A program made the translations under genes and the position numbers. From NCBI GenBank assembly GCA_003605085.1, contig QZKD01000028.1, positions 1 to 64,000 of the forward strand: a stretch of 64,000 bases of DNA, in the 5' to 3' direction. This stretch comes from Acholeplasma sp. (GTDB taxonomy: Bacteria; Bacillota_I; Bacilli_A; Acholeplasmatales; Acholeplasmataceae). Positions within the stretch are counted from its first letter, which is position 1. Every line of letters begins with the position of its first letter. Shown here in pieces: positions 1 to 64,000 of this stretch. The notes under the pieces were generated by a model that saw nothing but the letters and a program-made list of their open reading frames with translations, made no database searches and had not been told where the DNA came from.

Positions 1-132
1 TACGTTTATTTGAAAAATCGGCTTTTTGTTAATAAATACCTGCAAGCCTGGCAGTATTATGCAATTTTAGTATCCCTGATCATTTTGGGTGGATTTATTC
101 TAACTGTTTCTCTGGGGTTTTTAGAAAGGTAG
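1..132 (+). CDS. C-terminal end of a membrane protein (partial)
   Basis: An open frame runs from the window edge to a TAG stop at 130-132. The 43 visible residues include one clear membrane segment (about residues 20-40, rich in I, L, V, G and F) and end in ERstop. The start lies outside the window. The next gene begins 2 bases later, so the two were probably co-transcribed. Nothing more specific can be said from this tail. Confidence 0.5.
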   Translation, partial: YVYLKNRLFVNKYLQAWQYYAILVSLIILGGFILTVSLGFLER

Positions 133-134
133 AA

Positions 135-587
135 ATGAGTAAACTAAAAATATCAATTAGCACCAGAAAGTTAAATAAGATGAGATTATTTTTAGACGGG
201 AATCTGTTATTTATTATTGTTATGGTTTTATCAGCGGTTTCCATAATGAGTTTTGTATTTTATTACAATAATGGATTAGGTCTGGCTTATAACGATGCCA
301 GGTCACATGTGGATATCAGCAGAAGGGTAGTGGAAGGTTTAAAACCGGGTATAGCTCAATTGGGCAGCGTTTGGTTGCCATTGCCACATGTTTTAATGAT
401 TCCAACCATCTGGAGTGATTTCATGTGGCATTCAGGTTTAGCAGGAGCTATTTTTTCCATGCTGTCGTTTGTTGTTACAGGTATTTTAATTTATTTATTT
501 TTTAGCAACTCTGACTTTTTTAAGTTTTGCAAAATGGGGAAGACCATCGACAAGTTTCGCTTTAGAATCACCTTGAATCAAGGGTAG
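135..587 (+). pseudogene. Truncated membrane glycosyltransferase-like protein
   Basis: The ATG at 135 follows a GAAAGG ribosome site. Residues 18-42 form a membrane segment, followed by the motif GLAYNDARSHVDISRR and a GSVWLPLPH stretch. These are typical of the N-terminus of polytopic GT39/ArnT-like glycosyltransferases, which are usually 450-600 residues long. A second hydrophobic segment ends near base 500. From there the frame merely reads the antisense of the pfp 3' end and stops at 587. The gene is therefore cut off after about 120 genuine residues. This could be a deletion, a recombination junction or an assembly join. Family assignment is by motif resemblance only. Confidence 0.55.
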
Positions 588-1739
588 AGCGTAATCGATA
601 TATGCTTGTGTAAGACCAGCACCATCTGCTAAAATCCATTCAAGTGGGACTTTCTTTTCAGTATTCGCAACATGCTTTAAAGGGATAAGTGCATACTTAA
701 TCTTGTATGGATTGCTTGAGACTCTCTTGAAGCCAACCATACGGTCTGTGGTACCACGAACCGCAGCTTGAACAGCCTTTTTACCTGCATTGAATGCTTC
801 TTCAACATCGACTTTGGATGCGAGGTGTGCTGCTGATCTTTGGATTAAAGAGAATTCGATAGCACGTACTTTGACGTTGATGCGTTTGCCAATTTCTTCT
901 GCGAGAACTTGAGCAGTTCCACCAAGTTGTGCGTGACCAAATGCGTCTTTCTTAAGTTCTTGGAACATTTCAGGAATGTATTTGCCTTCCTTGGTCTTAA
1001 TGCCTTCGGAAACAGCGACGATGACCTTGCTCTTTTCTGTTAATGTCTTTTGAACTTGATGGAAGAATTGATCGAAATCGAAGGGAAGTTCAGGAAGATA
1101 AATTAAATCGGGACCTTGTCCTTTGTATGATGCTAAAGCAGCTGCAGCAGTTAACCAACCTGCATTGCGTCCCATAACTTCAACAATGGTGACTTGTTTT
1201 GTGTCATACACTGTCGCATCATGATAGAGTTCCATGAACGTGGTAGCAACATATTTAGCAGCAGAACCATAACCAGGGCAATGGTCGGTGACACTTAAGT
1301 CATTATCAATGGTCTTGGGAACACCCATGACGTTGCAATCATAACCAGATTTCTTAAAGAATTTTGAAATCTTATTGCATGTATCCATCGAGTCATTTCC
1401 ACCATTATAGAAGAAATAACGAATGTTATATTTTTTGAAAACTTCGAGTAAACGTTCGTATTCACTAGGATCTTTTCTTGGATCCTTTAATTTATAACGA
1501 ACAGATCCGATCGAAGATGATGGCGTGTTCTTTAAACGCATCAATTCTTCTAAATCTTCTTGTCCGATATCATAAAACTCTTCGTTTAATACACCTTTGA
1601 TACCGTGAACTGCACCGTAAACTGCGGTAATGTTTTCATGCTTGAGCGCTTCAGTGAAGACGCCTGCTGCACTTGAGTTAATGACGCTTGTAGGTCCTCC
1701 GGATTGACCGAGAAGAGCGGCGCCGACTAAATTTTTCAT
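495..1739 (-). CDS. pfp: Pyrophosphate-dependent 6-phosphofructokinase
   Basis: A cytosolic 414-residue enzyme that phosphorylates fructose 6-phosphate with pyrophosphate, reversibly, in glycolysis. The N-terminal GQSGGPTSVIN phosphate loop is present. The motif GGNDSMDT places Asp where ATP enzymes have the second Gly of GGDGS. PKTIDND has Lys where ATP enzymes read PGTIDND. Both are hallmark substitutions of the PPi-using clade. MGRNAGW, for substrate binding, is also present. ATG at 1739 has a GGTGA ribosome site. It is divergent from pfkA and shares a 191-bp control region with it. Its 3' end abuts the truncated gene at 135-587, with no visible terminator between them. Confidence 0.93.
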   Translation of the reverse strand: MKNLVGAALLGQSGGPTSVINSSAAGVFTEALKHENITAVYGAVHGIKGVLNEEFYDIGQEDLEELMRLKNTPSSSIGSVRYKLKDPRKDPSEYERLLEVFKKYNIRYFFYNGGNDSMDTCNKISKFFKKSGYDCNVMGVPKTIDNDLSVTDHCPGYGSAAKYVATTFMELYHDATVYDTKQVTIVEVMGRNAGWLTAAAALASYKGQGPDLIYLPELPFDFDQFFHQVQKTLTEKSKVIVAVSEGIKTKEGKYIPEMFQELKKDAFGHAQLGGTAQVLAEEIGKRINVKVRAIEFSLIQRSAAHLASKVDVEEAFNAGKKAVQAAVRGTTDRMVGFKRVSSNPYKIKYALIPLKHVANTEKKVPLEWILADGAGLTQAYIDYALPLIQGDSKAKLVDGLPHFAKLKKVRVAKK

Positions 1740-1820
1740 AGAATCACCATTTCTTTTCTAATTTTTATTTTCCACATGACATTTTACCATAAATCCTGAA
1801 TCTTCATCCTATTTGGTGCA

Positions 1821-1834
1821 ATAAATCGTTTTCA
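1821..1834. promoter_or_regulatory. cre-like site between pfp and pfkA
   Basis: The sequence ATAAATCGTTTTCA matches the CcpA catabolite-response consensus TGWAANCGNTNWCA at 12 of 14 positions. It lies midway between a minus-strand -10 (reverse of 1781-1786, TAAAAT) for pfp and the pfkA -10 at 1884-1889, so it could act on both. It differs by one base from the site before pyk at 10381-10394. No ccpA gene is in this window, so the regulator is inferred. Confidence 0.4.
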
Positions 1835-1880
1835 TAATTTACCAAAATAACAAACATACCCTCTTCTCATGCTTTGCATG

Positions 1881-1889
1881 TGATATAAT
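1881..1889 (+). promoter_or_regulatory. Extended -10 promoter of pfkA
   Basis: TGATATAAT is a perfect extended -10 element 41 bases upstream of the pfkA ATG at 1931. No good -35 hexamer lies at the usual distance, which is common for extended -10 promoters. The same TGATATAAT core precedes pyk at 10427-10435. Confidence 0.6.
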
Positions 1890-1930
1890 ATCACTGCAGT
1901 ATGTTTTTTTATGTTAGGGGAGTAGAAACC

Positions 1931-2881
1931 ATGAAAATTGCCGTATTAACCTCAGGTGGTGATGCACCAGGAATGAACGCCGCGATTCGTGCTGTTGTGC
2001 GTGCTGGCGAAGTTTACGGTCACGAGATTTTTGGCGTCAAAGATGGCTATCAAGGCATGATTGATGACATTATGATCCCATTGAATCACCAAAGTGTTTC
2101 TGGGATGCTAAGCTTAGGAGGAACCTTCTTAGGGACGTCACGTGCACCTGAATTCTTAAAGGAAGAAGTAAGACAAAAAGCGGTTGATAATCTAAAGAAC
2201 CGTGGAATTGAAGCACTGATTGCTATCGGTGGTGATGGAACTTACCGAGGGGCTATGGATTTAGCCAAAATGGGGTTAAAGACGATTGGCTTGCCTGGAA
2301 CGATTGATAATGATATCGCAGGTACTGATTTTACCATCGGCTTTCATACCGCTGTTGAAACGATTGTTGACGCGATTGATAAACTCAGAGATACATCCAC
2401 CTCACATCAACGTTGTTCTATCGTCGAAGTCATGGGAAGACATTGTGGAGATTTAGCACTTTTCGCTGGAATCTGTGGTGGAGCTGAATTTATTATCACC
2501 CCAGAAAACCCCATGAATAAAGAAGAAATTATTTCGAAGCTTAAACAGCATAAAAAAGAAGGACGTCGTCACGCGATCATCGTCATCACTGAAAAAATCC
2601 TTAATGTCTATGAATTCGCGGATGAAATCACACAAAAATCAGGATTTGCTTCTCGTGCAACCGTCTTAGGCTATATCCAAAGAGGAGGATCTCCCTGCCC
2701 TGAAGATCGAATTCTTGGTTCACGCATGGGAGCCTATGCTGTTGAACTCTTAAATGATGGTGTATACGGTGTTTGTGTCGGCGTGAGAGATGAACGGATG
2801 GTTCATTTACCCTTTTCAAACGTTGTTGGACAATCGCGTCCAAAGAATGAACTCTATAAACTGGTCAAAAAGGTTTCATAA
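1931..2881 (+). CDS. pfkA: ATP-dependent 6-phosphofructokinase
   Basis: A cytosolic glycolytic enzyme (316 residues; the family is about 320) that makes fructose 1,6-bisphosphate from fructose 6-phosphate and ATP. It starts [16 protein letters not shown], the ATP-site P-loop. It keeps GGDGT and PGTIDND with the catalytic Asp, the ATP-type signature, in contrast to the neighbouring pfp. MGRHCGD and QRGG are substrate-site motifs. The ATG at 1931 is chosen because AGGGGAG lies at 1916-1922; an upstream in-frame start at 1901 would add an unconserved leader. ppdK follows 54 bases later with its own promoter. Confidence 0.95.
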
Positions 2882-2886
2882 ACAAC

Positions 2887-2902
2887 TGAAATCGTTTATA
2901 AT
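2887..2902 (+). promoter_or_regulatory. ppdK promoter with overlapping cre-like site
   Basis: TATAAT at 2897-2902 is a consensus -10 about 34 bases before the ppdK start. Overlapping it, TGAAATCGTTTATA (2887-2900) matches the cre consensus at 13 of 14 positions. A repressor bound here would block RNA polymerase directly. The match is by eye; chance occurrence in AT-rich DNA has not been computed. Confidence 0.45.
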
Positions 2903-2935
2903 AATAAAGGATAAAAATGTAGAAAGGAAATGCAT

Positions 2936-5563
2936 ATGACAAAATACGTCTATTTATTTAAAGAAGGTAATGCTTCGATGAAGAACCTTCTCGGTGGTAA
3001 AGGCGCGAACTTAGCGGAAATGACATCCCTTGGCATGCCTGTTCCCCAAGGATTTACCGTCACCACTGAAGCGTGTAATGATTACTATCGTAACAAAAAG
3101 GTAATTGCACCTGAGATTATCGAACAAATCTACAATGCGCTCGCAGTAACAGAAAAAGAAGCAGGAAAGAAATTTGGAGATCCTAATGATCCATTCTTAG
3201 TCTCTGTTCGTTCCGGTGCACGTGCATCCATGCCAGGGATGATGGATACCATCTTGAACCTTGGTTTGAATAACGTTGCTGTTGAAGGTTTGGCTAAACT
3301 TACCAACAACCCACGCTTCGCCTATGACTCTTATCGTCGTTTCATTCAAATGTTCGCCGATGTGGTCATGGAAATTGACAAGAGCAACTTTGAAGAACTC
3401 TTAGAAGAAATGAAACACAAGAAAGGTGTTGAACTCGACACCGAACTTGACGCAAACGATTTAAAGAAACTCGTTGGCGAATTCTTAGTGAAATATGAAC
3501 AACTTAAAGGTGAACCTTTCCCACAAGATCCTAAAGTTCAATTGATCGAAGCAGTGACTGCTGTCTTTAGATCATGGGACAACCCACGTGCGAACACTTA
3601 CCGTCGTTTAAACCACATTCCTTACGAATGGGGAACAGCGGTTAACGTACAAGGCATGGTCTTTGGTAATATGGGTGATGACTCCGGTACTGGTGTGGCT
3701 TTCTCAAGAAACCCATCGACTGGTGAAAATGAACTCTACGGCGAATATCTCTTCAACGCACAAGGCGAAGACGTCGTTGCTGGTATCCGTACACCTAAAC
3801 CTATTTCCGAATTAAAGAATGATAATCCAGCATTATACGATGAATTCTTCAAGATTTCTAAGAAACTTGAAGCGCATTATCGTGACATGCAAGATATGGA
3901 ATTTACTATTGAACGCGGTAAACTCTATATGCTACAAACCAGAAATGGTAAACGTACTGCACAAGCTGCATTAAAAGTAGCCATCGACCTCGTTAAAGAA
4001 GGCGTGCTTTCTGAACAAGAAGCAGTCCTAAAGGTTGAACCTGCACAATTAGACGCTTTACTCCATCCACAATTCAATCCTGAAGCACTTAAAAAAGCAA
4101 GAATCATCACTACAGGTTTAAATGCATCTCCAGGTGCAGCAACCGGTCGTGTGGCATTTACTGCTGAACGTGCCAAAGAAATGAAGAAGAAAGATGGACT
4201 CCCCGTCATTTTAGTTCGTCAAGAAACATCTCCTGAAGATATCGAAGGTATGATTGTTTCCTCAGGAATCCTCACCTCTCGTGGTGGTATGACATCGCAT
4301 GCTGCCGTTGTTGCACGTGGTATGGGTACATGTTGTGTAGCCGGTGCTGGTCAAGTTCATGTCAACGAAAAGAAGAAGGAATTTGAAGTCGGTGGCGAAA
4401 TTTTCAAAGAAGGCGATTGGATTTCATTAGATGGTTCTACGGGTAAAGTTTACGGACAAAAAGTAGATACTCAAGATGCAACCGTCTCTGGCGATTTTGA
4501 AACCTTAATGAAGTGGGCAGACAAATACAGAGCATTAAAGGTTAGAACCAATGCAGATACACCAAGAGATGCGAAAGTCGCATACAAGTATGGTGCTGAA
4601 GGTATTGGATTATGCCGCACCGAACATATGTTCTTTGAACCCGATCGTATTCCTGCCGTTCGTGAAATGATTGTTGCAAAGAACAAGGCAGAACGTGAAA
4701 AAGCATTAGCTAAGTTACTTCCTATGCAAAGAGAAGACTTTATTGGTCTATATAAAGAAATGAAAGGTTACGCCGTGACCATTCGTTACTTGGATCCACC
4801 TCTTCATGAATTCGTACCTACTGATGAACAAGACATTCGCGATCTTGCTAAAGAAATGGGCTTATCCTTCGAAGAACTATCGAAGACGATCAATGATCTT
4901 CATGAAACCAATCCAATGTTAGGACATCGTGGTGTTCGTCTATCTGTGACATATCCTGAAATTGCAGAAATGCAAACCAGAGCGGTCATTGAAGCAGCAA
5001 TCGCAGTCAATAAAGAAGGACTCAATGTCGTTCCTGAAATCATGATTCCTTTAGTCGGTGACATTAAAGAACTTCAATATGTCAAAGATGTCGTTGTCGC
5101 TACTGCAGATAAGATCATTAAAGATGCTGGCGTGAAGTTAGAATACTTAGTCGGTACCATGATTGAAATTCCACGTGCAGCGATTACTGCAGACGTAATT
5201 GCAAAAGAAGCTGAATTCTTCAGTTTCGGTACCAATGACTTAACCCAGATGACCTTTGGATTCTCTAGAGACGATGCGGGTAAGTTCTTAGGTGATTATT
5301 ACGACAAGAAGATTTTTGCCAATGACCCCTTTGCACATATCGACCAAAATGGTGTGGGTAAACTGATGGAAATCGCAGTGAAACTTGGTAAAGAAACAAG
5401 ACCTGATATTAAATTAGGTATCTGTGGCGAACACGGTGGAGATCCTATCTCTGTTGAATTCTGCCATAATATCGGATTAACCTATGTATCTTGTTCACCA
5501 TTTAGAGTACCGATTGCAAGACTTGCAGCGGCACACGCAAACATTAAGAATCCTCGTAAATAA
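2936..5563 (+). CDS. ppdK: Pyruvate, phosphate dikinase
   Basis: This enzyme interconverts pyruvate + ATP + Pi and phosphoenolpyruvate + AMP + PPi. The 875 residues match the family. An N-terminal nucleotide-binding domain (KNLLGGKGANLAEM near residue 15) is followed by the phosphohistidine swivel domain with GGMTSHAAVVARGMG, containing the catalytic His. The C-terminal TIM-barrel PEP domain carries GTNDLTQMTFG and a CGEHGGDP active-site Cys segment. ATG at 2936 is preferred over 2930 because AGAAAGGA at 2921-2928 is then 7 bases away. Next to PPi-PFK it can supply or consume pyrophosphate, linking the two steps. A terminator follows. Confidence 0.96.
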   Translation: MTKYVYLFKEGNASMKNLLGGKGANLAEMTSLGMPVPQGFTVTTEACNDYYRNKKVIAPEIIEQIYNALAVTEKEAGKKFGDPNDPFLVSVRSGARASMPGMMDTILNLGLNNVAVEGLAKLTNNPRFAYDSYRRFIQMFADVVMEIDKSNFEELLEEMKHKKGVELDTELDANDLKKLVGEFLVKYEQLKGEPFPQDPKVQLIEAVTAVFRSWDNPRANTYRRLNHIPYEWGTAVNVQGMVFGNMGDDSGTGVAFSRNPSTGENELYGEYLFNAQGEDVVAGIRTPKPISELKNDNPALYDEFFKISKKLEAHYRDMQDMEFTIERGKLYMLQTRNGKRTAQAALKVAIDLVKEGVLSEQEAVLKVEPAQLDALLHPQFNPEALKKARIITTGLNASPGAATGRVAFTAERAKEMKKKDGLPVILVRQETSPEDIEGMIVSSGILTSRGGMTSHAAVVARGMGTCCVAGAGQVHVNEKKKEFEVGGEIFKEGDWISLDGSTGKVYGQKVDTQDATVSGDFETLMKWADKYRALKVRTNADTPRDAKVAYKYGAEGIGLCRTEHMFFEPDRIPAVREMIVAKNKAEREKALAKLLPMQREDFIGLYKEMKGYAVTIRYLDPPLHEFVPTDEQDIRDLAKEMGLSFEELSKTINDLHETNPMLGHRGVRLSVTYPEIAEMQTRAVIEAAIAVNKEGLNVVPEIMIPLVGDIKELQYVKDVVVATADKIIKDAGVKLEYLVGTMIEIPRAAITADVIAKEAEFFSFGTNDLTQMTFGFSRDDAGKFLGDYYDKKIFANDPFAHIDQNGVGKLMEIAVKLGKETRPDIKLGICGEHGGDPISVEFCHNIGLTYVSCSPFRVPIARLAAAHANIKNPRK

Positions 5564-5568
5564 TGACA

Positions 5569-5597
5569 AAACCCAGAACTTTTCTGGGTTTTTCTTT
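5569..5597 (+). terminator. Intrinsic terminator after ppdK
   Basis: AACCCAGAA and TTCTGGGTT pair around a short loop and are followed by a T-rich tail (TTTTTCTTTT). It begins five bases past the ppdK stop. Confidence 0.85.
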
Positions 5598-5600
5598 TAT

Positions 5601-5629
5601 TTGACTTATCCGATGCCCCTTGATAAGAT
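5601..5629 (+). promoter_or_regulatory. Sigma-A promoter of the lipoprotein gene
   Basis: TTGACT (5601-5606) and TAAGAT (5624-5629) are separated by 17 bases, and TGA precedes the -10. The gene at 5651 starts 22 bases further on. Confidence 0.75.
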
Positions 5630-5650
5630 GAGGGTGAGGAGGGATGATTC

Positions 5651-6142
5651 GTGAAAAAACTGACTCTAATATTACTTATACTCTTAAGCTCTTTTATGAT
5701 GTCTTGTTCAGGTCAAAAGATTGAAGAAAGATCATTTACGTATTATGATCCTATCTATGGCAAGTTTTATTTAGAAATCGATCGTATCGTTATCGATGAT
5801 CTAGAGGATATCGTAACACTTACCATGAAGTATACCGCCACTCAAGCACACACCTTTATCCTTGATACATTTGATTTTGGAAAAGCAGGCATGATGCGTG
5901 CTGAACTCAGGCATGAAGATCGAGTGCTTTACTCAAGCGATGATCTTTCAATGCGTAGTGAGGGTGGTGAAGTGGTCTTTGAAATCAACGAAAAGGTCTT
6001 CCGCAATATTCAATTTTCACTCACTCCTTTTGATGATGAAATAGAAAGATTATTCTTTCCTTCTGGTGAGTATCGAATTTGGCTTTATGTCGATCGAGAG
6101 TTTTTGGTAGAAACAGATATTATCGTGACAGTAGATGTATAA
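5651..6142 (+). CDS. Predicted lipoprotein of unknown function
   Basis: A 163-residue protein with a typical lipoprotein signal: MKK, a hydrophobic run, and lipobox MMSC with Cys at about residue 19. It should be anchored to the outer face of the membrane. The rest is a soluble, beta-rich, acidic domain of about 140 residues that I do not recognise. It starts at GTG 5651, 7 bases after GAGGAGG. It is a single-gene unit with its own promoter (5601-5629) and terminator (6161-6187), between ppdK and an ABC exporter operon. Confidence 0.75.
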   Translation: MKKLTLILLILLSSFMMSCSGQKIEERSFTYYDPIYGKFYLEIDRIVIDDLEDIVTLTMKYTATQAHTFILDTFDFGKAGMMRAELRHEDRVLYSSDDLSMRSEGGEVVFEINEKVFRNIQFSLTPFDDEIERLFFPSGEYRIWLYVDREFLVETDIIVTVDV

Positions 6143-6160
6143 TGATAATGAATGAAGTTG

Positions 6161-6187
6161 AGCTCTACATAATGTAGGGCTTTTTTT
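6161..6187 (+). terminator. Intrinsic terminator after the lipoprotein gene
   Basis: AGCTCTACAT pairs with ATGTAGGGCT (one G-U pair) across a 1-2 base loop region, followed by seven T residues. Confidence 0.8.
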
Positions 6188-6213
6188 GTGAAACTATGTG
6201 ACATGTGCAAAAA

Positions 6214-6243
6214 TGTTGACATATCAACAAAAATACGTATCAT
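6214..6243 (+). promoter_or_regulatory. ABC operon promoter with MarR-type operator candidate
   Basis: TTGACA (6216-6221) and TATCAT (6238-6243) are 16 bases apart. The inverted repeat TGTTGA-CATA-TCAACA (6214-6229) covers the -35. A palindrome in this place, before an operon that ends in a MarR-family gene (9903-10322), fits an autoregulated operator. The promoter is seen directly; the regulator pairing is inferred. Confidence 0.6.
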
Positions 6244-6266
6244 ATAAAGAGTACAAGAGGTGAATT

Positions 6267-8036
6267 ATGTTAAAACTATTCAGATTTTTCAAGTGGTATC
6301 ACTGGTTACTCATACTGGTAATCATCGGACTGATTTATGGTCAAGTTCAAATGGATTTAAAGCTTCCTGAATATATGGGAAGAATTATTATGCTTATTGG
6401 TCAAGGCATTCAAACAGGAGATGCACAGACAAGTGAGATTTTAGATGAAGGATTGATGATGCTTCTCATTACTTTCGGTTCGATTACAGCAACCGTACTT
6501 GCCAGTTTGATTGCTGCTCGCTTAGGGACGCGCCTTGCAGTGACGACACGTCATAAACTTTATGAACATATCAGTGGTTTTTCTGCAGAAGAAGTCAACC
6601 ATTTTTCGACACCTTCACTGATCACAAGATCAACCAATGACGTTCAACAAGTTCAGATGGCTGTGATTATCATGCTTCGCATGTTGATTACAGCACCGAT
6701 CATGGCGGTTTCTGGGATTGCTAAAATAACCAACATCAATCTAACGATGAGTTTAGTGGTTGTAGGAGGTGTTGTCGCGATCCTTACATTGATTTCTGTC
6801 TTATTTGCCCTCGTTGGACCCAAATTTCAAAAAGTTCAAAAACAAACCGATGACGTCAATCAAGTCACACGCGAAACACTCACCGGGATTAGAGTCATCA
6901 GAGCGCATCATGCTGAAGATATTCAAGCAAGCAAATTTGAAAGTGTCAATGATAATTTAACGAAAACACAACTCTTTGTGAATACTGGATTAGCCATTTT
7001 AAATCCTGGAATGATGTTTATCATGAACAGTTTAAATTTAGCACTGATCACAGTGGGTGCTCTTTTAATCGCAGATAATGCTTTAGGTACCAATCCAATT
7101 GAAGGACTATCGCTCCAAGTTCAGTTTACTTCCTATGCGATGACTATTTTAATCGCCTTTATGATGCTGATTATGCTTTTTATTTTCTTACCACGTGCAT
7201 GGGTTTCTGCCAAGCGTATCAATGAAGTCCTTTATACACCTTACGCGATTAAAGAAGATCAAGCCACAGAAACCTTTCTTTCCAACCGTGTCAAAGTGGA
7301 ATTTAAACATGTTTCTTTTAAATATCCGAAAGCGGAAGAATATGTCTTAAAAGATATCAGTTTTATTGCCAATAAAGGAGAAACGATTGCCTTTATCGGT
7401 TCGACAGGTTCAGGTAAATCAACGATAGTCTCCTTGTTATTACGTTTTTACGATGTCAGTGAAGGCGAGATCTTAATCAATGATAAAAATATCCAATCGT
7501 ATTACTTAAAAGATTTATATGCACTCATGGGATATGTGCCCCAAAAAGGAACGCTTTTTAGAGGGACGATTGCTTCCAATTTGAAAATTGGAAAGAAAGA
7601 TGCTGATCAAACAGATATGCAGTCATCCTTAAAGACCGCACAAATCTTAAGCTTAGCAGAAGAGAGTGAACAAGGACTTGAAAGAGATATCGATCAAGGG
7701 GGTGCAAACGTCTCTGGAGGGCAAAAACAACGCTTATCCATTGCACGAGCACTTATTAAAGAACCCAAGATTTATATATTTGATGATTCTTTTAGTGCGC
7801 TTGATTATCGCACCGATCGTATGCTCAGAAATGCACTTAAACCTAAAGTGAAAGAATCACTCACAGTGATTATCGGTCAGCGTATTGGCACGATTTTAGA
7901 TGCTGAGCAGATCATCGTTCTCGATCAAGGTGAAATCGTTGGTAAAGGTACACATCATGAATTGATGAAGAGTTGTATTCCTTATCAAGATATCGCCTAT
8001 GCACAACTTTCGAAGGAGGAATTAGGCAATGTCTAA
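6267..8036 (+). CDS. Heterodimeric ABC exporter, subunit with degenerate ATPase site
   Basis: A half-transporter of 589 residues with six membrane segments in residues 1-310, then a nucleotide-binding domain. Walker A is GSTGSGKST, the signature is VSGGQKQR, and Walker B is IYIFDDSFSALD, where Asp replaces the catalytic Glu. This is the usual arrangement for the degenerate-site subunit of BmrCD/LmrCD/TM287-288-type exporters. The partner gene overlaps by 8 bases. The protein is in the cytoplasmic membrane; the substrate is unknown, and drug or lipid export is typical of the family. It is closely similar in organisation to 47164-48915. Confidence 0.9.
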   Translation: MLKLFRFFKWYHWLLILVIIGLIYGQVQMDLKLPEYMGRIIMLIGQGIQTGDAQTSEILDEGLMMLLITFGSITATVLASLIAARLGTRLAVTTRHKLYEHISGFSAEEVNHFSTPSLITRSTNDVQQVQMAVIIMLRMLITAPIMAVSGIAKITNINLTMSLVVVGGVVAILTLISVLFALVGPKFQKVQKQTDDVNQVTRETLTGIRVIRAHHAEDIQASKFESVNDNLTKTQLFVNTGLAILNPGMMFIMNSLNLALITVGALLIADNALGTNPIEGLSLQVQFTSYAMTILIAFMMLIMLFIFLPRAWVSAKRINEVLYTPYAIKEDQATETFLSNRVKVEFKHVSFKYPKAEEYVLKDISFIANKGETIAFIGSTGSGKSTIVSLLLRFYDVSEGEILINDKNIQSYYLKDLYALMGYVPQKGTLFRGTIASNLKIGKKDADQTDMQSSLKTAQILSLAEESEQGLERDIDQGGANVSGGQKQRLSIARALIKEPKIYIFDDSFSALDYRTDRMLRNALKPKVKESLTVIIGQRIGTILDAEQIIVLDQGEIVGKGTHHELMKSCIPYQDIAYAQLSKEELGNV

Positions 8037-9906
8037 CGAACAACAAAACAAACAGCCACAAGTCCGTCCTCAAGGTGGAGGTCATGGTCCTGGTGGACGC
8101 ATGATGATGACGGGAGAAAAACCAAAATCAGCGAAAAAAGCATTAAGACAGCTCATTGCGTATATCAAACCTTATCGAATTCAATTTATTATCATGATCA
8201 TCTTTTCGATGCTTGCTGCTGCATTTTCCATCATTGGACCGAAACAATTAGGGAAAATCACTACTGAAATTCAAAAAGGCATTGGGTATAATCCTCTTTC
8301 AGGAAGCTTTATTTTAGATATCAATTTTGATGTCATCTTTCAGATAGTCTATCTTTTAATCGCACTATATGTCTTAAGTTTAATCTTCAACCTTATTCAA
8401 GGTGTTCTTGTCAGCCGAATGACACAAAGGATTACCAAACAACTCCGTAAAGATCTTTATACCAAAATGGAAAAACTCCCCTTGAAGTATTTCGATCAAC
8501 ATCCTCATGGAGATACGCTCTCACGTATGACCAACGATATCGATACGATTGGTCAAGCATTAAACTCCTCAGTCGCTCAACTTTTCTCATCGTTTACCTT
8601 ATTGATTGGGGTTCTTATCATGATGCTAACCATCTCAGGATGGCTCACATTAGTAGCCATCATCTTCTTACCCATCACTACGGTTCTTATGGGACTGATT
8701 ATGAAAAAAGCACGTGGTTTCTTCAGACGTCAACAGAGTACATTAGGTAAGCTGAACGGTCATATTGAAGAGTCATTTACCAATCAACAAGTCATTAAGA
8801 CCTATCAAGCAGAAGATGCGTTTATGCAAACATTCGATGAATTCAATCAAGATCTCTATGAATCTTCATGGAAATCACAGTTTATTTCAGGTCTTATGAT
8901 GCCACTCACGGGGTTTGTTGCCAATCTATCCTATGTAGCTGTTTCTGTGGTCGGTGGTATTTTAGCAGTCGGTGGATCACTATTTATTGGAGATATTCAA
9001 TCCATGCTCATGTACGTACGTACGTTCTCACAACCCCTAGGCACCATTGCTCAAAGTTTAACCATGACACAGACTGCTTTAGCAGCATCTGAACGTGTCT
9101 TTGAATTCTTAAATGAATCTGAGATGAGTGTTGAATCTAAAACAGTTGAACTCGATCACGTCAAAGGCGAAGTCGAATTCAATCACGTCCGTTTCGGCTA
9201 TGTTGAAAATAAAGAAATCATTCATGACTTTAATCTTCATGTCAAACCCGGTCAAAAGATCGCGATTGTCGGACCTACAGGTGCTGGAAAAACAACGCTT
9301 GTGAATCTCCTTATGCGTTTTTATGAACTGAATGGTGGATATATAGCAGTGGATCATGTGAAAACAACGGATCTTACTCGACATCAAGTTCATGAGCTCT
9401 TTGGAATGGTATTACAAGACACATGGCTATTTAAAGGAACCATTCAAGAAAACTTGATGTATGGGAATCCAAATGCAACCATGGATGATGTGATCGAAGC
9501 CTGCAAAGCCGCTAACATCCATCACTTTATCAAGAGTTTACCTCTCGGATATGAGATGGTACTCGATGAAAATGCAAGTATTTCTCAAGGACAAAAGCAG
9601 CTCTTAACCATTGCACGCGCGATGATTGCCAATGCACCGATGCTCATCTTAGATGAAGCCACATCTTCAGTGGATGTGAGAACTGAACTACTCATTCAAG
9701 AAGCCATGGATCGCTTAATGAAAGGAAGAACAACCTTTGTTATCGCGCACCGACTCTCCACCATTAAGAATGCAGATAACATCTTAGTCTTAAATGAAGG
9801 GAATATTATCGAAACCGGAACCCATGATGCTTTACTTGAAAAGAAAGGATTTTATGCGGACTTATACAATAGCCAGTTCGAGTTTACTATAGAGGAAGCC
9901 TTATGA
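8029..9906 (+). CDS. Heterodimeric ABC exporter, subunit with catalytic Glu
   Basis: A half-transporter of 625 residues. A Gly/Met-rich N-terminal tail of about 35 residues precedes six membrane segments and an ATPase domain. Walker A is GPTGAGKTT and Walker B is MLILDEATSSVD with the catalytic Glu, but the signature is the variant ISQGQKQL. A catalytic Glu here, with an imperfect signature, complements the upstream subunit, whose pattern is the reverse. This is the classic asymmetric heterodimer. It overlaps its partner by 8 bases and the MarR gene by 4 bases, so all three are translated together. Confidence 0.9.
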   Translation: MSNEQQNKQPQVRPQGGGHGPGGRMMMTGEKPKSAKKALRQLIAYIKPYRIQFIIMIIFSMLAAAFSIIGPKQLGKITTEIQKGIGYNPLSGSFILDINFDVIFQIVYLLIALYVLSLIFNLIQGVLVSRMTQRITKQLRKDLYTKMEKLPLKYFDQHPHGDTLSRMTNDIDTIGQALNSSVAQLFSSFTLLIGVLIMMLTISGWLTLVAIIFLPITTVLMGLIMKKARGFFRRQQSTLGKLNGHIEESFTNQQVIKTYQAEDAFMQTFDEFNQDLYESSWKSQFISGLMMPLTGFVANLSYVAVSVVGGILAVGGSLFIGDIQSMLMYVRTFSQPLGTIAQSLTMTQTALAASERVFEFLNESEMSVESKTVELDHVKGEVEFNHVRFGYVENKEIIHDFNLHVKPGQKIAIVGPTGAGKTTLVNLLMRFYELNGGYIAVDHVKTTDLTRHQVHELFGMVLQDTWLFKGTIQENLMYGNPNATMDDVIEACKAANIHHFIKSLPLGYEMVLDENASISQGQKQLLTIARAMIANAPMLILDEATSSVDVRTELLIQEAMDRLMKGRTTFVIAHRLSTIKNADNILVLNEGNIIETGTHDALLEKKGFYADLYNSQFEFTIEEAL

Positions 9907-10322
9907 ATCAAGACATGAATTTTCTTCCCATCTTGTTTGCCACATTGCATAAGCGTATGATGGACTATCATCAACAGGTCTTGAGTAAATACGGTTTAGC
10001 AAAAATCCATATGCCTTATCTCATGATCTTATTTGAACATCCAGAAGGTATGACACAAAAAGAAATGACGGAAAAACTCTTTTTGGATAAAGCCCATGCA
10101 TCTAGAGCATTAAAAGACTTAATTCATTTAGGATTTGTCAGAAAAGATGAAGAGGGCACCTATAAAAATAAGTATTATATTCTTGATATAGGCAAAACAT
10201 TGATTCAAGAATCACGAAGTGAGGGATTGCGTTTACGCGAAAAACTTGCTTCGGTATTAACGAAAGATGAAATTGAACAATTTCGCCATATTTCGAATAA
10301 AATCATGTCCATCTTTGAGTAA
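9903..10322 (+). CDS. MarR-family transcriptional regulator
   Basis: A 139-residue winged-helix protein of the MarR length and plan. A helical N-terminus is followed by GMTQKEMTEKLFLDKAHASR (helix-turn-helix, about residues 50-70) and the wing KDEEGTYKNKYYILDIGK. It overlaps the preceding ABC gene by ATGA. As the last gene of the exporter operon it probably represses it, releasing DNA on binding an export substrate. The palindrome at 6214-6229 is the obvious candidate site. The ligand is unknown. Confidence 0.85.
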   Translation: MNQDMNFLPILFATLHKRMMDYHQQVLSKYGLAKIHMPYLMILFEHPEGMTQKEMTEKLFLDKAHASRALKDLIHLGFVRKDEEGTYKNKYYILDIGKTLIQESRSEGLRLREKLASVLTKDEIEQFRHISNKIMSIFE

Positions 10323-10326
10323 ATCT

Positions 10327-10362
10327 AAACGTGTAGAATTTTCAAAAATTTTACACGTTTTT
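10327..10362 (+). terminator. Intrinsic terminator of the ABC-MarR operon
   Basis: AAACGTGTA pairs with TACACGTTT around an AT-rich inner stem (AATTTT/AAAATT), followed by a T tail. Confidence 0.8.
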
Positions 10363-10380
10363 GCTTGACTTTTGACATCG

Positions 10381-10394
10381 ATAAAACGTTTTCA
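10381..10394. promoter_or_regulatory. cre-like site upstream of pyk
   Basis: ATAAAACGTTTTCA matches the cre consensus at 12 of 14 and differs from the pfp/pfkA site (1821-1834) at one base. It lies just upstream of the pyk -35. In Bacillus, CcpA sites in such a position activate rather than repress. Function is inferred. Confidence 0.4.
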
Positions 10395-10406
10395 AAAGAG
10401 GGAACA

Positions 10407-10435
10407 CTGACGCATTTTTTGTATTATGATATAAT
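10407..10435 (+). promoter_or_regulatory. pyk promoter
   Basis: CTGACG (10407-10412) and TATAAT (10430-10435) lie 17 bases apart, and TGA precedes the -10 (extended -10). The pyk ATG is at 10480. Confidence 0.7.
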
Positions 10436-10479
10436 ACACTAGGGCAAAGTCGGTATTTGCTCACAGGAGTGTTTAATCC

Positions 10480-11835
10480 ATGCGTAAAACAAAAATTGTC
10501 GGCACCGTTGGTCCGGCATCTGAAGATAAAGCAACTTTGCGTCAAATTATGCTTTCAGGCGTCAACGTGATTAGAAATAACTATTCACATGGTGATCATG
10601 AGGAGCATATTAAACGATTTCATTTAGTCCATGAACTCAATAAAGAACTGGGAACTTATGTAGGTACCTTGATGGACACCAAAGGTCCAGAAATTCGTAC
10701 GCATCGTTTCAAAAATGGACAAGCCTATATTCATCAAGGACAAACCGTTCTCATCAGTATGGAACAGGTTTTAGGTGATGAAAATAAGTTTTCAATCAAT
10801 TATCCTAATCTTTTTAATGATATCGAGATTGGCAAGACGATTCTTATCGATGATGGTTATTTAGCACTTTTGGTGATCGATAAAAATCATGAAACAAGAG
10901 AACTCGTGACACTTGCTAAAAACAATCACCTTGTGCGCGATAAACGTGGTGTCAATGTTCCCAACACCATCTTAAATATGCCTTTTTTGTCACCTCAAGA
11001 CATCGATGATATCAAATTTGCATGTCATCATGATTACGACTATATCGCAGCTTCATTTACACGAAGAAAAGAAGATGTTTATGCCATCCGTGAATTACTT
11101 AAACAAGAAGGAAAAGAATACATCAGCATTATCGCAAAGATTGAAAATCAAGAAGGTATCAACAATATAGACGAAATCATCGACGCTGCAGATGGTATTA
11201 TGGTCGCTCGTGGCGATTTAGGTGTCGAAGTATTTGCAGAAGATTTACCTCAAATGCAAAAATCGATGGTCCATAAATGCCAGCAAAAAGGGAAACTGGT
11301 CATCGTGGCGACACAAATGCTTGAATCGATGCAAAAGAACCCTCGTCCCACAAGAGCTGAAGTCTCAGATGTTGCCAATGCAGTCTATGATGGTACGGAT
11401 GCGACCATGCTTTCTGGTGAAATGGCACAAGGAAATTATCCTTTGGAATCCGTTGAGTTTATGGCTAAAATCAGTGAAAAAGCTGAAATGAATGTCAATC
11501 ATCGTCGATTTGCCGATCACGCACTATTTGAAGGGGATAACCTCTTAGATGCCATCTCATTTGCCGCCGTCCAGGCAGCGATGAATTACAATGTTAAGAC
11601 AATTATTGCCTATGGCTACAAAGCTACAGATAATTTATCTAAATACCGGTCCATCGCACCGATCATCGGTGTCGTCGACTCTTACCATAAAGCTACATCA
11701 TTATCCCTATATTACGGGGTCTTTCCTGTCACCTCCATTGAGGAGTTAGAAAGAAAATTAAAGATGTTTGGTGTGGTCAAAGGGGACACGATACTCGTAG
11801 TTCGAAAATATCACATCGAATTTATTAACTACTAA
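10480..11835 (+). CDS. pyk: Pyruvate kinase
   Basis: Converts phosphoenolpyruvate + ADP to pyruvate + ATP in the cytosol. The 451 residues cover the A/B/C domains but not the extra C-terminal PEP-utiliser domain seen in Bacillus. MRKTKIVGTVGPAS starts the barrel. MDTKGPEIR begins the B domain, and IIAKIENQEG contains the catalytic Lys. MVARGDLGVE binds Mg. The usual RLNFSHG motif reads RNNYSHG, a mild variation that keeps the key Arg, Asn, Ser and His. It has its own promoter and terminator. With ppdK in the window, the cell has two routes for the PEP-pyruvate step. Confidence 0.95.
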   Translation: MRKTKIVGTVGPASEDKATLRQIMLSGVNVIRNNYSHGDHEEHIKRFHLVHELNKELGTYVGTLMDTKGPEIRTHRFKNGQAYIHQGQTVLISMEQVLGDENKFSINYPNLFNDIEIGKTILIDDGYLALLVIDKNHETRELVTLAKNNHLVRDKRGVNVPNTILNMPFLSPQDIDDIKFACHHDYDYIAASFTRRKEDVYAIRELLKQEGKEYISIIAKIENQEGINNIDEIIDAADGIMVARGDLGVEVFAEDLPQMQKSMVHKCQQKGKLVIVATQMLESMQKNPRPTRAEVSDVANAVYDGTDATMLSGEMAQGNYPLESVEFMAKISEKAEMNVNHRRFADHALFEGDNLLDAISFAAVQAAMNYNVKTIIAYGYKATDNLSKYRSIAPIIGVVDSYHKATSLSLYYGVFPVTSIEELERKLKMFGVVKGDTILVVRKYHIEFINY

Positions 11836-11858
11836 TGATGAATGAAGCGACATGCATG

Positions 11859-11882
11859 AAGCATCATTTGTGATGCTTTTTT
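11859..11882 (+). terminator. Intrinsic terminator after pyk
   Basis: AAGCATCA-TTTG-TGATGCTT forms a perfect 8-bp stem with a four-base loop and a T tail. Confidence 0.88.
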
Positions 11883-11948
11883 CATGAAGAGATAGATTTA
11901 CGTGTCAAGATAAAGTAAAATGAAACTGAACGTTCTAAGGAGGACATT

Positions 11949-13652
11949 ATGACGGTTGCACTAGTTGGATTAGGTAACAATCTCATGTATGTCTTTGGTG
12001 GACTCGCACTCTTCTTGTTTGGTATTAATTTGATGAGTGATTCCCTCAAGGCAGCAGCAGGAACAAAACTAAAAACGATCATTGAAAAAAGCACGAATAC
12101 ACCCCTTAAAGGAATTTTGGTAGGTCTTTTGTTGACCATGCTTATTCAATCATCATCAGGAACAACAGCCCTTACGATTGGGTTATTGCGTGCGGGTTTA
12201 ATGACACTCCCTCAATCCGTAGGGATTATCATGGGTGCGAATATCGGAACCACAGTCACTGCATTTATTATTGGTTTACCGATTGCTAAATTTGGATATA
12301 TTTTCCTAGGTGTTGGTGTGATTATGACCTTTATTGGACGTAAGCGTGTCCATCACATAGGTGGTGTATTAGCGGGTTTAGGAATGCTATTCGTCGGTCT
12401 TGAAGTCATGAGTTCGGGTTTAAAGCCTCTAGCAAGTACACCTGAAGCTGAACAGATGTTTCAGACATTCTCACAAAATTGGTTCTTAGGAACAGTTTTT
12501 GGTACCATTTTCACCGCTATCGTACAATCCTCGTCAGCTGCAATTGGGATTTTAGAAAAACTATATGCGTTAAACGCTGAAGGTATCGAAACGATTACCT
12601 TAAGTGGCGCGATTCCTATTTTATTAGGTGCGAATATTGGGACTACAATTACTGCGTTTCTCGCGTCCATTGGCGGAAATACCGAAAGCAAGCGAGCAGC
12701 ATTTATTCATGTTCTTTTTAATGTTTTAATGACCGTTGTTTTCTTGATTCTTCTTGTTCCTTATCGGACATTTATTATATGGTTTGAAGCACGATTCCTA
12801 ACGAGATATTCGATGTTATCGATCGCATTTGCCCATGCGTTCCAAAATACAGCAATGACGGTTATACTTTTCTTCTTTATTAAACAGATGATCACTGCGG
12901 CGAAATTTGTCGTTAAAGACAAAACAGTTAAACATTTACCGGTTGAAATATTCGATGAAAAATTGATCAATGAATCCCCAACACTTGCCTTGGAAGTAGC
13001 TAAACGCGGTATTCTTTCCATGGGTGCAGTGATCCAAGAATACTTTGATATTGTTAAATCGTATTCATTCAAGGAAGATATGAAACTGGTTGAGGAAGGG
13101 TATACGCATGAAATGATCACAGATACTTATGATCAAAAATTGCATGACTACTTAATTAAAATCTCGATGGCGGGTCTTGAAATGTCTGATTCGGCGAAAT
13201 TATCTCGCGATCTCGATACGATTAAAGATTTTGAAAGAATTGGAGATCACTTAACCAATGTGCTAGAGTTCTTCCAAGAGCGTTATGCAGAATCACAAAT
13301 GCTTTCTGAAGAAGGAAAACTAGATTTAACTCAGATGTATGCTGTTTTAGGACAGATGCTCAAAGATACCCTTGAAAGCTTTAAGAATCAAGACATTGAA
13401 CTGGCAAAACAAGTCGTCAAGACAGAAGACTTTGTCGATGAACTCGAAGAAAAATTTAGATATCGTTACATCGAACGATTAAAGAATCAACAGATTACAT
13501 TTGTTAAGGCTGCGAATTTTGCTGATATTTTAGCCAACCTAGAGCGTATCGGTGACCATTTGATGAATATCGTATCCTCAGTGATTGAACCCATGTACGT
13601 CCCGCAAAGCATTATTGTACCTAAACCACACGAAGTCGATATCGATGTTTAA
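11949..13652 (+). CDS. Na/Pi cotransporter family protein with PhoU-like tail
   Basis: A 567-residue membrane protein of the NptA/YjbB type. Two inverted transport repeats carry QSSSGTT and QSSSAAIG, each followed by a GANIGTT motif. This is the diagnostic duplication of sodium-phosphate symporters. From about residue 340 onward the protein is soluble and helical, with two PhoU-like repeats (KDFERIGDHLTN and NLERIGDHLMN), which bind metal clusters in PhoU. It starts at ATG 11949 after AAGGAGGAC. It probably imports or exports phosphate with sodium. uvrB follows 16 bases on and may be co-transcribed. Confidence 0.9.
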   Translation: MTVALVGLGNNLMYVFGGLALFLFGINLMSDSLKAAAGTKLKTIIEKSTNTPLKGILVGLLLTMLIQSSSGTTALTIGLLRAGLMTLPQSVGIIMGANIGTTVTAFIIGLPIAKFGYIFLGVGVIMTFIGRKRVHHIGGVLAGLGMLFVGLEVMSSGLKPLASTPEAEQMFQTFSQNWFLGTVFGTIFTAIVQSSSAAIGILEKLYALNAEGIETITLSGAIPILLGANIGTTITAFLASIGGNTESKRAAFIHVLFNVLMTVVFLILLVPYRTFIIWFEARFLTRYSMLSIAFAHAFQNTAMTVILFFFIKQMITAAKFVVKDKTVKHLPVEIFDEKLINESPTLALEVAKRGILSMGAVIQEYFDIVKSYSFKEDMKLVEEGYTHEMITDTYDQKLHDYLIKISMAGLEMSDSAKLSRDLDTIKDFERIGDHLTNVLEFFQERYAESQMLSEEGKLDLTQMYAVLGQMLKDTLESFKNQDIELAKQVVKTEDFVDELEEKFRYRYIERLKNQQITFVKAANFADILANLERIGDHLMNIVSSVIEPMYVPQSIIVPKPHEVDIDV

Positions 13653-13668
13653 GAAAGGACGTGGTTAA

Positions 13669-15624
13669 ATGTTTGAACTCAAAGCACCATTTACCCCCAA
13701 AGGAGATCAGATCAAAGCGATTGAAACCTTGAAGAACAACATTCAGCAAGGTGTCAGAGAACAAGTCTTACTAGGGGCGACAGGTACAGGGAAAACATAC
13801 ACCATTGCCAATATCATTCAGAATTTACAAAAAAAGACCTTAATTCTCGCTCCGAATAAGACCTTAGCAGGTCAGCTTTATGGCGAGCTCAAGGCCTTTT
13901 TTCCCCATAATCATGTTGAATACTTTATTTCGTATTATGATTACTATCAACCGGAAGCCTATGTCGTATCTACCGATACCTATATCGAAAAAGATTCATC
14001 CATTAATGATGAAATCGATGAGATGAGACATGCAGCAACCGCATCTTTACTCGGAAGTGATGATGTAATCGTCGTCGCTTCAGTTTCCTGTATTTACGGA
14101 ATCGGAGATCCTGATGACTACAAGAACTCGATGATCTTTTTAAGAGCAGGTGAGGATTATGGAAGAGATAAACTTATCAATAAACTCGTCGAACTCACCT
14201 ATCAAAGAAATGATATCGATTTTCATCGAGGAACATTCCGTGTACGCGGAGACTCGGTAGAAGTTATCCCTGCCTATGAACGTGCTCAAGGGATAAGAAT
14301 TTCATTTTTTGGTGATGAAGTGGAAGAGATCAAGCGATTTGATGTGCTTACCGGACAAGCGATTGAACAGATGTCATATATCACCATCTTTCCTGCAACA
14401 CACTTCATGACCAACAAAGATAAAGTAGAAGAATCTATTCGTAGAATCAAAAACGAACTCCAAGAACAAATCGCCTATTTCAAGGGTGAAAACTTGTTGC
14501 TAGAAGCCCAGCGTATTGAACAGAGAACCAAATATGATATGGAAATGCTTGAAGAAATTGGTATGTGTAGTGGAATTGAAAACTATTCTAGGCATTTATC
14601 TCTTCGTGAAGCAGGTGAAACGCCTGCGACATTAATTGATTTCTTTGGTGATGATTTCTTGATGATTATTGATGAATCTCATGTCACAATCCCCCAAGTC
14701 AGAGGTATGTATTTTGGCGACCGTTCAAGAAAGACAACGCTCGTCGATCATGGATTTAGATTACCATCTGCACTGGATAATCGTCCCTTACAATTCGATG
14801 AATTTGAAAGAAAACTAGATAAAGTGATCTATCTTTCAGCAACCCCCGGAGCCTATGAACTGGGTAAAGGGATTCCTGTCGTCGAACAGATCATTCGCCC
14901 AACCTATCTTTTGGATCCTGAAATCGAAGTAAGACCCACCAAAGGACAGATGGATGATCTCTATTTTGAAATAAAGAAGCGTGTTTTAGCCGGAGAACGT
15001 GTGCTTGTTACGACACTGACCATTCGGATGTCTGAAGATTTAACCGCATATTTTAAACAATTAGGCATGAAGGTCGCCTATCTTCATAGTGAAATTAAGT
15101 CCTTGGAGAGAATTACCATTCTTCGTGATCTTCGCATGGGTAAATACGACTGTTTAATTGGGATTAACCTATTAAGAGAAGGACTCGATCTACCCGAAGT
15201 CTCACTGGTTGCCATATTGGATGCTGACAAACAAGGATTCTTACGCAGTGAGAGAAGTCTCATCCAAACGATTGGACGCGCCGCGAGAAATCAAAACGGG
15301 AAAGTCATTATGTATGCTGATCAAATGTCTGATGCGATGGATTTTGCAATCAAGGAAACCAACCGCAGACGTCAACTACAACTCAATTTTAACCTTGAAA
15401 ATGATGTGGTTCCTGTCTCCATTCAAAAAGAGATTCGCGATAAGATCTCAATTCGTGAAGATATCATTGAAGAACCCAAAGACTATCAGAAATTAACTAA
15501 GAAAGATAAAGAAAAGATGATTAGAGAATTTGAAAACGAAATGAAACTAGCGGCGAAGAATTTAAACTTTGAACGCGCTGCAGAACTTCGTGACCTCATC
15601 TTTGAATTGAGAGCAGATGAATAA
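13669..15624 (+). CDS. uvrB: Excinuclease ABC subunit B
   Basis: The damage-verifying helicase-like subunit of nucleotide excision repair, in the cytosol with UvrA and UvrC. It has 651 residues, the family norm. Walker A is [10 protein letters not shown] near residue 40. The beta-hairpin region [11 protein letters not shown] inserts behind the lesion. DEXX-type IIDESHV and helicase motif VI with QTIGRAARN are present. A C-terminal UVR domain (about 615-650, [12 protein letters not shown]) contacts UvrC. ATG at 13669 has AAGGACG upstream. It overlaps the next gene by 8 bases. uvrA and uvrC are not in this window. Confidence 0.97.
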
Positions 15625-16237
15625 AATGACTGATCTAGTAAGTTTAAGAAAAACGATTGAAGAAGATTATGCGCGAAAGGTTAACTCCTTTCGCCTTTTA
15701 CCTATCACTGGAAAAGACATTTTGGTCGGTGACTCCATCATAGCTTTTATGCTTATGAAAAAATATGGTTTCGAATCATGGATCAATATGGGGATTGCTG
15801 GAGATACAACGACCGGTGTCATGGAAAGATTAGATGCAGTCATTAGACAAAAACCGAAAAAGGTGATTGTATCGGTTGGGTCCAATGATTTAGTCTTAAC
15901 GAATCATAGCTTAGAAGAAATTGCGTATCATTTAAGAGACATCATGATTATTTTAAAGTCACATGATATTGACGTCTATTATCTTTTGGTCACTCCGATT
16001 TGTTCTTCATGTGAACATGCGAATCATTTATATATTGCAAATAGAACGAATGAAATGATATATCAACTCAATCAAATCATTAAACACACACTTTTAAATA
16101 CAGATATCATCGACACCTATACACCTTTAACAAACACACATAATGAGCTTGATTCTAGATATAGTAAAGATGGAATTCATTTAAATGACTTAGGATATCA
16201 AATATTTACGCAAACCATCCATGATGCCTTGAGATAA
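15617..16237 (+). CDS. SGNH/GDSL-family hydrolase
   Basis: A 206-residue esterase/acyl-hydrolase fold. Block I is VGDSIIAF with the nucleophilic Ser. Block II Gly is in NMGIAGDTT, and block III is VGSNDLV with the oxyanion Asn. Block V is KDGIHLND with the catalytic Asp and His. There is no signal peptide, so it is probably cytosolic. The substrate is unknown. It overlaps uvrB by 8 bases, so the two are translationally coupled, though no functional link is evident. ATG at 15626 is an alternative start. Confidence 0.82.
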
Positions 16238-16286
16238 CATCCCAACTGTGTTACCATAAAGACATTGAAGTCATATGGAGGGAACT

Positions 16287-17195
16287 ATGAAAATCGAGAG
16301 AATGGCAAGTCTTTTGGGCATGAAAGAAACCCAAGGTGTTTTTGAAGGTGCTTATTATGGGTATACGTTTCATTTAATTCATTATTATACGGATGCGATT
16401 ACTAAAATTTTAGCTTTACAGTTTGTTTTTGATCATCAGTTAACCAAAGATGAATTTAAAGCGATCAGTAAAGCTCATGGAGCACCCATCGCACGTCTTG
16501 AATCTGTAGCACTTAATCAAAATGCAGTGGTTTTACCTATGTTATATAAGTCTACAAAACCTGAAAAAATTGAGGCATATATGACGAAGATTACAGCTGC
16601 TATGAGTGCTTTAGATTTAAAAAACCTGATTCACTGTCCTTTCTGTGGAAACGAGGATACCGATGCGAAACGTGTGGTTAAAGGCTCTTTAGTACACGTC
16701 CATGAACAATGTGCCAAAGATTTCTATGAAAAAATTATTGAACGAGTTGAAGCAGAAGAAAAATCTGTTGCCAATCTACCTAAAAGTTTGCTTTTTGCTT
16801 TATTTGGTGCAGTGGTTGGATTAATCCCCACTTTCATCTCAGCTTTATTCTTTAACTATATGCTCGCCATCCTTTATGCACTTATTCCACTTGGGGCATT
16901 TTATGGATTCAAAAAAGGTGGAGCGGCAAAAAATGGTTATGTGCCTTATCTTATTGCGGGTATCTCACTCGTTGTATCGTTACTCTTTATCGTTTGGTTA
17001 TATAACACAGGTGCTGCCGGTTTAGGCATGACATTTTCTGAAATGCTTGAAGTACCAGAAAATCGAACTGAATTCTTTGGTGATCTTGGGACTAGTGCCT
17101 TATTTACGGGTATTGGAGTTCTCATCGTCTGGAAAAATATGTCAAAACAAACCAATGCACAACTGAAAAAAGATTTATCTGGCTTAAAAAAATAG
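16287..17195 (+). CDS. Membrane protein with a zinc-ribbon-like Cys motif, unknown function
   Basis: A 302-residue protein. The first 115 residues are soluble. A CPFCGN motif with a further HVHEQC follows around residues 118-145 and suggests a metal site. Residues 165 to about 285 contain four membrane segments, and the C-terminus is basic. It starts at ATG 16287, 4-5 bases after GGAGGGAA; an in-frame ATG at 16275 lies inside that ribosome site. It is followed by a strong terminator. I do not recognise the family. Confidence 0.7.
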   Translation: MKIERMASLLGMKETQGVFEGAYYGYTFHLIHYYTDAITKILALQFVFDHQLTKDEFKAISKAHGAPIARLESVALNQNAVVLPMLYKSTKPEKIEAYMTKITAAMSALDLKNLIHCPFCGNEDTDAKRVVKGSLVHVHEQCAKDFYEKIIERVEAEEKSVANLPKSLLFALFGAVVGLIPTFISALFFNYMLAILYALIPLGAFYGFKKGGAAKNGYVPYLIAGISLVVSLLFIVWLYNTGAAGLGMTFSEMLEVPENRTEFFGDLGTSALFTGIGVLIVWKNMSKQTNAQLKKDLSGLKK

Positions 17196-17200
17196 TATTT

Positions 17201-17225
17201 GACCACCTTTTGGTGGTCTTTTCTT
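17201..17225 (+). terminator. Intrinsic terminator
   Basis: GACCACC-TTTT-GGTGGTC with a TTTTCTTT tail, six bases past the stop of the preceding gene. Confidence 0.87.
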
Positions 17226-17286
17226 TGTATCATCTAGCCAAAGAAAAATGATCATTTATGATAAGATAGTTATGGAGTTGATGAAC

Positions 17287-18549
17287 ATGAATGCACAAAC
17301 CCATTATCAAGCAGGGTTATCCAACTATTTACTCAATACCAAAAAGAAAAACATCATGGTCGCTATTGAACATTTTTCTCAAGCGGTCGCTTTAGGTCAC
17401 GCCGATGCCCATTATTTCTTGGGTCGTTTTTATGGTCTTGGTGATGGTATATCAGTAGATTTTAAAAAAGCGATGGAACATTATGAGAAAGGTGAATCCT
17501 TAGGATCCTATAAATGTGGCTACGCTCTAGGTCTTATGTATCATAGTGGTATGGGTGTAGAAAAAGATGACCATGTGGCTAAAGACTATTTTCATAGAAA
17601 TTTTGAAGGGTTGAAACTTGAAGCAGACGCCAATGATCCGATTAGCATCCATATTCTAGGTACCTATTATTACTACGGATTTTATGTTCAACGCTATATC
17701 TTTAGCGCGATTGAATGGTTTTTAAAATCTGCTAATTTAGGGTATAGTGACTCACAATATATGTTAGGCATGATTTATGAAACGATCTCTCATGATGAAA
17801 AAAACAAGGATCAAGTCATCCATTATTATCAACTCGCTGCAGAACAAGATCATCCCTATGCAGAATATGCTTTAGGCATTTTAGCTTTAGAAGAAGAACG
17901 GTACAGTCAAGCTGTTTTTTACCTTGAAAAAGCTGCGGTACAACAATATGCACTTGCTGCGTTTACACTTGGGATGTATTACCATGAACATGAACCCAAA
18001 CAGCCGATGAAAGCCTTTGAATGGTTTATGGTCGCTGCCAAACAAGACCATACAGATGCAGCCTATTATGTGGGACTCTATTTTCAAAATGCGAAAGGAG
18101 TCGAACAAGATCTCGATCAAGCCGTCTTTTGGTATGAGAAAGCTGCATTAAAGAAAAATAGAAATGCACTTTATCACTTGGCAATGATTTTGATCAAACA
18201 AGAACCCAAAGATTATTCAAGCATCTCAAAATTACTTGAAGAAGCCGCTAAGCAGAATCATCCCAATGCACAATACAATCTCGCTGTGATGTATCATCGC
18301 GGTGATGGTGTTGAAAAAGACATTCAAAGAGCGTTGTTTTGGTATGAAAAAGCTTCTGAAGCAAACCTTGCTATTGCGCAGTATAACCTAGGAATGCTTT
18401 ACTTTGAAGGCAGTGTGGTCCCTAAAGATGAACAAAAAGCGAAAGAATTATGGCAAAAAGCGGCTGACCAAGGACTTGAAGCCGCAGTTAAGTTGATCTA
18501 TTCCATTAATAATTACGAGAAACTTCAAAAATCAACATGGCAATCTTAA
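17287..18549 (+). CDS. Sel1-like repeat protein
   Basis: A 420-residue protein built almost entirely of Sel1/TPR-type 36-residue helical repeats. Recurring units include AHYFLGRFYGLGDG, AQYNLAVMYHRGDGV and AQYNLGMLYFEGS. Such solenoids are scaffolds for protein-protein contact. There is no signal peptide or enzymatic domain. The chosen start at 17287 gives a 9-base gap to GGAG (17274-17277); 17281 and 17248 are alternatives. An extended -10 TGATAAGAT lies at 17259-17267. The small membrane protein gene downstream overlaps by 13 bases, so the pair may work together. Confidence 0.85.
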   Translation: MNAQTHYQAGLSNYLLNTKKKNIMVAIEHFSQAVALGHADAHYFLGRFYGLGDGISVDFKKAMEHYEKGESLGSYKCGYALGLMYHSGMGVEKDDHVAKDYFHRNFEGLKLEADANDPISIHILGTYYYYGFYVQRYIFSAIEWFLKSANLGYSDSQYMLGMIYETISHDEKNKDQVIHYYQLAAEQDHPYAEYALGILALEEERYSQAVFYLEKAAVQQYALAAFTLGMYYHEHEPKQPMKAFEWFMVAAKQDHTDAAYYVGLYFQNAKGVEQDLDQAVFWYEKAALKKNRNALYHLAMILIKQEPKDYSSISKLLEEAAKQNHPNAQYNLAVMYHRGDGVEKDIQRALFWYEKASEANLAIAQYNLGMLYFEGSVVPKDEQKAKELWQKAADQGLEAAVKLIYSINNYEKLQKSTWQS

Positions 18550-18815
18550 AATATGGTTATCTTTTGTTAGGTTGGGTGTTCTTTGGGTTTATCAATTTAA
18601 TATCTTATACCTACCCAACATTTCAAGGGTCACTGGACATCAAAATACTCTTTTCAGGGATATCCCTTGTCTTACTTATTCTCGATAATCTCATCATCTT
18701 AAAAAGTGAATGGATTTTCAAACGTCCCTTTAAACAATTTCAAACGTATCATCAGATCATGTTTTATCTTGGGATCTTTGTCATACCACTCATCAGTCTT
18801 TATTATCAATCATAA
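18537..18815 (+). CDS. Small membrane protein, unknown function
   Basis: A 92-residue protein with three predicted membrane segments (about 4-24, 33-52 and 70-90) and a short basic cytosolic loop. It overlaps the end of the Sel1-repeat gene by 13 bases, so it is probably made from the same mRNA. No family recognised. It is followed by a bidirectional terminator shared with pepT. Confidence 0.6.
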   Translation: MAILKYGYLLLGWVFFGFINLISYTYPTFQGSLDIKILFSGISLVLLILDNLIILKSEWIFKRPFKQFQTYHQIMFYLGIFVIPLISLYYQS

Positions 18816-18820
18816 AAAAG

Positions 18821-18848
18821 AAGCGACATGGCAACATGTCGCTTTTCC
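18821..18848. terminator. Bidirectional terminator between convergent genes
   Basis: AAGCGACATG-GCAA-CATGTCGCTT forms a perfect 10-bp stem. A-rich DNA lies before it and TTTCC after it, so it can serve both the gene at 18537-18815 and pepT on the other strand. Confidence 0.85.
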
Positions 18849-20060
18849 TTATTTAGCTGCTAACTTAATGATTTCAATGAAAATCTTGACTGCTTTTTCC
18901 ATTTGTTGAATGGATGCAAATTCATAGCGCCCGTGAAATTGATATCCTCCGGTGCCAATGTTAGGACAAATTAATCCTTCATAGGTGAGTCTGGCACCAT
19001 CCGTACCTCCACGAATCGCTTTTGTAAATGGTATGACACCAGCATTTTCTGTCGCCTTTTTGGCAAGTTCGATGACTTGCATATGATCTTTAATGATTTC
19101 ATACATATTAAAGTATGAGTCTTTAATCTTTACTTCAACGGCTTGGTAGCCATATTTACGATTGATATATTCAGCAATCACTTCAAATTCAATTTTTTGT
19201 TCAGTGAACTTTGCCATATCATGGTTTCTGATAATGTAATGAGCATGAGCCTTTTCCACTTCACCTTTTAATCCTGTTAAGTGATTGAAGCCTTCGTATC
19301 CTTCGGTATAGGCAGGATTCTTAAACGTAGGAAGCATCCCATGAAATTCCATGGCTAAATGAAGTGCATTGATCATTTTGTTTTTTGCTGAACCCGGATG
19401 AATGGATTTTCCAATAAAGTAGAGATCTGCTCCTGCGGCATTAAAATTCTCATATTCAATTCCACCTACTTCATCACCATCAGCCGTATACGCGAAATCC
19501 GCTTTAAACCAGTCATAATTAAAGTGATCCGCACCTTCACCGATTTCTTCATCGGGTGTAAAGCAGATGTAGATATCCCCATGAGGGATTTCTGGATTGG
19601 ACACAAAGTATTGTGCTACTTCCATGATTTCAGCAACACCACATTTATCGTCAGCACCTAATAGTGTATGTCCGTCTGTCACGATGATATCATCACCGAT
19701 CACACGAGAAAGACTTGGAAATTCTTTTGGTGACATTGATAAGGTTTCATTCAAAGTGATGGTTGAACCATCGTAAGCTGAAATGATTCGTGGATTCACA
19801 TTCATTCCTGGAGCGTCTGGTGATGTATCGACATGAGCAATCAATCCAACGGCAGGAGCAGTCTTAGTGTTTCCTTTTATTTTCGCGTATGTGTATGCGT
19901 AGTCATCCATGAATGCATCGAGTCCTATGGATTTAAGTTCTTCAACAAGAAGTCTAGCTAAGTTTTTTTGTTTTTCTGTTGAAGGATGCGTTTTCGTGTC
20001 ATGATTTGACTGTGTATCAATCTTTGTGTAACGTATAAAACGTTCGATAAGTCGGTTCAT
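18849..20060 (-). CDS. pepT: Peptidase T (tripeptide aminopeptidase)
   Basis: A cytosolic M20-family zinc peptidase of 403 residues that removes N-terminal residues from tripeptides. Metal and catalytic motifs are present: AHVDTSPD, GADDKCG, the catalytic pair TPDEEIGEG, and a late GGTDGARL. A dimerisation domain lies between. The start is MNRLIERFIRYTKIDTQ at 20060 with AGAAGGAA upstream. An open frame reaches 20186, but its extra 42 residues are AT-biased and unlike the family, so they are rejected. It is divergent from the SHOCT/DUF2089 operon. Confidence 0.95.
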   Translation of the reverse strand: MNRLIERFIRYTKIDTQSNHDTKTHPSTEKQKNLARLLVEELKSIGLDAFMDDYAYTYAKIKGNTKTAPAVGLIAHVDTSPDAPGMNVNPRIISAYDGSTITLNETLSMSPKEFPSLSRVIGDDIIVTDGHTLLGADDKCGVAEIMEVAQYFVSNPEIPHGDIYICFTPDEEIGEGADHFNYDWFKADFAYTADGDEVGGIEYENFNAAGADLYFIGKSIHPGSAKNKMINALHLAMEFHGMLPTFKNPAYTEGYEGFNHLTGLKGEVEKAHAHYIIRNHDMAKFTEQKIEFEVIAEYINRKYGYQAVEVKIKDSYFNMYEIIKDHMQVIELAKKATENAGVIPFTKAIRGGTDGARLTYEGLICPNIGTGGYQFHGRYEFASIQQMEKAVKIFIEIIKLAAK

Positions 20061-20179
20061 ATAAATTCCTTCTTTCTTAATTTTCTCTTCTATTATACGA
20101 TAAATTTGGGATAAATTAAAGCAAAAATCAATAAAATTAATCTCAATATTCATTTTTTTAATTTTTTTGTGAAAAATGA

Positions 20180-20208
20180 TTGACATTTTGATAATGATTG
20201 AATATAAT
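20180..20208 (+). promoter_or_regulatory. Consensus promoter of the SHOCT/DUF2089 operon
   Basis: TTGACA (20180-20185), a 17-base spacer and TATAAT (20203-20208): a perfect sigma-A promoter 40 bases before the ATG at 20249. It is one of the strongest promoters in the window. Confidence 0.85.
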
Positions 20209-20248
20209 TAATGTGTAAATTAAGAAAATTAATGAAGGTGAGTGAAAA

Positions 20249-20602
20249 ATGACGAAAGATGAAGTATTGACTCAATTGACTGATAAAAAAATCAGTTCAC
20301 AACAAGCCTACAAGATGTTGTATCCCAAATATAAAGAAAGAAAGCCAAGACGTGCATCCTTTGTCAAGCTTTCACTGAATATCCCCGAATCTAAGGGAAT
20401 CAACATCTTCTTAAAGGTCCTGTTTGCTTTACCGATACCTATTTTCATCATCAAGATGGTGATGAGAAGACGATTGAAGGAAAAGATCAGTGATCAAGTC
20501 CCCTTGACACCAAGCGAACTAATTGATCTCATTTCAATTAAGGGCGTCAAAGTCAACGTATTGACCAAGACCAACGAAAAAATAAAAATCTACACGATTT
20601 AA
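20249..20602 (+). CDS. Small protein with SHOCT-like N-terminus, unknown function
   Basis: A 117-residue basic protein. Residues 1-28 (LTDKKISSQQAYKMLYP) form a SHOCT-like helical hairpin with the pattern short loop, I-S/T, Q-A-Y. A hydrophobic segment at about 51-70 may cross or touch the membrane. The C-terminus (KGVKVNVLTKTNEKIKI) resembles a short beta stretch, as in the third gene of this operon. First of three genes under the promoter at 20180-20208. ATG at 20249 follows AAGGTGAG. Role unknown. Confidence 0.6.
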   Translation: MTKDEVLTQLTDKKISSQQAYKMLYPKYKERKPRRASFVKLSLNIPESKGINIFLKVLFALPIPIFIIKMVMRRRLKEKISDQVPLTPSELIDLISIKGVKVNVLTKTNEKIKIYTI

Positions 20603-20613
20603 GGAGAAGAAAA

Positions 20614-21036
20614 ATGGAAAAAAATTTAAAAGTAAACCCCGTATTATCCACATGTCCCGTATGTAAACATGAATTGCGTGTCCAAAAACTGCATTGTGAT
20701 CATTGTGGCACATCTGTAGAAGGTTCATTTACCCTATCGAAGTTCAATTACTTAGAAACTGAAAAACTCTACTTCATTGAAATCTTCATTAAAAATCGCG
20801 GGAACATTAAAGCGATTGAAAAAGAACTCAATATCAGTTATCCTACCGTTAAAAAAATGCTTGATGAAGTCATCATTGGTTTAGGTTATTCGATTACAGA
20901 TGACGATGATACTTTCATGAAAGTTCAAGAAAAAGAAGAAGTACAACCCAAAGTAAACAAATCAAGCATCTTAGAAAAGATTGAAAAGGGCGAAATTTCT
21001 GTGACAGATGCGCTCGAATTATTGAAGAAAAAGTAA
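20614..21036 (+). CDS. DUF2089-family regulator-like protein
   Basis: A 140-residue protein. A zinc ribbon (CPVCKHELRVQKLHCDHCG, four Cys, residues 10-28) is followed by the typical DUF2089 core with FIKNRGNIKAIEKELNISYP. The latter is a helix-turn-helix-like segment, so DNA binding is likely. The C-terminal 25 residues (ILEKIEKGEISVTDALELLK) repeat the SHOCT-like hairpin of its neighbours. It starts at ATG 20614 with AAGGAGAAG. DUF2089 genes often sit beside SHOCT-like/YvlB-type genes in Bacillota, as here. Confidence 0.8.
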   Translation: MEKNLKVNPVLSTCPVCKHELRVQKLHCDHCGTSVEGSFTLSKFNYLETEKLYFIEIFIKNRGNIKAIEKELNISYPTVKKMLDEVIIGLGYSITDDDDTFMKVQEKEEVQPKVNKSSILEKIEKGEISVTDALELLKKK

Positions 21037-21061
21037 ACTAAAAAAGGAAAGGTGAAAAACC

Positions 21062-21460
21062 ATGTCAAAAGATCAATTAAAAGAAGAAAGAATGAAAATA
21101 CTTGATTTACTATCAAAAGGGATTATCAAAGCAGATGAAGCCGAAAAACTTTTAGCTGCACTAGCCATTGAAGTTCCAGAAGCACCTGCAGTTCCAAGTT
21201 TTCCAGGATTTGGAGAAGGCAAAAAGGCCCCATTCCGCATGCTCAAGATTTTTGTCGATTCCGCGGATGGCGATGTCATCAAAATTCAGATTCCTGTTGA
21301 ATTCGCGAAGCTCCTCAAGACCGGAAAGTTCAATGTCAATTTAGAAGATGCAGATATCGACATCGATGCACTCATTCAAATGATCAGTCAAGGAGTTATG
21401 GGTGAAATCGTCAATGTTGAATCCAAAGATGGCGATGTTGTACGTATTGTAGTAGAATAA
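21062..21460 (+). CDS. SHOCT-like domain protein (YvlB-type N-terminus)
   Basis: A 132-residue acidic protein. An N-terminal SHOCT-like hairpin (KILDLLSKGIIKADEAEKLL, residues 11-31) is joined by a Pro/Ala linker. A small beta-rich domain of about 70 residues ends in VESKDGDVVRIVVE. ATG at 21062 follows AAAGGTG. It is last in the three-gene operon; a 12-bp perfect hairpin (21487-21515) follows, then the ABC exporter genes. It may be an envelope-stress component, by analogy to yvlB neighbours. That role is inferred. Confidence 0.7.
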   Translation: MSKDQLKEERMKILDLLSKGIIKADEAEKLLAALAIEVPEAPAVPSFPGFGEGKKAPFRMLKIFVDSADGDVIKIQIPVEFAKLLKTGKFNVNLEDADIDIDALIQMISQGVMGEIVNVESKDGDVVRIVVE

Positions 21461-21486
21461 CTATATAGAAGAGATTTCATTGTTTC

Positions 21487-21515
21487 ATCAAAAGACGTCT
21501 CGAACGTCTTTTGAT
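21487..21515 (+). terminator. Perfect 12-bp hairpin before the ABC exporter pair
   Basis: ATCAAAAGACGT and ACGTCTTTTGAT pair perfectly around the loop CTCGA. The A-tract in the left arm and the T-tract inside the right arm resemble a terminator, but only TTGTC follows. It may be a weak terminator or attenuator between the SHOCT operon and the ABC genes that start at 21550. No separate promoter is obvious for those genes. Confidence 0.55.
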
Positions 21516-21549
21516 TTGTCAAGGCCTTGGTCTTGGAAAGGAATACATC

Positions 21550-23328
21550 ATGTTATTAGGCAAACATTTCCGTAGATACTATGCGAAATACGCCCTCTAC
21601 TTTTTGGTGGGGGTTTTCGTTTTGATTGCGGTTGACTGGATCCAACTCGATATCCCGAAACTTGTGGGTGGTATAATCGATACACTCAAATCCACGTCAC
21701 CTAACATCACACAAATAGAACAATCGATTATAAGAATAGGCGTATTAGCACTTTTCATTACGATCGGTAGGTTTTTATGGCGCTACACGATTTTTGGGGC
21801 ATCACGCCGTATTGAATATGAATTAAGAAATGTCATGTTCAGTCATGCGACAAAGTTATCCCAAAGCTTTTACAGTCAAGAAAAAGTCGGTGGGTTGATG
21901 ACCTACTTCATCAATGACTTGGAAGCGATTCGTATGTCCTTTGGACCTGGTATTTTAATGCTTGTTGACGGTCTTATGCTGGGTGGTTTTGCACTATACC
22001 GCATGTTTAATTTGAACTCTAGACTCACGCTCTATGCAGTGATTCCGATGGTCTTCATGACGATTGCGTTAGTATTTATCCGCAAAACAATCTCCAAACG
22101 CTTTAAAGATCGTCAAGATTCTTTTGAACGCTTATCTGACTTTACCCAAGAAAACTTTTCTGGAATCACTGTGATTAAGGCATTTGTTCGAGAAATCAAA
22201 GAAGCGATTCTCTTCAATGATCGAAATATGGATCTCTACGATAAAAATATTCGCTTTATGAAGTATATTATTATCGTCAATATTTTGATTGGGATTGCCT
22301 TAAATATCGTGATTCTTGTCATTATTGTCTTGGGTTCACTTTCTGTAATTAATGCAACATCAAGTGATCTGACAGCAGGACAACTCACAGAATATTTATC
22401 CTATTTCTTTACTCTGATTTGGCCAACAATGGCACTTTCTCAATTTATTAACATACAAAGTCAAGCCAGAGCATCAGCAACCCGTCTTGAGAAGTTCTTA
22501 AATCATCCTCTTGATGTTAAGAATAGTGAAGATGCATATGATGTTTCTGATTTAAAGGGGACACTTAAAGTTGACCATTTAACTTTCAAATATCCCGACG
22601 GTGATCAACCTATTTTGCTTGATGTATCTTTTGAGATTCATCGAGGTGAAATGGTGGGTATTTTGGGACGTACCGGTAGCGGAAAGTCATCGCTTGTCGA
22701 TCTTTTCTTAAGAACATATAACCTAGAACCAGGGATGATTTATCTCGATGGCCATGATATCATGAAGCTTTCGGTAAAATCAGTTCGTCAAAGTATGGGT
22801 TATGTCCCACAAGATAACTTCCTATTCTCAGATACCATTACCAACAATATTGGTTTTGCATTAGAATCACCTACAAAAGATGATGTCATCGAACCTGCAA
22901 AATTATCCGATGTTTATGACAATATCATGGAGTTTAAAGATCAATTTGAGACGATTCTTGGTGAGCGTGGTGTCACAGTATCCGGTGGACAGAAACAACG
23001 TATTTCGATTGCACGTGCACTGGCAAAAGATCCTGAAATTTTAATTTTAGATGATTCAGTCTCTGCAGTAGATACAAAAACTGAAGAAGCAATCATCAAA
23101 AATCTTCATCGTATTCGTAAAGGAAGAACGACCATTTTTATTGCTCACCGCATTTCAACAGTTAAAAAAATGGATAAGATCATTCTTCTTGATCAAGGAA
23201 AAGTGGTTGCGATTGGAAATCATGCCACATTAATGAAAACCTCACCACTCTATCAAGATATGGTGAAACGTCAAACCCTTGAAAATCTCGTGGAAGGGGG
23301 TGCCAATCATGAAGGACTTCAAGGATAA
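21550..23328 (+). CDS. Heterodimeric ABC exporter, degenerate-site subunit
   Basis: A 592-residue half-transporter: six membrane segments, then an ATPase domain with Walker A GRTGSGKSS, signature VSGGQKQR and Walker B ILILDDSVSAVD. Asp stands in place of the catalytic Glu, marking this as the non-hydrolysing partner (YheI/BmrC-like role). ATG at 21550 follows GGAAAGG by 8 bases; an upstream frame to 21511 runs through the hairpin and is rejected. The second subunit begins 20 bases before its stop. Substrate unknown. Confidence 0.88.
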   Translation: MLLGKHFRRYYAKYALYFLVGVFVLIAVDWIQLDIPKLVGGIIDTLKSTSPNITQIEQSIIRIGVLALFITIGRFLWRYTIFGASRRIEYELRNVMFSHATKLSQSFYSQEKVGGLMTYFINDLEAIRMSFGPGILMLVDGLMLGGFALYRMFNLNSRLTLYAVIPMVFMTIALVFIRKTISKRFKDRQDSFERLSDFTQENFSGITVIKAFVREIKEAILFNDRNMDLYDKNIRFMKYIIIVNILIGIALNIVILVIIVLGSLSVINATSSDLTAGQLTEYLSYFFTLIWPTMALSQFINIQSQARASATRLEKFLNHPLDVKNSEDAYDVSDLKGTLKVDHLTFKYPDGDQPILLDVSFEIHRGEMVGILGRTGSGKSSLVDLFLRTYNLEPGMIYLDGHDIMKLSVKSVRQSMGYVPQDNFLFSDTITNNIGFALESPTKDDVIEPAKLSDVYDNIMEFKDQFETILGERGVTVSGGQKQRISIARALAKDPEILILDDSVSAVDTKTEEAIIKNLHRIRKGRTTIFIAHRISTVKKMDKIILLDQGKVVAIGNHATLMKTSPLYQDMVKRQTLENLVEGGANHEGLQG

Positions 23329-25114
23329 CACAAGAGAGCGTAGTGATAAAGAAGTCGTTAAAAGATTGCTAAGCTATGCTAAACCCTATACCAAAGAGTT
23401 TATTATCATTATTATCCTCATGTTCATTGGACTTGGTATTCAACTTATGCCTCCACTTTTAATTGGCCTTACGGTGGATACTGTGAGTGATAATTCACTT
23501 TCAAGAGATGGCAAAATCGAATATATCTTCTATTTATCCATCTTATTTATTGTGTTACTCGCCATAGGTAATTTTGTGGGTTATGTCCAAGGACTTATGC
23601 TACAAAAAGTAGGACAAAAAACCGTCGTATCTCTACGCGATCAAGTATTTAAACACATAGAAAATCTTACCATTGGCCAGATCAATCAAATCCCTGTAGG
23701 GAAGCTAGTCACGCGTGTCACCAATGATACGAATACTATCAGCGAAATGTACACCAATGTCGGTGTCAATCTCGTACGTAATGTCTTATATCTGTTTGCG
23801 ATATTGATTGTGATCTTTATTATTAACTGGAAAATTTCACTGTTTGTCATCCTTGTCATTCCGTTCGTTCTTTTAGCAACTATGGTCTTCAGAAAGTTTT
23901 CAAGAGCTTCTTATCGACGTGTCAGACAAAACGTTTCTGAAGTCAATGCATTCCTATCTGAAAACTTATCAGGGATGAAGGTCACGCAGATCTTCAATCA
24001 GGAAGATAAAAAGAAAAAAGAATTTAAAGAAAACAGTCTTAAATTAAGAAACAGTTACCTGCAAGAAATCTTAGTGTTTGGAATCTATCGCCCTACTATT
24101 TATGCCTTATCGATGGTTGGTTCTATCTTGGTTCTTTATATTGGATATCAAGAGGTCATCGCAGGAATTATTACTGCTGGAATCCTATTCACCTATTTTG
24201 CCTATGTCGGCGATTTCTTTGAACCCATTCAACAGCTTGCAGAGCAGTTTAACACTCTACAGAATGCTTTTGCTTCCGCTGAAAAAGTCTTTGATGTTTT
24301 GGATACAAAATCAGAAATCACCGATGATCCGGATGCGATTGAACTTGCCACTTTTTCTGGACAGATTGAATTTAAGGATGTTTGGTTTTCCTATATTCCA
24401 GACGAATGGGTATTAAAAGGCATTAGTTTTAAGGTTGACCCAGGCGACACCGTTGCATTTGTCGGAGCCACAGGTTCAGGAAAAACAACGATTTTAGGAC
24501 TCATCGTACGCAATTACGAGATTCAAAAAGGACAAATCTTCATCGATGGTATCGATATAAAGAAGATCAAGCGTTCTTCCTTAAGACGACATATCGGTCA
24601 GATGCTTCAAGATGTATTTCTCTTTAGTGGAACCATTAGTGAAAATATTACCTTACGCGATGAATCGATTACCAAAGATGAAGTCATCCACGCCAGTGAA
24701 TACGTTGGAGCAAACACCTTTATTGACAGATTACCTGATCGTTATGATCACGTCGTCTTAGAAAGAGGAAACAACTTCTCAGCCGGACAACGACAACTCA
24801 TTAGCTTTGCTAGAGCACTTGTTTATAAACCCAGTTTAATGATCTTGGATGAAGCAACCGCCAATATCGATAGTGAAACAGAAAGTTTAATTCAAGAATC
24901 ATTGGAGAAAATGATGAACATTTCTACTATGTTGATCGTTGCCCATCGTCTATCCACCATTCAACACGCTGATAAGATCATTGTGATGCAAAAAGGGGAA
25001 ATCAAAGAACAGGGCAGTCACCAGGCATTACTCAAACTTGGTGGACTCTATTACAACTTATATAAGCTCCAATATGAAGAGAAAGAATCACCTCTTGTAA
25101 TTGAAACAACATAA
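23309..25114 (+). CDS. Heterodimeric ABC exporter, catalytic subunit
   Basis: A 601-residue half-transporter with six membrane segments. Its ATPase domain has Walker A GATGSGKTT, the altered signature FSAGQRQL and Walker B LMILDEATANID with the catalytic Glu. It is complementary to the upstream subunit. ATG at 23309 has GGAAGGGGG at 23292-23300. The 20-base overlap indicates translational coupling. This pair has no MarR gene beside it, unlike the other two exporter pairs in the window. A terminator follows. Confidence 0.88.
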   Translation: MKDFKDNTRERSDKEVVKRLLSYAKPYTKEFIIIIILMFIGLGIQLMPPLLIGLTVDTVSDNSLSRDGKIEYIFYLSILFIVLLAIGNFVGYVQGLMLQKVGQKTVVSLRDQVFKHIENLTIGQINQIPVGKLVTRVTNDTNTISEMYTNVGVNLVRNVLYLFAILIVIFIINWKISLFVILVIPFVLLATMVFRKFSRASYRRVRQNVSEVNAFLSENLSGMKVTQIFNQEDKKKKEFKENSLKLRNSYLQEILVFGIYRPTIYALSMVGSILVLYIGYQEVIAGIITAGILFTYFAYVGDFFEPIQQLAEQFNTLQNAFASAEKVFDVLDTKSEITDDPDAIELATFSGQIEFKDVWFSYIPDEWVLKGISFKVDPGDTVAFVGATGSGKTTILGLIVRNYEIQKGQIFIDGIDIKKIKRSSLRRHIGQMLQDVFLFSGTISENITLRDESITKDEVIHASEYVGANTFIDRLPDRYDHVVLERGNNFSAGQRQLISFARALVYKPSLMILDEATANIDSETESLIQESLEKMMNISTMLIVAHRLSTIQHADKIIVMQKGEIKEQGSHQALLKLGGLYYNLYKLQYEEKESPLVIETT

Positions 25115-25121
25115 CAATTTA

Positions 25122-25148
25122 AACTTAGCAATTTGCTAAGTTTTTTTT
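25122..25148 (+). terminator. Intrinsic terminator after the ABC exporter pair
   Basis: AACTTAGCA pairs with TGCTAAGTT across a three-base loop, followed by a run of eight T. Confidence 0.9.
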
Positions 25149-25152
25149 CTAC

Positions 25153-25182
25153 TTTGACAAATCGTCAAAAACTCATTACAAT
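25153..25182 (+). promoter_or_regulatory. Promoter with inverted repeat before the aldo/keto reductase
   Basis: TTGACA (25154-25159) and TACAAT (25177-25182) are 17 bases apart. TTTGAC-AAATC-GTCAAA (25153-25169) is a 6-bp inverted repeat that covers the -35 hexamer, so it could be an operator. No adjacent regulator gene is present to pair with it. Confidence 0.65.
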
Positions 25183-25204
25183 AGGTGTGAAAGGAAGCGA
25201 TATG

Positions 25205-26200
25205 ATGTTTACCGCAGAAAAAGATAGATATGAAAAAATGGTGTATCGTCGTGCAGGAAAAACTGGGTTAAAACTTCCTGTTTTGTCGTTTGGTCTATGG
25301 CAAAACTTTGGGAAAGATAATGATTATGATGCTTGTAAAGAAATGATATTCACCGCGTTTAATCATGGGATTATTCATTTTGATCTCGCCAATAATTATG
25401 GACCTCCTCCTGGATATGCTGAAACAATGTTTGGAAAAATACTGGATGATGGGTTAAGAGCATATCGAGATGAACTCATTATTTCGACCAAAGCTGGGTA
25501 TTACATGTGGCCAGGTCCCTATGGTGATTTTGGATCTAGAAAGTATTTGATGGCATCTTTAGATCAATCCCTAAAACGTATGGGATTAACCTATGTCGAT
25601 ATTTTCTATCATCATCGCTATGATTATGATACAGACCTAAAAGAAACCATGCTTGCCCTTCGTGATATTGTTTTAGCTGGTAAAGCCATCTATGTAGGAC
25701 TATCAAATTATAATAGTGAACAGCTCAGAAGAGCACATGAAATATTGGATGAACTCAAGGTTCCTTATGTCATTACCCAACCTTCCTATTCGATGCTTAA
25801 CCGGTGGATTGAAAAGGATCACCTACTGGAAACACAGCATGAACTAGGTGTAGGAACCATATGCTTTTCAGCACTTGCTCAAGGCAAACTCACCAACAAA
25901 TACATCGGTGGTATTCCCGAAGATTCACGGGCAAAGAACCCTAATTCCATGTGGCTTAAAGAAAAAGACATCACACCAGAATTGAAAGCCTTGTTAATGA
26001 AACTTGATGTTGTTGCCCAAAAAAGAGGACAAAGCATTGCACAACTCGCATTGGCATGGGTCCTAAGAAATCCTTACATGACATCGACACTCATCTCCAC
26101 ATCAAAAATCTCACAACTCCATGAGAATTTAAAGACGTTAGAGCATCTAAACTTTACAGATGATGAGATCAATGAAATAGAAGCCATTTTAAAAGGGTGA
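25205..26200 (+). CDS. Aldo/keto reductase, YghZ/GpmA-like
   Basis: A cytosolic NADPH-dependent reductase of 331 residues with an (alpha/beta)8 barrel. It starts with the family-typical MVYRRAGKTGLKLPVLSFGLW segment around residue 11. The catalytic region HFDLANNYGPPPGYAE holds Asp and Tyr, STKAGY holds the catalytic Lys, and a later YHHRYDYDT holds the His. The length and the PPPG loop match L-glyceraldehyde 3-phosphate reductase (YghZ). ATG at 25205 is 7 bases from AAGGAAG; 25202 is also possible. Single-gene unit with its own promoter and terminator. The true substrate is unproven. Confidence 0.85.
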   Translation: MFTAEKDRYEKMVYRRAGKTGLKLPVLSFGLWQNFGKDNDYDACKEMIFTAFNHGIIHFDLANNYGPPPGYAETMFGKILDDGLRAYRDELIISTKAGYYMWPGPYGDFGSRKYLMASLDQSLKRMGLTYVDIFYHHRYDYDTDLKETMLALRDIVLAGKAIYVGLSNYNSEQLRRAHEILDELKVPYVITQPSYSMLNRWIEKDHLLETQHELGVGTICFSALAQGKLTNKYIGGIPEDSRAKNPNSMWLKEKDITPELKALLMKLDVVAQKRGQSIAQLALAWVLRNPYMTSTLISTSKISQLHENLKTLEHLNFTDDEINEIEAILKG

Positions 26201-26213
26201 TGATTCGAATAAG

Positions 26214-26238
26214 CAGGTACTTAGTACCTGTTTTTTTT
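26214..26238 (+). terminator. Intrinsic terminator after the aldo/keto reductase
   Basis: CAGGTAC-TTA-GTACCTG with a tail of eight T. Confidence 0.9.
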
Positions 26239-26263
26239 ATTTATATTAAATTATTGCAAAGGG

Positions 26264-26292
26264 TTGACGCAATAGAATTTGAGGAGTATACT
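26264..26292 (+). promoter_or_regulatory. Promoter of the metal-transport operon
   Basis: TTGACG (26264-26269), a 17-base spacer and TATACT (26287-26292). The palindromic operator candidate at 26302-26319 falls at the expected transcription start. Confidence 0.75.
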
Positions 26293-26301
26293 TAAAATGG
26301 A

Positions 26302-26319
26302 ATTAAGGAATACCTTAAT
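26302..26319. promoter_or_regulatory. Operator candidate for a DtxR/MntR-family repressor
   Basis: ATTAAGG-AATA-CCTTAAT is a perfect 7-bp inverted repeat centred about 20 bases past the -10 and just before the ribosome site of the ZIP gene. Size and AT-rich arms resemble DtxR/MntR-type boxes, and a DtxR-family gene is second in the same operon. Metal-dependent autorepression is inferred. Confidence 0.65.
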
Positions 26320-26338
26320 ATAGAGGTGGTGGAATACT

Positions 26339-27163
26339 ATGCTTACATGGTTTATGGGGTTAGAGGTTTGGGTACAAGCATTGTTAGGGACGCTCTTTAC
26401 TTGGGGAATGACAGCCATTGGGGCTGCGCTTGTTTTCCTCTTTAAGAATATACAGCGCAATATGTTTAACCTGATGTTGGGATTTGCATCAGGAGTCATG
26501 ATTGCTGCGTCATTTTGGAGTTTACTATCCCCAGCTATAGAAATGGCAGAAGATCAAGGTGTCATTGCATGGGTAGTGGTTGCTATTGGCTTTGCACTGG
26601 GTGGAGCTTTTCTTTATTTAGCGGATAAGATTGTACCCCACATGCATTTTGGGTTTAATCATGATAAAGAAGGGATTAAAACAAATTTAAAACGCAACAT
26701 CCTTCTTGTTTTTGCAATAACTCTTCATAATATTCCTGAAGGACTCGCCGTCGGTGTCGCATTTGGTGCCATTCAATATTTCTCAGGTGATCTTGTTGCT
26801 GCAACCCTATCAGCGGTTGGACTTGCTATCGGGATTGGGATTCAAAACTTTCCTGAAGGGGCAGCTGTATCCATTCCTCTACGTCAGGAAGGTATGAGCC
26901 GTGGGAAAGCGTTTCTTCTCGGTCAGGCATCGGGTTTAGTTGAACCGATTGCAGCAGTTTTAGGGGCTATTTTAGTCACTTATGTCTCCAGTGTTTTACC
27001 TTATGCACTTGCGTTTGCTGCTGGAGCTATGATCTATGTTGTTGTAGAAGAACTTATTCCAGAAGCACAGCAAAAACAAACGCCTAAAGGTGCGCACTAT
27101 GCGACATTAGGTGTGATGATTGGATTTATCATTATGATGATTTTAGATGTCGCATTAGGATAG
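26339..27163 (+). CDS. ZIP-family metal transporter
   Basis: A 274-residue polytopic membrane protein with eight predicted helices. The metal-binding helices carry HNIPEGLAVG and QNFPEGAAVS, the signature pair of ZIP transporters (zinc, manganese or iron uptake). The loop HMHFGFNHD between helices 3 and 4 is His-rich, also typical. ATG at 26339 has AGAGGTGG upstream. First gene of an operon with a DtxR-family repressor and two MgtE paralogues. The palindrome at 26302-26319 suggests metal-dependent control. Confidence 0.9.
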   Translation: MLTWFMGLEVWVQALLGTLFTWGMTAIGAALVFLFKNIQRNMFNLMLGFASGVMIAASFWSLLSPAIEMAEDQGVIAWVVVAIGFALGGAFLYLADKIVPHMHFGFNHDKEGIKTNLKRNILLVFAITLHNIPEGLAVGVAFGAIQYFSGDLVAATLSAVGLAIGIGIQNFPEGAAVSIPLRQEGMSRGKAFLLGQASGLVEPIAAVLGAILVTYVSSVLPYALAFAAGAMIYVVVEELIPEAQQKQTPKGAHYATLGVMIGFIIMMILDVALG

Positions 27164-27173
27164 AGGTGTAAGC

Positions 27174-27833
27174 ATGAATAGGGCTGAAGAAGACTATATA
27201 AAATCGATTTATGAACTCACGGTTGAACGAAAGCAACCATTGATTAAATCGAATGAATTGACAGATCGTTTAGGATTTACCGATCAAAGTGTCAATGAAA
27301 TGATTAAAAAACTTGTCCAAAAGCATCTCGTGAATTTTATTCCATACAAAGGTATTTCACTCACGAAAAAAGGTAAAGATGTAGCGATCAGAATGGTCCG
27401 TGCTCATCGCATCTGGGAAGTCTTTCTCACGGAAAAATTAGGTTTTTCATGGGAAAATGTTCATGATGCCGCTGAACAATTAGAACACGCCACGACCAAT
27501 GATGTTCTACTTAAACTCTATCAATATCTTGGAGAGCCAAAATTTTGTCAGCATGGTAATCCGATTCCGGATTTTTCTGGACATGCACTTGAAGTTGCCA
27601 CGACTTCACTTATAGAGACGAAGCCTGGGGATCGTTTTATTTTGATGCGTGTTTTGGATCATAAAGAATTACTCACATATCTCAATGAACAAAGTATTGT
27701 ATTGTATCAAGAGTTTGAAGTTATCGAAAAAGATGTTTTCAATGGAATTCTCGTGATTAAAATTCAAGAGACAATAAAAAATCTTACATTGAAAACAGCG
27801 TCTATGCTATTTGGGAAAATTATGAAAACATAA
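27174..27833 (+). CDS. DtxR/MntR-family metal-dependent repressor
   Basis: A 219-residue protein. An N-terminal winged helix (EDYIKSIYELTVER, then LTDRLGFTDQSVNEMIKKL) and a dimerisation/metal domain (RAHRIWEVFL, LEHATTNDV) match DtxR/IdeR/MntR. A C-terminal domain of about 75 residues (KPGDRFILMRVLDHKELL) resembles the SH3/FeoA-like third domain. It sits 10 bases after the ZIP gene and 20 before mgtE, so it probably senses the metal that this operon moves. Which metal is not visible from the sequence. Confidence 0.88.
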   Translation: MNRAEEDYIKSIYELTVERKQPLIKSNELTDRLGFTDQSVNEMIKKLVQKHLVNFIPYKGISLTKKGKDVAIRMVRAHRIWEVFLTEKLGFSWENVHDAAEQLEHATTNDVLLKLYQYLGEPKFCQHGNPIPDFSGHALEVATTSLIETKPGDRFILMRVLDHKELLTYLNEQSIVLYQEFEVIEKDVFNGILVIKIQETIKNLTLKTASMLFGKIMKT

Positions 27834-27853
27834 AAGAAAGATAGGTGAAGTGC

Positions 27854-29179
27854 ATGCTCAAAGAACTATTACAAACCGAAAACAAAAAAGGTCTCATAGA
27901 GTTTATCGAAGAGACACATGCACATGATTTAGCCTCTCTTTTTAATGAATTAAATGATGACGAAAAAGCGAAAGTCTTTGAATTATTAAGCAGTGAGAAA
28001 CTTGCTGAACTTGTGAGTTATCTTGAAGCTGATGATGCTGCAGATGTCCTTGCGGATCTCGATATTGAAAAGCAAGTTGAACTGGTTGAAATGATGGAAC
28101 CAGATGATGCAGCTGACGTCATTCAAGAACTCGAAAAAGATGAAAAATCAGAACTTATTGAAAAATTAAGTGAAGATTCAGATATTCTTGAGCTCATCGG
28201 ATATGATGAAGATGAAACAGGGTCAGCGATGACCAATCTATTGATTGAGATTCATCCCAAAATGGATGTCAAAGAAGCGACAAAGAAAGTGATTAAAGAA
28301 GCGAATGAAGTAGAATCCATCAACACACTCTTTATCACTGAAGATGATGGAAGATACGTAGGATCTATTCCCCTTCGTATTTTGCTTAAGGCAAAATCCC
28401 CACTTGAAGTTGGAGAATTGATTGAAGAATATCCTTTTGTCTATGACAAAGATCCTATCAGCAAAACGATTCAAAGTATACGTAATTACGGGATATACGA
28501 AATGCCTGTTCTCGATAAAGACTTAAAACTCGTAGGCATGATTACTTTAGATGATGCACTTGATATCTACCAAGAAGAAGCCCAAGAAGATTATGAAAAA
28601 CTTGCAGCATTACCTGAAACCGATGAAGAACATGGTTCGATAAGAACAGCACTCCATCGTCTGCCCTGGCTTTTATCATTACTGATTGTGTCGATACCAC
28701 TTTCCATGGTCACACGGCAATTTGAGCATATTATTACAGCTGTCGCCATTTTAATCGTTTTTCAACCCCTTATTTTGGGATCTGCGGGGAATGTAGCAAC
28801 ACAAACACTTGCGGTTACACTTAAAATGATTGCTTCTCATGAAAAAGGAATATTTAGAAATTCTTTTAGAGAAATCATTACTGGGGTTTTGAATGGATTA
28901 GTGATCGGAAGTATCGCATTTTTAATCACCTATCTTTTTTCATTCATCAATACAAGCATGACAGATCATGCCATCACGATCAGTTTAATTATTGGTCTAT
29001 CACTATGGGTTATGCTCAGCTTAGCCCCAGTATTAGCGATACTCATTCCACTGACCCTTCATAGTTTAAAAATAGATCCTGCCGTCGCATCAGGTCCTTT
29101 TATCACGACATTGATCGATGTGACTGCATCATTGGTCTACTTCGGCATGGCCACCATATTGTTGGGAGGGATTGTGTGA
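27854..29179 (+). CDS. MgtE-family magnesium/divalent cation channel, paralogue 1
   Basis: A 441-residue protein with the MgtE plan: an N-terminal superhelical domain with EADDAADVLADL and EPDDAADVIQEL (residues 60-95), two CBS domains (about 130-260), and five membrane helices. The channel signature here reads GSAGNVATQTLAV. A conserved Asp in the last helix (TLIDVTASLVYFG) is kept. ATG at 27854 follows AGGTG; a GTG at 27845 is rejected because it overlaps that ribosome site. Its stop overlaps the start of the second paralogue. Confidence 0.9.
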   Translation: MLKELLQTENKKGLIEFIEETHAHDLASLFNELNDDEKAKVFELLSSEKLAELVSYLEADDAADVLADLDIEKQVELVEMMEPDDAADVIQELEKDEKSELIEKLSEDSDILELIGYDEDETGSAMTNLLIEIHPKMDVKEATKKVIKEANEVESINTLFITEDDGRYVGSIPLRILLKAKSPLEVGELIEEYPFVYDKDPISKTIQSIRNYGIYEMPVLDKDLKLVGMITLDDALDIYQEEAQEDYEKLAALPETDEEHGSIRTALHRLPWLLSLLIVSIPLSMVTRQFEHIITAVAILIVFQPLILGSAGNVATQTLAVTLKMIASHEKGIFRNSFREIITGVLNGLVIGSIAFLITYLFSFINTSMTDHAITISLIIGLSLWVMLSLAPVLAILIPLTLHSLKIDPAVASGPFITTLIDVTASLVYFGMATILLGGIV

Positions 29180-30516
29180 TGAAAAAGTTAAACTTTAAAG
29201 CCAACGACACCCAATTCAAGAAAAATATCAAGCCGATTTTAGCCTATGATTTGTCTAATGTATATCCCAATCTTGAAGTAGAAGAGAAAAAAAGACTTTT
29301 AGATTTGATGGGTTTGGATAAGATGACCGATATGTTTGTTGAACTCGATGTGGAAGATCAACTTGATTTGCTACATTACCTAGATGATGTCAAAAAACGA
29401 TCTTTATTTAGAAATATGGAATCGGATGATTTAAAAGAGTTTCTTAGTGATATCGATGATGATCTTCGATTAGAAATGATGGTTTACCTAACCAAAGTTA
29501 AACAAAAAACTATTGCACTTTTACTCACCTATGATGAAGACGAGGCAGCATCGATTATGTCTCCTGATTTTATGACTATATCGATTGATGACACCATTAA
29601 AGAAGCTACGGATCATGTGATTAAAGATTCACGCGATATTGATTATATCGATACGATCTATGTGGTTGATGATCAAGATAAAATGATAGGCTATGTGGAT
29701 TTAAAGGATTTGATCATTGCGAGAAATTCGAGTGCAATAAAAAAGATTATGGAAGATGATTTTCAATTTGTTTTTTCAGATGAACCTATTGAAAAAGCGA
29801 TTCAGACCGTAGTGAACTATGACAGAAATGTCATTCCCGTCTTGGATTCTGAAATGCATATATTAGGCATCCTAACGGCGGATGATATCTTTGATGAGCT
29901 TATTGAAAGCACAGAGTCAGATTATCAGAATTTGGCATTGTTGGGCGATCATGAATCAGATTCATCCGCTTTAGAAAGAGTACGTCAGCGTTTGCCTTGG
30001 CTTATGTTAGCTGTACTTCTCAATTTAGTGAATGCAAGTATTTTATCCCTATTTGAAGCAACCTTAATCCAAGTTTCAGCCATTGTTTTATTTCAACCTA
30101 TGATCTTAGGGATGGCGGGTAATATTGGAACGCAAGCACTCGCAGTCACTATTTTAGGAATCCACAAAAATGAGTTTGAAGAGAAATCCTTACCTAAAAG
30201 ACATGTCTTAAAAGAAATAGGAGTCGGCTTATTCAACAGCATTTTATTAGGTTTAACAGCGTTTGGATTTGTCACACTTTATTTAACTTTACTACCTACT
30301 GCTGGAACAGAGCAACCTTATCAAATGGGTTTGGTGGTCTTCAGTGCTGTCTTTGGATCGATGTTCATCTCATCACAAATGGGAGTGTTTGTACCGATAC
30401 TTATGAATCGTTTTGGGCAAGATCCCTCTGCGGCATCAGGTCCCATGATGACGACCATTAATGACTTGGTTGCCCTCATGATTTACTTTGGAATTGCAAC
30501 ACTTGCCTTTTTGTGA
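29179..30516 (+). CDS. MgtE-family magnesium/divalent cation channel, paralogue 2
   Basis: A 445-residue paralogue with N-terminal domain, CBS pair and five helices. The signature is GMAGNIGTQALAV, and the Asp of the last helix is in TINDLVALMIYFG. It is more diverged in the N-terminal domain: the EPDDAAD-type repeats are replaced by LDVEDQLDLLHYL and MESDDLKEFLSDI. It starts at ATG 29179 after GGGAGGG, overlapping the previous stop. MgtE normally forms a homodimer. The tight tandem suggests a possible heterodimer or two regulated variants. Confidence 0.9.
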   Translation: MKKLNFKANDTQFKKNIKPILAYDLSNVYPNLEVEEKKRLLDLMGLDKMTDMFVELDVEDQLDLLHYLDDVKKRSLFRNMESDDLKEFLSDIDDDLRLEMMVYLTKVKQKTIALLLTYDEDEAASIMSPDFMTISIDDTIKEATDHVIKDSRDIDYIDTIYVVDDQDKMIGYVDLKDLIIARNSSAIKKIMEDDFQFVFSDEPIEKAIQTVVNYDRNVIPVLDSEMHILGILTADDIFDELIESTESDYQNLALLGDHESDSSALERVRQRLPWLMLAVLLNLVNASILSLFEATLIQVSAIVLFQPMILGMAGNIGTQALAVTILGIHKNEFEEKSLPKRHVLKEIGVGLFNSILLGLTAFGFVTLYLTLLPTAGTEQPYQMGLVVFSAVFGSMFISSQMGVFVPILMNRFGQDPSAASGPMMTTINDLVALMIYFGIATLAFL

Positions 30517-30587
30517 GATTTTGTGTGATTTAGATATAGTTCATCCTTTGATGTTATAATAAAAGAAAATGATAAGCGAGGTCAATC

Positions 30588-32078
30588 ATGGAAAATTATC
30601 TAAAAACGTATGTAGAATATCGTAAGAAGATTAAAGCTTATGGATATTTTGTTTGGCTCATGAGCTGGGATCAAGAAACAGAGGCTCCTGATGCATCAGT
30701 CGAATATCGCACCAAACAATATCAAGTTCTGGCGGAAGAATTTTATAAAATCGAATCTGCTCCTGAATATTTAGAAGCTGTAGATTATCTATTTGCGCAT
30801 CTTGATGAGATTGATGATAAAGATTTAAAGGTTGAAATCAAACAAGCTGAAAAAGCTTTACGCATGGTCAAGAAGGTTCCAAAAGATGAACTCCTTGAAT
30901 ATCAAGTCTTGACATCCCAAGCATCCCATGTGTGGTCAAAAGCAAAGAATGAAAACAACTTTTCGATGTATCAACCAACCCTTGAAAAGATCTTTGTGTT
31001 CAATCGTAAACTTGTCAAGTATCTAGAAACCGATGAACTCAAAGGATATGATATCCTCCTCGATATGTTTGAAGAAGGATTCACACAAAAAGAATACAAC
31101 CTATTCTTTAACACTTTAAAAGAAAAGTTGGTTCCCTTTGTCAAAGAAGTGACAGCTAAGAAAGACAAATTCTCAAGAAAACTAACCAAAGGTGTTTTCC
31201 CAAGAGAGAAACAAAAGCAGTTTTCTGAATATCTTATCGACGTCTTCGCGTATGATCGGACACGTGGATTACTCAAAGAATCTGCACATCCTTTCACCTC
31301 AGGCGTCACCTCGACAGATACTAGAATTACGACACATTATTACGAAAACAATCTCACATCATCTATATTCTCATCGATTCATGAAATGGGTCATGCTCTC
31401 TACGAAATTCAAAATGATCCTAAATATGACGATACGTTCCTTCATGGTGGCACAAGTTTAGGTATTCACGAATCCCAATCCCGCATGTACGAAAACATGT
31501 TTGGACGATCCAAAGCCTTTTGGACAGTCCATTATCCTAAGCTTCAAGAAATTTTTAATAAAGAACTTAAAGGAATCACACTTGATGAATTTGTAGCTTT
31601 TGTTAATAAATCCGAACGTTCTTTAATTCGAGTAGAAGCCGATGAACTTACCTATGCACTTCATATCATGATACGTTATGAAATTGAAAAAGAACTCATT
31701 GATGGTAAACTCAAAGTCAAAGATTTACCCAAACGTTGGAATAAACTCTATTATGACTATCTAGGTATTCGTCCAAAGACAGATAAAGAAGGTGTCCTAC
31801 AGGACATTCATTGGTCCGGTGGAGCGATTGGTTATTTCCCAACCTATGCACTCGGTTCAGCCTATGCAGCACAAATTTATCAAGCGATGAATAAAGATTT
31901 AAACATTGAAGAAGCATTATTAAATAATAATATCAAAGCGATTAATGCATGGACAAAAGAACACATTCATAAGTTTGCCTCATCGAAGACTCCAAAAGAA
32001 ATCTTGATGATTGCAACAAAAGAAGCATTTAATCCCATGTATTATGTCGATTATCTAAAAAACAAGTATCAACGCTAA
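30588..32078 (+). CDS. M32-family metallocarboxypeptidase (Taq type)
   Basis: A cytosolic zinc carboxypeptidase of 496 residues that removes C-terminal residues from peptides. The zinc site is SSIHEMGHALYE (HExxH), with the third ligand Glu in LGIHESQSRMYEN downstream. The conserved helical fold begins with WDQETEAP near residue 25, a family marker. ATG at 30588 is preceded by AGCGAGG. An extended -10 TGTTATAAT lies at 30552-30560. It reads into the serine dehydratase gene 13 bases later, so the two may form a peptide/amino-acid use unit. Confidence 0.94.
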   Translation: MENYLKTYVEYRKKIKAYGYFVWLMSWDQETEAPDASVEYRTKQYQVLAEEFYKIESAPEYLEAVDYLFAHLDEIDDKDLKVEIKQAEKALRMVKKVPKDELLEYQVLTSQASHVWSKAKNENNFSMYQPTLEKIFVFNRKLVKYLETDELKGYDILLDMFEEGFTQKEYNLFFNTLKEKLVPFVKEVTAKKDKFSRKLTKGVFPREKQKQFSEYLIDVFAYDRTRGLLKESAHPFTSGVTSTDTRITTHYYENNLTSSIFSSIHEMGHALYEIQNDPKYDDTFLHGGTSLGIHESQSRMYENMFGRSKAFWTVHYPKLQEIFNKELKGITLDEFVAFVNKSERSLIRVEADELTYALHIMIRYEIEKELIDGKLKVKDLPKRWNKLYYDYLGIRPKTDKEGVLQDIHWSGGAIGYFPTYALGSAYAAQIYQAMNKDLNIEEALLNNNIKAINAWTKEHIHKFASSKTPKEILMIATKEAFNPMYYVDYLKNKYQR

Positions 32079-32091
32079 AGGATCTGATTTG

Positions 32092-33306
32092 ATGTTATCC
32101 ATCCGTTCGCTCTATCAAGTGGGATACGGTCCATCCTCATCGCATACGATGGGACCTGCCAAGGCAGCTAAGATGACAAAAGAGCGTTGCCCATCTGCGG
32201 ATTATTTTGAAATTACCTTGTATAATTCTTTAGCACTTACCGGAAAAGGACACTTAACCGAAGAAGCGATCAAAGAGTCACTGGCGCCATGCACTGTGGC
32301 TTTTTTGACGTCTATCGATCTGGCAAAACATCCCAATACACTAGTCATTAAAGCATTTGAAGGACCTCATTTGATTGCAGAGTATGAAGTTATGAGCACA
32401 GGTGGCGGGCGTATTGTCTTTCAAGGCGAAATGTCTGACGAAGTCCATATCTACCCGCATAAAACATTCAAAGAGATTAAAAAATATTGTAAAGCACATC
32501 ATATGACTCTTCATGATTATGTCTATGAGGTTGAAGGTGAAGACATCAAAATTTTTCTTGATGAGATATGGGAAGCGATGCGTCTATCGATAGTCAAGGG
32601 GATTGCGACTCACGGGATCCTCCCTGGTCCATTAAAGATGAGACGTAAAGCTCCTGAACTTTACAGTAAAATCAAGGCGAATGAAGTTCCAGAGATTACC
32701 GAAAACAGACTCGTCGCAAGCTATGCATTTGCTGTCTCTGAAGAAAATGCAGGCGGCGGTATTATTGTCACGGCACCTACCTGTGGTGCATGTGGAGTTT
32801 TACCTGCAGTCTTATATTATATGCATGAAAAACATCAAGTTATTACCCATGAACGTATCATCAATGCACTGGCCGTTGCGGGTCTCATTGGTAATCTTAT
32901 CAAACATAATGCCTCCATTTCAGGTGCTGTTGCAGGATGTCAAGCCGAAGTGGGAAGTGCATGTTCAATGGCTGCAGCTGCTCACGCAACACTCTTTAAC
33001 CTTTCGATGGATCAAATCGAATATGCAGCAGAAATCGCTATGGAACATCATTTGGGTTTAACATGTGATCCAGTCAATGGATATGTTCAAATTCCCTGTA
33101 TTGAGCGTAATGCTGTCGCAGCCCTTCGGGCGATTGATGCCTGTGGACTCGCCTACTTTTTAACCGATTCAAGAAAGATTTCCTTAGATACCGTTATTCA
33201 GACGATGTATCAGACGGGTTTGGACATGCATCAATCGTACAAAGAAACCTCACAAGGTGGACTGGCGTTCTACTTCAAGGAGGAAGAAGATGTTAACTGT
33301 TGGTAG
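32092..33306 (+). CDS. sdaA: L-serine dehydratase, single-chain iron-sulfur type
   Basis: Deaminates L-serine to pyruvate and ammonia using a [4Fe-4S] cluster. The 404 residues join the beta domain (GPSSSHTMGPAKAA at residue 15) and the alpha domain (APTCGACGVLPAV). Cluster cysteines lie in PTCGACG, LTCDPVNG and QIPCIERN. In many Bacillota these domains are two proteins (SdaAB/SdaAA); here they are fused, as in E. coli but shorter. ATG at 32092 follows AAAGGATC. Its last 17 bases overlap the methyltransferase gene. Pyruvate would feed the ppdK/pyk node. Confidence 0.92.
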   Translation: MLSIRSLYQVGYGPSSSHTMGPAKAAKMTKERCPSADYFEITLYNSLALTGKGHLTEEAIKESLAPCTVAFLTSIDLAKHPNTLVIKAFEGPHLIAEYEVMSTGGGRIVFQGEMSDEVHIYPHKTFKEIKKYCKAHHMTLHDYVYEVEGEDIKIFLDEIWEAMRLSIVKGIATHGILPGPLKMRRKAPELYSKIKANEVPEITENRLVASYAFAVSEENAGGGIIVTAPTCGACGVLPAVLYYMHEKHQVITHERIINALAVAGLIGNLIKHNASISGAVAGCQAEVGSACSMAAAAHATLFNLSMDQIEYAAEIAMEHHLGLTCDPVNGYVQIPCIERNAVAALRAIDACGLAYFLTDSRKISLDTVIQTMYQTGLDMHQSYKETSQGGLAFYFKEEEDVNCW

Positions 33307-34570
33307 TCGAATCATCGGTCAAGCAATCGATGTAGATTTTTTAGGACAAGGTGTGGTTAAACATGAAGAGTATGTCATCTTCGTGAAGTCAATGCTTTTG
33401 AGTGAAGTGGCAGAAATAGAAATCACATCACTCAAAAAGCGCTTTGCAGAGGCAAAAATCGTCTCTCTTATTGAGCGTAGTCAAAAGCGAAAAGAGATCG
33501 ATGTGATCTTAGAAAGTTGTGATCTTTTGCATATGGATGATGAAGAACAACTTGTCTGGCAGAAGAAGATTACACAAGAAACCATCAAAAAAATTGCTGG
33601 GTTAGATTTATCAGTTGGAGATACTCTCTCCGATCATCGGTTTGTGCATTATCGAAATAAATCGGTATTTCATGTTTTAAATGAACCTGTTCTTGCTTTA
33701 GGATTATATGCATTAAATAATCAGTCTCTTGTAAAAACCGAAGACTTTATTTTATCGGATCCATTAGCCAATCGTATCGTGTCTACACTTCATCAAGCGC
33801 ATATTAAAATTGAAGAACATAGTATTTGTCATCTTGCTATCCGTACCAATGAAAAACATCAAGCATTAGTGACGATCGTGTCCTATATGAAAACATTTAG
33901 AGGATTGAATCATATCGTAAGTGTACTAAAGAAGATGCCTGAGATTATAGGAATTACTTGCAATATCAAGAAGGATGAAAGACACATATTAAGTCAAGAA
34001 AGTTATTTACTTTATGGCGAACCTACCATTTTTTTATCGTTGGGATCATGGGTCTATCCGGTAAGTGATCAATCCTTTTTTCAAATCAATATTCCCGTGA
34101 TTCAGATGGCCTATGACCTGATAAAGGATCATATCAAGCCTAAGGCGAAAGTTATTGATGCATATAGTGGAGTGGGTAGTATTGGATATTATCTACTTGA
34201 TCAGGTGAGTCAAATGACATTCATTGAAGCGAATCCTGATGCCATTAAGATGGCACTTGACATCAAGTACAAGCATGAACTCACGCAAGTCACAATTCTT
34301 GAAGGAAAAGTAGAAGAATTCATTCAAGAGACCGAAGGTGATGTGCTTATTGTGGATCCACCACGATTTGGCTTGGCGAGTGAACTTACGAAGATTATCA
34401 TCGATAAAGCTTACGAGCAGATCTTCTATGTATCTTGTGATATCAAAACACTTTCTAGAGACTTATCCCTTTTAAATGATCGATATGAAGTCAAAAAGGT
34501 GATTCCCCTAAGGATGTTTCCTCAAACCACCAGTCTTGAAACATTGGTCATCATGGAGTTAAAAAAATAA
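33290..34570 (+). CDS. TrmA/RlmCD-type RNA uracil-5 methyltransferase
   Basis: A 426-residue SAM-dependent enzyme that methylates a uridine in RNA, probably 23S rRNA. An N-terminal TRAM-like domain (residues 1-50) is followed by the SAM-binding fold (DAYSGVGSIGYYL), DPPRFGL and the catalytic Cys in VSCDIKTLSRDL. The Cys-rich Fe-S motif usual near residue 70 in RlmD-type enzymes is not present: only one Cys is seen in ESCDLLHM. ATG at 33290 has AAGGAGGAAG at 33278-33287. It overlaps sdaA by 17 bases. Exact target base unknown. Confidence 0.85.
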   Translation: MLTVGSRIIGQAIDVDFLGQGVVKHEEYVIFVKSMLLSEVAEIEITSLKKRFAEAKIVSLIERSQKRKEIDVILESCDLLHMDDEEQLVWQKKITQETIKKIAGLDLSVGDTLSDHRFVHYRNKSVFHVLNEPVLALGLYALNNQSLVKTEDFILSDPLANRIVSTLHQAHIKIEEHSICHLAIRTNEKHQALVTIVSYMKTFRGLNHIVSVLKKMPEIIGITCNIKKDERHILSQESYLLYGEPTIFLSLGSWVYPVSDQSFFQINIPVIQMAYDLIKDHIKPKAKVIDAYSGVGSIGYYLLDQVSQMTFIEANPDAIKMALDIKYKHELTQVTILEGKVEEFIQETEGDVLIVDPPRFGLASELTKIIIDKAYEQIFYVSCDIKTLSRDLSLLNDRYEVKKVIPLRMFPQTTSLETLVIMELKK

Positions 34571-34598
34571 CGCAACTATCTTAGATAGTGCGTTTTTT
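34570..34598. terminator. Bidirectional terminator between convergent genes
   Basis: CGCAACTATC-TTA-GATAGTGCG (one bulged A) is flanked by a run of A before and seven T after, so it can serve the methyltransferase gene and the minus-strand hydrolase gene. Confidence 0.78.
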
Positions 34599-35197
34599 TA
34601 TCCTCTAACAAAAGGATTAAATTTTTTCTCGTGACCGATATCGGTTGTTCGTCCATGACCAGGATACACCATAATATCTTCTTCAAAGAGTTGATATATG
34701 CGTTTCACGGAACGGTAAATTGCTTGAGGATCGGATAAAGGAATATCGGTGCGACCAATGCTTTGGTAAAACAATGTATCACCAGAAAATAAGATGTGAT
34801 CGACACTTAATACGGTACTACCTTCTGAATGACCTGGGGTTTCAAAGACAGTAAATGTGAGACCAATCGCTTCAAAGGTATCTAAATCTTTTACCCAAAT
34901 ATCGACAGGGATTTCATATCCGAGTTGATTATAACTAGATTTACCCATCCAAATTTTGTCTTTGATGGGTGCATAAACAACACATGTGAAAAGATCTTTT
35001 AGCTGTTTCACGCCACCGACGTGATCAAAATGCCCATGAGTAAGATAGATTGCTTCGACACTCAAATTAAGTTTTTTAACATACCGGATTACATCATCGC
35101 TCTCATAACCTGGATCGATGATGATTGCTTTATCTGCTTCGCTTAAGATATAACAATTACTCTTTAAATTGCCTAGCGAAAACTTCATTATTTCCAT
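34598..35197 (-). CDS. Metallo-beta-lactamase-fold hydrolase (glyoxalase II-like)
   Basis: A cytosolic binuclear-metal hydrolase of 199 residues. Ligand motifs run in order: THGHFDHVGG (residues 50-60), ETPGHSEGS, FSGDTLF and VYPGHGR. Size and motif set match the YcbL/YqgX subgroup, which hydrolyses thioesters such as S-lactoylglutathione-like compounds. ATG at 35197 follows AGGTGAT; a GTG at 35206 is less likely. A minus-strand extended -10 (TGCTATAAT) sits about 20 bases upstream, giving a very short leader. Substrate not determined. Confidence 0.85.
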   Translation of the reverse strand: MEIMKFSLGNLKSNCYILSEADKAIIIDPGYESDDVIRYVKKLNLSVEAIYLTHGHFDHVGGVKQLKDLFTCVVYAPIKDKIWMGKSSYNQLGYEIPVDIWVKDLDTFEAIGLTFTVFETPGHSEGSTVLSVDHILFSGDTLFYQSIGRTDIPLSDPQAIYRSVKRIYQLFEEDIMVYPGHGRTTDIGHEKKFNPFVRG

Positions 35198-35273
35198 TGA
35201 AATCACCTATGGTATTATAGCATATATTCCCATAATGCCAAGGGAAATCGCTATTTTATCACGGTTTAATTCA

Positions 35274-35287
35274 AGTAAACGTTCTCA
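35274..35287. promoter_or_regulatory. cre-like site upstream of cysK
   Basis: AGTAAACGTTCTCA matches the cre consensus at 13 of 14. It lies about 35 bases before the TATAAT (35323-35328) that should drive cysK-cysE. Weakly supported on its own; it is listed because of the similar sites at the glycolytic genes. Confidence 0.3.
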
Positions 35288-35349
35288 AATTCGTTTTACA
35301 TGCAAAGACATACGCAATCAAGTATAATGACGATGCTAGAGGTGATACC

Positions 35350-36279
35350 ATGAATATCAAACAAAACTATACAGAACTCATCGGCAATACGCCGCTTTTA
35401 CGTTTGCACAATCTTGAAAAAGCCCTTGGACTGAAGGCAGAACTCGTTGCCAAACTGGAAAGTCATAATCCGCTTTCAAGTGTCAAAGATCGCTTAGCAT
35501 ATGCACTCATCGATTCAATAGAAAAACAAGGTTTAGTGAATGAGCACACCGTTTTTTGTGAACCAACGTCCGGAAACACTGGGATTGGACTAGCTTTTAT
35601 TTGTGCTGCTCGTGGTTATAAACTCATCTTAACTATGCCTGAAACTGTGTCTAAAGAACGTGTCCAAATCGTCAAAGCACTTGGAGCTGATGTAATTTTG
35701 ACTGATGGAAAATTAGGCATGAAAGGTGCGATTGCTAAAGCGGAAGAGATCAAAGCATCACGTCAACATGTCGTAATTCCAATGCAATTTGAGAATGCTG
35801 CAAACCCTGAAATTCATCGTAAAACGACTGCTATTGAGATTTTGAAAGATACAGATTATGACGTGGACTTCTTTGTTGCTGGTGTGGGAACAGGGGGGAC
35901 AATTACAGGTGTGGGAGAAGTTCTAAAAGCCCATCTTCCTTATGTAAAGATTGTTGCAGTTGAACCCAAAGATTCTCCAGTATTATCTGGCGGACAACCT
36001 GGACCACATAAGATTCAAGGAATCGGTGCAGGATTTATACCAGGTGTTTTAAACAAAAAAGTGATTGATGAAATTATTCAAGTATCGAATGAAGATGCAT
36101 TTACTTATGCACGGTTACTGGCGAAAACAGAAGGCGTTTTTGCTGGAATATCATCAGGTGCTATCTTATATTCAGCGATTGAACTTGCCAAAAGAAAGGA
36201 AAACGAGGGAAAAAGAATTGTGTTTATCGTATGTGATACCGGTGAACGTTACCTTTCTACCCCTCTATATGATATCTAA
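35350..36279 (+). CDS. cysK: Cysteine synthase (O-acetylserine sulfhydrylase)
   Basis: A PLP enzyme of 309 residues that makes L-cysteine from O-acetylserine and sulfide. GNTPLLRL is at the N-terminus, and the PLP-binding Lys is in NPLSSVKDR (about residue 46). PTSGNTGIG binds substrate, and the Gly loop GVGTGGTITG holds the phosphate. TATAAT at 35323-35328 and ATG 35350 after AGAGGTG define the unit. Its stop overlaps the cysE start (TAATG), so the two enzymes are co-made, consistent with the cysteine synthase complex. Confidence 0.95.
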   Translation: MNIKQNYTELIGNTPLLRLHNLEKALGLKAELVAKLESHNPLSSVKDRLAYALIDSIEKQGLVNEHTVFCEPTSGNTGIGLAFICAARGYKLILTMPETVSKERVQIVKALGADVILTDGKLGMKGAIAKAEEIKASRQHVVIPMQFENAANPEIHRKTTAIEILKDTDYDVDFFVAGVGTGGTITGVGEVLKAHLPYVKIVAVEPKDSPVLSGGQPGPHKIQGIGAGFIPGVLNKKVIDEIIQVSNEDAFTYARLLAKTEGVFAGISSGAILYSAIELAKRKENEGKRIVFIVCDTGERYLSTPLYDI

Positions 36280-36806
36280 TGTTAAAATGTACAAAAGAAG
36301 ATGTATTTGCAGCGAAAAAATTTGATCCTGCAGCACCCTCATGCCTGATGGTTTTTCTAACCTATCCCGGAGTGATTGCACTACGCAGACATCGCAGAGC
36401 GCATAAACTCTGGCTTAAAGGATATAAAAATTGGGCACGATGGATCGCAAGTGTGACTCGTAAACGAACAGGGATTGATATTCATCCAGCAGCTAAGATA
36501 GGACATGGTGTTTTTATCGATCATGGCATGGGATTAGTCATTGGAGAAACAGCTAGCGTTGGTGACAACTGCGTGCTTTATCACGGTGTCACTTTAGGAG
36601 CAAACACTTTTGAAAAAGTCGATCGTCATCCTAAAATTGGTAACAATGTGATTATTTATGCGAATGCAACGTTGATTGGACCTATCCACATTGGAGATCA
36701 TAGTATCGTAGGTGCAGGTGCGGTTGTCTTAAAAGATGCTAAAGCACATAGCAGGTTAATCGGTGTTCCTGCACATAAAAACCCACAAACAATTATCCAG
36801 GAATGA
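36279..36806 (+). CDS. cysE: Serine O-acetyltransferase
   Basis: Acetylates L-serine with acetyl-CoA to give O-acetylserine for CysK. The 175 residues form the short bacterial type: an N-terminal helical part with FLTYPGVIALRRHRRAH, then a left-handed beta-helix of hexapeptide repeats. Active-site motifs are HPAAKIGHGVFIDHGMG and GETASVGDNC. The C-terminus ends near NPQTIIQE, so a CysK-binding Ile near the tail is plausible. It begins on the A of the cysK stop. Confidence 0.93.
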   Translation: MLKCTKEDVFAAKKFDPAAPSCLMVFLTYPGVIALRRHRRAHKLWLKGYKNWARWIASVTRKRTGIDIHPAAKIGHGVFIDHGMGLVIGETASVGDNCVLYHGVTLGANTFEKVDRHPKIGNNVIIYANATLIGPIHIGDHSIVGAGAVVLKDAKAHSRLIGVPAHKNPQTIIQE

Positions 36807-36865
36807 ACGGGTATTTTTAAGAGAAAACAAAGATTTTCTAATCCTTCACATATTATCATCCTTGA

Positions 36866-36894
36866 TTGACAAATAGGGATAAATTTGATATCAT
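36866..36894 (+). promoter_or_regulatory. secG promoter
   Basis: TTGACA (36866-36871), a 17-base spacer and TATCAT (36889-36894) with TGA just before it. Confidence 0.75.
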
Positions 36895-36918
36895 AAATTG
36901 AGTTTTAGGAGGAGTACT

Positions 36919-37143
36919 ATGAATTGGGCAGATTATTTAGTTATTGTTGTTTCTTTGTTACTCGTAGGTGCAGTATTATTACAGCATTCTAACGATGATA
37001 TTAAAGATGCATTTAGTGGTGAAAAATCCGAATTATTTAAGAATAGAAAATCAAGAGGGCTTGAGTTGTTCCTCGTGCGTTCATCCTTCGTCCTTGGTAT
37101 CTTATTATTCGCATTAGTAATACTTTCTAATTTTTTACACTAA
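36919..37143 (+). CDS. secG: Preprotein translocase subunit SecG
   Basis: A small membrane protein (74 residues) with two hydrophobic segments (about 4-22 and 50-72). They are joined by the conserved loop LLQHSNDDIKDAFSGE, a SecG marker. It supports the SecYEG channel. ATG at 36919 follows TTAGGAGGAG; an in-frame start at 36898 lies upstream of that site and is rejected. Promoter at 36866 and a UUCG-loop terminator after it make it mostly a single-gene unit, with rsmE next. Confidence 0.92.
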   Translation: MNWADYLVIVVSLLLVGAVLLQHSNDDIKDAFSGEKSELFKNRKSRGLELFLVRSSFVLGILLFALVILSNFLH

Positions 37144-37162
37144 ACATGAGACTATGAAAATG

Positions 37163-37188
37163 AAGTGTTTCTTCGGAAACGCTTTTTT
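37163..37188 (+). terminator. Terminator with UUCG tetraloop after secG
   Basis: AAGTGTTTC-TTCG-GAAACGCTT (one G-U pair) with a six-T tail. The C(UUCG)G loop makes the hairpin very stable. rsmE starts 16 bases later and so may depend on read-through. Confidence 0.85.
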
Positions 37189-37203
37189 CATCCAAGGAGT
37201 TCT

Positions 37204-37896
37204 ATGCAACGTTATTTCTTAAGTCAAAAATCAAATCAAATCACGGGACAAGATGCCCATCACATCCTCAAAGTGATGCGGATGAAAAGTCAAGATGAGG
37301 TGATCGTTTGCTATGATCATCGCTGTTTTTTATCATCGTTGATCATCCATGATTCAGATGTTTTTTTTGAGGAAATCAAAGAACTTGAACGGATGAATAC
37401 CCCGAAAATTACCCTTATTCAAGGTTTACCAAAACATCCCAAAAGTGAACTCGTGGTCAAATATGCAACCCTTTTTGGAGCTACATCTATCCTCTTTGTT
37501 CCCATGATGCGTAGTATCGCGAAATTGGATAATGAAGCCAATAAACAGAAACGACTTGAAATGATTGCAAAAGAAGCTTCAGAACTTGCACATCGCTTTG
37601 ATGTGCCTGAGATCATTCTAGAATCATCTTTTAAAAAAATCCATTGGAAAGATTTTGATACCATTCTTTTGGCCGATGAAAATGAAAAGACTAGCACTTT
37701 AGATCAAGTTCTTCCTCTGGTGAGTTCCCAAATGAAAATTGCTTTAGTTATTGGACCTGAAGGTGGCATTACAGATCAAGAAAGAGAGTATTTGTCATCT
37801 GTTCATGCTTTATCCGTTTCTTTAGGAAAATATATCCTTCCCACAGAGCTTGCAGCCCTCTATGCGCTTTCTTATTTATCTATTAAAAATACCTAG
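37204..37896 (+). CDS. rsmE: 16S rRNA m3U1498 methyltransferase
   Basis: A SPOUT-family enzyme of 230 residues. The N-terminal PUA-like domain (MQRYFLSQKSNQITGQDAHH) is followed by the knotted SAM-binding domain: IQGLPKHPKSELVVKYATLFG, then LVIGPEGGITDQE, and the terminal SLGKYILPTELAAL. ATG at 37204 has AAGGAG at 37194-37199; an upstream frame from 37165 crosses the terminator and is rejected. The rpsU promoter begins 8 bases past its stop. Confidence 0.92.
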   Translation: MQRYFLSQKSNQITGQDAHHILKVMRMKSQDEVIVCYDHRCFLSSLIIHDSDVFFEEIKELERMNTPKITLIQGLPKHPKSELVVKYATLFGATSILFVPMMRSIAKLDNEANKQKRLEMIAKEASELAHRFDVPEIILESSFKKIHWKDFDTILLADENEKTSTLDQVLPLVSSQMKIALVIGPEGGITDQEREYLSSVHALSVSLGKYILPTELAALYALSYLSIKNT

Positions 37897-37903
37897 AAAG
37901 ATT

Positions 37904-37932
37904 TTGACAAATGGGGAAAAATGCTATATAAT
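37904..37932 (+). promoter_or_regulatory. rpsU promoter
   Basis: TTGACA (37904-37909), a 17-base spacer and TATAAT (37927-37932): a perfect consensus, as expected for a ribosomal protein gene. Confidence 0.87.
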
Positions 37933-37973
37933 GAATAAGGCTAATGAATCTCAGCGTGGAAGGAGGGCAGACT

Positions 37974-38147
37974 ATGCCTAAAACAATCGTTCGCGAAAAA
38001 GAATCAATTGAAGATGCTTTACGTCGCTTTAAGCGCGATGTTTCTAAGTCAGGAACTCTCCAAGAAGCACGCAAACGCGAGTTCTATTTGAAGCCATCGG
38101 TAGAACGCAAAGAACGGATTCGCGCAAACCGCTCAAAGAAGAAGTAA
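37974..38147 (+). CDS. rpsU: 30S ribosomal protein S21
   Basis: A 57-residue basic ribosomal protein. It opens [20 protein letters not shown], with the standard S21 pattern, and ends in a basic tail ANRSKKK. ATG at 37974 has a very strong site, GGAAGGAGGG, 7 bases before it. It has a perfect promoter and its own terminator. In this lineage it sits directly before phoH rather than with yqeY or dnaG. Confidence 0.95.
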
Positions 38148-38156
38148 CTTAAAAAT

Positions 38157-38177
38157 CGCACTCTAGGGTGCGTTTTT
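38157..38177 (+). terminator. Intrinsic terminator after rpsU
   Basis: CGCACTC and GGGTGCG pair (one G-U), followed by five T. Confidence 0.8.
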
Positions 38178-38264
38178 ATATGGTTTTTGATTTGAAAAAG
38201 TACAACTTGTGCTTTTTTCTTTTTGGGTCTATGGTATAATATCTTTACGGTAAGGAGAGATTTA

Positions 38265-39218
38265 ATGAAATTAAATCAACAAATTCATCATGCCGAAGCC
38301 ATTGCCAGACTAGTCGGCGTTCAAGATCGTAATTTACTCGTTTTCAAGCAATACCTAGGAGTGAATGTTTCCGTGATGGGATCGGAGATTATTACCGATG
38401 CCAAAGAGAAACATCTTCCATTGCTGGAAGCGATTTTTTCGGTTCTTATTGAACTAGCAGAACATCAGGTACAACTCTCTGAACGCGATATCATGTATAT
38501 CATCAAATTAGCTGAAAAGAACGAACTTGAAGGTGTATTTGACCTCTATAAAAATCGCAAGCGTATTTTAATCAACGATCAAGGACGCTCGATTTATCCC
38601 AAAACGTTTAACCAAAAGCACTATGTGGATGCAATCACAAACTATGATCTCGTTTTTGGTGTGGGTCCAGCTGGAACAGGAAAAACGTATTTAGCAGTTG
38701 CTCAAGCGGTGGCTGAACTCAAAAACAATAAAGTAAAAAAACTTATTTTAACGAGACCCGTTGTCGAAGCGGGTGAAAGTCTAGGTTTCTTACCAGGAGA
38801 TTTAAAAGAGAAAGTGGATCCATATCTTGTCCCCCTCTATGATGCACTTTATGACATGTTGGGAACTCAGACGACATTATCACTTATGGAAAAAGGAGTC
38901 ATTGAAATTGCTCCTTTAGCTTACATGAGAGGACGCACTTTGGAAAATGCTTTTGTGATTTTAGATGAAGCACAAAACACTACTCGTGTTCAAATGAAAA
39001 TGTTTCTTACACGTTTAGGGTTTGCCTCTAAAATGGTAATCACTGGAGATCCATCCCAAAGCGATTTGCCTAAGGGCATTCCTCCAGGACTCAATGAAGC
39101 ACTCCAACTACTCGATCATATGGATGACATCAAGATCATTCAGTTTGATAAACTCGATGTCGTTAGACATCCCCTAGTTCAACGGATTCTTGAAAGGTAT
39201 GATGGCGATGAAAGTTAA
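38265..39218 (+). CDS. phoH: PhoH-like ATPase
   Basis: A 317-residue P-loop ATPase, cytosolic, thought to act in RNA or ribosome metabolism with YbeY. Walker A is GPAGTGKT, preceded by the PhoH-typical KTFNQKHYVDAI. Walker B is FVILDEAQNTT, and GDPSQSDLP is the sensor motif. ATG at 38265 has AAGGAGAG; a frame from 38223 runs through the promoter. An extended -10 TGGTATAAT lies at 38232-38240. It starts the conserved phoH-ybeY-cdd-era-recO-glyQS-dnaG-rpoD run. Confidence 0.94.
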   Translation: MKLNQQIHHAEAIARLVGVQDRNLLVFKQYLGVNVSVMGSEIITDAKEKHLPLLEAIFSVLIELAEHQVQLSERDIMYIIKLAEKNELEGVFDLYKNRKRILINDQGRSIYPKTFNQKHYVDAITNYDLVFGVGPAGTGKTYLAVAQAVAELKNNKVKKLILTRPVVEAGESLGFLPGDLKEKVDPYLVPLYDALYDMLGTQTTLSLMEKGVIEIAPLAYMRGRTLENAFVILDEAQNTTRVQMKMFLTRLGFASKMVITGDPSQSDLPKGIPPGLNEALQLLDHMDDIKIIQFDKLDVVRHPLVQRILERYDGDES

Positions 39219-39630
39219 TTTATTCAATCAAACAGAGTACCCTATGGATCATATTGAAGCTTTAATTAAGCATATCTTTAAAGATGAAAAACAAAGGTTA
39301 AGTATGCAACTCATCTTTGTCACACAAGAGGAGATCCATCGTCTCAACTTAGCATATCGCATGATAGATAAACCGACCGATGTACTTAGTTTCCCCAATG
39401 ATGATCCTAAAGATCGTTCACTTGGGGATGTATTTATCTCGATTGAACAGGCTATAAAGCAGGCAGAAGATTATGGTCATTCTGTAGAAAGAGAAATTGG
39501 ATTTCTTGCGGTTCATGGATACCTCCATCTTCTTGGGTATGATCATCATACAAAAGAAGAGGAAGCAGTTATGACCCAAAAACAAGAGGAAATTTTGACA
39601 AAAGCAGATTTAGAAAGGAAAGCATCATGA
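39208..39630 (+). CDS. ybeY: Endoribonuclease YbeY
   Basis: A zinc-dependent RNA-processing factor for 16S rRNA 3' end maturation, 140 residues. The motif HGYLHLLGYDH holds the three His ligands, and DKPTDVLSFP is the other family marker. It overlaps phoH by 11 bases. ATG codons at 39199, 39202 and 39208 are all in frame; AAAGG at 39193-39197 does not settle the choice. Its stop overlaps the cdd start (ATGA). Confidence 0.93.
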   Translation: MKVNLFNQTEYPMDHIEALIKHIFKDEKQRLSMQLIFVTQEEIHRLNLAYRMIDKPTDVLSFPNDDPKDRSLGDVFISIEQAIKQAEDYGHSVEREIGFLAVHGYLHLLGYDHHTKEEEAVMTQKQEEILTKADLERKAS

Positions 39631-40028
39631 AAAACATTCAAGAAGCACTTATGGCTCGTGAACGAGCCTATACACCCTATTCACATTTTAAAGTAGGTGC
39701 AGCTATCCTTCTTAAGGATGGAACATTTATTCATGGCGCAAATATCGAAAATGCTTCTTATAGTTTGACATCTTGCGCAGAAAGAAATGCTCTTTATTCC
39801 CTTTACTCACAGGGCTATAAGAAAGAAGACATCGTCTCCATAACCGTGATTGCTAATGATCATGGTCCTGTATCACCCTGTGGAGCATGTCGTCAAGTGA
39901 TGCATGAGTTATTACCTAAGGACGCAAAAATTATTTTAGCCAATACCAAAGGAGAAACCTTAGAAACGACACCTGATGGTTTACTGCCATATGCCTTTGT
40001 TCTAGACGAAAAACCTCATGACGAATAA
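39627..40028 (+). CDS. cdd: Cytidine deaminase
   Basis: Deaminates cytidine and deoxycytidine to uridine forms in pyrimidine salvage. The 133 residues fit the homotetrameric type. Zinc ligands lie in TSCAERNAL (with catalytic Glu) and SPCGACRQV. FKVGAAIL and GANIENASY bind substrate. It overlaps ybeY by 4 bases and era by 11 bases, the standard Bacillota arrangement. Confidence 0.95.
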   Translation: MKNIQEALMARERAYTPYSHFKVGAAILLKDGTFIHGANIENASYSLTSCAERNALYSLYSQGYKKEDIVSITVIANDHGPVSPCGACRQVMHELLPKDAKIILANTKGETLETTPDGLLPYAFVLDEKPHDE

Positions 40029-40917
40029 ACATGTATCGGGATTTGTCGCGATTATTGGACGCCCAAATGTCGGAAAATCGACGTTGATCAACGCACTCAT
40101 GGGTGAAAAAATTGCCATCATGAGTCCTAAACCTCAAACTACGAGACATCGCATTATGGGTGTTTTAACAAAAGAGAACTATCAAATAATTTTTGTCGAT
40201 ACTCCAGGTTTACATAAGGGAAAAGATCTTTTAAATAAGACGATTGATAAGGTAGCAGTGTCAGCTATTTCTGATGTGGATCTTATTTTGTATGTAGTTG
40301 ATCGGAAAAAAGATGATGCGCAAGATCATGTCATCAATTATTTTAAACAAGCAAATTCAAAAGTGGTTTTAGTCATCAATAAAATTGATACACTTCCTTC
40401 AAAAACTGCCATTGATGAAATCATCGTAAGTTACTTAGATAGTTATCCTTTTTTAGCGGTTATTCCCATCTCTGCAAAAGAACATACGTACCTAAATAAA
40501 ATCGAAGAGATCATTGTCCCACTATTAGATGAAGGTCCAAGATTTTTTCCAGAAGAGATGAAAACCGATCAAAGTGAAGAAAAGTTGATGAGTGAACTCA
40601 TCCGTGAAAAGATTCTTTATCACACGGAACAAGAAGTTCCCCACGCGGTGGCCGTTGTGATTGAATCACTTGAGGAAAATCAAGAACTTAACACTCTAGA
40701 TGTCTCAGCATTGATTGTTGTGGAACGCACAACTCAAAAGCAGATATTAATCGGTAAGGGTGGCGAAAAGATGAAAAAGATCGGGATGGAAGCCAGAAAA
40801 GAAATCAATCATCTTTTACACACAAAAATTCACTTAACCCTTTGGGTAAAGGTGAAAAAAGATTGGAGAAATCGACCCTCTGACTTGAAGTCATTAGGGT
40901 ATGGAGATGATGTTTAA
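40018..40917 (+). CDS. era: GTPase Era
   Basis: An essential GTPase (299 residues) that binds 16S rRNA and assists 30S assembly. Its G motifs are G1 GRPNVGKST, G2 TTRHRI, G3 DTPGLH and G4 NKID. A C-terminal KH domain begins around residue 200, with IGKGGEKMKKIG. It overlaps cdd by 11 bases and recO by one base. Confidence 0.97.
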   Translation: MTNKHVSGFVAIIGRPNVGKSTLINALMGEKIAIMSPKPQTTRHRIMGVLTKENYQIIFVDTPGLHKGKDLLNKTIDKVAVSAISDVDLILYVVDRKKDDAQDHVINYFKQANSKVVLVINKIDTLPSKTAIDEIIVSYLDSYPFLAVIPISAKEHTYLNKIEEIIVPLLDEGPRFFPEEMKTDQSEEKLMSELIREKILYHTEQEVPHAVAVVIESLEENQELNTLDVSALIVVERTTQKQILIGKGGEKMKKIGMEARKEINHLLHTKIHLTLWVKVKKDWRNRPSDLKSLGYGDDV

Positions 40918-41570
40918 TGGAAGGCATTATCTATAAGATACAACCCTATCAAGAGCATGCTCGATTATGCTTCGTATACACCATGGTAGGGAAAAAAACA
41001 CTTTTAGCCCAAGGCTCACAAAAAGTGAACTCTCCCTATCGTATTTTGGCTCAATATTTAACCAAAATCGATTTTAAGGATCAAGCGAAACCTTTTATTA
41101 CCTTACAGGAAGGTAAAATCTTAAATGATTATCAAACGATTAAAGCAGACTATCATCAAACAAAAGCAGCAGGGATTATCTTAGAACTTATCGATCATGT
41201 GATTATGGATAATATGGATCATGGTCAACTTTATCATGAGGTTAATTTAGCTTTGATGGATACACATCTTGAATTATCGAGTCTCTCGTTTGCAATTAAG
41301 CTCTTCGAGCCTTTAGGGTATCACATTCACCTAACTGGTGATGGAAGAAAAATCAAAGGGGTGTCCATCGAAAGAGGGTCTATCATCTATGAGGGTGAAG
41401 CAATCCCCATAGATTTAGATGTTAAGGGTGCTGTCGACCTATTAAGACTATCCCTCATTCCTTATCAAGAACTTATGAACCAACCCTGGAATGACTTAAC
41501 TAAAATAAAAGAATTTATTTTAAAATACTATCAGTTTCATTTACAATTAACCCTAAAAAACCTACAATAG
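40917..41570 (+). CDS. recO: DNA repair protein RecO
   Basis: Loads RecA on single-stranded DNA with RecR. The 217 residues are slightly short. The N-terminal OB domain begins MEGIIYKIQPYQEHARL and is followed by a helical domain. The four-Cys zinc finger seen in many RecO proteins (about residues 145-170) is absent: no Cys pairs are visible there. Its position directly after era, sharing one base, strongly supports the assignment. Confidence 0.85.
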   Translation: MEGIIYKIQPYQEHARLCFVYTMVGKKTLLAQGSQKVNSPYRILAQYLTKIDFKDQAKPFITLQEGKILNDYQTIKADYHQTKAAGIILELIDHVIMDNMDHGQLYHEVNLALMDTHLELSSLSFAIKLFEPLGYHIHLTGDGRKIKGVSIERGSIIYEGEAIPIDLDVKGAVDLLRLSLIPYQELMNQPWNDLTKIKEFILKYYQFHLQLTLKNLQ

Positions 41571-41591
41571 ACATAAAAGGATGTGCTCAAC

Positions 41592-42962
41592 ATGGTAACA
41601 CTTGAACAACTCGTACAATATGCGAAATCAACGGGATACATTTTCCAAGGAAGCGAACTCTATGGAGGTCTCGCTAACACATGGGATTATGGTCCTTTAG
41701 GAAGTTTATTAAAACGTAATATCAAAGATGTTTGGATTAGAAAATTTCAAAGAGAAAATCCTTATAACGTCTTAATTGATTCATCGATATTGATGAATTC
41801 AGAAGTATGGAAAGCGAGTGGCCATGTCGGAGGATTCTCTGATCCCTTGACAGAATGTCGGTCATGTAATAATCGTTTTCGTGCCGATAAACTCATTGAA
41901 GATCATGACAAAAATGTTCATCCTGACGGATGGAAGACAGAACAGATGTATACGTACCTTCAAGATCACAAAGTATCATGTCCCAATTGTGGCAAATCCG
42001 ATTGGTTACCCATTCGAGCATTTAACATGATGTTTCAAACCTATCAAGGTGTTGTTCTAGAACAAGCCAATCAGATTTATTTACGTCCCGAGACCGCACA
42101 AGGAATCTTTGTTCAATTTAAAAATATCCAACGCACAACCCGTCGCAAAATACCTTTTGGTGTCTGTCAAGTCGGAAAGTCTTTTAGAAATGAGATCACT
42201 CCAGGTAATTTCATTTTTAGAACGCGTGAATTCGAACAGATGGAACTTGAGTTTTTCTGCAAGCCTGGAACTGAACTTGAATGGTTTAACTACTGGAAAA
42301 ATTTCTGTATGAACTGGCTCAAAGATCTAGGTTTAAAAACAGAAAATCTTGAATTTGATGATCATAAGCCTGAGGCATTGTCTCATTATTCGAATGCAAC
42401 CACGGATATCCGTTATCAATTCCCCTGGGGATTTGATGAACTTTGGGGGATTGCATCAAGAACAGATTATGATCTAAAAGCCCATCAAAATCAATCAGGA
42501 GAAAACATGCAGTATTTAGATCCTGAAACCAGCGAACGTTATCTTCCCTATGTCATCGAACCTTCTGTAGGTGTCGAAAGACTTGTTCTCGCTTTCTTAA
42601 CCAATGGTTATGATGAGGAGATCTTGGAAGGTGGCGACATACGACAAGTGCTCCATATCCATCCAGCACTCGCACCTTATAAAGCAGCGATCTTACCATT
42701 GGTCAAGCGTGATCACAGTGAAAAGGCTTTTGAGATTTATCAAGAACTCAGCAAGTCATTTGATGTCATCTATGATGAAACTCAAAATATTGGGAAACGA
42801 TACCGCAGACAAGATGCGATTGGAACACCCATTTGTATTACCGTAGACCATCAAACCATGGATGATCACAGCGTCACCGTTCGAGATCGGGATACGATGG
42901 ATCAAGTGAGATTACCTATTGAAGAACTTAAAGGTTATATCGAGAAAAACACGAAGTTTTAG
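41592..42962 (+). CDS. glyQS: Glycyl-tRNA synthetase, single-chain class II
   Basis: Charges tRNA-Gly in the cytosol. The 456 residues match the alpha2 type, not the two-subunit GlyQ/GlyS of most bacteria. The N-terminus is GYIFQGSELYGGLANTWDYGP. Motif 2 is FRNEITPGNFIFRTREFEQME, split here as FRNEITPGN and RTREFEQME, and motif 3 is GVERLVLAFL. A Cys set CRSC and CPNC in the insertion suggests zinc. ATG at 41592 is 10 bases from AAAGGATG; the GTG at 41583 is too close. A 21-base gap separates it from recO. Confidence 0.96.
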   Translation: MVTLEQLVQYAKSTGYIFQGSELYGGLANTWDYGPLGSLLKRNIKDVWIRKFQRENPYNVLIDSSILMNSEVWKASGHVGGFSDPLTECRSCNNRFRADKLIEDHDKNVHPDGWKTEQMYTYLQDHKVSCPNCGKSDWLPIRAFNMMFQTYQGVVLEQANQIYLRPETAQGIFVQFKNIQRTTRRKIPFGVCQVGKSFRNEITPGNFIFRTREFEQMELEFFCKPGTELEWFNYWKNFCMNWLKDLGLKTENLEFDDHKPEALSHYSNATTDIRYQFPWGFDELWGIASRTDYDLKAHQNQSGENMQYLDPETSERYLPYVIEPSVGVERLVLAFLTNGYDEEILEGGDIRQVLHIHPALAPYKAAILPLVKRDHSEKAFEIYQELSKSFDVIYDETQNIGKRYRRQDAIGTPICITVDHQTMDDHSVTVRDRDTMDQVRLPIEELKGYIEKNTKF

Positions 42963-42976
42963 CCAAGGAGGATGTC

Positions 42977-44743
42977 ATGGACCAAAAACTCATTGATCAA
43001 ATAAATGAGAAAACAGCAATCGTTGATTTGGTTAGCGAGTTTGTCACGCTCAAAAAAACGGGAAAAAATTTCGTGGGTCTATGTCCATTTCATCAAGAAA
43101 AAACACCAAGTTTTTCTGTGTCTCCAGAAAAAAATATCGCCAAATGCATGAGCTGTGGTGAGGGGGGGAACCCCATCAACTTCTTTAGGAAAATTAAAAA
43201 TATTTCCTTTGAAGAAGCAGCTGCAGAACTCGCCGAACGTGCGGGTATTGAAGTCAAAAAAATCAATGTTAAAAAAGATCCTTATGAGAATTATTATGCC
43301 CTCATGAGTGAAGTCGCTAATTTCTATGAGTTTAATCTTCGACATAGTGAAAAAGGTCTTGAGGCACTAAGATATTTATATGATCGCCAAATGACCGACG
43401 AACTTATCAAACATTTCCGTTTAGGATTTGCACCTTCCTATGGCTCGACATTATATCAAGTTCTAAAGAATAAAAACTTTTCTGTCTCTGACATGATCAA
43501 TTTAGGTGTCGTTAAACAAAGCGATCAAGGCGATTATTATGATCTATTTAGTGATCGAATTATATTCCCCATTACGGATGCCAAAGGTCGTGTCGTTGGA
43601 TTATCAGGACGAACCACCCATCCGAAAGAACCTGCAAAATATATCAATAGCCCAGAGACCATTATCTTTAAAAAAGGAATGCTGCTCTACCACTTCAATG
43701 AAGCACTTCCTGAAATCAGAAAGCTTAAACAAGTGGTACTCTATGAAGGATTTTTTGATGTGATTTCATCCTATGGAGCAGGAATCATGCATGGTGTAGC
43801 TACGATGGGGACCGCACTCACCAAAGATCAAGCAAAACTCATTAAATCGGTTTCACCATCGATTATTATCGCCTATGACGGAGACCAAGCAGGACTAAAA
43901 GCCAGTGATCATGCGATTCCTATTTTGGAAAAAGAACAGCTCAAGATTGAGGTTTTAACGATTCCAGAAAAGATGGATCCTGATGATTTTATCAAAGCGT
44001 ATGGTCCTGAAGCTTATGAAAAACTATTTGGTGAATTTACAGAAGACAGTTTCCAATTTCGTTATCGTTATTATAAGATAGGTAAAGATTTAAAGAACGC
44101 CAATGATTTAAAAGATTTTAAGCGTCAGATCGTATCGATGGTTCAATATGTGGATTCTTCGATTCGCGCCCATTATTTATCACGTCTATCGACTGAATTT
44201 TCCATCCCGATTGCGGAGCTTGATGGCTTAAAACCCACAAAAGATAAAGAAAAAGAGCCCATCAAGATACCACCTAAAGAACGTAGTAAAATGCCTAGTA
44301 AATACGAACAGGCAGAACGCTTTCTCATTATGGCTATGTTAAGATCAAAAACCGTGTCAAGAAAAGTGATGAATGCGCTCAAATCTTCAGATTTTGCAGA
44401 GGTCATTACAGCGTCTATACGTTTATCCATCGACCATTATTATGATGACCATGTGGAAATGAATCTAGATCATTTCTTGGATACACTGAATACTGAACAA
44501 CGGGATGTTATGGAAAACACCATAATGAAAGACATTATATGGAAAAAGAATTTACCACTCGATGACGTAGAAGTCGATAAATATATAACCCTTGTCATAC
44601 TCGCAAATGATCATAGAAGATTCATGTATTTGAATCATCAGATTGAAACTTTGCAAGAAGTGAGTGAAGCGTTGGTCAACGAACGTGATCAACTCAAAAA
44701 ACGATTAGATAAAAATAAGGAGGAAGCGTCAAATGGATCGTGA
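42977..44743 (+). CDS. dnaG: DNA primase
   Basis: Makes RNA primers at the replication fork, 588 residues. The N-terminal CHC2 zinc finger has [11 protein letters not shown] and CMSCGEGG. The TOPRIM catalytic core (about 255-345) carries [11 protein letters not shown] and [10 protein letters not shown]. The C-terminal domain should bind DnaB. It overlaps rpoD by 11 bases, as in the classic macromolecular synthesis operon. Confidence 0.96.
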
Positions 44744-46001
44744 AAAGATCATACAACAGCTCATTAAGAAAGGTCAAAAAGAAGGATTTATTGCACAGGA
44801 AGATGTGATGCAATATGCTGATCTCAATAGTGAAGACTATTTTGAAATTGAGCGCGCACTGCTTAATGAAAATATTGATATTATGACAGGTGAAGATTTT
44901 AGTGAAGATCTTCCCGAAGATGAAGTGGAAGAAGAAACCGTCGAAGCCGAAGAGGAAGAGGAAGAACCCGATTTTGAACTCGAAGACATTGAACCCGATG
45001 ATTTATCGCTTTCTGGTTTAGAAGTTGAAGAAGAAGAACTCATTAACATCGAATCCATCGCATCAACCATTAAAATTGATGATCCAGTCCGTATGTATTT
45101 AAAAGAAATCGGACAGATTCCTCTATTAAATCAAGAAGATGAAAAGAAATATGCTGTTGCAGTTTCTAATGGACGTTATGCAAGAGAACAGTTAGATGAA
45201 TACGATCAAGGTGTGCTCGAACTTCCTAATAATGATATAGAAGAACTCAAACGTGCAGTCGAAAAGGCCCAATTTGCAAAAAACAAATTGGTGGAAGCCA
45301 ACTACCGTTTGGTGGTATCCATCGCCAAACGCTACGTGGGACGTGGCCTTCTTTTCTTAGACCTTATCCAAGAAGGAAATATGGGTTTGATGCGTGCAGT
45401 GGATAAATTTGATTATGAAAAAGGCTTTAAGTTTTCAACTTATGCGACGTGGTGGATTCGTCAAGCGATCACTCGCGCAGTTGCAGACCAAGCAAGAACG
45501 ATCCGTATCCCTGTTCATATGGTAGAAACTATCAATAAGATGATTCGTATTCAACGTCAATTGATTCAAGATTTAGGTAGAGAGCCTTCAGTGGAAGAAA
45601 TTGCTCAAAAAATGGGAATTTCCACTGAAAAAGTCCAAAATATCCAACGAATTGCGAAAGAACCTATTTCTTTAGAAGCACATGTTGGCGAAGAAGAAGA
45701 TTCATCTCTTGGTGATTTTATTTCTGATCCCAATGCCCTCACACCTCATGAATACATGCTTCAAGAAATGGTGAAACAGACTTTAGATGAAGTTTTAGAA
45801 ACGTTAACCGATCGTGAAGAAAAGGTCCTTCGTTTGCGTTATGGTTTATTTGATGGTAAAAACCATACCCTTGAAGAAGTGGGTCGTGAGTTTGGTGTTA
45901 CAAGAGAACGTATTCGTCAAATCGAAGCGAAAGCATTACGCAAACTGAGATCCCCTTCACGTCAAAACAAACTACGTGAATTCTATTATGGTAAAAAATA
46001 A
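44733..46001 (+). CDS. rpoD: Primary sigma factor RpoD (sigma-A)
   Basis: A 422-residue principal sigma factor. Region 1.1 at the N-terminus is followed by a very acidic linker (residues 62-90, runs of Glu). Region 2 has NLRLV-type [17 protein letters not shown] and [16 protein letters not shown]. Region 4 has [21 protein letters not shown]. It recognises the TTGACA/TATAAT promoters seen throughout this window. ATG at 44733 follows AAGGAGGAAG. It overlaps dnaG and trmK. Confidence 0.97.
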
Positions 46002-46620
46002 ACGCATTGTCTTTCTTGCTACAAGACTCAAAGGATATCCAAAAGTCCTTGATATTGGCACTGATCACGGGTATGTTCTAAAAGAAGCATTCGACAAAGG
46101 ATTTATCCATGAAGCCATTGCGAGTGATCTACGAGAACAACCTCTATTATCCGCGAAGAAAAATCTGGAAAACTATCCTGTGACGTTTGTCCTATCCAAT
46201 GGGTTTTTAAATATTAAAGAATCGTTTGATTTAGCCCTTGTTGCGGGGATGGGTGCTCATCTGATCTCAGACATCATGAAGCATGCTCCAAAAGGAAATG
46301 AAGTCTATCTTTTACAACCCAATGATAAGTATGATGTTCTTCGTGAATACTTAATGCATCATGGTTGGACGATCACCGATGAATGGGTGATCCATGATCG
46401 ATTTTATTATGTCCTTATGGAAGTTAAGCGTGGCACAATGCACTTAGAAAAAAGTGATTTGATCTTAGGTCCTTGTTTAAAAACGAAGAGTGAAGCCAAG
46501 GATTATTATCAATGGAAACTCAACCAAATCAATCAGATTATTGAACATGCAAAGGGTAGTTCGCGTACCTCATTAGAACAAAGACGTGAAATTTATCAAA
46601 ATGCATTACAGTTAATGTAG
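45988..46620 (+). CDS. trmK: tRNA (adenine22-N1)-methyltransferase
   Basis: A SAM-dependent enzyme of 210 residues modifying A22 of tRNA. The SAM motif is [12 protein letters not shown], then [25 protein letters not shown] and the [15 protein letters not shown] segment typical of TrmK. ATG at 45988 lies inside the end of rpoD; the GTG at 45976 is less likely. This is the usual place for trmK in Bacillota. There is no obvious terminator before the next promoter. Confidence 0.92.
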
Positions 46621-46634
46621 AGAAGAACCCTAAG

Positions 46635-46669
46635 TTTTACTTTACATATAAGGATTATTAAGGTAAAAT
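46635..46669 (+). promoter_or_regulatory. Promoter and overlapping operator candidate of the second MarR-ABC operon
   Basis: TTTACA (46641-46646), a 17-base spacer and TAAAAT (46664-46669). A near-perfect dyad covers both hexamers: TTTTACTTTA (46635-46644) and TAAGGTAAAA (46659-46668) pair at 9 of 10 positions. Such a site before a marR-first operon suggests autorepression. It differs from the TGTTGA/TCAACA repeat of the first operon. Confidence 0.62.
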
Positions 46670-46703
46670 GAAGAGGTATATGACGCATTCTTAGGAGGAT
46701 TTT

Positions 46704-47135
46704 ATGAAAGAATATCAGCTTTTACAAAAGCTTGATCGCTCACTACAAGCCTTTCGTTTGTCGGGAGTTTACAAGCGTTCACAAACCAAATTGTCTGATG
46801 CTGACATTATGGTGATGTTCTGTGTCGCTTTTTGTGATACCAATCAACGTTTAAAATTAACCGATGTTGCAAAGACACTCCGGGTGACACTTCCTGCAGT
46901 GACACATAAGGTGAATGACTTGGTTGAAAAGAAGTATCTTGAAAAAGAAATCTCCAACAAGGATTTACGCGTGACTTTCATTCGATTAACTGCTGAAGGA
47001 AAAGCGTTTGTTGAATCCATCCGTGAGGAATATTATCAACCTTTAAAATCTCTTGTGGATTATTTAGGACAAGAGGATACCGAAGCTTTAATGCGCATTC
47101 TTGATAAGATTAGCGCAATGGGGAAAATCGCTTAA
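46704..47135 (+). CDS. MarR-family transcriptional regulator (second locus)
   Basis: A 143-residue winged-helix regulator. The helix-turn-helix is LTDVAKTLRVTLPAVTHKV (about residues 52-70), and the wing is KEISNKDLRVTFIRLTAEG. ATG at 46704 follows TTAGGAGG. It is the first gene before two ABC exporter genes, whereas in the 6267-10322 operon the regulator comes last. It probably controls the operon through the dyad at 46635-46668. Ligand unknown. Confidence 0.87.
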   Translation: MKEYQLLQKLDRSLQAFRLSGVYKRSQTKLSDADIMVMFCVAFCDTNQRLKLTDVAKTLRVTLPAVTHKVNDLVEKKYLEKEISNKDLRVTFIRLTAEGKAFVESIREEYYQPLKSLVDYLGQEDTEALMRILDKISAMGKIA

Positions 47136-47163
47136 CAATTTTACTTATTAGAAAGCTGGGATC

Positions 47164-48915
47164 ATGATGATTCGTGCGCTACGTTATCTTAAGCCATACC
47201 GTTTTGGTGTGGCCCTTGTTTTTACATTCGTTGCTCTTCGTGCATTTTTAGATCTATCGCTACCCGCTCTTCTAGGGATGTTGGTCAGTGAGGGTCTGGG
47301 ATTAAACGAAACGAGCATCAATCCTGATGTGCCTCAAATATGGTACTTCGCAGGATTGATGTTAGGAGCAACTTTTTTGTCCATTATCATTACCATTACA
47401 TCAGGATTCATGGAATCCAAGATATCCGCAGGATTTGCCAAAGATTTAAGACGAGCAGTGTATGAGAAAATTGAGACATTTTCACTCTATGAAATGGATC
47501 ACTTTACAACATCATCTTTGATCACAAGAACCACCAATGATATCCAACAACTCCAACAAATCGTCAATATGCTGCTAAGAATGATTATTTTAGCCCCCAT
47601 GCTTGCGATTGGAGCGATCACATTTTCTATTATGCAACATCCGACACTTTCAATGATTTTGATAGCGTCTATTTTGAGTTTACTCATTATGCTTGCCATT
47701 GTATTTTCCATTACACTACCCAAATTTGAACTCGTTCAAAAATTGGTTGATAAACTCAACTTAGTCACCAGAGAAAATCTTTCAGGTCTTCGTGTGGTTA
47801 GAGCGTATAATACGCAAGACTATCAAGCGAAACGTATCGATGATGCAGCGAAAGAGTCCATGCATTTAAATGTATTTGTCAATCGTGTCTCATCGATTAT
47901 GTGGCCTTTCATGGGACTCATTATGGGGATTACGAGTTTAATCATTGTCTATGTGGGTTCCACACGTTTTATAGGGATTGATGGATTTACACCAGGATCC
48001 CTCATGGCTCTTATGCAATATGCGATGCGGGCCATCATGGCATTTATGTTCATGTCGTTTATTTTTGTGATGATTCCAAGAGCAGCAATATCCGCGCGTC
48101 GTATCATGGAAGTTTTAGATATGGAAGTGCAAATTCATGATCCTAAAGATCCGCTACCTCTGCCCAAAAACATGAAGGGAAAAATCACTTTTGATCACGT
48201 TACTTTCAAGTATCCGGATGCTTTTGAGCCCGTGTTAAGAAATATAAGTTTTACTGTTGTACCTAAATCGACCACAGCATTTATTGGATCTACTGGATCA
48301 GGAAAATCGACATTAATCAACTTGATTCCCCGTTTTTATGAACCGTCTGAAGGAAATATTTTCATTGATGATATTAATATCAAAGATCTAAAACAAGAAG
48401 ATCTTCATAGCATCATGGGATATGTTCCTCAAAAAGGCATATTATTTGGTGGAACCATCAAAGAAAATGTCTTGTTTTCGGAACATGCAAGTGAAGATAT
48501 TTTGGATGAAGCAACAAAAATTGCTCAAGCCTATGATTTTATTCAAGAAATGCCTCAGGGTTATGACAATATCATCGCGCAAGGGGGAACCAATGTATCT
48601 GGCGGACAAAGACAACGTTTGTCCATTGCAAGAGCCATTGCAAAAAATCCTGCAATTTATATTTTCGATGATTCCTTTTCTGCACTTGACTACCGTACCG
48701 ATCGCGCTTTAAGAACCATGCTAGATGAAAAGGTTGGAGCGACCAAACTGATCGTCGCACAGCGCATTAATACCATCAGACATGCGGATCAAATTATCGT
48801 TTTAGATAAAGGAGATATGGTATGTCATGGAACCCATGAAGAACTCATGAAGACATGCCGCATTTATCAAGAAATAGCCTCCTCACAACTTTCGAAGGAG
48901 GAACTTGAACAATGA
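47164..48915 (+). CDS. Heterodimeric ABC exporter, degenerate-site subunit (second MarR locus)
   Basis: A 583-residue half-transporter with six membrane segments and an ATPase domain: Walker A GSTGSGKST, signature VSGGQRQR, Walker B IYIFDDSFSALDYRTDRA. Asp replaces the catalytic Glu. The Walker B stretch is almost identical to that of 6267-8036, so the two loci are paralogous. ATG at 47164 or 47167 has only a weak ribosome site. It overlaps its partner by 4 bases. Confidence 0.9.
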   Translation: MMIRALRYLKPYRFGVALVFTFVALRAFLDLSLPALLGMLVSEGLGLNETSINPDVPQIWYFAGLMLGATFLSIIITITSGFMESKISAGFAKDLRRAVYEKIETFSLYEMDHFTTSSLITRTTNDIQQLQQIVNMLLRMIILAPMLAIGAITFSIMQHPTLSMILIASILSLLIMLAIVFSITLPKFELVQKLVDKLNLVTRENLSGLRVVRAYNTQDYQAKRIDDAAKESMHLNVFVNRVSSIMWPFMGLIMGITSLIIVYVGSTRFIGIDGFTPGSLMALMQYAMRAIMAFMFMSFIFVMIPRAAISARRIMEVLDMEVQIHDPKDPLPLPKNMKGKITFDHVTFKYPDAFEPVLRNISFTVVPKSTTAFIGSTGSGKSTLINLIPRFYEPSEGNIFIDDINIKDLKQEDLHSIMGYVPQKGILFGGTIKENVLFSEHASEDILDEATKIAQAYDFIQEMPQGYDNIIAQGGTNVSGGQRQRLSIARAIAKNPAIYIFDDSFSALDYRTDRALRTMLDEKVGATKLIVAQRINTIRHADQIIVLDKGDMVCHGTHEELMKTCRIYQEIASSQLSKEELEQ

Positions 48916-50807
48916 ACACACAAAACGATCAAAAGAAAACTCAAGAAACCAAAGCACCGATGATGCGTGGTCCTCGTGGGATGGTCTATGCTGGTAAAGC
49001 TTCCGATTTCAAGGGAACCATGAAGAAACTCCTTAAGTATTTAAGACCTTATCGATTCCAGATCTTGTTGGCTGGATTTATGGCGATTACAGCAGCTCTA
49101 TTATCTGTGCTTGCCCCTTGGTTTTTAGGACTGATTACCTCTGAGGTTGCTCGTGCATATATCGAAGCTTCAGGACAGTTTAATACTTTAGAATTTGGTC
49201 TCATCGATATTGTTTTTGGTATTCGATTATCGATAGGTGAAATAGCTTTATCCATTGTTCTCATTCATATATCATCCGCTTTGTTAAACTATTTCCAATC
49301 GTTTTTACTCATTGGTATGACGCAAAGTTTAACCTATTCCATGCGTCGTGAGTTATCAGCAAAACTAAACACTTTACCCCTTAAGTTTTTTGATAAAGAG
49401 CAATTTGGTGACCTTTTGGGCCGCATGACCAATGATGTGGAAACAATCAATGCCACATTGACGCAAAGTATCTCAGAAATCTTTCGCTCGATTGCACTCA
49501 TTATCGGAATCTTTGTCATCATGTCTTTCTTGAGTTTACCCCTGATGGCTATTGTTCTTGTGACAACAATTGGATCTTTCTTTGCTGCAAGACAATTCGT
49601 AAAACTATCTCAAAAATACTTTAGAAGTCAAGCAAAATTCTATGGTGAACTCAATGGACATATTGAAGAAACCTATAGTGGACATAACGTGGTGAAGGTC
49701 TTTAATCATCAGAAAAAATCACACCATATCTTTGATAGGATTAATGATGATCTCTATAAAACAAGTGTCAAATCACAATTTATTTCTGGCATCATGATGC
49801 CCGTTCAATTTTTCTTTGGGAACATCGCGTATATCTCCATTGCAGTGGTTGGCGCATTACTCGTCCTGACGGATAACCCATGGCTTGCGATTGAAGTAGG
49901 GATCATTCAAACATTTATTCAATACACACGTCAAATCAACCAACCTGTTCAACAAATCGGTAGCATCGCGAATGTTTTACAATCCACGGCTGCAGCCTCA
50001 GAACGTATCTTTGGTTTACTACACCAAGAAGATGAAAGTCCTGAACGTGATGATTTAACGACGATTTCAAAAATTAAAGGCCATGTGGTCTTTAAGGATG
50101 TTCATTTTGGTTATAACGAAGACGTCGATGTCATTAAAGGTTTTTCAGCAGAAGTGAAGCCAGGTCAAAAAGTTGCAATCGTAGGACCCACGGGTGCTGG
50201 TAAAACAACGATGGTCAATTTACTCATGCGCTTTTATGAAATTAAGTCAGGTAAGATTACTATTGATGGAATTGATATCAGGGACATGAAGCGTAGTGAT
50301 GTTCGCGCTCTCTTTGGCATGGTGCTTCAGGATACGTGGCTCTTTGAAGGTACAGTACGTGAAAATATCATGTATGGATCACTCGATCGCAGTGAAGAAG
50401 AGATGATTGAAAGTGCCAAACTATCACAGTCCCATCACTTCATTGAATCATTATCCAATGGTTATGAGTTCTTACTTTCTGAAGGGGGATCCAATATCAG
50501 TCAAGGTCAACGGCAATTGCTCACGATCTCACGTGCAATGCTTGCTGATCGCCCGATGCTCATTTTGGATGAGGCGACATCATCAGTCGATACCAGAACA
50601 GAAGTTTTGATCCAACACGCCATGGAAGCTCTCATGAAAAATCGAACCAGTTTTGTCATCGCACATCGATTGTCGACGATCAAAGATGCAGACATCATCT
50701 TCGTGATGAATGATGGAAATGTAATTGAACATGGTAACCATAACCAACTCTTGGCGAAAAATGGATTCTATGCTAAGCTTTATTACAGTCAATTTGATAC
50801 CGAATAA
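48912..50807 (+). CDS. Heterodimeric ABC exporter, catalytic subunit (second MarR locus)
   Basis: A 631-residue half-transporter. A polar tail of about 40 residues with MMRGPRGM precedes the membrane domain. The ATPase domain has Walker A GPTGAGKTT, variant signature ISQGQRQL and Walker B MLILDEATSSVD with the catalytic Glu. It is the counterpart of 8029-9906. It starts within the stop of its partner. It is the last chromosomal gene before the tRNA-Arg integration site. Confidence 0.9.
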   Translation: MNTQNDQKKTQETKAPMMRGPRGMVYAGKASDFKGTMKKLLKYLRPYRFQILLAGFMAITAALLSVLAPWFLGLITSEVARAYIEASGQFNTLEFGLIDIVFGIRLSIGEIALSIVLIHISSALLNYFQSFLLIGMTQSLTYSMRRELSAKLNTLPLKFFDKEQFGDLLGRMTNDVETINATLTQSISEIFRSIALIIGIFVIMSFLSLPLMAIVLVTTIGSFFAARQFVKLSQKYFRSQAKFYGELNGHIEETYSGHNVVKVFNHQKKSHHIFDRINDDLYKTSVKSQFISGIMMPVQFFFGNIAYISIAVVGALLVLTDNPWLAIEVGIIQTFIQYTRQINQPVQQIGSIANVLQSTAAASERIFGLLHQEDESPERDDLTTISKIKGHVVFKDVHFGYNEDVDVIKGFSAEVKPGQKVAIVGPTGAGKTTMVNLLMRFYEIKSGKITIDGIDIRDMKRSDVRALFGMVLQDTWLFEGTVRENIMYGSLDRSEEEMIESAKLSQSHHFIESLSNGYEFLLSEGGSNISQGQRQLLTISRAMLADRPMLILDEATSSVDTRTEVLIQHAMEALMKNRTSFVIAHRLSTIKDADIIFVMNDGNVIEHGNHNQLLAKNGFYAKLYYSQFDTE

Positions 50808-50818
50808 CACTTGTAATT

Positions 50819-50850
50819 CAGCAGTGATTACGATATAATAGTCATTGCTG
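50819..50850. promoter_or_regulatory. Dyad spanning the tRNA-Arg promoter
   Basis: TATAAT at 50834-50839 is the -10 for the tRNA gene. Around it, CAGCAGTGATTA and TAGTCATTGCTG are inverted repeats matching at 10 of 12 positions. The dyad could be a hairpin for the upstream ABC mRNA or a protein site. No T tail follows, so it is not a standard terminator. Confidence 0.5.
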
Positions 50851-50860
50851 ACTTACCCAA

Positions 50861-50940
<80 letters not shown>

Positions 50941-50949
50941 AGATTTCAC

Positions 50950-50988
50950 TCCATGACATAACGCAGCAAATGTCATGGATTTCTTTTA
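50950..50988 (+). terminator. Terminator just inside the island, after tRNA-Arg
   Basis: TCCATGACAT and ATGTCATGGA form a perfect 10-bp stem around AACGCAGCAA, followed by TTTCTTTT. It probably ends tRNA transcription now that the native terminator (60417-60438) has been displaced. Confidence 0.75.
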
Positions 50989-51112
50989 ATGATTAAGACA
51001 ACTATTTGTTATCACCTACCATAAGAATATCATTTATAACTTATTGTTGTCAATGTTTTTGGCTAAAAAAGCAACCTATAGTTGTTATTTCGTTTATAAG
51101 GAGGTTTTATGT

Positions 51113-51346
51113 ATGATTGAGCTAAGATTGAAGGAGTTCAGAAAAAAGCTTGGATTAAGCCAAAGAGAAGTATCTGACATAATGAAAATAACACAAGCAT
51201 ATTATTGGAAATGGGAAAAGGGGAAATCATTCCCCAATGCACAACAGATTATCGAATTATGCGATATATTTCAATGCACTCCCAATGATCTATTTGGTAT
51301 ACATGGTGTTTATTCTGCTTCTATGAATGATCTTGATCAAAGCTGA
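51113..51346 (+). CDS. XRE-family helix-turn-helix regulator
   Basis: A 77-residue Cro/CI-type DNA-binding protein. The helix-turn-helix core is LGLSQREVSDIMKITQAYY (about residues 13-31), followed by WEKGKSFPNAQQIIELCDIF, the standard XRE layout. ATG at 51113 is 8 bases after AAGGAGG (51098-51104); the frame from 51044 is rejected. It is convergent with the integrase pseudogene and overlaps it by 10 bases. It probably controlled island genes. Confidence 0.85.
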   Translation: MIELRLKEFRKKLGLSQREVSDIMKITQAYYWKWEKGKSFPNAQQIIELCDIFQCTPNDLFGIHGVYSASMNDLDQS

Positions 51347-52211
51347 TCGAGTTTATTGATTCGATCCTGATATGTTTTTTTGACATGCTTCGTCGATACG
51401 TGAAGATAGCGTTCTGTTGTCTTTATATTCCTATGACCTAAGATGTGCATCACCGAAGCGATGTCTGCACCCGCCTCAACAAGGGTTGTCGCAGTGGTAT
51501 GTCTGAACATGTGCGGATGAAGTTTTTTCAGCTGCAGATCATGCTTGACAAATCTCAATATATATCGAATGTAATCATAATTCGCTGGGCGATCTTTATC
51601 GATGTTATGCAGCAAGTACTTGTGATCATGATTAATCTTAAGCATATCTTTCACTGCAGGGACTCCGAAAGCATCACTGATATAGAGATGCGATCCTCTT
51701 TATTTTTTGTCTGAGTCAGAAAGATCTCTTTCACATCTAGATTGACATTCTTTTTTTTAATGAACATTATTTCCTGAATACGTGCTCCTGTATCAGCTAG
51801 AAGAGATAGAAAGCACTTATAATACGCTCCGTAAGTGATGACTGTTGGGAATTCTCTGATATACTTACGTATACGTTTAATCACATCTTTCTCAAGCACA
51901 TCGAAAGTTTTATTTCTTTCGTTTAGTTTGTCGATGGATTGAAGATAGGGATAATCGATTCCCATGTGTTCATTCATTCTTTCAAGCATCCGATATTATT
52001 ATTGATGGTGACATACTCACACGTTTTTTTCATGTGGAACATGTATTCACTAATCAAAGCATTATCGACTTATTCAACCTTTACGTCAACATGCTATCGA
52101 AACATAGTGCTGAAAGTTTTCCAAATGATTCTTGTAAAATCGCCATGTACAATGTGAATGGCAGATCTTCACCTTATGCAAATACTCTAAAACAACTGTT
52201 TTAATTTGCAT
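51337..52211 (-). pseudogene. Tyrosine recombinase (integrase), multiply disrupted
   Basis: Reading the minus strand from ATG 52211 gives the core-binding domain (MQIKTVVLEYLHKVK... to SIAC), then frame changes. The next piece, VDNALISEYMFHMKKTC and onward, has an in-frame TAA before it. A further shift near 51980 leads to MNEHMGIDYPYL and the catalytic Arg segment ADTGARIQEIM. Another shift at about 51685 leads to DAFGVPAVKDML and the active-site box HPHMFRHT, LGHRN and the Tyr in ERYLHVS. Joined together, they make a normal integrase of about 290 residues. At least three frame changes and one stop show it is dead. Its place beside the tRNA fits the island. Confidence 0.88.
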
Positions 52212-52347
52212 TCTTATTCTTCCCGTGAATTATTTACTGATATAATTATCAACCATATACAATGAATAATATCCGACAAAAACTGTTGATTATATAGACA
52301 ATATATAATTAAATAAATTATAATTATCTTAAAGTGGAGGAATAAAA

Positions 52348-52698
52348 ATGAGTTGGCTTAGAAAGAATAGAATTGAAAAAGAACAAGACACATCACAAGT
52401 ACAAAATTTGCAGAGTAGTGTCAATCATGTTGAAATGTCACCTACTGAAAAGATGCTTATTGAACTTTCAGAATTAGACAAATTAGTTAGAAAAGAAATC
52501 AAAAATTTCTCTCCAGAAGAAATAAATCATATACGTGGATTATTAATTTTTAATAAAAGGTTAATCACATATCTAGCACATCATGATGTAAAATTCACAA
52601 ATTTATGTACTCCAGAGCAAGATGAAGTTTCCACCGAAGACATGACAATATTCATGCAATTTCTTGCAATTCTTGCTCAAATATTAGGAGGTAAATAA
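52348..52698 (+). CDS. Hypothetical soluble protein
   Basis: A 116-residue hydrophilic protein with an N-terminal basic start (MSWLRKNRIEKEQ), a helical middle (TEKMLIELSELDKLVRKEI) and a hydrophobic C-terminus (FMQFLAILAQIL). ATG at 52348 follows GTGGAGGAA. Its stop overlaps the next gene (TAATG), so the two are coupled and may form a two-component system such as an effector with a membrane partner. No family recognised. Confidence 0.6.
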   Translation: MSWLRKNRIEKEQDTSQVQNLQSSVNHVEMSPTEKMLIELSELDKLVRKEIKNFSPEEINHIRGLLIFNKRLITYLAHHDVKFTNLCTPEQDEVSTEDMTIFMQFLAILAQILGGK

Positions 52699-53084
52699 TG
52701 AATAGTTTCATTAACAAGATTAACAAATTATTTGACTTAAAAGTTTTGTTGTGGAGTTTTTTTGTCTCCTTAACATTTATTTTTCTTGGGATAATATTAT
52801 GGAAGTTAGGTATAAGACCTATTTCAAATGCAGGTTTTTTATTATTTTGGATTATTTCTCTAGACATTCCGTTATATCTATTCATGTTTTTATACAATCG
52901 AATGACTATAGAACGCAGACGGAAAGTATTTATACTCATTGAGCTTGAATTTACACTCTTAGTTAATCTCAATCAATATCTTAATTCTTCATCATTTGAT
53001 TTGTTTTTATCTTTTTTGGCAATTCATGTAGTTATCGATCAACTTACAAACTATAACTATTTTCTCGAATCTAAAAGTCGATAG
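52698..53084 (+). CDS. Hypothetical membrane protein
   Basis: A 128-residue protein with three or four membrane segments (about 17-36, 45-70, 78-95 and 100-118). It is translated from the overlap with the preceding gene. Homologues not recognised. The immediate downstream DNA is an IS remnant. Confidence 0.58.
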   Translation: MNSFINKINKLFDLKVLLWSFFVSLTFIFLGIILWKLGIRPISNAGFLLFWIISLDIPLYLFMFLYNRMTIERRRKVFILIELEFTLLVNLNQYLNSSSFDLFLSFLAIHVVIDQLTNYNYFLESKSR

Positions 53085-53132
53085 TGTAAAAAATAATAAT
53101 TGACGATAATATGTATATATAAATATTGGATT

Positions 53133-53358
53133 AGTATGGTTCAAAGTATGAGTAAAGGTGAATATCCATTTGACAATTCCTGTGTGGAAAGTTTTTTTGT
53201 CTATTTAAATAAAGAATGCATCTATCGATGATCTGATAAAGATTCATCTGAAATCAACAAAGATTAATTTGAATTTATAGAACTCTTCGATAACAGAATG
53301 AGGATCCACTCAACCTTAAATTAGATGACACCCATGAGTTATAGAATTAAAAATTAGA
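53133..53358 (+). pseudogene. IS3-family transposase remnant (C-terminal end)
   Basis: Frame starting at 53133 reads SMSKGEYPFDNSCVESFF, then LNKECIYR, then FEFIELFDNRMRIHSTLN and MTPMSYRIKN. This is the end of the DDE domain of IS3/IS150-type OrfB, including the catalytic Glu (VESFF) and the YNxxRxHS-like box. Four in-frame stops (TGA, TAA, TAG, TAG) break it, and the front two thirds are missing. No terminal repeats are visible. The 53085-53536 gap holds only this. Confidence 0.82.
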
Positions 53359-53536
53359 CTTTTACATCGTCTTCTTAAATGACATCATTTGTGTGAATAT
53401 GAACCATTAGGATCATCTGTTAAAAAATCACATAATCCAAAACAAGACATGCATATTAACGCTATTGATAATAGATTTTATAAACATAACATAAACCAGT
53501 AGATTAACTTAATTTATAAATAATAAGGAGAAGAAA

Positions 53537-53884
53537 ATGAAAAAAACACATGTATTATTGATAGTAGTTGTGCTTACAATTTTTATCACGATTATGCTTT
53601 CGTTTGATATTAGAAGAATAGAAAATACAATTGAAGAATATGAAGAAACAATAGACCGCTATACAACTGATGCGGGAGGTTCATTAGTTTTTGGCATTGA
53701 TGAATTTGAGAATGTATATCTAAATAACATCATTATTCAAAGACAAGAGTTAATAATTTACAGTAACAACCTATATCTACTTAGAAACTTCTCTATGGCA
53801 GTTTTAAGCTCTTTGAGCACCTATCTAATAGGGTTATTAATAATAAGTAAATTTAAGAAGAATAAATTTCATAACGAACTATAG
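53537..53884 (+). CDS. Hypothetical membrane protein, two segments
   Basis: A 115-residue protein with an N-terminal membrane anchor (residues 6-24), an extracytoplasmic or cytosolic acidic loop (IEEYEETIDRYTTDAGG) and a second segment (about 85-104) ending in a Lys-rich tail. ATG at 53537 follows AAGGAGAAG. No family recognised. Confidence 0.58.
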   Translation: MKKTHVLLIVVVLTIFITIMLSFDIRRIENTIEEYEETIDRYTTDAGGSLVFGIDEFENVYLNNIIIQRQELIIYSNNLYLLRNFSMAVLSSLSTYLIGLLIISKFKKNKFHNEL

Positions 53885-54260
53885 TGGTTTTCCAAAATGG
53901 CGTGAATATGATATAGTGATGAAATTCATTAAGAATCAATACATTTAGTGTAATAATAAGGCAAATAGGATATATCTAATTTAAAGCGATTATTCTTCAA
54001 AAGGGATTGAATTTTATGTATGGGAAAACATAAAACCTACATGTCACTAGATTAATTCAAAAAGTATCAACAAGATAGACATATTGAAGAGCTAAACGAA
54101 GTTAGCTATTATGCAGTGCTAAACCATTAGTTAGAAGAACTAAAACAAATGGTGAACGCTTTATGGCATGCAAGAACTATCCACATTGTAAATTCACAAA
54201 ATAGTTTGATTAACAAAAGAATTTTAACATTAATTTGTTGAAAGAATCAAAGTATGCTGA
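53885..54260. other. Non-coding stretch with decayed gene remains
   Basis: No intact gene. Short open pieces separated by stops suggest an old coding region (GIEFYVWENIK at about 54010-54040). The best piece is the zinc-ribbon remnant at 54112-54204. Nothing else recognisable. Confidence 0.5.
54112..54204 (+). pseudogene. Topoisomerase-type zinc-ribbon remnant
   Basis: Frame from 54112 to a TAG at 54202 reads CSAKPLVRRTKTNGERF then MACKNYPHCKFTK. This is the C-terminal half of a C4 zinc ribbon like that ending the HNH protein at 58741-59700 (LIRRHGKNGDFYGCSNFPKC). An upstream stop shows it is detached from any start. It is probably the tail of a lost gene similar to that protein. Confidence 0.7.
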
Positions 54261-54381
54261 AATAGTGTTTGACAGTTTGTTAACTTAAGGTCTGTTTTAT
54301 TGAATGCCTAGTAAGAAAAGCTTAAAATTAATAGTCACTCAACATTAGTGTACAGTTACAATATACAAACACATGCATAAC
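54261..54381 (+). repeat. Direct repeat copy A (unit boundary)
   Basis: About 120 bases, roughly three quarters identical by eye to 54864-54984 in the same register and orientation. The best-kept part is the core TAGTGTACAGTTACAAT at 54346-54362. The 603-base unit between the cores of copies A and B holds one gene (54468-54875). Confidence 0.75.
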
Positions 54382-54467
54382 GCCAAATTTGGTTTATATA
54401 ATAAGTTCATAATTATAAATCATCTATGAAGTGATATTTTAATGAACATGTATTAAGGTGGGGGCAA

Positions 54468-54875
54468 ATGAAAAACAGATTCAAAGCTTTATTTATTTTA
54501 TTACTGGCAGCTTTACTTTTACCAGAGATTCGGTTAAGTTTGTTTGCTCTTACATTATTAGTTGTCGCAACATTTATTATTTATAGACTAATTGATATTA
54601 AAATACTTGCCATCATAATTGCTTTGGTCGTACTTAATTATCTCAATTCCATTTTTACTATCATAATATATTATGCAAGTCCAAGTGACAGTATCATATT
54701 CCTAGATGCAGCACTAACCATTTTTAGTTATGCATCAATTACAGGTATAGTTGATTTGTTAATTGAATCATGGATTTCATCTCAAGCAATTGGGTTTCAT
54801 ATTACTGTTGTTGCAACTGTTACAGTTGTTGGAATAGTAGCTATGGTGCTTGCTATTAAAAATAATAGCATATGA
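54468..54875 (+). CDS. Hypothetical polytopic membrane protein
   Basis: A 135-residue, almost wholly hydrophobic protein with four membrane segments (about 7-37, 44-72, 80-98 and 108-130). ATG at 54468 has GGTGGGGG just before it. Its TGA stop (54873-54875) lies inside repeat copy B, so gene and repeat form one module. No family recognised. Small single-gene modules like this resemble cargo carried between replication origins. Confidence 0.58.
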   Translation: MKNRFKALFILLLAALLLPEIRLSLFALTLLVVATFIIYRLIDIKILAIIIALVVLNYLNSIFTIIIYYASPSDSIIFLDAALTIFSYASITGIVDLLIESWISSQAIGFHITVVATVTVVGIVAMVLAIKNNSI

Positions 54876-54984
54876 CAGATTATTAACGTATGGTATGTTT
54901 TATTGGATGTTAAGAAAGAGAAATGTTAAAATATACAGTTTTTCGGCATAGTGCATAGTTACAATTCACTAACAACGACATAAC
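54864..54984 (+). repeat. Direct repeat copy B with stem-loop core
   Basis: The core TAGTGCATAGTTACAAT is at 54949-54965. TAGTG (54949-54953) can pair with CACTA (54967-54971), leaving a 13-base loop that contains AGTTACAA. It lies downstream of the rep gene stop. It is related to copy A over about 120 bases and to copy C mainly over the core and the following CACTA. Confidence 0.75.
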
Positions 54985-55002
54985 AATACATAACTAATAG
55001 AC

Positions 55003-55034
55003 AAAGTGGGAAAGCATTTGCTTGCTCTCCAACT
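55003..55034 (-). terminator. Possible terminator of rep
   Basis: On the minus strand, GTTGGAGAGC and GCTTTCCCAC pair at 9 of 10 positions just past the rep stop. The following T-run is short (TTTGTC), so strength is uncertain. Confidence 0.45.
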
Positions 55035-55039
55035 TTTTA

Positions 55040-56155
55040 TTACTTAAGTAATTCTTCGATTCCAATGTGTATGATATTATGCGATAATGATGAATCCGAA
55101 TAGAAATCCTTGAATTCAGCATCGCTCATGTCTTCATCGAACCAATCTCTTTCAAGTCTTTTTAAACTCTTAGATAAGTTAAACCTTCCTTCTGTAAAAA
55201 ACCTTGTCTTTTTTTGATTTTTAAAGAAATCTCTAAGAGAATTATAAGAAATTACATCGACCTTTTTTGATTCTTTGTTATCTTTAAAGTGCATAACACC
55301 CTTATTAGTTCTTCTTAGGAAAGCCTTATAGGTAAGCTCTTGCTCCTGTTGTATTTTCTTATATTGTTCATCCAATCCAATATTTGTAATAATGTACACC
55401 TTAGTATAGCAGGCAACACGGTTCTCATATCTAGCTGGCAAACGGAATGGATAGATATCTAGGTAATGAAGCATATCATCAATCTTTAATGAGCTTCTAA
55501 ATTCTTCGAAAACTATGACATCTTCACCTTGATATTGGTCGAATGGATGTGTGTAATCGGTTATCCTGTAGACATTTTCAAATCCATGCTTTTCAAGTAC
55601 ATATCGCGTCTTTCCTGTTCCAGGGTCACCAAAGATGTATGTTACCTCTAGATTTCTTACTGCATTCGCAAAATTCTCCTCGACAATTTCTTGTCTTATA
55701 GATTTGATGTTTAAGCGATACCTTAAATATGCAGATGGATACTTTTCCCTAATTTGTGAATCACTTGCATCATCTTTAATCATCTCATAGATTTCTTCCA
55801 AATCAGTTCTTTGACCCTGCTGTGGTGGTGTTCCATACTTCACAGAACCACTTATTCGACCCTTTCCCTTAGAGCAATACTCAATTACTTTCTGTAATGA
55901 ATTTGTTACTGGTTCGATGTTTGCCCTAGGAAATCCTTCGAGGATTCTTTTGAATGAATTTGCATTCTCGAAGCAACACAAGATGTGATGTTGCAATGTC
56001 TTTTTTTCACCTTCTTCCAATTGAAAAATGAAATACCTCACATCATGAAATGCCATGATACTTTTGATTAGGAACTCATCTTTATAAATTTCTGTTGATG
56101 CGTAGTTTATTGTAATTAACCAATTCCTAAATCTTTGAGCATTTTGCTCACCCAT
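55040..56155 (-). CDS. rep: CRESS-type rolling-circle replication initiator (HUH endonuclease + SF3 helicase)
   Basis: A 371-residue Rep like those of bacterial pCRESS plasmids, phytoplasma plasmids and eukaryotic circular Rep-encoding ssDNA viruses. Endonuclease domain: motif I NWLITIN (residues 11-17), motif II LQHHI (54-58) and motif III IEYCSK (91-96) with catalytic Tyr93. SF3 helicase domain: Walker A GDPGTGKT (176-183), Walker B VIVFEEF (213-219), motif C IITN (255-258) and the Arg-rich LRRTNKGVMHF (280-290). Motif II differs from HxH/HxQ forms. The frame is intact. ATG at 56155 follows AAAGGAT on the minus strand. It sits between origin-like repeats B and C. Confidence 0.88.
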   Translation of the reverse strand: MGEQNAQRFRNWLITINYASTEIYKDEFLIKSIMAFHDVRYFIFQLEEGEKKTLQHHILCCFENANSFKRILEGFPRANIEPVTNSLQKVIEYCSKGKGRISGSVKYGTPPQQGQRTDLEEIYEMIKDDASDSQIREKYPSAYLRYRLNIKSIRQEIVEENFANAVRNLEVTYIFGDPGTGKTRYVLEKHGFENVYRITDYTHPFDQYQGEDVIVFEEFRSSLKIDDMLHYLDIYPFRLPARYENRVACYTKVYIITNIGLDEQYKKIQQEQELTYKAFLRRTNKGVMHFKDNKESKKVDVISYNSLRDFFKNQKKTRFFTEGRFNLSKSLKRLERDWFDEDMSDAEFKDFYSDSSLSHNIIHIGIEELLK

Positions 56156-56207
56156 ACTTAAAATCCTTTACGCCATAGATTTTATAGTGAATAAAGCAAT
56201 TTGTATA

Positions 56208-56231
56208 TAGTGCACAGTTACAATCACACTA
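56208..56231 (+). repeat. Origin-like repeat copy C upstream of rep
   Basis: The core TAGTGCACAGTTACAAT (56208-56224) is followed by CACACTA. TAGTG (56208-56212) pairs with CACTA (56227-56231) around a 14-base loop containing GTTACAA. It lies 53 bases upstream of the rep start codon, where CRESS-type origins normally are. TTAC in the loop matches the nick context TT/AC of such origins. Confidence 0.7.
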
Positions 56232-56610
56232 CAAGGCGATCGGATACACAGAAGTGCGCATAAATAATACTTAATAACTCCCTATCAACAAGTAATAGAC
56301 ATCTAGCATGTATTTTTTTTATTTGAATATCAAATCACGAATAATAATTGTCATTTTTAGTCGGGTAAGACTGAAAATTCTTATGTTGGTAAATCATAAC
56401 CATCTTTTCTTTGTGTCACACTCATAAAATTTAAATGTGATTCTCATTATGACTGATTCTGTAGTAAGATATAATTATAGGATGGCGTTTATAATCGCAC
56501 AGTTGAATAAATCACAAGAGCACAATAATAAAAAAGCATGATATTGGTTAATCTTTTACAGCAATATTTTACGTAATTTAAATTCGATATTATTTTCGGG
56601 AGTGACGCTT
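56232..56610. other. Intergenic region with a tRNA-Phe-like relic
   Basis: No gene. The only structured signal is at 56369-56401, where GACTGAAAATTC and TTATGTTGGTA follow the tRNA-Phe fragment at 58061-58083 with mostly C-to-T and G-to-A changes. The remainder is AT-rich without clear signals. A -10-like TATAAT is at about 56470. Confidence 0.4.
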
Positions 56611-57306
56611 ATGAAAAGGATTCTATTCAGCATAACATGTTCATTCTTTTTGCTCGCATTATTTTCTTGTTCTAAAACAACCGATAGCCAAGAGAGCGAA
56701 TTAATTTCTATTCCGGACTTGAGTGGTGTCAGTCAAACATCTGCTGAAGAATTGTTATTAAATAATTCTTTAATTCCAGTAATAAAATATGAATATAATA
56801 ATTCTGTAGATGAAGGGCTAATAATTCGCACAGACCCAGATGCGTTCGAAGAAGTTGCCATTGATACAAGAATAACGTTATATGTAAGTAAAGGTATATG
56901 GCCATCAATTATTTATTCAAAATCCTCTACAATTCATTGGAGTAATGTATCGGGCTCTTCTGGCGATGAGTATGATTTTTATAATCCGGAAATTGCAAAT
57001 GGAACTATCCAAATCGAAATAAATGTAGCATATAATTCTTCCTATGAAATTGAGTGGATAGATGATGACAATGATGGATATGGATTTGGCGCTGCATCAC
57101 TATCAGCTGACTTCGATAATGATGCATATTTGTGGATTGAATATGAAACAAAATCAATTATATCAGGAGTGGAGCAAACCATAATAATATATGTTGATGC
57201 TGACGAGCTAAGAGTAAATGAACCTAATGTATTGTATATCAAATTGTATGTTAAATTGAATGATGAATCATATGATATTGAAATAAATTTTGAAATCACG
57301 TGGTAA
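56611..57306 (+). CDS. Lipoprotein with one PASTA domain
   Basis: A 231-residue exported lipoprotein. The signal sequence has lipobox LFSC with Cys at about residue 20. Residues 33-96 form one PASTA domain: IPDLSGVSQTSAEELL, then VDEGLIIRTDP and ITLYVSKG. PASTA domains bind peptidoglycan fragments or act as spacers in wall proteins. The C-terminal 130 residues are beta-rich with an acidic DDDNDGYGFGA loop that could bind calcium. ATG at 56611 is 8 bases from GGGAG; the GTG at 56602 lies within that site. It is island cargo, possibly surface-active. Confidence 0.78.
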   Translation: MKRILFSITCSFFLLALFSCSKTTDSQESELISIPDLSGVSQTSAEELLLNNSLIPVIKYEYNNSVDEGLIIRTDPDAFEEVAIDTRITLYVSKGIWPSIIYSKSSTIHWSNVSGSSGDEYDFYNPEIANGTIQIEINVAYNSSYEIEWIDDDNDGYGFGAASLSADFDNDAYLWIEYETKSIISGVEQTIIIYVDADELRVNEPNVLYIKLYVKLNDESYDIEINFEITW

Positions 57307-57395
57307 TTTATTAGATAAAAAAGCCTTTAGAGTATTAAACAAAACTCATGCTTAATTTTTTTTAGGTTGCACCAAATGACTGAAAATCATTTGTT

Positions 57396-58004
57396 TTGGA
57401 CAATTATGAAAATTATAAATGGATGAAATGTAATACACATGTACTATTTAAGTTTACTTTTGATTTTGGGAGGATTAGAATAACGAAAAGGTATATTTTT
57501 CAGATCTTAATTGTTTTTATAACACTAGTATTATTAAGTATTGCATCAATAGTCATGTATTATTTTTGGATTCTTGATATAAGAATCTATTGGAATATAA
57601 ATATCAAATATATACCAATTGTTTTTTTATTGTTAAACGCGAGTCTATTCATAGAGTTATATATAAAGAAAAAAAGAAAGCTGAATGTTCGAGATCGATT
57701 TTCACTTGTTCTATGGTATCTTCCTATGACATTTTCTCTATTTTTTATACTCACCCGATTTGAAGTGTTTAGACTTCATCCCCCAGGTCCAGCACAAACA
57801 GAAAATATTGTTATGTACCTTATTTTCTTTTTGATTATGATATTTATTAGCTCTATTTTTATTAAATATAGAAATAGAGAACTAACTCGAACCAAATGGA
57901 TTATCTATTTTGCATGCAACATTATGTTCTCGTGCCTTTTATGGGCATTTAGCTATTTTTGCACATGGGCTGCTGCTTTTGGGCTTGCTATGAGTGGTAT
58001 ATGA
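57396..58004 (+). CDS. Hypothetical membrane protein
   Basis: A protein of up to 202 residues with five predicted membrane segments and a short loop FRLHPPGPAQTEN. The start is uncertain: TTG 57396 or ATG 57423, neither with a good ribosome site. No family recognised. It lies between tRNA-Phe-like sequences (57378 and 58059). Confidence 0.5.
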   Translation: MDNYENYKWMKCNTHVLFKFTFDFGRIRITKRYIFQILIVFITLVLLSIASIVMYYFWILDIRIYWNINIKYIPIVFLLLNASLFIELYIKKKRKLNVRDRFSLVLWYLPMTFSLFFILTRFEVFRLHPPGPAQTENIVMYLIFFLIMIFISSIFIKYRNRELTRTKWIIYFACNIMFSCLLWAFSYFCTWAAAFGLAMSGI

Positions 58005-58058
58005 ACGTACAATTTATAGATTACTTAGGTGTATTTGTGTACAAGATTCAAGCAGTTT

Positions 58059-58107
58059 CGGACTGAAAATCCTTGTGTCGGTAGTTCGATTCTGCCCGGA
58101 GGCACCA
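58059..58107 (+). repeat. 3' part of a tRNA-Phe (GAA), attachment-site scar
   Basis: CGGACTGAAAATCC carries the anticodon loop CTGAAAA of tRNA-Phe. It is followed by a variable loop, a T arm (GGTAG-TTCGATT-CTGCC), an acceptor strand CGGAGGC, discriminator A and CCA. The 5' half is absent, so it is not a gene. The same length and endpoints as the Arg repeat (anticodon region to CCA) mark it as a recombination site left by another integrated element. Confidence 0.85.
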
Positions 58108-58257
58108 CTTTCACCTTTGCATACTATTTTTTCTAATTTTCTGATTTTTCCAAGTGCTCGGATGTTTTTGTGTTGCTTAATGATATTGTAAATTTGAAAT
58201 GTTTATGTATTTTTTCCATGATGTAATTACGATAAATAAACTAATCGAGGGGATATC

Positions 58258-58437
58258 ATGAAAGTTCGAAATAAATTTAGCAAATTGAGAATGACTTCAT
58301 TGATTTGTGTTGTATTAGTGCTTGTTGGCCTTTTTGGTGGTATATATCTAGGAAATAGCACATTAATTTTTATTGGTTTAGCAGCTTTGATTGTTGAAAT
58401 GATTGTAAGAGTTATACGCTTTTTATATAGAGATTAA
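58258..58437 (+). CDS. Small membrane protein (59 residues)
   Basis: ATG at 58258 follows GAGGGGAT. The protein has a basic N-terminus (MKVRNKFSKLRM) and two hydrophobic segments with a short GNST turn between them, then a basic tail. It is 16 bases before the next small gene, so the two form a pair. No family recognised. Confidence 0.6.
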   Translation: MKVRNKFSKLRMTSLICVVLVLVGLFGGIYLGNSTLIFIGLAALIVEMIVRVIRFLYRD

Positions 58438-58452
58438 AAGAGGTGAATTTAT

Positions 58453-58614
58453 TTGAAAGAATACAAAGTTATTGATTTTAGTACGAATATACCCGAAAAA
58501 ATTGAAAATACGCTTAATGAATATTGCAATAACGGGTGGGAAGTAGTTTCTATCAATTTCGGCTCAACTTACAACGGAATTATTGCCTTTGTAACTTTTG
58601 TTAGAGTTCAATAG
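58453..58614 (+). CDS. DUF4177-like small protein (53 residues)
   Basis: Starts at TTG 58453, 6 bases after AGAGGTGA. It reads KEYKVIDFSTN, then LNEYCNNGWEVVSINFGS and AFVTFVRVQ. The pattern tyrosine-lysine-valine, Asn-Gly-Trp-Glu-Val and a final beta strand is that of DUF4177 proteins, which are small and of unknown function. It follows the 59-residue membrane protein gene. Confidence 0.65.
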   Translation: MKEYKVIDFSTNIPEKIENTLNEYCNNGWEVVSINFGSTYNGIIAFVTFVRVQ

Positions 58615-58740
58615 CTAATGACATGATGCTTTTTAGTTTTGAACGATTTCTTTTCTACTTAAATGTAGATATTTTTTTCTTATATTTTATTGATTTAATT
58701 AAAATTTGGTTATAAAACAATTATCAAAGGAGAAGAAAAC

Positions 58741-59700
58741 ATGCCAGAAATATTAATAATCGTCGCTATATTATTCGTATTAGTATTTCTTGTATTTTTT
58801 ATACGTGGAAGTATAGTTAACTTAAAATTAATGGAGCACAGTAAAAAGATCGAGCAAATTATAAGTATGAATAAAAGTTTTGATTTTAATCCTTTACCCA
58901 AATCACTTAGCATTAGTAGATATTATGACAATAAAAGTAGCTTTAATAAAATCGAGCCAGGATATCTCATGTCTTCAGAGATTCGAAATAATCTAGAAGA
59001 ATTTTCAAAATACATCTTACAAGTTAAAGAGAATCGTGAAAACAAGCAAATCTATATCAAAAAGGTTCAAGAAATCATATCACAACAAATAGATATTGAT
59101 TATAAAGAGTTGAAAATATCGAGGAATGAATATATAAATCGTGAAAAAAAGTTACTAAGCAATTTAATACTTAATCCTGTAATTAATCTCAAACTTTGTG
59201 TATTTATGTCTTATTCTTCTCCAAAGGGACAAGTAAATTTATCAAAAAGTGATTGTTTCACATTTGATGATATTGTTGCTTCATTTGAAAGTGTGTCCCG
59301 AACGTATTTAGATAAAAATACTTACTCAAAATTAGCCTCTGTCGAAAGAGGAGAGGTAAGTGATTCCTTGAGATATGACGTACTCAATCGAGATAATTTC
59401 AAATGTGTTATTTGTGGTGCTTCATCTCATGAAGGTGCACGACTCCATGTGGATCACATCATTCCAATTTCAAAGGGAGGAAAAAGTATACCAAGTAACT
59501 TAAGAACCCTGTGTGAAAGATGTAATGTTGGGAAGTCTGATAAAATAGAGGATTTATATGTTGATGAACAACTGTTGAAGAATCAGAAGATTTTATTATG
59601 CCCTAAATGTGGTGGTGAATTGATCAGGCGTCACGGTAAGAACGGTGATTTTTACGGTTGTTCAAATTTTCCTAAATGCAAATATACTCAAAATGTATAA
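58741..59700 (+). CDS. Membrane-anchored HNH endonuclease with C4 zinc ribbon
   Basis: A 319-residue protein: an N-terminal membrane segment (residues 4-24), a helical middle (30-205), an HNH domain and a zinc ribbon. The HNH domain reads NRDNFKCVICG, then HVDHIIPISKGG and LCERCNVGKSD, with paired CxxC ligands and the catalytic His. The tail CPKCGGELIRR and FYGCSNFPKC is a topoisomerase-type DNA-binding ribbon (about 280-319). ATG at 58741 follows AAAGGAGAAG. A DNA nuclease tethered at the membrane fits a defence role against incoming DNA, but this is inferred. Confidence 0.82.
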   Translation: MPEILIIVAILFVLVFLVFFIRGSIVNLKLMEHSKKIEQIISMNKSFDFNPLPKSLSISRYYDNKSSFNKIEPGYLMSSEIRNNLEEFSKYILQVKENRENKQIYIKKVQEIISQQIDIDYKELKISRNEYINREKKLLSNLILNPVINLKLCVFMSYSSPKGQVNLSKSDCFTFDDIVASFESVSRTYLDKNTYSKLASVERGEVSDSLRYDVLNRDNFKCVICGASSHEGARLHVDHIIPISKGGKSIPSNLRTLCERCNVGKSDKIEDLYVDEQLLKNQKILLCPKCGGELIRRHGKNGDFYGCSNFPKCKYTQNV

Positions 59701-59780
59701 TTATTTATTGTGCATCTCTTTTAATTTTGAATAGATCGGCTTTGGTTAATAATACAATAGAAGAAAAACAGGTGAAATTA

Positions 59781-60269
59781 ATGAAAGATAGAGTAACTGC
59801 GGCTTTATTAGCTATTTTCTTAGGGGGACTTGGTGTTCATAAGTTTTATATCGGGAAGACGCAATCAGGTATAATTTACCTTATATTTTGTTGGACAGGT
59901 ATACCGACAATTATAGGGTTCATTGAAGGCATTATTTATTTAACACAAACAGATAAGGAATTTCATATTCAACAAGGTATAGCCCATGTTGTATATAATG
60001 AGAGCAGCAATAATATTGGAGGTTCTGTTGGTGCAGCCGATGAAATAAGAAAATACAAAGATTTATATGAAGAAGGAGTAATAACGCAATCTCAATTTGA
60101 AAAGAAGAAAAACGAATTGCTGGGTGTAATTTCCTCAGATGGTGAGGGCGACATGAAAGACGGAAGATTAAATCCAGTATTGAAAATATTGATATGGATA
60201 TTTGTAGGCAGTGCGCTAGTGCTTATTATCATCTCGTTTTTTGCAGCATTAATTTGGGGAAATGCATAA
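59781..60269 (+). CDS. TM2-domain protein with SHOCT module
   Basis: A 162-residue membrane protein. The TM2 domain covers residues 4-60: AIFLGGLGVHKFYIGK and a second segment with GIPTIIGFIEGIIYL. A linker leads to a SHOCT hairpin (YKDLYEEGVITQSQFEKKK, about 97-116) and a third membrane segment near the end. ATG at 59781 is 5 bases from AGGTGA; the open frame from 59676 overlaps the HNH gene and is rejected. The function of TM2 proteins is poorly known. Confidence 0.78.
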   Translation: MKDRVTAALLAIFLGGLGVHKFYIGKTQSGIIYLIFCWTGIPTIIGFIEGIIYLTQTDKEFHIQQGIAHVVYNESSNNIGGSVGAADEIRKYKDLYEEGVITQSQFEKKKNELLGVISSDGEGDMKDGRLNPVLKILIWIFVGSALVLIIISFFAALIWGNA

Positions 60270-60358
60270 AACATAAATGCACAAAACATCATATTAGAGA
60301 TTTCCGCTTTATGAGGCTATATTTCGTTTATCTAACCTTTACCAAAGATGGAAAAATA

Positions 60359-60407
60359 CCTTCTAAGCCGTCGGTCGGGGGTTCGAATCCCTCGTGCATC
60401 GCCACCT
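60359..60407 (+). repeat. Right attachment repeat of the island
   Basis: 49 bases identical to 50892-50940, the 3' part of tRNA-Arg plus CCT. The preceding bases (AAAATA) are unrelated to a tRNA, so this copy is only the duplicated end. It marks the right limit of the island. Confidence 0.93.
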
Positions 60408-60416
60408 TATAACTAG

Positions 60417-60438
60417 ACCCCGACCACGGGGTTTTTTT
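60417..60438 (+). terminator. Original tRNA-Arg terminator
   Basis: ACCCCG-ACCA-CGGGGT with a seven-T tail starts 9 bases after the right repeat. It would have ended the tRNA transcript before the island inserted. Confidence 0.85.
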
Positions 60439-60442
60439 ATTC

Positions 60443-60467
60443 ATAAAAAAAGCCTTCTTTAGAAGGC
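60443..60467 (-). terminator. Terminator of the HAD phosphatase gene
   Basis: On the minus strand GCCTTCT-AA-AGAAGGC is followed by seven T. The stop codon of the gene is in the hairpin loop. Confidence 0.82.
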
Positions 60468-61277
60468 GTTTAAGTGGAAATAATCATTTAAAAAGTGAGC
60501 AACCGCATCTTCATCATGCGTTTTTTCTGTGATTTGTTTAGCGACCGCTTTGAGTTCAGACACTGCATTTTGCATGGCAACACCAAGTCCTGCATCCCGA
60601 ATCATTTCAACATCATTGATGCCATCTCCTAAGGCAATCCATTGTTCTTGTGCCATGCCATAGTAATCAAGCAAGTATTTAATCGCAGATGATTTTGAAA
60701 TGTGTTTTAGGTAAACCTCATAAACTGCAGCCCCATTATCAACACCCCAAAGACGTGTTGAAAGTGTATGACCAAAATGCTCACGTATAAAGTTTTCAAA
60801 AACTTCTTGTTTATCAGCTTCGATGAGATAGACTAATCCTGTAGGTTCAACATCAAAATCGGTGTGTTCAGCTTCAATCACTTTTGAACTCGTCAGCCCA
60901 CTAAAGAAAGCCTCAAGTTTTTTATCGTATTTATACGCATAAACCACATCATCAATTGAAAAGAATGTGGTTACGATAAAAGGTTTACTGAACCGAAAAA
61001 TCTCGTGCATCATCTGAACTGGAATATAGGTACGCTGTTTAGCAAATGAAGCATCTTTTGGATTTTCGATGGATCCACCATTATCGGTGACAAGTGGTGT
61101 ATCAAGACCAAGTTCTTCATATTTTGAAATCGCGCCACTATAAGGACGACCGGTCGCAAGTACAATGATATGACCTTTAGATTTTAATAGTTGTAATACT
61201 TTCTTTGTTTTTGCTGTTATTTCCCCGTAATGGTTAAGTGTAGTTCCATCGAGGTCACAGGCGATAAGATATGTCAT
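60459..61277 (-). CDS. Cof-type HAD-superfamily phosphatase
   Basis: A cytosolic 272-residue hydrolase of the Cof/YidA subfamily IIB. Motif I is CDLDGTTLN with the nucleophilic Asp, motif II is LATGRPYS, and motif IV is GDGINDVEMI. A C2 cap domain lies between. These enzymes remove phosphate from sugar phosphates or cofactors; the substrate is not predictable. ATG at 61277 follows GGGGTG; the frame to 61334 is rejected. It is the first chromosomal gene right of the island. Confidence 0.92.
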   Translation of the reverse strand: MTYLIACDLDGTTLNHYGEITAKTKKVLQLLKSKGHIIVLATGRPYSGAISKYEELGLDTPLVTDNGGSIENPKDASFAKQRTYIPVQMMHEIFRFSKPFIVTTFFSIDDVVYAYKYDKKLEAFFSGLTSSKVIEAEHTDFDVEPTGLVYLIEADKQEVFENFIREHFGHTLSTRLWGVDNGAAVYEVYLKHISKSSAIKYLLDYYGMAQEQWIALGDGINDVEMIRDAGLGVAMQNAVSELKAVAKQITEKTHDEDAVAHFLNDYFHLNAF

Positions 61278-61420
61278 AGTAACACCCCAAGTATCATTAT
61301 CCCACACATTAGGAAAAATGCAAGAAAAGACCATTAAGGATACGTTTTCATGACATTGTATTTACACGACAGAGTGAGGGCTTAATAGAAACGTAAGATA
61401 ACAAACCAGTTTTTTTATTA

Positions 61421-61426
61421 TATAAT
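61421..61426 (+). promoter_or_regulatory. -10 element of the pilin-like cluster
   Basis: TATAAT lies 29 bases before the probable TTG start at 61450. No convincing -35 hexamer is seen. Confidence 0.5.
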
Positions 61427-61449
61427 AAGTCTAAAGGGGTGTGATTGCT

Positions 61450-61908
61450 TTGTTTAAACTTAATAAGCTTGGATTCTCCACCTTAGAAGCGATTGCATCC
61501 GTTGTAATTATTTCGCTTGTTTTGGTTGCAGCAGTGACGATAACCATCAATTTGCGCAATCAAACCATTGCTACAGAAAAGCGTTTTGAAGCTGTTGAAG
61601 CAGGTACAAGAATCAGAACGAATATCTCAACCAATGCAGATTATGATCTCGTGAAAGCATGGCTTGATCTTACTCCAGGCGAGGAAGTCACTTTTAATGT
61701 CAATTCGTGTGATGAGATGCTTTTTAATTGCAGTGTCATCTTTAATGTTTTAGTCAATGATACAGTGTATGATGAAGAAATTACGATCGTTTTTCCTCAA
61801 ACAGATGACTCTATTGAATATAAGATCATTCATTATCAAATTTTAATTGTCTATTACAACTCACGTGATGTCCTCATCGAAGGTATGATTTATGATACCT
61901 ATGCATAA
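61450..61908 (+). CDS. Type IV pilin-like (pseudopilin) protein 1
   Basis: A 152-residue protein with a prepilin N-terminus: a short basic leader MFKLNKLG, then FSTLEAIASVVIISLVLVAA, with Glu at position 5 of the mature part as prepilin peptidases require. The rest is a small globular domain with two Cys (NSCDEMLFNC), possibly a disulfide. The start is taken as TTG 61450, 10 bases from AAAGGGG; the GTG at 61441 is too close. First of a cluster of at least four genes. Confidence 0.75.
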   Translation: MFKLNKLGFSTLEAIASVVIISLVLVAAVTITINLRNQTIATEKRFEAVEAGTRIRTNISTNADYDLVKAWLDLTPGEEVTFNVNSCDEMLFNCSVIFNVLVNDTVYDEEITIVFPQTDDSIEYKIIHYQILIVYYNSRDVLIEGMIYDTYA

Positions 61909-62473
61909 AAAAGGTATTACCCTTGTTGAACTGCTTGCTGCGATTGTGATTATGGGAATCGCAACTGCACTTATTGTCCAAATTGTGGGTTTACTATTGA
62001 ATGCATCAGAAAAAGCGTTGAATAACGCACGAGCAAATACGCAAGGCATGGTGACAGTCGAAATATTGGAAAGCACCATGAGACAATTTGAACCTACCGA
62101 TATATCGTTTTGTGTGGGTAGTGCAGAGTGTATTATTCTTGAAAAACATTTTATCGATGAAGTGGTAGGTGAAAGTATTGTCACCACCAATTATGTTCCA
62201 CCATTATTATTGACGATAGAACTCATCGACGGTGTTTTTGAAATCAATAATAACGAACAGTTATCTGAAGCAGGACCTAGTGATTTTGTTATTTTATCCT
62301 CATCTACCCTTAGGGTTTTAAATGCTTCAGGAAATGAAATCATCAATGAGATATCTTTTATCAATGGTGCACAAGTCACTGTTGAGATTAGCATCCATAT
62401 AGCCACGGATCTTGATAGTGATGAAATTTATTCGTACACTGCGTCGTATACGTTTAATATCGATATTAGGTAA
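61892..62473 (+). CDS. Type IV pilin-like (pseudopilin) protein 2
   Basis: A 193-residue protein. The leader MIPMHKKG is cleaved before ITLVELLAAIVIMGIATALI, a textbook prepilin site with Glu5. The C-terminal domain of about 150 residues has two Cys (ISFCVGSAEC). ATG at 61892 is 8 bases after AAGG and overlaps the previous gene by 17 bases. It is probably a minor pilin of a type IV pilus, competence or secretion-like machine. Confidence 0.82.
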   Translation: MIPMHKKGITLVELLAAIVIMGIATALIVQIVGLLLNASEKALNNARANTQGMVTVEILESTMRQFEPTDISFCVGSAECIILEKHFIDEVVGESIVTTNYVPPLLLTIELIDGVFEINNNEQLSEAGPSDFVILSSSTLRVLNASGNEIINEISFINGAQVTVEISIHIATDLDSDEIYSYTASYTFNIDIR

Positions 62474-62496
62474 CTCCCCGAAGGAGAGTGAAAAGT

Positions 62497-63633
62497 ATGA
62501 ACATATTCAAACATAAAAAAGGATCTGCTTTACCTACAGTGATTGCGATAACAACACTTCTTTTAGGTGCAGCAGCTACCTTGATGGTAACAGCAGTCGA
62601 GCAAGCGCGATTGGTGGAAAAAAACATTGAAAAAACCGAAGAATACAATAATGCGATCTATCGTGTAGATGCATCCATGCAAATTATTATGCGTGAACTA
62701 AGTAATGATCCAGATTACCTAAAAAACGCAAGCAATGTCACAGCTATCGAAACCTACCTTGGTGTAACCATTACACCATCGGATAGTTATACCCTTTATA
62801 GTGTGACTCAAGCCTATACAGATACACAGATCATCAATAGTTATCTGAGCACAACAGGTGAAGTCACCCTCCCAGAAGAAGAACAAGACAATCTTGAAAA
62901 CTTTATCCCCGTGGTGGATCCTGAGCAAGCAGATGAGGTTGCACTGGATACGGCAACTAGTCTTATCGAGATATACACGGAAACGCATAGTATTGATTCG
63001 ATTGAAAATGTCGATAATAACAAAACGATATCCGATTTGGTGGTCGATGTTTGGAATAGTGATAGTTTTACGACCATCTCAAGTAGTAATACCTTTCGAA
63101 ATGGTGGAACCATTGATGATCATTATGTGTTTACGGGCAATTTCACATTAAATGCTGGTAAAACATTGGTTATAGAAGAGGGATATATTCTCTTTATTAA
63201 AGGAAGCATCATTGTGCGTGAGGGTGCTAAATTATACGGTAATGTTGTCGTTTCTGGTGGAGCGACATTCCGGTATAAAAAGAATACATCAACAACATTT
63301 GAAGGTACGCTTTATGCTGATGAGAAAATCAATATTGATAATCCTCTACAACTAGGGACTTCTACACGCCCCACATTTATGTTTTCTGAAAAAGATATTA
63401 CCGCCGATTATAGTCTTAATGGGTATGGTTATTTTATCTGTGATGATTTCAGTGCTGAAAATGGTTCTATTACTGGAGGAATTATCGCAAATGATATAAG
63501 TCTTGATGGCTTAAAGATTGAGTCATTTAACTTAATGACGATTTATGATAAATTTTTTGATTATGCGCTTCCTCTATCGCTTCAAGGTGGATCAGATGGA
63601 AACTTTGTCTATACGAATCCGAAGATAGGATAA
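62497..63633 (+). CDS. PilX-like minor pilin with beta-helix tail
   Basis: A 378-residue protein. After the leader FKHKKG comes SALPTVIAITTLLLGAAATL, a PilX/GspK-type segment lacking the usual Glu5. The middle is helical and acidic. The last 150 residues have short repeated turns (GYILFIKGSIIVREGAKLYG, NVVVSGGATF) typical of a right-handed beta-helix or bactofilin-like fold. ATG at 62497 is preceded by AAGGAGAG. It could be the tip protein of the pilus. Confidence 0.72.
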   Translation: MNIFKHKKGSALPTVIAITTLLLGAAATLMVTAVEQARLVEKNIEKTEEYNNAIYRVDASMQIIMRELSNDPDYLKNASNVTAIETYLGVTITPSDSYTLYSVTQAYTDTQIINSYLSTTGEVTLPEEEQDNLENFIPVVDPEQADEVALDTATSLIEIYTETHSIDSIENVDNNKTISDLVVDVWNSDSFTTISSSNTFRNGGTIDDHYVFTGNFTLNAGKTLVIEEGYILFIKGSIIVREGAKLYGNVVVSGGATFRYKKNTSTTFEGTLYADEKINIDNPLQLGTSTRPTFMFSEKDITADYSLNGYGYFICDDFSAENGSITGGIIANDISLDGLKIESFNLMTIYDKFFDYALPLSLQGGSDGNFVYTNPKIG

Positions 63634-63648
63634 CCATAGGAGGATTGA

Positions 63649-64000
63649 ATGAGGATACAATTGGGAATGTTTAAAAAGAATCTTTATTGGATCATTAGTG
63701 TTATCCTATTTGGTCTAGTGACCATTTTTTCTGCGGTGATGTTAATCACTTTAGAAGTGAGTGCTGAAGCAGATGAAACGAGCATTGGATTTATCTTTTT
63801 AGGTAATCGAAGCGAAGATGAGAAAGAAACGGTTATTTTACAAGGCATTCAAACATGGAAAGATCAAGCTCAATATACCCTACGCTATCAGGGTTATCAA
63901 GTCCCAATTGATCTTGATATTTTCGTTTTTAATATTGAAGAAACGATAAATGGTCTTGTGGTGAATCAAAATAATCCTGCGATTTTCACCATTTTAGAAT
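63649..64000 (+). CDS. Membrane-anchored protein at window end (partial)
   Basis: ATG at 63649 follows TAGGAGG. The visible 117 residues have one membrane segment (about 14-34) and then an extracytoplasmic domain starting ETSIGFIFLGNRSED. It has no prepilin site. It runs off the window, so the family cannot be set. Its place after three pilin-like genes suggests an envelope role in the same machine. Confidence 0.65.
   Translation, partial: MRIQLGMFKKNLYWIISVILFGLVTIFSAVMLITLEVSAEADETSIGFIFLGNRSEDEKETVILQGIQTWKDQAQYTLRYQGYQVPIDLDIFVFNIEETINGLVVNQNNPAIFTILE

Follow-up and report, generated by a model that had tools for sequence, protein, structure and literature searches.

A 603-bp repeat-bounded segment in an integrated pCRESS-like plasmid of Acholeplasma sp. 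and its possible diverged Rep sites

Is a short stretch of DNA that is bounded by direct repeats and lies beside a replication gene a satellite of that gene, or a part of the element around it? The question was raised by positions 54,261 to 54,984 of contig QZKD01000028.1 of Acholeplasma sp. (assembly GCA_003605085.1), of which the first 64,000 nucleotides were analyzed and are called the window here. A first-pass annotation had described two repeat copies, A and B, with a period of 603 bp, a single membrane-protein gene and no rep between them, and a neighboring unit from B to a third copy, C; it proposed that the 603-bp unit might be a satellite mobilized in trans by Rep, or cargo acquired when one-ended rolling-circle replication ran past the origin. 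We tentatively favored another answer, to which we give slightly less than an even chance: the 603-bp segment would be cargo inside a decayed integrative plasmid, and A, B, and C would be diverged sites, or origins, of its Rep.

Repeat copies A and B and the segment between them

Copy A (54261..54381) and copy B (54864..54984), both on the + strand, were aligned without gaps at an offset of 603, and 79 of 121 positions were identical. This pair was the top 121-base self-match of the 8-kb region, whereas the best pairs in 30 first-order shuffles of the region had 60–66 identities. Chance similarity was ruled out by these shuffles, and the repeat of about 120 bases with its period of 603 was upheld. 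The left edge of the similarity was abrupt, identity changing from 10–35% to 75% exactly at 54261/54864, and the right edge was gradual, with similarity fading past about 54381/54984. The copies have diverged to an identity of about 65–73%. Considering that a plain DNA search misses even the partner copy, relatives of A and B were sought with a sequence model of both. In the host genome this model had two matches only, A and B themselves (113 and 111 bits), and among 60 relatives the best matches reached at most 17 bits, with E of 0.01 or worse per genome. Two candidate identities were rejected: A, B, and C as attachment sites (they are not tRNA-derived, and the borders of the surrounding island lie elsewhere), and structured RNA (Rfam matched tRNA, plus one weak match in attR only).

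As had been stated, there is no rep between the copies. The gene that lies there (54468..54875, + strand) encodes a 135-aa membrane protein with no known relatives; its stop falls 12 bases inside B, its GC content varies with codon position as in coding DNA, and it is equipped with a Shine-Dalgarno-like AAGGTGGGGG. The protein is strongly hydrophobic, and hydropathy gives several membrane segments, the earlier count of four being tentative. Pfam, PHROGs, NCBIfam, and PADLOC gave no relative, and neither did tblastn against phages and plasmids, a single pattern scan of IMG/VR, or a search of 395 class genomes; a match in G045 (28% over a hydrophobic stretch) was taken as chance. The gene was thus not encountered without the repeat in the class genomes, phages, and plasmids. 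The 603-bp unit occupies a single locus, with one copy in the genome, and none was found in relatives, phages, plasmids, or IMG/VR. The search of related genomes, from which evidence of a satellite had been expected, recovered no second membrane gene of this kind and no further repeat, and because both are absent from every other genome searched, no mobility is visible. Although real, the unit is thus an orphan, a part of a virus-like integrated plasmid of 9.5 kb.

The island and its Rep protein

Perfect 49-bp copies of the 3' end of a tRNA-Arg gene flank an island of 9.47 kb that contains the unit, and this larger context, together with a dead integrase, had been left out of the earlier interpretation. 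The left border, attL (50892..50940, + strand), is the 3' end of tRNA-Arg(tct), placed by ARAGORN at 50861–50937, and the right border, attR (60359..60407, + strand), is a partial copy of this gene; the 49-bp repeat consists of the last 46 bases of the tRNA gene and the next 3. Three congeners (G012, G017, and G001) have an empty site: 50941–60358 is absent, and the flanking ABC transporter and HAD hydrolase genes are joined at tRNA-Arg. At this place the nearest relative (G011) carries a different sequence of about 0.6 kb. The border repeats and the empty site show site-specific integration with direct repeats, as in pCRESS.

Within the island, an XRE-type HTH regulator (51113..51346, + strand) had tblastn matches to the elements L020, L017, and L019 and resembles the HTH adjoining Rep in Izemoplasma elements. 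A XerC-like tyrosine integrase (51337..52100, − strand; Pfam Phage_integrase) is dead: it is frameshifted into two ORFs in different frames, with a disrupted N-terminal part, and its homology to the integrases of L016, L017, L019, and L020 runs across the frames. This integrase also bears on the idea that the unit is an integron-like gene cassette with an attC. One small gene followed by a repeat of about 120 bp would suit such a cassette, but A and B, read directly, have no RYYYAAC/GTTRRRY ends, there is no attC-like folding, and the sole integrase is the broken XerC-like one next to the tRNA attachment site; lacking an integron integrase as well, the cassette was rejected as scarcely credible.

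Other parts of the island are also remnants. A C-terminus with several stops (53137..53360, + strand), seen in six-frame translation, is presumably that of an IS3-like transposase. Directly upstream of copy A, a translated gene remnant (54110..54200, + strand) ends in a topoisomerase-type zinc ribbon, recognized by eye. The remaining genes encode a PASTA lipoprotein, an HNH nuclease, a TM2-like protein, and small proteins without known relatives. Two partial tRNA-Phe 3' halves (56369–56391 and 58061–58107) also occur inside the island, of which the second is 89% identical over 35 bases to the tRNA-Phe beside the L016 element; the element may once have resided in a tRNA-Phe gene and kept these pieces of it.

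The first-pass annotation was right that a Rep of the rolling-circle kind adjoins the repeat. This Rep (55040..56155, − strand; 371 aa), encoded by an intact ORF, joins an HUH-type endonuclease to an SF3 helicase. Its best plasmid match was RepA of p4M, and its best phage matches were inovirus records with Zot; a profile search matched circovirus Rep structures (e.g., 7lar), and there was a weak PF00910 match. The alignment gave the motifs RNWLITIN, YCSK, GDPGTGKT, and IVFEEF. Elements with such proteins are known as pCRESS and are mostly site-specifically integrated (Kazlauskas et al. 2019; PMC6668415). The HUH endonuclease, the SF3 helicase, and the YxxK form of motif III that mark them were all present, and because motif III is YxxK (YCSK), the protein fits the p4M-like groups pCRESS1–3 of that study. 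By its sequence, we class the element as an integrated pCRESS-like plasmid with a Rep of the p4M-like kind. Motif II reads Q-H-H, in contrast to H-T-H or H-H-Q in relatives and to the H-hydrophobic-H or H-x-Q expected of pCRESS, and because it is neither H-x-H nor H-x-Q, the activity of Rep is uncertain. In a tree of 88 rows, Rep joined L016, L017, and L020, all from Mycoplasmatota (support 98/88), as the longest branch of this group. Among 88 genomes of the window's family, it was present in this genome only. The host element is of an ordinary kind; the arrangement of A, B, and C is unusual and unproven.

The core of the repeats and its possible roles

A 16-base core, TAGTGNAYAGTTACAA, had exactly three copies in the 1.72-Mb assembly, in A (54346), B (54949), and C (56208). 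When one mismatch was allowed, there were still three matches, each perfect and each on the + strand, while about 0.02 perfect matches were expected genome-wide. All three lie in a single orientation within 1.9 kb around Rep and nowhere else in the genome, so the association of the core with Rep is real. The core of A is TAGTGTACAGTTACAAT (54346–54362), that of B is TAGTGCATAGTTACAAT (54949–54965, with a 5-bp stem), and C, which precedes the start of Rep by 52 bp, has TAGTGCACAGTTACAATCACACTA (56208..56231, + strand), likewise with a 5-bp stem. It is the best-conserved part of the three copies (15 of 17 positions identical across all). The flanks of C matched A and B at chance level, leaving only some 16–17 bases in common; therefore, the earlier statement that A–B and B–C are bounded by the same repeat holds for the core and fails for the flanks of C.

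To place C among relatives, we can compare the region upstream of Rep in loci L003–L095. A hairpin with a NANTATTAC loop was found within 1.5 kb upstream of Rep in 84 of the 91 loci with a related Rep, on the Rep strand in 83 of these 84, and within the same length downstream in only 5 of 77; an origin is therefore expected upstream. This hairpin is an empirical criterion for the Rep family, outside the published definition of pCRESS, and such a circovirus-like hairpin upstream of rep is unmentioned in the main text of PMC6668415. That nearly every Rep relative has a circovirus-like TAGTATTAC hairpin before rep is a broader by-product of our analysis. In L017 and L020, a GTGTAAAGG / TAGTATTAC / CCTTTACAC hairpin lies about 50 bp upstream of Rep, and C occupies the corresponding position. 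A hidden canonical origin was also sought in the window: no NANTATTAC hairpin was found in 50800–60500, and the island had no NAGTATTAC, nor any variant of it with a single mismatch and a stem of at least 5. Some variants were seen among the relatives. Upstream of Rep in L067, L077, and L088, the hairpin stems have GAAGTTG...CAACTTC-like arms resembling recombinase arms, an odd combination with a replication loop. In L016, an ORF between the TAGTATTAC loop and rep (3427–3840) repeats a Rep-like N-terminus (KDWLITLNYCSN) and is possibly a truncated Rep paralogue.

We tentatively take A, B, and C to be sites of Rep that serve as its origins, for several reasons. Three perfect cores in one orientation lie within 1.9 kb of Rep although almost none was expected; the core contains [C/T]AGT--TAC, which reads as the family nonanucleotide [T/C/A]AGTATTAC less two bases; C stands before Rep where the loops of L017 and L020 stand; and the borders, the empty site, and the grouping of Rep with Izemoplasma elements support an element of this kind. 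Other observations weaken the same reading: the island lacks NAGTATTAC, the core is on the + strand opposite to the Rep strand (−) when all but one of the hairpin-bearing relatives have theirs on the Rep strand, the stems are only 4–5 bp and A, B, and C folded no better than shuffles, the flanks of C match neither A nor B, and motif II is Q-H-H. The locus would then be a decayed plasmid in tRNA-Arg, with a pCRESS-like Rep and a tyrosine integrase, in which the 603-bp segment is internal cargo. The three copies would descend from one short Rep-associated site, most likely as diverged recognition or nick sites, C keeping the place before rep where an origin usually lies, and A and B representing a longer 120-bp version whose duplication left the small membrane gene in between.

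Alternatively, A, B, and C may be regulatory sites that take no part in replication, such as operators of a regulator of the island. In B and C the core forms an imperfect palindrome, TAGTG...CACTA, which would serve as a repressor site; C adjoins a promoter-like −35 (56207) of the minus-strand rep gene, and the XRE regulator has a homologue next to Rep in relatives. However, the palindrome is imperfect in A and its half-sites are spaced 13 or 14 bases apart among the copies, which operators seldom show; the genes on either side of B converge on it, so that no promoter is called for there; and promoter-like matches occurred at the shuffled rate. We consider operators unlikely, though the main rival, and prefer diverged Rep sites because C is at the origin position and the core resembles the family motif.

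The remnants described above (the IS3-like transposase, the zinc-ribbon gene, and the partial tRNA-Phe copies) and the 3' end of a + strand gene upstream of both A and B would also suit an old segmental duplication, or the ends of a transposable element, with the core in C a functionless leftover. Yet the core alone is common to the three sites and is their best-conserved part, and neither terminal inverted repeats nor target duplications were seen, nor any further copies. Such an origin of the repeats is improbable.

If the cores are diverged Rep sites and Rep still nicks AGTT/AC on the + strand, B–C (rep, about 1.26 kb) and A–B (cargo, 603 bp) could each be released as a single-stranded circle, and the dead integrase would not be needed. 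A shift of the origin to a short xAGTTAC site in three direct repeats, from which Rep releases two different circles, is a long shot. If true, one circle would carry the membrane-protein gene only, and the element would be a bacterial counterpart of multicomponent CRESS viruses with satellites. Many single-stranded DNA viruses of eukaryotes have been proposed to stem from integrated pCRESS elements of bacteria, and one that keeps several Rep sites and splits rep from cargo would show, in a bacterial setting, by what route satellites and multipart genomes come about.

Comparison with satellites and related elements

The idea that a helper's Rep replicates a second unit through an origin common to both is familiar from the RS1 satellite of the filamentous phage CTXphi and from the alpha-, beta-, and deltasatellites of begomoviruses (PMC12193555). 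A comparable case was found in Bacterium D16-56 (L030 1–2127, L139; RAYY01000051), where two tandem units of about 1.03 kb precede an inovirus-type prophage that carries a Rep of this family. The units are 88% alike and have no rep and no notable ORF. Just two pieces link them to the prophage, its origin hairpin (46 bp, 87%) and a stretch that resembles an attachment site (73 bp, 82%); they are likely a satellite of a filamentous phage whose Rep is of the CRESS type. Because these rep-less units carry the origin of the helper prophage, satellites of this Rep family are plausible. Could the 603-bp unit be a true satellite, which Rep excises or copies in trans from sites A and B and which reintegrates elsewhere? 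Like the D16-56 units, it has no rep; it carries a single cargo gene, and the core of about 17 bases common to A, B, and C may be an origin shared with the helper. Unlike them, it is shorter, has a cargo ORF, and lacks canonical hairpins and an attachment-like site; and unlike RS1 and the begomovirus satellites, it shows no trace of being excised or encapsidated and is present just once. The single locus, the failure of the searches elsewhere, and the A/B identity, which means no recent copying of the unit, make a true satellite improbable, and one-ended replication as the source of the cargo is conjecture.

Two related loci hold composite arrangements at tRNA genes. In L017 (1457–12262), five tandem copies of the tRNA-Arg(tct) 3' end mark off four units, some as small as 445 bp with one membrane-protein gene. 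A lone small gene for a membrane protein or lipoprotein fills two of the four, and only the last contains Rep and the integrase; this cassette-like array at a tRNA gene, like the D16-56 units, keeps the satellite idea from being far-fetched for this Rep family. In L020 (19–733 and 7950–8024), an 88-bp tRNA-Trp 3' duplication, together with what is left of a second integrase, points to a stack of two elements at a single tRNA gene.

The element as a whole differs from the p4M-like cluster pCRESS1–3 (PMC6668415) in having three unusual cores in place of a canonical hairpin origin, a dead integrase, and the Q-H-H motif II. It agrees with this cluster in the HUH + SF3 Rep with YxxK (YCSK), in site-specific chromosomal integration with a tyrosine integrase, and in the match to RepA of p4M. 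The closest Reps (41–51%) are those of Ca. Izimaplasma HR2 (L017), Tenericutes MAG22 (L016), and Mycoplasmatota zrk6 (L020). These elements have an intact Int, a TAGTATTAC loop upstream of Rep, and no A/B-like repeat, unlike the one in the window; all three carry HTH, Rep, and a XerC-like Int in that order beside tRNA genes, and L017 uses the same tRNA-Arg(tct).
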